DNA from: Bacteroidota bacterium
GTDB taxonomy: Bacteria > Bacteroidota > Bacteroidia > Flavobacteriales > Crocinitomicaceae
NCBI GenBank assembly: GCA_029558435.1
Contig: JAKQEZ010000378.1
Coordinates: forward strand, 1 to 12,655
Reading direction: 5' to 3'
Length of the DNA: 12,655 nt
The position numbers and the translations under genes were made by a program. The notes beneath the pieces are model-generated. The model saw only the letters and a list, made by a program, of their open reading frames with translations. It did no database searches and was not told the DNA's origin. Shown here piece by piece: positions 1 to 12,655 of this stretch. The stretch's first letter is position 1; the number at the start of each line of letters is the position of its first letter.

Positions 1-57
1 GTTGCGGGCTGCGAACTTTGTTGTCCGCACCGAAATCTCAATTGACATATAGTTTTT

Positions 58-66
58 GTTATTGGC
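58..66 (+). other. Probable R' box of an upstream attC-like site (left end of cassette 0)
   Basis: GTTATTGGC here is the exact reverse complement of GCCAATAAC at 388-396, the box opening the next attC-like site. The same closing relation holds for the three other cassettes, so this is probably the left boundary of cassette 0. The preceding 57 bases do not show the CCGCC-type right arm seen in sites 2-4. The upstream partner is therefore a diverged attC, an attI-like site or coincidence, and its left half lies outside the window. Confidence 0.45.
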
Positions 67-387
67 TGTGTTCATTTCCGTCTGGTTTTTTGTCCGTCGT
101 TTTGTTATTTGTCTTGTTGTCGGAGACGCTTCGCCACCTCAGTCCCAATCTAGCAGATTTTGTCCGCAAGTAAAGGCACTAACGTGTCGTTTTACAAATT
201 CTCTCCCACTCTTCATCGTCTCCAAATATTTTAAAAATCCTTTCTCCCTGTCTGCCGAGAATCTCCGTATCTCGGTGTCTGTCTGCGTGTCGGACTGTCC
301 TGCCGATTCAAAATTGTCTGCCGTGTCTGGCCTGTCGTTTGAGCTGTCAACCTAAGATTGTCAGTCGGTTGGCGAAGCCCTCACATT
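59..387. other. Body of cassette 0, no convincing gene
   Basis: This 329-base stretch is rich in TGTC/TCTG words on the plus strand. A plus-strand open frame at 56-355 has only a TTG start inside the R' box, contains no internal Met, and translates to a cysteine- and phenylalanine-rich sequence unlike a real protein. On the minus strand a hydrophilic frame is open from 351 to the TGA at 139-141 and includes ...REKGFLKYLETMKSGREFVK.... It looks more protein-like but has no good start and a stop just upstream, so it may be a decayed gene end. I cannot assign a function. Confidence 0.4.
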
Positions 388-525
388 GCCAATAACGGTT
401 CTCAGCTATACGCAGGCAGGGCTTTTTACCACTGAACTTCCTACGAAGAACTGAACTTCAAATTTAGCACTTTCCTGTCCTACGAAGCACGAAACCCCTG
501 CTTGCGTATAGGTGATGTTATCGCT
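388..525 (+). repeat. attC-like site 1
   Basis: R'' box GCCAATAAC at 388-396 and R' box GTTATCGCT at 517-525. The paired arms are CTATACGCAGGCAGGG (406-421) against CCCTGCTTGCGTATAG (496-511), with one mismatch, separated from the boxes by unpaired spacers. The terminal segment contains GAACTTC and TACGAAG words and closely resembles that of site 4. The length of 138 bp is at the upper end of the known attC range. It separates cassette 0 from cassette 1. Confidence 0.65.
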
Positions 526-583
526 TCGGTGTTCTTTTTCGTCTGTTGGTTTGTCGGTCGTTTTGGTCGTGGGGTTGGGCAGA

Positions 584-642
584 CACACTCTTTGCCAAGC
601 TTTGGTTCGAGCTTGGGCTTGTGTGGCTTGGCAATGTGTGTG
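584..642. repeat. Covarying hairpin repeat, copy 1
   Basis: Stem A CACAC (584-588)/GTGTG (638-642), then TCT (589-591) opposite TGT (635-637), then stem B TTGCCAAGC (592-600)/GCTTGGCAA (626-634). The apical loop 601-625 contains GGGCTTGTGTG. The TCT/TGT internal loop and the GGCTYGT loop word recur in the copies at 5201-5263 and 8597-8654, whose stems differ completely. It lies 16 bp beyond the 3' end of the ATPase gene. It could act as a terminator but has no following T-run. Confidence 0.6.
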
Positions 643-658
643 GCTGTGTGTTGGGCTT

Positions 659-2596
659 TTAACTCGTTCCATTATTCACAAAATCTACTTTTAATTGTGT
701 TGATTGTTGTTTAAATAAATCCATTCCTGGAATATCATCATATCTTTCGTTAAGTTTTTGTCTTAGTCCAAAAAGCCTTTTTTCTGCTGTATCTACTAGT
801 TGGTCAAAAGTGCTAACATTTACTTTTCCTCGGTCGCCAACTTTTACATTTAATTCAACTTTTTCAGAGAATGTTTTTCCAACAACATAACAATCTATAC
901 TTGGATTTCCAATAATATTTCCTGCATTAATAAAATCCTCAACATAGCTCATAGCTTGATTTCTCTCTTTTCTTGAAAGATTCGAACCACCCTTTTTAAG
1001 TTCAATAATTAAAATGCGATTAACATTTGAAAGCCCTGAATCAGAATCAAACATTTCAGTTCCCGTCACAGAAAGAGTAGCATTTGATAGAACAACTATA
1101 TCTGGTCGTTTTCTGTGATTATTGAATACTTCTTTTTGTATTTCTGTTTTGAAAATAATTTGAACTGCATTTTGTAATTGACGATTTGAAGCATATTCAG
1201 CTGATTCATATTCTGGACCGAAAAGCCATCTAGCATTTGTTACTAAAGGGTGTAACACGTGTAATTCGTCAACATTTTCATCACCTGATAATTTACGGAT
1301 AGCTTCAATTACCGAAATCCGATTATCAATTTCATCTAAAACACTTAACGCATCACGAACAGACCAATTTTCAAGTAATGTATTTAACCCGTTAATATCA
1401 TCTTCAGAAAGTTTTGCAAGTCTTACTAATAATTCTTTGCCTGTACGGGTTTTTTCAAGATTGATTATTGCTTCAACTGCAATAGAAATAGATTCTGGTT
1501 TTGCTGTAGGGTGAGCACTTGTAATGCTTTCAATAGCTTCGTTTACTTCGTATTTTGCTAAAGGTGTTAATTGAGATAATTCGGATTGAAAATCACTTTT
1601 GATTTGCTGTTTAGTTTCTTCGATAGAGTCTTTCGCTATCTCAGCAAACATTTTATTAACATATTCAAAAACCTTCAAATAAACCTTTTCCATAGTTTCA
1701 ACTTTTTTGAAACCTGTCCAATCTTCGTAAATGTAATCTGCCAAATCGTTTGTTTGAATTACAACTGTATATCTTTTTGCAAATTTTGTTCTTCCGTCAA
1801 TAAAAACTTCATTTCCTAAAATCCAAGAAGGCTCTCCGACAAGTCTATTACTTTGCCAAAAAGCAATTCCTTGATATAAAGTTGAACGAGCCGATTTTTG
1901 TGAATCAATAAAATGGGCCATAAGTTTTATGTTTTCTTCTACAATAATTTCAGTAGTATCAACTAAGCCCGAATGTTGTTCTAATTGAACAGACTGTCTA
2001 TTGATAGAAACAATGAATTTTGGGTCGTGTAAAAATCTCGCAGAAATTATTTGCAAAATTTTATCAGGTTTGGGTAGGTTCTTTGTTACAGTTACTTCAA
2101 GTCGTGTTCCGAAAGAATCAGATTTTTCAAAATAGGATTCCTTGATTACAAATGGATGAGTTTCATCTTGTGTAGTAATTACGAAAGTAGATTTACTGCC
2201 ATCTGAATTTGTGATTACTGTGTACTCATTATCGAAACAAAGTAATCCGTGACGACCAACTCCATTTCTACCATAAGCTAATCTTTTTCCTTCAACATTT
2301 GTTGGGAAAATTACATTTTTGCCTTGATGTTTTATTCGATTATAACCAAGTTTCATCCATCGTTCCTTAAATTGCTTTTCAGTCAATCCTGTTCCATTAT
2401 CTTCAATAATTAATTTTTGGTTGTAATCTTCAGGAATAAATATATCGACAATTGTTGCACCTGCGTCCCACGCATTTGCAACAAGTTCGGTCAATGCGAT
2501 TTCAGGAGAATGAACTAATGCACCTAATGTTCGAATCAGATAATCTTCTTCAAATAGAGAGCCTTGAAAGTTTAAATTTTGACTTTTATCAGCCAT
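659..2596 (-). CDS. MORC/MutL-like GHKL ATPase with C-terminal PD-(D/E)XK-type nuclease domain
   Basis: 645 aa, last gene of the restriction-modification operon. The N-terminus is a GHKL (Hsp90/MutL/MORC) ATPase: helix motif ELVANAWDA (37-45) with catalytic Glu and Mg-binding Asn, DNGTG (66-70), and lid glycines GRNGVGRHG (109-117). A probable transducer and helical region follows to about residue 440. The C-terminal part has LHPLVTNARWLFG (449-461), RPD (497-499) and IELKK (531-535), matching a PD-(D/E)XK nuclease core with Asp499, Glu532 and Lys534. GHKL ATPases of the MutL/MORC class are known from bacterial restriction operons, where ATP-driven clamping is thought to control cleavage. The ATG at 2596 lies 3 bases after the methyltransferase stop, so the two are probably translationally coupled. 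The ATPase call is firm, the nuclease likely, and the role in restriction inferred. Confidence 0.85.
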   Translation of the reverse strand: MADKSQNLNFQGSLFEEDYLIRTLGALVHSPEIALTELVANAWDAGATIVDIFIPEDYNQKLIIEDNGTGLTEKQFKERWMKLGYNRIKHQGKNVIFPTNVEGKRLAYGRNGVGRHGLLCFDNEYTVITNSDGSKSTFVITTQDETHPFVIKESYFEKSDSFGTRLEVTVTKNLPKPDKILQIISARFLHDPKFIVSINRQSVQLEQHSGLVDTTEIIVEENIKLMAHFIDSQKSARSTLYQGIAFWQSNRLVGEPSWILGNEVFIDGRTKFAKRYTVVIQTNDLADYIYEDWTGFKKVETMEKVYLKVFEYVNKMFAEIAKDSIEETKQQIKSDFQSELSQLTPLAKYEVNEAIESITSAHPTAKPESISIAVEAIINLEKTRTGKELLVRLAKLSEDDINGLNTLLENWSVRDALSVLDEIDNRISVIEAIRKLSGDENVDELHVLHPLVTNARWLFGPEYESAEYASNRQLQNAVQIIFKTEIQKEVFNNHRKRPDIVVLSNATLSVTGTEMFDSDSGLSNVNRILIIELKKGGSNLSRKERNQAMSYVEDFINAGNIIGNPSIDCYVVGKTFSEKVELNVKVGDRGKVNVSTFDQLVDTAEKRLFGLRQKLNERYDDIPGMDLFKQQSTQLKVDFVNNGTS

Positions 2597-2599
2597 ATT

Positions 2600-3919
2600 T
2601 TATTTATTTAAGTAGTTCTCTAAAATTTCATTTATCAAATCTGAATATTTAGAATTTGATAAAAGGTTGAAATCAGTTTTTAAAGCCTTTCCATAATTAG
2701 ATTTTGGTTCAAACAGTGTCATTTGGTCATTATCATTTTCTGAATTGTTTTTTCCGTTTACATAATCTCCCATTCCTTCAAGACCATTAAAAAATCGTTT
2801 TAAAATATTGTCGATTGCTTCTGAACTATTATCTACACCTACCCAATTACGACCTAATTGTTGAGCCACCCCAAGTGTTGTTCCCGAACCTGCAAAACAG
2901 TCTAAAACAATGTCGCCTTTGTCTGAAGATGCTTCTATTATTCTTTTTAGTAAATCTGGATTTTTTTCAGTTGGGTATCCTGTGATTTTTATACTTTGAT
3001 TCAATGAATCTTGTACATCTGTCCATATATCTTGTACGGCAATTCCTTTGTCTTTATCTAAAAACACTTTTCTTCTTGGATTACCTGTAGCTGACCAATA
3101 AATTTCTCCAACTCTGTCAAACTCATCTAACTTACTCGGTGTATATTGCCAATGCTTTCCGGGTGGGGGCAACATTCCTTTCCATTCTTTTCCTGTTTCA
3201 CCATTCCTTACTCCTGGAGCGTGTATAGGAACTTTTTTATATCTTCTTCCTGTGGCTTCATCAATACAAGGATATTCTTTTAAAATTTTTTCGTCAGTCC
3301 AAGCTGCTGTAGCTCTATGCCAAGTGAAATTGTCAGTTTTAGAATAAAATAAAATGTAATCTGAGATATTACCGTAAGTATTTCGTGTTGAATTTTTATT
3401 GCTGCATTTTTTTCTAGTTATAAAACCACGAAAATTTTTAGCACCAAAAACTTCATCCATTATGATTTTAATTTGTGAAGTCATATTGCTGTCAAGATGA
3501 ACATAAATAGAGCCATCATCAGACAATAATTCACGTAACAAAACAACTCTTCTTCTAATAAACTCAATAAAATGACTTCCTACTAAATCATCCTTATATG
3601 AATCTTTCTGATTTCGAGATTGGAAAACACTATTTGTTCCATAAGGTGGGTCAATGTAAATTAGTTTCACTTTGTTTTTCAATTCTCCTGAATGCAGAAG
3701 AAAACGTAATACATCTAAATTGTCACCGTAAATCAATTTATTTTCTTTGAATTCACCATACAGTGATTCATATTTTTCTTTAGAGGGCGTTGAAATTATT
3801 TCCTTTTCGGGCATCTTGCCTTTATAAGTTATTTCATAATCTGTTTCAAATGGAAAATGTTCAGATGAAACAATCTGAACTGTTTCCTGCCACATATTTT
3901 TTGTTACTCCTGTTGCCAT
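2600..3919 (-). CDS. DNA methyltransferase, N4/N6 beta class (DPPY first, FAGSGTT late)
   Basis: 439 aa. Motif IV is YIDPPYGTN (88-96), preceded by LIYGDN (62-67). The AdoMet-binding motif I, LDCFAGSGTT (339-348), comes near the C-terminus after the characteristic YPTEKNPDLLKRII (315-328). This order defines the beta class of amino-methyltransferases (Pfam N6_N4_Mtase). DPPY rather than SPPY suggests N6-adenine as product. The long stretch between about 165 and 300 is where the target-recognition region would sit. The start ATG follows the upstream gene's stop by 4 bases. It is the protective methylase of the cassette 1 system; its recognition sequence cannot be read from the gene. No truncation or missing motif is seen. 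Confidence 0.92.
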   Translation of the reverse strand: MATGVTKNMWQETVQIVSSEHFPFETDYEITYKGKMPEKEIISTPSKEKYESLYGEFKENKLIYGDNLDVLRFLLHSGELKNKVKLIYIDPPYGTNSVFQSRNQKDSYKDDLVGSHFIEFIRRRVVLLRELLSDDGSIYVHLDSNMTSQIKIIMDEVFGAKNFRGFITRKKCSNKNSTRNTYGNISDYILFYSKTDNFTWHRATAAWTDEKILKEYPCIDEATGRRYKKVPIHAPGVRNGETGKEWKGMLPPPGKHWQYTPSKLDEFDRVGEIYWSATGNPRRKVFLDKDKGIAVQDIWTDVQDSLNQSIKITGYPTEKNPDLLKRIIEASSDKGDIVLDCFAGSGTTLGVAQQLGRNWVGVDNSSEAIDNILKRFFNGLEGMGDYVNGKNNSENDNDQMTLFEPKSNYGKALKTDFNLLSNSKYSDLINEILENYLNK

Positions 3920-3923
3920 AATT

Positions 3924-4784
3924 TTAACTATTTAACCATTCTAGTGTAATTCTTTCTGTAATCATTCTAAGTGTAACAACTTTAATGTCGTCTGAAGCTT
4001 CTTCAATATAACTATAATCATCCCACATTGAACCTAGAAGCAAACCAGGGCCATCATTTACGAATATTATTTTTGTTCTTAAATCTTTACCAATGGCATA
4101 TTCAAGTAACTCTCTTGAAGCATTAGAATAACCTCCTGTCCTGTCATCTTCTTGAGCACCACCTCTATCCGAATCATATCTTGCAAAACCCACAGCTAAA
4201 ATTATATCACCATCTTTTATAATAAAATCCGCAGGTCTGTTTGGCTTTGTATAATCTTCAAATACTTCACCTAATAGAATATCTCTTCCTGCTCTTTCAG
4301 GACCAAGTATTTCAAATTGAGGAAATTTACTTCTTAAAAGTTCAAACATTTTTTCTGTCATATCGTACCCCTTTTGTCCTCTATCCTTATATTCCCAAAG
4401 GATAGCACATAATGCTTCGTCAGGCATTGGGCGTGAAAGAAACGCTTTTTGAACTTCAACAATTGACCTAAATCCTTTTCCAAATTCTTGACATATCCAA
4501 TCAGCTTTACGTTTATGTTTTAGCATTTCAACTGGTGTGTTTGGACTCACATATTTTCTAAATACTCTTGCTAGTTGAATTCGCATCCAAGGTTGGTTAA
4601 CATCTACTGTTTGTAAGAAAAGTTTTTCCGAACTTTCACTTGTTTTTAAAAGCTGACCGAACAATTCTAGTACAGGTCTATATAAGTTACAAGCATCAAC
4701 AAGTATATCTGGGTAAAATTCACCCGAGGCAAGTGTTATCCAATTTGCATTTTCCGCTTTATAATCTCTAAATTTCTTTGTCAT
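3924..4784 (-). CDS. Putative restriction endonuclease subunit (family not recognised)
   Basis: 286 aa. It lies between the controller gene (stop 1 base upstream) and the methyltransferase (4 bases downstream), the usual place for the R gene of a C-R-M operon. I do not recognise a named family. The most conserved-looking block is in the C-terminal half: GPERAGRDI (161-169), PADFIIKDGD (184-193) and VGFARYDSDRGGAQEDDR (198-215). Asp186 followed by a beta-hairpin resembles the Asp of a PD-(D/E)XK core, but the E-x-K position reads GFARYDS, so the fold call is weak. The protein is soluble with no signal peptide. The restriction role is inferred from position only; specificity subunit or accessory factor remains possible. 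Confidence 0.6.
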   Translation of the reverse strand: MTKKFRDYKAENANWITLASGEFYPDILVDACNLYRPVLELFGQLLKTSESSEKLFLQTVDVNQPWMRIQLARVFRKYVSPNTPVEMLKHKRKADWICQEFGKGFRSIVEVQKAFLSRPMPDEALCAILWEYKDRGQKGYDMTEKMFELLRSKFPQFEILGPERAGRDILLGEVFEDYTKPNRPADFIIKDGDIILAVGFARYDSDRGGAQEDDRTGGYSNASRELLEYAIGKDLRTKIIFVNDGPGLLLGSMWDDYSYIEEASDDIKVVTLRMITERITLEWLNS

Positions 4785-4785
4785 T

Positions 4786-5100
4786 CTATTTATGTTGCTT
4801 GTAGTATTTAATTTTTTCTTCCGCTACTTTCAAAATTTCAATTCCATCTTCTTCCTCTAAAAGTTGATAGGTGATTTTATCGCTTAAATAACGAACTTTT
4901 AAATCAGCTTTGTCAATGTGAAAAATTCTTGAAATGCCATCAATAAATTGTTCGTTTGCATTTCGTTCATTCTTCTCAATTTTACTTAACGTTGAAGTAT
5001 CGATGTCCAACTCTGCGGCAATCTTTCTCAAAGGAAGGTTTGCATTTTCTCTAAGTGTTCTGATGAACTCTCCAAATGTTATGTTGTCTGTTTTTGACAT
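4786..5100 (-). CDS. XRE-family controller (C) protein of the restriction-modification operon
   Basis: 104 aa from ATG 5100. A TTG at 5115 would add five residues but sits inside an inverted repeat, so the ATG is preferred. A helix-turn-helix of the lambda-repressor/Xre type spans about residues 10-63: FGEFIRTLRENANLPLRKIAAELDI, then DTSTLSKIEKNER as recognition helix region. The tail is acidic and then lysine-rich. Small XRE genes placed first in restriction operons typically delay endonuclease expression until methylation is established, and autoregulate through an operator at their own start; one candidate site overlaps here (5108-5127). The stop TAG is separated from the next ATG by one base, so the four genes form one transcription unit. 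Confidence 0.85.
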   Translation of the reverse strand: MSKTDNITFGEFIRTLRENANLPLRKIAAELDIDTSTLSKIEKNERNANEQFIDGISRIFHIDKADLKVRYLSDKITYQLLEEEDGIEILKVAEEKIKYYKQHK

Positions 5101-5107
5101 ATTCTGC

Positions 5108-5127
5108 TTTGGCAAATTTTGTCCAAA
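5108..5127. promoter_or_regulatory. Candidate C-protein operator overlapping the regulator start
   Basis: TTTGGCAAATTTTGTCCAAA contains inverted arms TTTGG/CCAAA and an inner palindrome CAAATTTTG. It lies 8 bases upstream of the regulator ATG. Autoregulatory sites in this position are usual for restriction-system controller proteins. Binding is inferred from symmetry and position only. Confidence 0.4.
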
Positions 5128-5131
5128 AATA
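5124..5131 (-). promoter_or_regulatory. Candidate -7 box for the restriction-modification operon
   Basis: Read on the minus strand this is TATTTTTG, matching the Bacteroidota -7 consensus TAnnTTTG, 23 bases upstream of the regulator ATG and overlapping the candidate operator. I see no clear -33 TTTG at the usual spacing, so the call is weak. Confidence 0.35.
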
Positions 5132-5200
5132 ATGAAATAAGATTTACGCTATTCATTTTCTTCTATTTTTTTATTCACAGTCCGTTCGTGCGTTGGAAAG

Positions 5201-5263
5201 AAATGGCTCTTTTGGTTTTTTAAGCGTTGGCTCGTGTGTCAGAAAAAACCAAATGTGCCATTT
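5201..5263. repeat. Covarying hairpin repeat, copy 2
   Basis: Stem A AAATGGC (5201-5207)/GCCATTT (5257-5263), internal loop TCT (5208-5210)/TGT (5254-5256), stem B TTTGGTTTTTT (5211-5221)/AAAAAACCAAA (5243-5253), all perfectly paired. The apical loop 5222-5242 contains TGGCTCGTGTG, matching copy 1 (GGGCTTGTGTG). It lies between the regulator gene and attC-like site 2, in what could be the promoter-distal upstream region of the restriction operon. Confidence 0.65.
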
Positions 5264-5285
5264 GTGCGGTCGGCTTTTTACACTG

Positions 5286-5421
5286 AGCGATAACGTTTTG
5301 CAGCTTGGCGAAGTGGCGGATTTAGAAGCACTTACTTTCAATTTAGCACTAATGTTTATTTGAAATCCAAATGTTCAATTTAGCACAGAACCCGCCATTT
5401 TGCCAAACTGCTGTTAGCCGT
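5286..5421 (+). repeat. attC-like site 2
   Basis: R'' box AGCGATAAC (5286-5294) and R' box GTTAGCCGT (5413-5421). Arms GCAGCTTGGCGAAGTGGCGG (5300-5319) and CCGCCATTTTGCCAAACTGC (5392-5411) pair at 17 of 20 positions, and the three mismatches could form G:T pairs in folded single-stranded DNA. The terminal segment with AATTTAGCAC repeats resembles site 3, not sites 1 and 4. It separates cassettes 1 and 2. Confidence 0.68.
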
Positions 5422-5446
5422 TCGGTGTTTTTTTGTTCGTCATTTT

Positions 5447-6610
5447 CTATTTATTTCCTTTTGCTCTGTTATGTGATTTACACAACATTTCACAGTTTTT
5501 AGTGTCGGTTGCTCCGCCTTTACTCCAAGCTGTAACGTGGTCTGCGTCCATTTCTGCTAATTTCCAAATTTTGGTTTTGTTAGCATCGTGTCCGATTGCA
5601 CAATGTGAACAATTTGATATATTTTTCTTTTCAGCTTCTGCTGTCTGAATAGCGTAAGTTGATTTTTTTGTTGCTTCGTCAAAAACTCTAACTTCCAAAA
5701 GTTTAAAGTCTGTTGAACCACCCAAAATAAATTCAAAAACGCCTTTTCTGTTTTTTATGTATGGGTCGGCATACAATTTTTTAACTTGTTCTGAAACTGT
5801 CTTTGAGTTGTATGGTTGTTTCTTATACGCTTCGTAAAGTCTGCCCCATTCAAGTCCTTTCATTTCGCTTTCCACGTCTGTAAACACTGTAGAAACCCAG
5901 TCAATAACACTTTTAAAATAGTTTTTAAGTTCTGTAATGTTGTTGTCAAATCGGTGTTTGCTCATATAATCGCCAACATTTTCTTTGCTTACCCATTCCA
6001 ATGCTCTTTCTAAAAAGTCTTGTCGGTTTGCACTACCAGAAATGTAAGCACTCCATTTTTGAATGTTTGCATTTTGGCTGTTGCTAAATTCTTCTTTACC
6101 AAGTGTTACAAATGGTCCAGAATAGACAGCGTTTAATAATTCTTGATTTGTCAGAGGAACACCTGAAATATTAATGGTTCTAAACCATTCTTTTATTTCG
6201 CTTTCTGTTCCTTCACATTCATAAATTAAAAGTTTCGCTTCTAAAATTTTCTTTTGTTTGTCTTCTGCAATACCACTAAAATATTGCTCCATTCCGTTTT
6301 CGTCTTTTATTGCAAATTTGTTAGTTACAAATCTTCCAAAACTAGTAATTCGCTGTTGTCCGTCTAAAACTTCAAGGCTGTTTTTATCTACTCTGTTGAA
6401 ATAAATTAAACCTAATGGATAACCTTTTAAGATTGAATTTATTACTGCAACATCTCTTTTTCCGTCTGCATAAATATAGTTGCGTTGGTATTCGGGTTGA
6501 ATTGTTAAAGTACCTGAAAGTCCAAACAAACCCTTTCCTTCAAGTTCATTGTATATGAAACCATCGCAAACGTCTTTTACTGTTATATCTGTTCGTAAAG
6601 TAGTATCCAT
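5447..6610 (-). CDS. DUF262 domain protein with C-terminal HNH endonuclease
   Basis: 387 aa. The N-terminal DUF262 (ParB/GmrS-like NTPase) domain shows [10 protein letters not shown] (38-47), [13 protein letters not shown] (59-71) and the signature DGQQRITSF (83-91). The middle is helical. The C-terminus is a zinc-supported HNH nuclease: CSHC (334-337), DADH (355-358), WSKGG (362-366), Asn372, and [12 protein letters not shown] (376-387), ending at the stop. The same DUF262-plus-HNH-superfamily plan is known from type IV GmrSD enzymes and the phosphorothioation-linked SspE. Next to a dedicated methyltransferase it is probably the cutting partner, either targeting DNA lacking the mark or sensing foreign modification. 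The ATG abuts the methylase stop (TAA-ATG), indicating coupled translation. The domain call is firm; the mode of action is inferred. Confidence 0.85.
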
Positions 6611-7705
6611 TTATTTCCTCTTTTTTATTACAAGTCTTACATAAGTTGGTACGCCATTAATTGTTCCGTCTTTGTCTTTAATTAAACCGTGTTCTTTAAA
6701 TGGCATTGTATCATTTGTTATTATATCATTTGAACTAATTATTTCAAATTGTTCAGGTGAATACTTATCTAAAAAACTAATTGGAACTGCCATTGCACCG
6801 TCATAATCGCTAGGTATTGCATCCGTAAATGGAATATTAATAGCATCGTAATTATCAAACTTTTGATATTCTTTTCCTTTGATTTCCTTGTGTTTACTAA
6901 ATTTTATATTGTCTTGCATTGTCATTAATGGCAAAGGTTGATGTCGTCTACCGTGGTCAAGATTTGAATACCAAACAGAAGGCGACCTTAAATAAACTAC
7001 ACCATCAACAGTTCTTGTGGCTGAGCTTGGTTTTTTTGCTGGGTCAACTTCTTCCGGTGAAATAAACAACATATCTTTATTAAAACTTGTCGTTCCAACC
7101 CACATTTTATTAGCTTTTATTAATGGGAAAACTTCTTTTAATGTAATTGCATTTTTGCTACCAACAATTACAAACTTCTTATCTGCTTCAACTATCCACG
7201 CTAAAAAATCTCTAAATAAAGAAAAAGGTGGATTTGTAATAATTATGTCCGCTTCGTCACGCAATTTTTTTATTTCATCACTTTTAAAATCTCCATCGCC
7301 TTTTAAGTAAGTCCATTCCAAATCATTTACATCAATTTTTCCATCGCCACTTTTGTCATAAGTTAATGAAAATATTTTTCCGTTTTTAACAGTTTTCTTT
7401 TTGTCAAATTGAGGATTGTTCGTTTCAAAAAGAGTTGGTTGATAATTGTTTTTGTATAGTTTGCTGTCAGGTGCGTAACTTGTACTTATTAATTTTTTAA
7501 GTCCAAAGCGTTCAAAATTCTGTGCAAAAAATTTTGTGAAGTTGCTCCATTCTGGGTCATCACAAGGTAATAAAATAGTTTTGTCCTTAAATGTATTTGG
7601 GTCATAGTCTAAATAAGCCATTATTTCTTTCTCAATGTCTTGATATTGAGTATAAAATTCGTCATTCTTCGCATTTTTCGCTTTTGATAGATTACTATTT
7701 GCCAT
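6611..7705 (-). CDS. EcoRI-family adenine-specific DNA methyltransferase
   Basis: 364 aa. The start KNDEFYTQYQDIEKEI (13-28) followed by ILLPCDDPEWSNFTKFF (44-60) is typical of the EcoRI methylase family, where the AdoMet motif I is degenerate. Catalytic motif IV is DIIITNPPFSLFRDF (153-167), with NPPF at 158-161, followed by KFVIVGSKNAITLKEVFP (177-194). The expected product is N6-methyladenine. Residues 117-128 (DKSGDGKIDVND) fit an EF-hand-type calcium loop, an odd insert in a methyltransferase. ATG 7705 is preceded by a -7-like box at 7732-7739. The partner is the DUF262-HNH gene directly downstream. Family identity is confident; the recognition site is unknown. Confidence 0.9.
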   Translation of the reverse strand: MANSNLSKAKNAKNDEFYTQYQDIEKEIMAYLDYDPNTFKDKTILLPCDDPEWSNFTKFFAQNFERFGLKKLISTSYAPDSKLYKNNYQPTLFETNNPQFDKKKTVKNGKIFSLTYDKSGDGKIDVNDLEWTYLKGDGDFKSDEIKKLRDEADIIITNPPFSLFRDFLAWIVEADKKFVIVGSKNAITLKEVFPLIKANKMWVGTTSFNKDMLFISPEEVDPAKKPSSATRTVDGVVYLRSPSVWYSNLDHGRRHQPLPLMTMQDNIKFSKHKEIKGKEYQKFDNYDAINIPFTDAIPSDYDGAMAVPISFLDKYSPEQFEIISSNDIITNDTMPFKEHGLIKDKDGTINGVPTYVRLVIKKRK

Positions 7706-7731
7706 TAATTTATTGTCAATATGTTAAGTCG

Positions 7732-7739
7732 CAAATTTA
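7732..7739 (-). promoter_or_regulatory. Candidate -7 box for the methylase-nuclease operon
   Basis: On the minus strand this reads TAAATTTG (consensus TAnnTTTG), 26 bases upstream of the methylase ATG. No clear -33 TTTG is found 17-21 bases further up. A private promoter is expected because the genes oppose the usual cassette direction. Confidence 0.4.
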
Positions 7740-7798
7740 CGATTTTTATTTCTGTTATTTGTCGGTTTTGTCTGTCGGTTTTGCGGTTCGCTACACTG

Positions 7799-7934
7799 AC
7801 GGCTAACGGTTTGCGTGTATAAGAAGTGGCGGAATTAAAGCACAAAATTAACTTGAAAGCAATACAGTTCATATCAGCACAAATGTTTCTAAATGGCACA
7901 AAACCCGCCATTTTTTATACACGCTGTTATATGC
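7799..7934 (+). repeat. attC-like site 3
   Basis: R'' box ACGGCTAAC (7799-7807) and R' box GTTATATGC (7926-7934). Arms GCGTGTATAAGAAGTGGCGG (7813-7832) and CCGCCATTTTTTATACACGC (7905-7924): ten perfect outer pairs, then a short mismatch zone, then TGGCGG/CCGCCA. The terminal segment has AGCACAA words as in site 2. It separates cassettes 2 and 3. Confidence 0.68.
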
Positions 7935-8424
7935 TGTTTTTCTTTCGCAAACTTAAATATAATGGATATTAAAAATATTAAGCAAATTGTAAATTCTGAT
8001 TTACCAAATGATTATCAAGAGAAAGCAATTCTTTCTATTCTTGCTGACGACAAAAAGGCAATTCCATATATTATGGAAATTTTAGAGAATGAACGTCAAC
8101 AAAGTAAAGAACTTATTTTAGAGACAAACGCTGAATTAAGTAGGGCATTATTGGTTCTAAATGATGAAAACTTAATGACAAATAAAAAAGTTGTTGCCGA
8201 ACCTAAATGGGTAGCTGGAGAAATTAAGAAACACTACCTAAAATGGAAGGATTATATTAAATGTAATTTCAAGGTAAATGGTCTTCCTTAAAATAGCAGA
8301 TAACGGTTTCGGGCTTTGCGAAGGTGGCGATTTTTAGCTCCGAACTTCATTCGAAGTACCAAACTTCAAATTTACGAAAAACTGTCATACGAAGCACTGC
8401 ACCGCCACTTTTGCAAAACCCGTG
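7927..8424 (+). mobile_element. Cassette 3: classical single-gene cassette
   Basis: Bounded by GTTATATGC (7926-7934) and GCAGATAAC (8296-8304), reverse-complementary at 8 of 9 bases. It is about 500 bp with one sense gene starting 27 bases after the left box and stopping 4 bases before the right box. Size, orientation and spacing are those of textbook integron cassettes, which makes this unit the best single argument for the array. Confidence 0.65.
7962..8291 (+). CDS. Orphan cassette protein, function unknown
   Basis: 109 aa from ATG 7962. An in-frame ATG at 7893 lies inside the attC-like arm and would add a meaningless hydrophobic leader, so it is rejected. I do not recognise a family. The sequence looks soluble and mostly alpha-helical: MDIKNIKQIVNSDLPNDYQEK, a central Glu-rich segment (EILENERQQSKELILE), then a basic C-terminus with KWVAGEIKKHYLKWKDYIKC. 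No signal peptide, membrane segment or catalytic motif is visible. It is the only gene of the array reading toward its attC-like site, and no TAnnTTTG box is evident upstream, so it may rely on an upstream promoter. Its A+T-rich codon use resembles the other cassettes. By neighbourhood a defence or anti-defence role is possible but unsupported. Confidence 0.75.
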   Translation: MDIKNIKQIVNSDLPNDYQEKAILSILADDKKAIPYIMEILENERQQSKELILETNAELSRALLVLNDENLMTNKKVVAEPKWVAGEIKKHYLKWKDYIKCNFKVNGLP

Positions 8425-8432
8425 TTACCAGC
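8296..8432 (+). repeat. attC-like site 4 (last of the array)
   Basis: R'' box GCAGATAAC (8296-8304) and R' box GTTACCAGC (8424-8432). Arms CGGGCTTTGCGAAGGTGGCG (8310-8329) and CGCCACTTTTGCAAAACCCG (8403-8422) pair at 17 of 20 positions, and the mismatches are compatible with G:T pairing when folded. The GAACTTC and ACGAAGCAC words in the terminal segment match site 1. No box GCTGGTAAC follows before the core genes, so the array ends here. Confidence 0.68.
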
Positions 8433-8540
8433 TGGCGTTCTGTCTGTCGTGTCGTTTAAGTCAGGTCTGTTAAGGTTTTCGCTGTCATTGTCCAGTGAGT
8501 GTTTAGGCTTTTATGAGTCGGCTGAGGGTTGGCGGTTTTA

Positions 8541-8570
8541 AAAATTTTAAAAGGGAAGAAAATTTTAAAA
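8541..8570. repeat. Two copies of AAAATTTTAAAA
   Basis: The 12-mer occurs at 8541-8552 and 8559-8570, 18 bases apart, in the gene-free stretch between the array end and yggS. It is very AT-rich, with no gene or recognisable promoter attached. It may be a flexible or protein-binding tract. Confidence 0.5.
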
Positions 8571-8596
8571 AATAATTTTTCGGTCGGGAAAGGAGG

Positions 8597-8654
8597 AAGC
8601 TCTTTTGCAAACTTTGGTCTGCGGGTAGGCTTGTAGCAGTTTGCAAATGTGCTT
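8597..8654. repeat. Covarying hairpin repeat, copy 3
   Basis: Stem A AAGC (8597-8600)/GCTT (8651-8654), TCT (8601-8603) opposite TGT (8648-8650), stem B TTTGCAAACT (8604-8613)/AGTTTGCAAA (8638-8647). The apical loop 8614-8637 contains AGGCTTGTAG, related to the loops of copies 1 and 2. It overlaps the stop codon of the YggS gene on the minus strand and could serve as its terminator, although no T-run follows. Confidence 0.6.
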
Positions 8655-9387
8655 ACACCTGTGGGTTGGTTTCTCTGTTGTCATTCCAATAATAGCTGTC
8701 CGGATAAGGTCGTTTGCCGAATATTGCAGTTCCAATACGAATAATCGTTGAGCCTTCTTCTATGGCTGTTTCTAAGTCGTTACTCATTCCCATTGATAAG
8801 TCGTAAACAGGTAAGTCTTTATCTAACATTCGTATCTGAATGTTCTTTAGTAATTGAAAGCATTTTCGAACTTTCTCTGTTTCCGCAGAAAAAAGTCCGA
8901 TAGTCATTAAACCTTTAATATTTAGTCTGTCAAGTTGTTTGACTTGTTGAGCAAAAATCAAAGCATTTTCGGGTGAAACACCAAACTTACTTTCTTCATA
9001 CGAAGTGTTTACTTGAATAAAAACATCTATGGTTCTATCTTCAAATTCTAATCTCTTTTGCAATTTTTCAGCTAATTCCAACCTGTCAACAGATTGTATA
9101 CAGTCAGCATATTTCGTAACTTCTTTGACTTTATTAGTTTGAAGATGTCCGATGAAATGGGTTTGGTGTGGGATAACTTTTAGTGCTTCAAATTTCTCTT
9201 TGAGTTCCTGCACCTTATTTTCTCCAATAAGCGTTTCACCTGTTTCCAAGGCGTTAATAATATTTGTAGTCGAAACTGTTTTAGTTGCTAATAGGAGTTT
9301 GATTTCCGTTGAGTTTCTGCCTGAAAATTCGGCTGCTGCTCTTATTCTACCCTTAATGGTTGCTATGTTTTCGATTATGAAGCTCAT
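8653..9387 (-). CDS. yggS: YggS/PLPBP-family pyridoxal phosphate homeostasis protein
   Basis: 244 aa from ATG 9387, which overlaps the MarR stop as ATGA. A TTG eight codons further upstream is less likely. It has a fold-type III alanine racemase-like barrel without racemase partner domain: PLP lysine in LLLATKTVS (Lys36, same position as E. coli YggS), GENKVQE, HFIGHLQTNK, SMGMSNDLETAIEEGST and the closing IRIGTAIFGKR. The protein binds and buffers pyridoxal 5'-phosphate in the cytoplasm and is near-universal. Length is normal. It is the last gene of the DUF2024-MarR-YggS unit and the first core gene after the cassette array. Coupling of a PLP chaperone to a MarR regulator is not something I recognise as standard. 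Confidence 0.93.
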   Translation of the reverse strand: MSFIIENIATIKGRIRAAAEFSGRNSTEIKLLLATKTVSTTNIINALETGETLIGENKVQELKEKFEALKVIPHQTHFIGHLQTNKVKEVTKYADCIQSVDRLELAEKLQKRLEFEDRTIDVFIQVNTSYEESKFGVSPENALIFAQQVKQLDRLNIKGLMTIGLFSAETEKVRKCFQLLKNIQIRMLDKDLPVYDLSMGMSNDLETAIEEGSTIIRIGTAIFGKRPYPDSYYWNDNRETNPQV

Positions 9388-9989
9388 ATCTGCAATTCGT
9401 GTTCTTGACAATCTATTCTCAATTCGTTTTCGGCAAGTTGACTTTTCAAAAGTTTGCAGTAGTGAACACCTTTTTCAAGTTGATAGTTGGAGCAAGTAAA
9501 ACACATTCTTTGAATGGTAATTATGCCTGATTTGTTTAAGTCATAAATCAATTTCAGCAATCCGTTGAGCATTATTTCTTTCTGTTCCTGTGTCAGTCTT
9601 TCAATAGGTTGTTCTATAGAGGAAGCAAATAATGATACCTTCTTTGCTATTTTTTTCCCTTCGTTTGTTAGTGATAGCGAAAAACTCCTTGTATCAATGG
9701 GGTCAGTTTCCTTGGTAACTAATCCTTTTGAAAGTAAAACTTTTACACTGTCGCTTATTGTGGCTTTAGTCATGTTGAACTCGTTAGCCAAATAACCCAC
9801 CTTGCATTTTTCCAACGAATGGAAATAGATGAAAATTAAAATTTGAATTTGTATCGGGCTTAATGAATTTTCTTTGCTTTCATTCCATAATAATACTCTG
9901 AATGCTTCTGAAATTCGCTCCAAAGCCACCACAATGCGACTTTCGACTTTTTGGTTTTGCTCGTTTAAGTTAAATGAAGAATGTTTCAT
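9384..9989 (-). CDS. MarR-family regulator with C-terminal four-cysteine motif
   Basis: 201 aa from ATG 9989, which overlaps the DUF2024 stop as TAATG. The MarR winged helix spans about 20-150: SPIQIQILIFIYFH, then VGYLANEFNMTKATISDSVKVLLSKGLV as recognition region, then the wing DPIDTRSFSLSLT. An extra C-terminal segment has Cys163, Cys166 (CFTC), Cys178 (HYC) and Cys194 (DCQEHE), a C-x2-C-x11-C-x15-C set that could hold zinc or an iron-sulfur cluster or act as a thiol switch. It is a cytoplasmic DNA-binding dimer by family. The likely targets are the AGGAATCCT dyads in the two nearby promoters, including that of its own unit. The family is certain; ligand and sites are inferred. Confidence 0.9.
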   Translation of the reverse strand: MKHSSFNLNEQNQKVESRIVVALERISEAFRVLLWNESKENSLSPIQIQILIFIYFHSLEKCKVGYLANEFNMTKATISDSVKVLLSKGLVTKETDPIDTRSFSLSLTNEGKKIAKKVSLFASSIEQPIERLTQEQKEIMLNGLLKLIYDLNKSGIITIQRMCFTCSNYQLEKGVHYCKLLKSQLAENELRIDCQEHELQI

Positions 9990-10339
9990 TAATCGCAATT
10001 TTCCATTTCAAGTATAAAATAACCTTGCTTTTTAATGTCTGCTTCCCATTGCGGGTGCAAACTTCTTACGTGACAAAATCGGCATTCTTTTGATGTCAAG
10101 GGTTGCCCTTCTTGTCCTTTGGTCTTCAAATATTCGCTACCAAAACCGTAGATGATGATAGTATCTTTAATTTCTTCGGGTGCTATAATGTCAAAGTGCA
10201 TTACGCTTCCGTCTTTTTTTGTTACATAGGTGTCCCAAACTGCTACCTTCATTTTTGTTTCTTTTTTAATGTATGATTGAGCCTTTGTAGTTATACCTAC
10301 AAATATGACAAGTGCAAACAATATAGTTATTTGTTTCAT
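9989..10339 (-). CDS. DUF2024 family protein with N-terminal signal-peptide-like extension
   Basis: The conserved DUF2024 domain starts at MKVAVWDTYV (ATG at 10252, giving 87 aa) and carries SKECRFCHV and QGYFILEMENC near the end. Members are usually short single-domain proteins of unknown function starting at that Met. Here the frame continues upstream to ATG 10339 (116 aa) and encodes MKQITILFALVIFVGITTKA followed by QS, a text-book Bacteroidota signal peptide ending in KAQS, then a short linker. The predicted promoter (-7 at 10361-10368) puts transcription start close to ATG 10339, which favours the long form; a 100-base leader before ATG 10252 is the alternative. CxxC (CRFC) could be redox-active or metal-binding. 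It is first gene of the DUF2024-MarR-YggS unit. Confidence 0.85.
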   Translation of the reverse strand: MKQITILFALVIFVGITTKAQSYIKKETKMKVAVWDTYVTKKDGSVMHFDIIAPEEIKDTIIIYGFGSEYLKTKGQEGQPLTSKECRFCHVRSLHPQWEADIKKQGYFILEMENCD

Positions 10340-10354
10340 TTTTTGAAAATAAAA

Positions 10355-10389
10355 GCCCTGCAAAGATAGGAATCCTAACTTTACAGGGC
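10355..10389. promoter_or_regulatory. 35-bp dyad combining operator, promoter overlap and probable terminator
   Basis: GCCCTG (10355-10360) and CAGGGC (10384-10389) flank AAAG-x-TAGGA-A-TCCTA-x-CTTT, so nearly all 35 bases are symmetric. Read on the minus strand, the hairpin is followed by TTTTATTTT and sits just after the thioredoxin-fold gene stop, which fits a Rho-independent terminator. The inner AGGAATCCT dyad matches the one at 10681-10695 and overlaps the -7 box of the DUF2024 gene, which fits an operator. Confidence 0.7.
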
Positions 10390-10391
10390 AA
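10361..10391 (-). promoter_or_regulatory. Promoter of the DUF2024-MarR-YggS unit
   Basis: On the minus strand: TTG at 10391-10389, a 20-base spacer, then TATCTTTG at 10368-10361 (consensus TAnnTTTG). The spacer and -7 box are covered by the AGGAATCCT dyad. ATG 10339 lies 21 bases downstream of the -7 box. Confidence 0.6.
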
Positions 10392-10397
10392 TTTTTT

Positions 10398-10631
10398 TTA
10401 ACCTTTTACATCAGACATAGATGCACCAAAGTTGATGTGCAATACATTGCCGTTTGGTGTAAGCAACGCTGGAACCGATTTTACTCCTGCTTTTTCAGCT
10501 TCTGCAATTCGGTTGCGGTCTTCGCCAATGTGAACGATTTCTACATTAGTTGCACCAATTAGGTTAACGATGTCGTGTTCTGCACTTACGCATACTGGAC
10601 ATCCAGCGTGATAGAAAATTGATTTTGCCAT
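10398..10631 (-). CDS. Small thioredoxin-fold (glutaredoxin-like) protein
   Basis: 77 aa. The active-site type motif is AGCPVC (9-14) after strand SIFYH, followed by a helix, the strand VEIVHIG and the cis-proline segment GVKSVPALLT (49-58). This is a minimal thioredoxin/glutaredoxin fold in the cytoplasm, expected to act in disulfide exchange or as a small redox carrier. Two cysteines spaced CxxC are the only ones in the protein. It has its own strong promoter with an internal dyad (10673-10703) and is followed by a probable terminator, so it seems to be a single-gene unit within the regulon. Substrate unknown. Confidence 0.85.
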   Translation of the reverse strand: MAKSIFYHAGCPVCVSAEHDIVNLIGATNVEIVHIGEDRNRIAEAEKAGVKSVPALLTPNGNVLHINFGASMSDVKG

Positions 10632-10672
10632 TTTTTATGAATTTAAATTTTTGTTTGGCATTATTGCCGTTG

Positions 10673-10703
10673 CAAATATAGTAAGGAATCCTTACTAAAC
10701 AAA
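10673..10703 (-). promoter_or_regulatory. Promoter of the thioredoxin-fold gene
   Basis: On the minus strand: TTTG (10703-10700), a 19-base spacer, then TATATTTG (10680-10673), a near-perfect match to the Bacteroidota TTTG / TAnnTTTG promoter. The ATG lies about 42 bases beyond the -7 box. Confidence 0.75.
10681..10695. promoter_or_regulatory. Perfect 15-bp operator dyad GTAAGGAATCCTTAC
   Basis: A perfect palindrome around a central A, lying wholly between the -33 and -7 boxes, so a bound protein would block transcription. The core AGGAATCCT is shared with the dyad in the DUF2024 promoter. The MarR-family protein encoded nearby is the obvious candidate binder; this is inference. Confidence 0.7.
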
Positions 10704-10763
10704 TAATTTTATAGATTTTAAAGCGTTCAGTTAGATTGTTTTGTCTGGATTTTGAAAAATGCT

Positions 10764-11096
10764 TCAATTTTCTTCTAAAACCGAAACTATTGCCCCGTCC
10801 AAATCTGCCGAAACTAATAATTGACAAGAAAGTCGAATGCTTGGATTATCTTCAAAACCATATCTTGCAAGTGTTACAGGTTCATTCCTATCTTTTATTA
10901 CTGCACTTCCTTGAAATCCAGTTACGTGTATAATGCAAGTAGCACACCTGCCCATTCCGCCACACTCGCCAAAACAATCAAAATAGAGTGTATCCTTTAA
11001 CAATTCCATTAAATTTCTATACTCACCTTTGTAGGTCTTAATGGTTTGTTCTGTCCCATTTTCAAGAACGGTAATTTTTATGGTACTTCTCGTCAT
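10764..11096 (-). CDS. Adrenodoxin-type [2Fe-2S] ferredoxin
   Basis: 110 aa from ATG 11096, which overlaps the preceding stop as ATGA. The cluster ligands are Cys45, Cys51, Cys54 and Cys91, giving C-x5-C-x2-C-x36-C, the adrenodoxin-type spacing, in ECGGMGRCATC and LSCQLL. An additional Cys41 (DCFGEC) is present. The beta-grasp start TIKITVLENG fits the family. It is a soluble one-electron carrier. As last gene of the TDO-RIC-hemerythrin-ferredoxin operon it probably feeds electrons to a di-iron protein or a haem enzyme of that operon; the partner is inferred. Confidence 0.92.
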   Translation of the reverse strand: MTRSTIKITVLENGTEQTIKTYKGEYRNLMELLKDTLYFDCFGECGGMGRCATCIIHVTGFQGSAVIKDRNEPVTLARYGFEDNPSIRLSCQLLVSADLDGAIVSVLEEN

Positions 11097-11551
11097 TCCC
11101 AAAAAGGATCTGATAGGTTTTCATAAAAACACTTATCTGCACAATCTATTTCTATTTGGATCAATTGCTCACTGCTTGCTACTGACTGTATTGCGTTAAA
11201 AAGTACCCGTTCTTCAAAGCGAATATGCTTCTCTAGTTCTTCTTCAATCAAACTATTGGTTTTGGAAAGGTCATTTTCATTTTCAAAAAGACGTTTTAAC
11301 CTTCTATGTTCGGCAAGTGCTTGTTTGACCAACTCATTTTCATTTCCTAAAATTGGGAACACATACTGTTCTTCAATTTCAAAATGTGGCTTTAAATAAC
11401 TCATCCAAAACCAATCCAAATACTTTCTTATCCTTTCAGGTTCGATATTCAGTTTGATACCTTGCCTAATTTTCCAGCAGAGCAATAAGCCGTGATGGTG
11501 GTCACGGCTTAAAGGTTTAAGGGCTTCGTTTCTTTTAATAGGATTAGGCAT
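11093..11551 (-). CDS. Hemerythrin-like (HHE) domain protein
   Basis: 152 aa. It is a four-helix bundle with metal-ligand candidates SRDHHHGL (His18-20), HFEIEEQYVFP (His56, Glu60/61), AEHRRL (His82) and KHIRFEERVLF (His109, Glu113/114). This is the hemerythrin pattern for a non-haem di-iron site binding O2, NO or related oxidants in the cytoplasm. No signal peptide. It begins inside the RIC gene's last codons (8-base overlap) and ends in an ATGA overlap with the ferredoxin, so all three are co-translated. It may sense or scavenge NO or O2 for the repair protein. Confidence 0.9.
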   Translation of the reverse strand: MPNPIKRNEALKPLSRDHHHGLLLCWKIRQGIKLNIEPERIRKYLDWFWMSYLKPHFEIEEQYVFPILGNENELVKQALAEHRRLKRLFENENDLSKTNSLIEEELEKHIRFEERVLFNAIQSVASSEQLIQIEIDCADKCFYENLSDPFWE

Positions 11552-12272
11552 TCTTTAAATGTTTTTCAAGTTCAATGGCTTTAGGAAACAAGATGTTATT
11601 CTCTAAATGAATATGCAAGTGTAAATCGGCTTCAAATTCTTTTAGCAAGGCAAAAGTTACTCGATAGGTATTGCAAGCATCTGCCGGTGGCGTGTAGTTG
11701 TTGCTCAGGGCTTCTATTTTTCTAAAGCGTTCTCCTTCGGTAGTATGTTCGTGCATCATCATTTGAATAGGATTTTCTACCGTGCCAAAATGTGGTGCTT
11801 CTAGTTTAGTATTTTCCTGTTTCACCTTTGCCATTTTTCTAACAAATGGAAACAAAATCAATTCTTCTTTTTTCATATGAGCTGCCAATTCTCCTGCTGC
11901 TTCGTTGAATAGTTCATTGATTTCTAAAAGCTCAGGGTGACGGTCACCGTGCACTCGGCAAATTTTGTCGAGATAAGGTTTTATTTCTTGCGTTTTGGCT
12001 TCCACATAGCGATGATGTTTTTTCTCTATGTAATCCGCCATAAGGTCTATAGGCCAAGATTGATAATCGATGGTGCTTTCTAAAGTTGCCTTATTTGCTT
12101 CGATTAAATCGGTTACTACCGAAGATGCGTCAATTTCTTTTGCTTCGCAAGCATCTTGAATTGTTCTGTTACCTTGACAACAAAAGTCGATACCATATTT
12201 TTTAAAAACTGAAGCAGCACGGTAATCTTGTGCCACTAGTTCTCCGATGATGTTATTTTCTTGAATATTCAT
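11544..12272 (-). CDS. ric: RIC/ScdA/YtfE-family di-iron iron-sulfur cluster repair protein
   Basis: 242 aa. The N-terminal ScdA-N (DUF542) domain carries the signature YGIDFCCQGNRTI (26-38) with the tandem cysteines. The rest is a hemerythrin-type bundle with HHRYVEAK (85-92), AHMKKEE (131-137), MMHEHTTEGERF (172-183) and DLHLHIHLENNILFP (216-230), giving the usual His/Glu di-iron ligands. Members repair iron-sulfur clusters damaged by NO or oxidants and are widely NO-induced. Length is normal for the family. It follows the TDO-like gene after an 18-base gap and overlaps the hemerythrin-domain gene. No dyad operator is visible in front of it, so control must come from upstream of the window edge. 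Confidence 0.94.
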   Translation of the reverse strand: MNIQENNIIGELVAQDYRAASVFKKYGIDFCCQGNRTIQDACEAKEIDASSVVTDLIEANKATLESTIDYQSWPIDLMADYIEKKHHRYVEAKTQEIKPYLDKICRVHGDRHPELLEINELFNEAAGELAAHMKKEELILFPFVRKMAKVKQENTKLEAPHFGTVENPIQMMMHEHTTEGERFRKIEALSNNYTPPADACNTYRVTFALLKEFEADLHLHIHLENNILFPKAIELEKHLKNA

Positions 12273-12290
12273 TTTACTATTTTTTAAGTG

Positions 12291-12655
12291 TTATTTATTA
12301 TTACCCCAATTGGTTATTTCGTCATTGTTCCAAAGTGTTGGAAAAAATTTACGCTGCTGAAACTTTGGATGCAAATATTTTTTCCATTCGCTACCACCTG
12401 TCGCTGCTTTGTTTTCACCTTTTAAGTCGAGGTAGTGTTGAGCTGTTTCCAAATGAACTAAAGGCCAAGCCACATTGTACAAATGGTCAAACTCTTTTAA
12501 TTTCGTTTTCAATGCTTCCGAACAATTTTGCATTTTCAAAACTTTATCTTCCAATGTAGAGCCTTTCGTTTTGTTTGCCATTGCAACTAATCGGTCTAAA
12601 TACTTTTCTTCAAACTGCAATAGGGTGAGTGACTTTTTGCCGGTTTTTCTATTTA
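12291..12655 (-). CDS. Tryptophan 2,3-dioxygenase-like protein, C-terminal part (5' end beyond window)
   Basis: The frame is open to the window edge (it reads ...NRKTGKKSLTLLQFEEKYLDRL...), so only about the last 121 residues are present and the apparent TTG start at 12620 is not the real one. The segment WPLVHLETAQHYLDLKGENK followed by AATGGSEWKKYLHPKFQQR and FFPTLW resembles the C-terminal region of tryptophan 2,3-dioxygenases, where a (G/A)TGGS loop contacts substrate at the haem. The family opens the indole ring of tryptophan to N-formylkynurenine. The call rests on that one region and cannot be confirmed without the N-terminal haem-histidine domain. It heads, in this window, the operon with RIC, hemerythrin and ferredoxin. 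Confidence 0.6.
   Translation of the reverse strand, partial: NRKTGKKSLTLLQFEEKYLDRLVAMANKTKGSTLEDKVLKMQNCSEALKTKLKEFDHLYNVAWPLVHLETAQHYLDLKGENKAATGGSEWKKYLHPKFQQRKFFPTLWNNDEITNWGNNK

Follow-up and report, generated by a model that had tools for sequence, protein, structure and literature searches.

The window analyzed here is positions 1 to 12,655 of contig JAKQEZ010000378.1 of a Bacteroidota bacterium (Crocinitomicaceae; GenBank assembly GCA_029558435.1). Four palindromes, p1 to p4, separate stretches with unrelated contents in it, two of which carry restriction-type systems, and ordinary-looking genes lie to the right of p4. The features are as follows, with bit scores from R1, a model derived from the sites of our own scan.

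58..66, plus strand: box GTTATTGGC, exact complement (9/9) of 388–396, the left box of p1; starts a unit without a recognizable palindrome
388..396, plus strand: left box of p1, GCCAATAAC, pairing with 58–66
393..520, plus strand: site p1, attC-like palindrome TAAC...GTTA (R1 94.6 bits, and fold)
517..525, plus strand: right box of p1, GTTATCGCT, exact complement of 5286–5294
659..5115, minus strand: cargo 1, restriction-modification-like operon (domain search of ORFs), with the next four genes
659–2596, minus strand: HSP90-like ATPase domain
2600–3919, minus strand: DNA methylase
3924–4784, minus strand: ORF without a family match
4786–5115, minus strand: HTH control protein
5286..5294, plus strand: left box of p2, AGCGATAAC, pairing with 517–525
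5291..5416, plus strand: site p2, attC-like palindrome (R1 127.6 bits on the plus strand, 28.8 on the minus strand)
5413..5421, plus strand: right box of p2, GTTAGCCGT, exact complement of 7799–7807
5447–6610, minus strand: cargo 2, GmrSD_N and HNH nuclease
6611–7705, minus strand: cargo 2, EcoRI-type adenine methylase
7799..7807, plus strand: left box of p3, ACGGCTAAC, pairing with 5413–5421
7804..7929, plus strand: site p3, attC-like palindrome (R1 105 bits)
7926..7934, plus strand: right box of p3, GTTATATGC, complement of 8296–8304 with one mismatch
7962..8291, plus strand: cargo 3, 109-aa ORF without a family match, scanned as the longer 132-aa frame 7893–8291
8296..8304, plus strand: left box of p4, GCAGATAAC, pairing with 7926–7934 with one mismatch
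8301..8427, plus strand: site p4, attC-like palindrome, rightmost of the four (R1 107 bits)
8424..8432, plus strand: right box of p4, GTTACCAGC, whose rightward partner is absent in the window
8653–9411, right of p4: Ala_racemase_N protein, which we take to be YggS-like
9384–9998, right of p4: MarR

A sequence-only reading of the window had already pointed to four co-oriented palindromes with unrelated contents between them, and both observations hold. A stem-and-box scan, which asked for 19 of 20 paired stem positions and a length of 110–135 nt, detected four such elements in the window, and 150 dinucleotide shuffles yielded none. The AAC...GTT cores of p1–p4 (394–519, 5292–5415, 7805–7928 and 8302–8426 on the plus strand) are 124–126 nt long, and each site consists of TAAC, five unpaired nucleotides, one arm of a stem of about 20 pairs, a big loop, the other arm, one unpaired nucleotide and GTTA. 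This is an imperfect hairpin with two paired regions and an unpaired spacer, as in integrons. Folded as DNA, the four sites gave z values against shuffles of −3.07, −3.34, −1.94 and −2.01 on the plus strand, which is not strong in every case, and of −3.30, −2.55, −0.42 and −1.47 on the minus strand; three of the four favor the plus strand, the bottom one in cassette orientation. The R1 scores of 94.6–127.6 bits come from a model whose alignment itself includes these sites. The stem type of p3, GCGTGTATAAGAAG, is common in IMG/VR contigs, and a search with p3 against a phage collection gave no match.

The outer boxes follow a rule that joins neighboring sites, in which the hexamer that follows the GTT of one site, when reverse-complemented, gives the hexamer ahead of the AAC of the next. 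The window fits it at 6/6 for p1/p2 and p2/p3 and at 5/6 for p3/p4. Among the loci that were fetched, 96 of 125 adjacent site pairs matched at five or more of six positions (82 at all six), compared with a mean of 10.0 and a maximum of 20 in shuffled pairings; for this count 256 of 277 scan hits were kept (start AACG, length 112–132). The match extends to position 12, with position 8 identical in merely 2%, since a T on the left (96%) there faces a G on the right (74%). The two boxes of a single site were complementary in 32 of 251 cases. All 66 loci with at least two sites had them co-oriented, and a 9/9 partner box lay within 5 kb to the right of the rightmost site in 75 of 99 cases, some of these loci overlapping, against 6 of 99 with shuffled boxes. 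As in IntI integrons, the start of a cassette is thus complementary to the box of its own site. The rule is the integron cassette rule, by which the two ends of a unit, brought together in a circle, make up the outer box of the unit's own site.

The earlier reading had drawn the units as 59–517 and so on. The array of units stands, and their limits shift, because each palindrome seems to move together with the sequence to its right; the units of the window would therefore run from about 394 to 5291, 5292 to 7804, 7805 to 8301 and from 8302 to an end that is not placed. To the left of 58 no palindrome was recognizable, the best R1 score there being −1.8 bits. A site p0 at this place was considered and dropped, as R1 gives it no support, although the 5′ half of such a site would fall beyond the window. 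The box at 58–66 belongs either to a lost site or to a diverged one that the edge of the window truncates.

The palindromes belong to a large family. In 55 diverse sites, 24 stem pairs were paired in 95.5% of 1315 cells, and double changes in the stems numbered 360 against 108.5 in shuffles, a value that 0 of 500 shuffles reached. One stem pair is G.T in 54 of these 55 sites and in 194 of the 225 of a larger non-redundant set, and becomes A.C on the opposite strand. One half-site pattern matched in 28 IMG/VR contigs and, among GTDB genomes, in at least 117 stretches; by record title, the matches listed were nearly all from Bacteroidota, along with Ignavibacteria/Chlorobi MAGs and three MAG contigs named Proteobacteria. 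Among 395 sampled Bacteroidota genomes, with at most eight candidates scored in each, R1-type sites were found in 181 and no R1 match in 214. These 214 genomes, together with the Shewanella phage M16-3 discussed below, come closest to a negative control. These counts describe the family of R1, as the model was derived from the sites of our own scan. The highest number of R1 matches in one genome was 89. A tyrosine recombinase of the kind described below was present in 117 of the 395 genomes, 103 of which had both; sites thus occurred in 103 of the 117 genomes with the integrase and in 78 of the 278 that lack it (Fisher p 2e-29). The exceptions are 14 of 117 integrase genomes without a site and 78 of 181 site genomes without an integrase (at E 1e-45).

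Shorter members of the family (48–93 bp) occur in viral contigs, and in five hand-picked ones 22 of 27 neighboring boxes fitted at five or more of six positions. The viral-classed IMG/VR contigs L001–L028 hold dense arrays, with 103 R1 matches in 28 contigs, at least two of which are echoes on the opposite strand, and their units are as short as about 110 bp. In one of them (L021), a recombinase at 40% identity adjoins its sites. A Chryseobacterium plasmid (L165, NZ_CP041688.1) carries an integrase and five sites.

The genes between the sites run one way. Among ORFs of at least 100 aa in 107 cassettes, 130 of 132 lay on the strand opposite to the site, so the forward direction of the cassettes is the minus strand of the window. 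The ORF of cargo 3 is an exception, as it runs opposite to most cassette genes. Locus pairs that share DNA beside a site did so on the right only in 15 cases, on the left only in one and on both sides in one; about seven of the 15 are strong and several represent the same unit, which leaves few independent cases. Turnover of cassettes among relatives had been suggested as a check in the sequence-only reading, and genome comparison found two units whole between unrelated neighbors. Three loci (L073, L124 and L132) share a unit of 871–882 bp at 99.3–99.9% identity with different DNA on both sides, reaching from the (CA)TAACG of one palindrome to within or just past the TAACG of the next. A second unit of 865 bp (97%), bounded likewise, is common to L008 and L022. 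These two units account for the four of ten compared locus pairs that had a whole unit in common, and the remaining six shared a site with part of a unit, a short stretch or nothing. Such comparisons indicate that the cassettes move as units.

In relatives, the arrays are headed by a tyrosine recombinase, in most cases seen with an extra N-terminal domain. Of 43 integrase rows whose contig also has a printed site row, 36 had their nearest printed site within 20 kb. Read in the orientation of that site, the integrase was on its right in 34 of the 36 and on its left in two (G176 and a second copy in G333); the other seven of the 43 were more than 20 kb from any printed site. This does not bear out the expectation of an intI gene to the left of the window. 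In 18 integrase loci, a site was found downstream in 14, and in 12 of these the 9/9 box of the first cassette was located, 77–106 bp past the integrase stop in nine and farther off in L155 (3016 bp), L159 (455 bp) and L165 (279 bp); no such box was found in the other two of the 14, L194 and L199. An attI consensus, ACGCATATAAACAA|GTT, was matched at six or more of its 11 last bases in 36 of 42 integrase loci, 66–123 bp past the stop, with none in the other six, the consensus being drawn from the same loci on which it is counted. As judged by eye, an inverted repeat often precedes this attI-like point. An attI next to the integrase gene, as in IntI integrons, is thus found in the relatives.

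Other arrangements were seen beside these. In a second one, the integrase lies right of the sites and points away from the array (L155 9113–9943; G215, G333, G057, G026, G407, G038, G065 and G021), and the integrase of L155 (P0005) is without the N-terminal domain. Broken integrase genes, with stops or a frameshift, adjoin arrays in L150 (17831–18870), G014, G011 and G040. A boundary common to L055, L068, L076 and L118, GTT|GAACTAAACC, begins where a site ends in GTT. From this boundary on, L068 and L118 carry a tyrosine recombinase together with what we read as an IS91-type transposase frame, and L166 has a pair annotated alike. The recombinase that starts at the GTT end of sites in L068 and L118 was considered as the cassette integrase and rejected, since it marks an element boundary abutting the site and falls on a separate tree branch.

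Within the window, the best attI profile score was 7.2, below the attI minimum of 8.2, and no attI was found, including in the 4.2 kb right of p4. The DNA preceding position 58, gacatatagttttt, looked attI-like; its profile score was far below that of every attI used, and positions 1–57 are not an attI by the profile. None of the three scanned ORFs right of p4 is a recombinase, and no rightward partner for the right box of p4 was found in the window, the best being 7/9 at 9711, inside the MarR ORF. With neither an attI nor a partner for p4, the array looks cut off on the right. Of the two possibilities named in the sequence-only reading, the end of an integron or an attC cluster without an integrase, the second is retained and a standard integron is not. 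As no attI was found right of p4 and no recombinase among the scanned ORFs, the window appears to be an integrase-free cluster, a distal or orphan piece of an array.

The cassettes are rich in defense genes. With PADLOC at 1e-10, 94 cassette proteins matched 155 families and 87 flank proteins matched 11; these counts are of families, of which one protein can match many. The flank set came from 109 candidates, of which 94 were drawn and seven at a stretch end dropped, with lengths not matched to the cassettes. The cassette families shown comprise methylases, restriction enzymes, a CBASS-type cyclase and 4TM effector, LmuB, AbiU and IetS, and the flank matches include DndA, SspA and IetA models. 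Together with the restriction-type systems of cargo 1 and cargo 2, this agrees with the earlier proposal of defense genes as cassettes. Relatives of the EcoRI-type methylase of the window were found in 13 of 385 genomes, and three of 15 such loci had a site nearby (L238, L241 and L248); one lies inside the array of G007. A second hairpin family of 65–80 bp occurs near cassette ends (575–652, 5196–5268 and 8586–8665 in the window), with variable outer and inner stems in the plan CTCTTT...GGCTTGTG...AAATGTG. The pattern CTCTTTN{20,45}AAATGTG matched 23 times across loci totaling 1.76 Mb, and several loci had it no more than about 250 bp from a site.

Considering these comparisons, we propose, with a probability of about 0.88, that the window contains a section of a gene-cassette array belonging to an integron-like Bacteroidota system with a separate recombinase branch. 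The idea of an integron-like array with diverged attC-like sites is borne out in this form, as the relatives show the integrase, attI-like points and moved units. In the proposed model, each unit would consist of a gene or operon and a single hairpin site. The cutting would be done by a tyrosine recombinase from a branch of its own, probably the one at the head of the array, which would excise units as circles by recombination of two sites and insert the circles at the attI point beside its own gene. The exchange point would be the outer TAACG/CGTTA box, so that the circle would regain a fully paired site. The site would be used as a folded single strand, namely the plus strand of the window. 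In cassette terms this is the bottom strand, and it carries the G.T pairs, which is a hint at its use. The extra N-terminal domain of the recombinase may help it to recognize a hairpin or fork, and the HARP/XPB/UvsW N-terminal domains of fork helicases are a possible likeness for it. Xer recombinases act on one dif site in chromosome resolution. The present family differs from the simple tyrosine recombinases Xer/XerA in that it is found at cassette arrays and has the added N-terminal domain.

With IntI integrons the system shares tandem one-way cassettes, an attI beside the integrase, one hairpin site per cassette, complementary boxes within the unit and clusters without an integrase, so its anatomy appears to work like that of an integron. 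This common plan is also the argument for reading it as an IntI integron after all, or a CALIN of one, whose integrase and attC have merely diverged; NCBI names some of the recombinases "site-specific tyrosine recombinase/integron integrase", and an excerpt from PMC8138268 states that conservation of the IntI insert is incomplete in an integron-like subgroup. The Bacteroidota recombinase, in contrast, is without the IntI insert. TIGR02249 matched the integrases of relatives in two pieces (about 2–179 and 238–315 in the rows printed), with about 180–237 unmatched, and its cut-off was exceeded in 0 of 19 genomes, as well as in 0 of 14 control genomes, so that this count has no positive control. 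Compared with IntI4 (2a3v), the recombinase has 19 residues in place of 61. In a small tree, four sampled IntI stood apart (support 100), and 39 IntI columns were empty or nearly so in this recombinase group; the tree has a midpoint root and includes the short sequences L268 (191 aa), L118 (197 aa), L068 (230 aa) and L263 (253 aa). The attI also differs, lying downstream of an integrase gene that usually points into the array. The boxes are TAAC/GTTANNNGC-like, whereas those of IntI integrons are GTTRRRY, and among 225 non-redundant sites RYYYAAC was found in 15 and GTTRRRY in 17. The sites further differ from IntI attC in a spacer of five nucleotides against one and in the near-invariant G.T pair. 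According to an excerpt from PMC9892861, Shewanella phage M16-3 carries an attC, and R1 gave nothing significant on it (best E 0.22). Because of two defining features, with the insert missing in the relatives and GTTRRRY-type boxes rare, the system is not filed as an IntI integron, nor is the standard integron of the sequence-only reading supported; a diverged IntI integron is improbable.

A further likeness is offered by Polaribacter phage P12002L, a phage of a Bacteroidota host with attC-like sites beside DNA methylases; it is described in the excerpt from PMC9892861 as having two attC sites, one of which recombined with attI1 through IntI1. The best R1 place in this phage, GCAGGTAACG (23.9 bits, E 0.0035, 59 bp), may not be one of the sites of that paper.

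That near-identical palindromes recur in many contexts would also suit REP- or MITE-like elements spread by transposition and merely flanking genes. We regard this as very unlikely, because the stems vary with compensation and are not copies, the complementarity joins the ends of units (96/125 neighbors) and not the ends of a palindrome (32/251), and the arrays are co-oriented with a recombinase at their head. Transcription terminators or structured RNAs without a role in recombination would likewise be hairpins between genes, and they are hardly credible here, as an Rfam search of the window gave nothing near significance (best E 0.69), pairing of the boxes beyond the hairpin spans the entire unit, and units recur whole elsewhere.

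The integron-like Bacteroidota system may extend to a broader picture, for which we see about even chances, of a second integron lineage. Its Xer/XerA-like recombinases would never have had the IntI insert and would carry a HARP/XPB/UvsW-like fork-recognition domain in its stead. Close to half of Bacteroidota species would have this lineage, which would also occur on plasmids and in phage-like contigs, as a main store of their anti-phage systems. Integrons are described as rare in Bacteroidetes in an excerpt of the IntegronFinder 2.0 paper (PMC9024848), with In0 only in an earlier study and then one complete integron in Salinibacter, besides Chlorobi and Ignavibacteriae; excerpts of two other papers place Bacteroidota among the phyla with integrons. 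A literature search by title and abstract opening, with preprints outside its scope, found no description of this Bacteroidota cassette system.

If the second lineage is real, the IntI insert would not be the sole solution for recombining folded single-stranded sites. If the system works as proposed, a whole phylum would be largely unseen by tools built on attC and IntI, cassette capture would have originated or branched off repeatedly, and searches between the sites could bring up a large store of defense genes. The Bacteroidota system makes testable what the insert of IntI is needed for.
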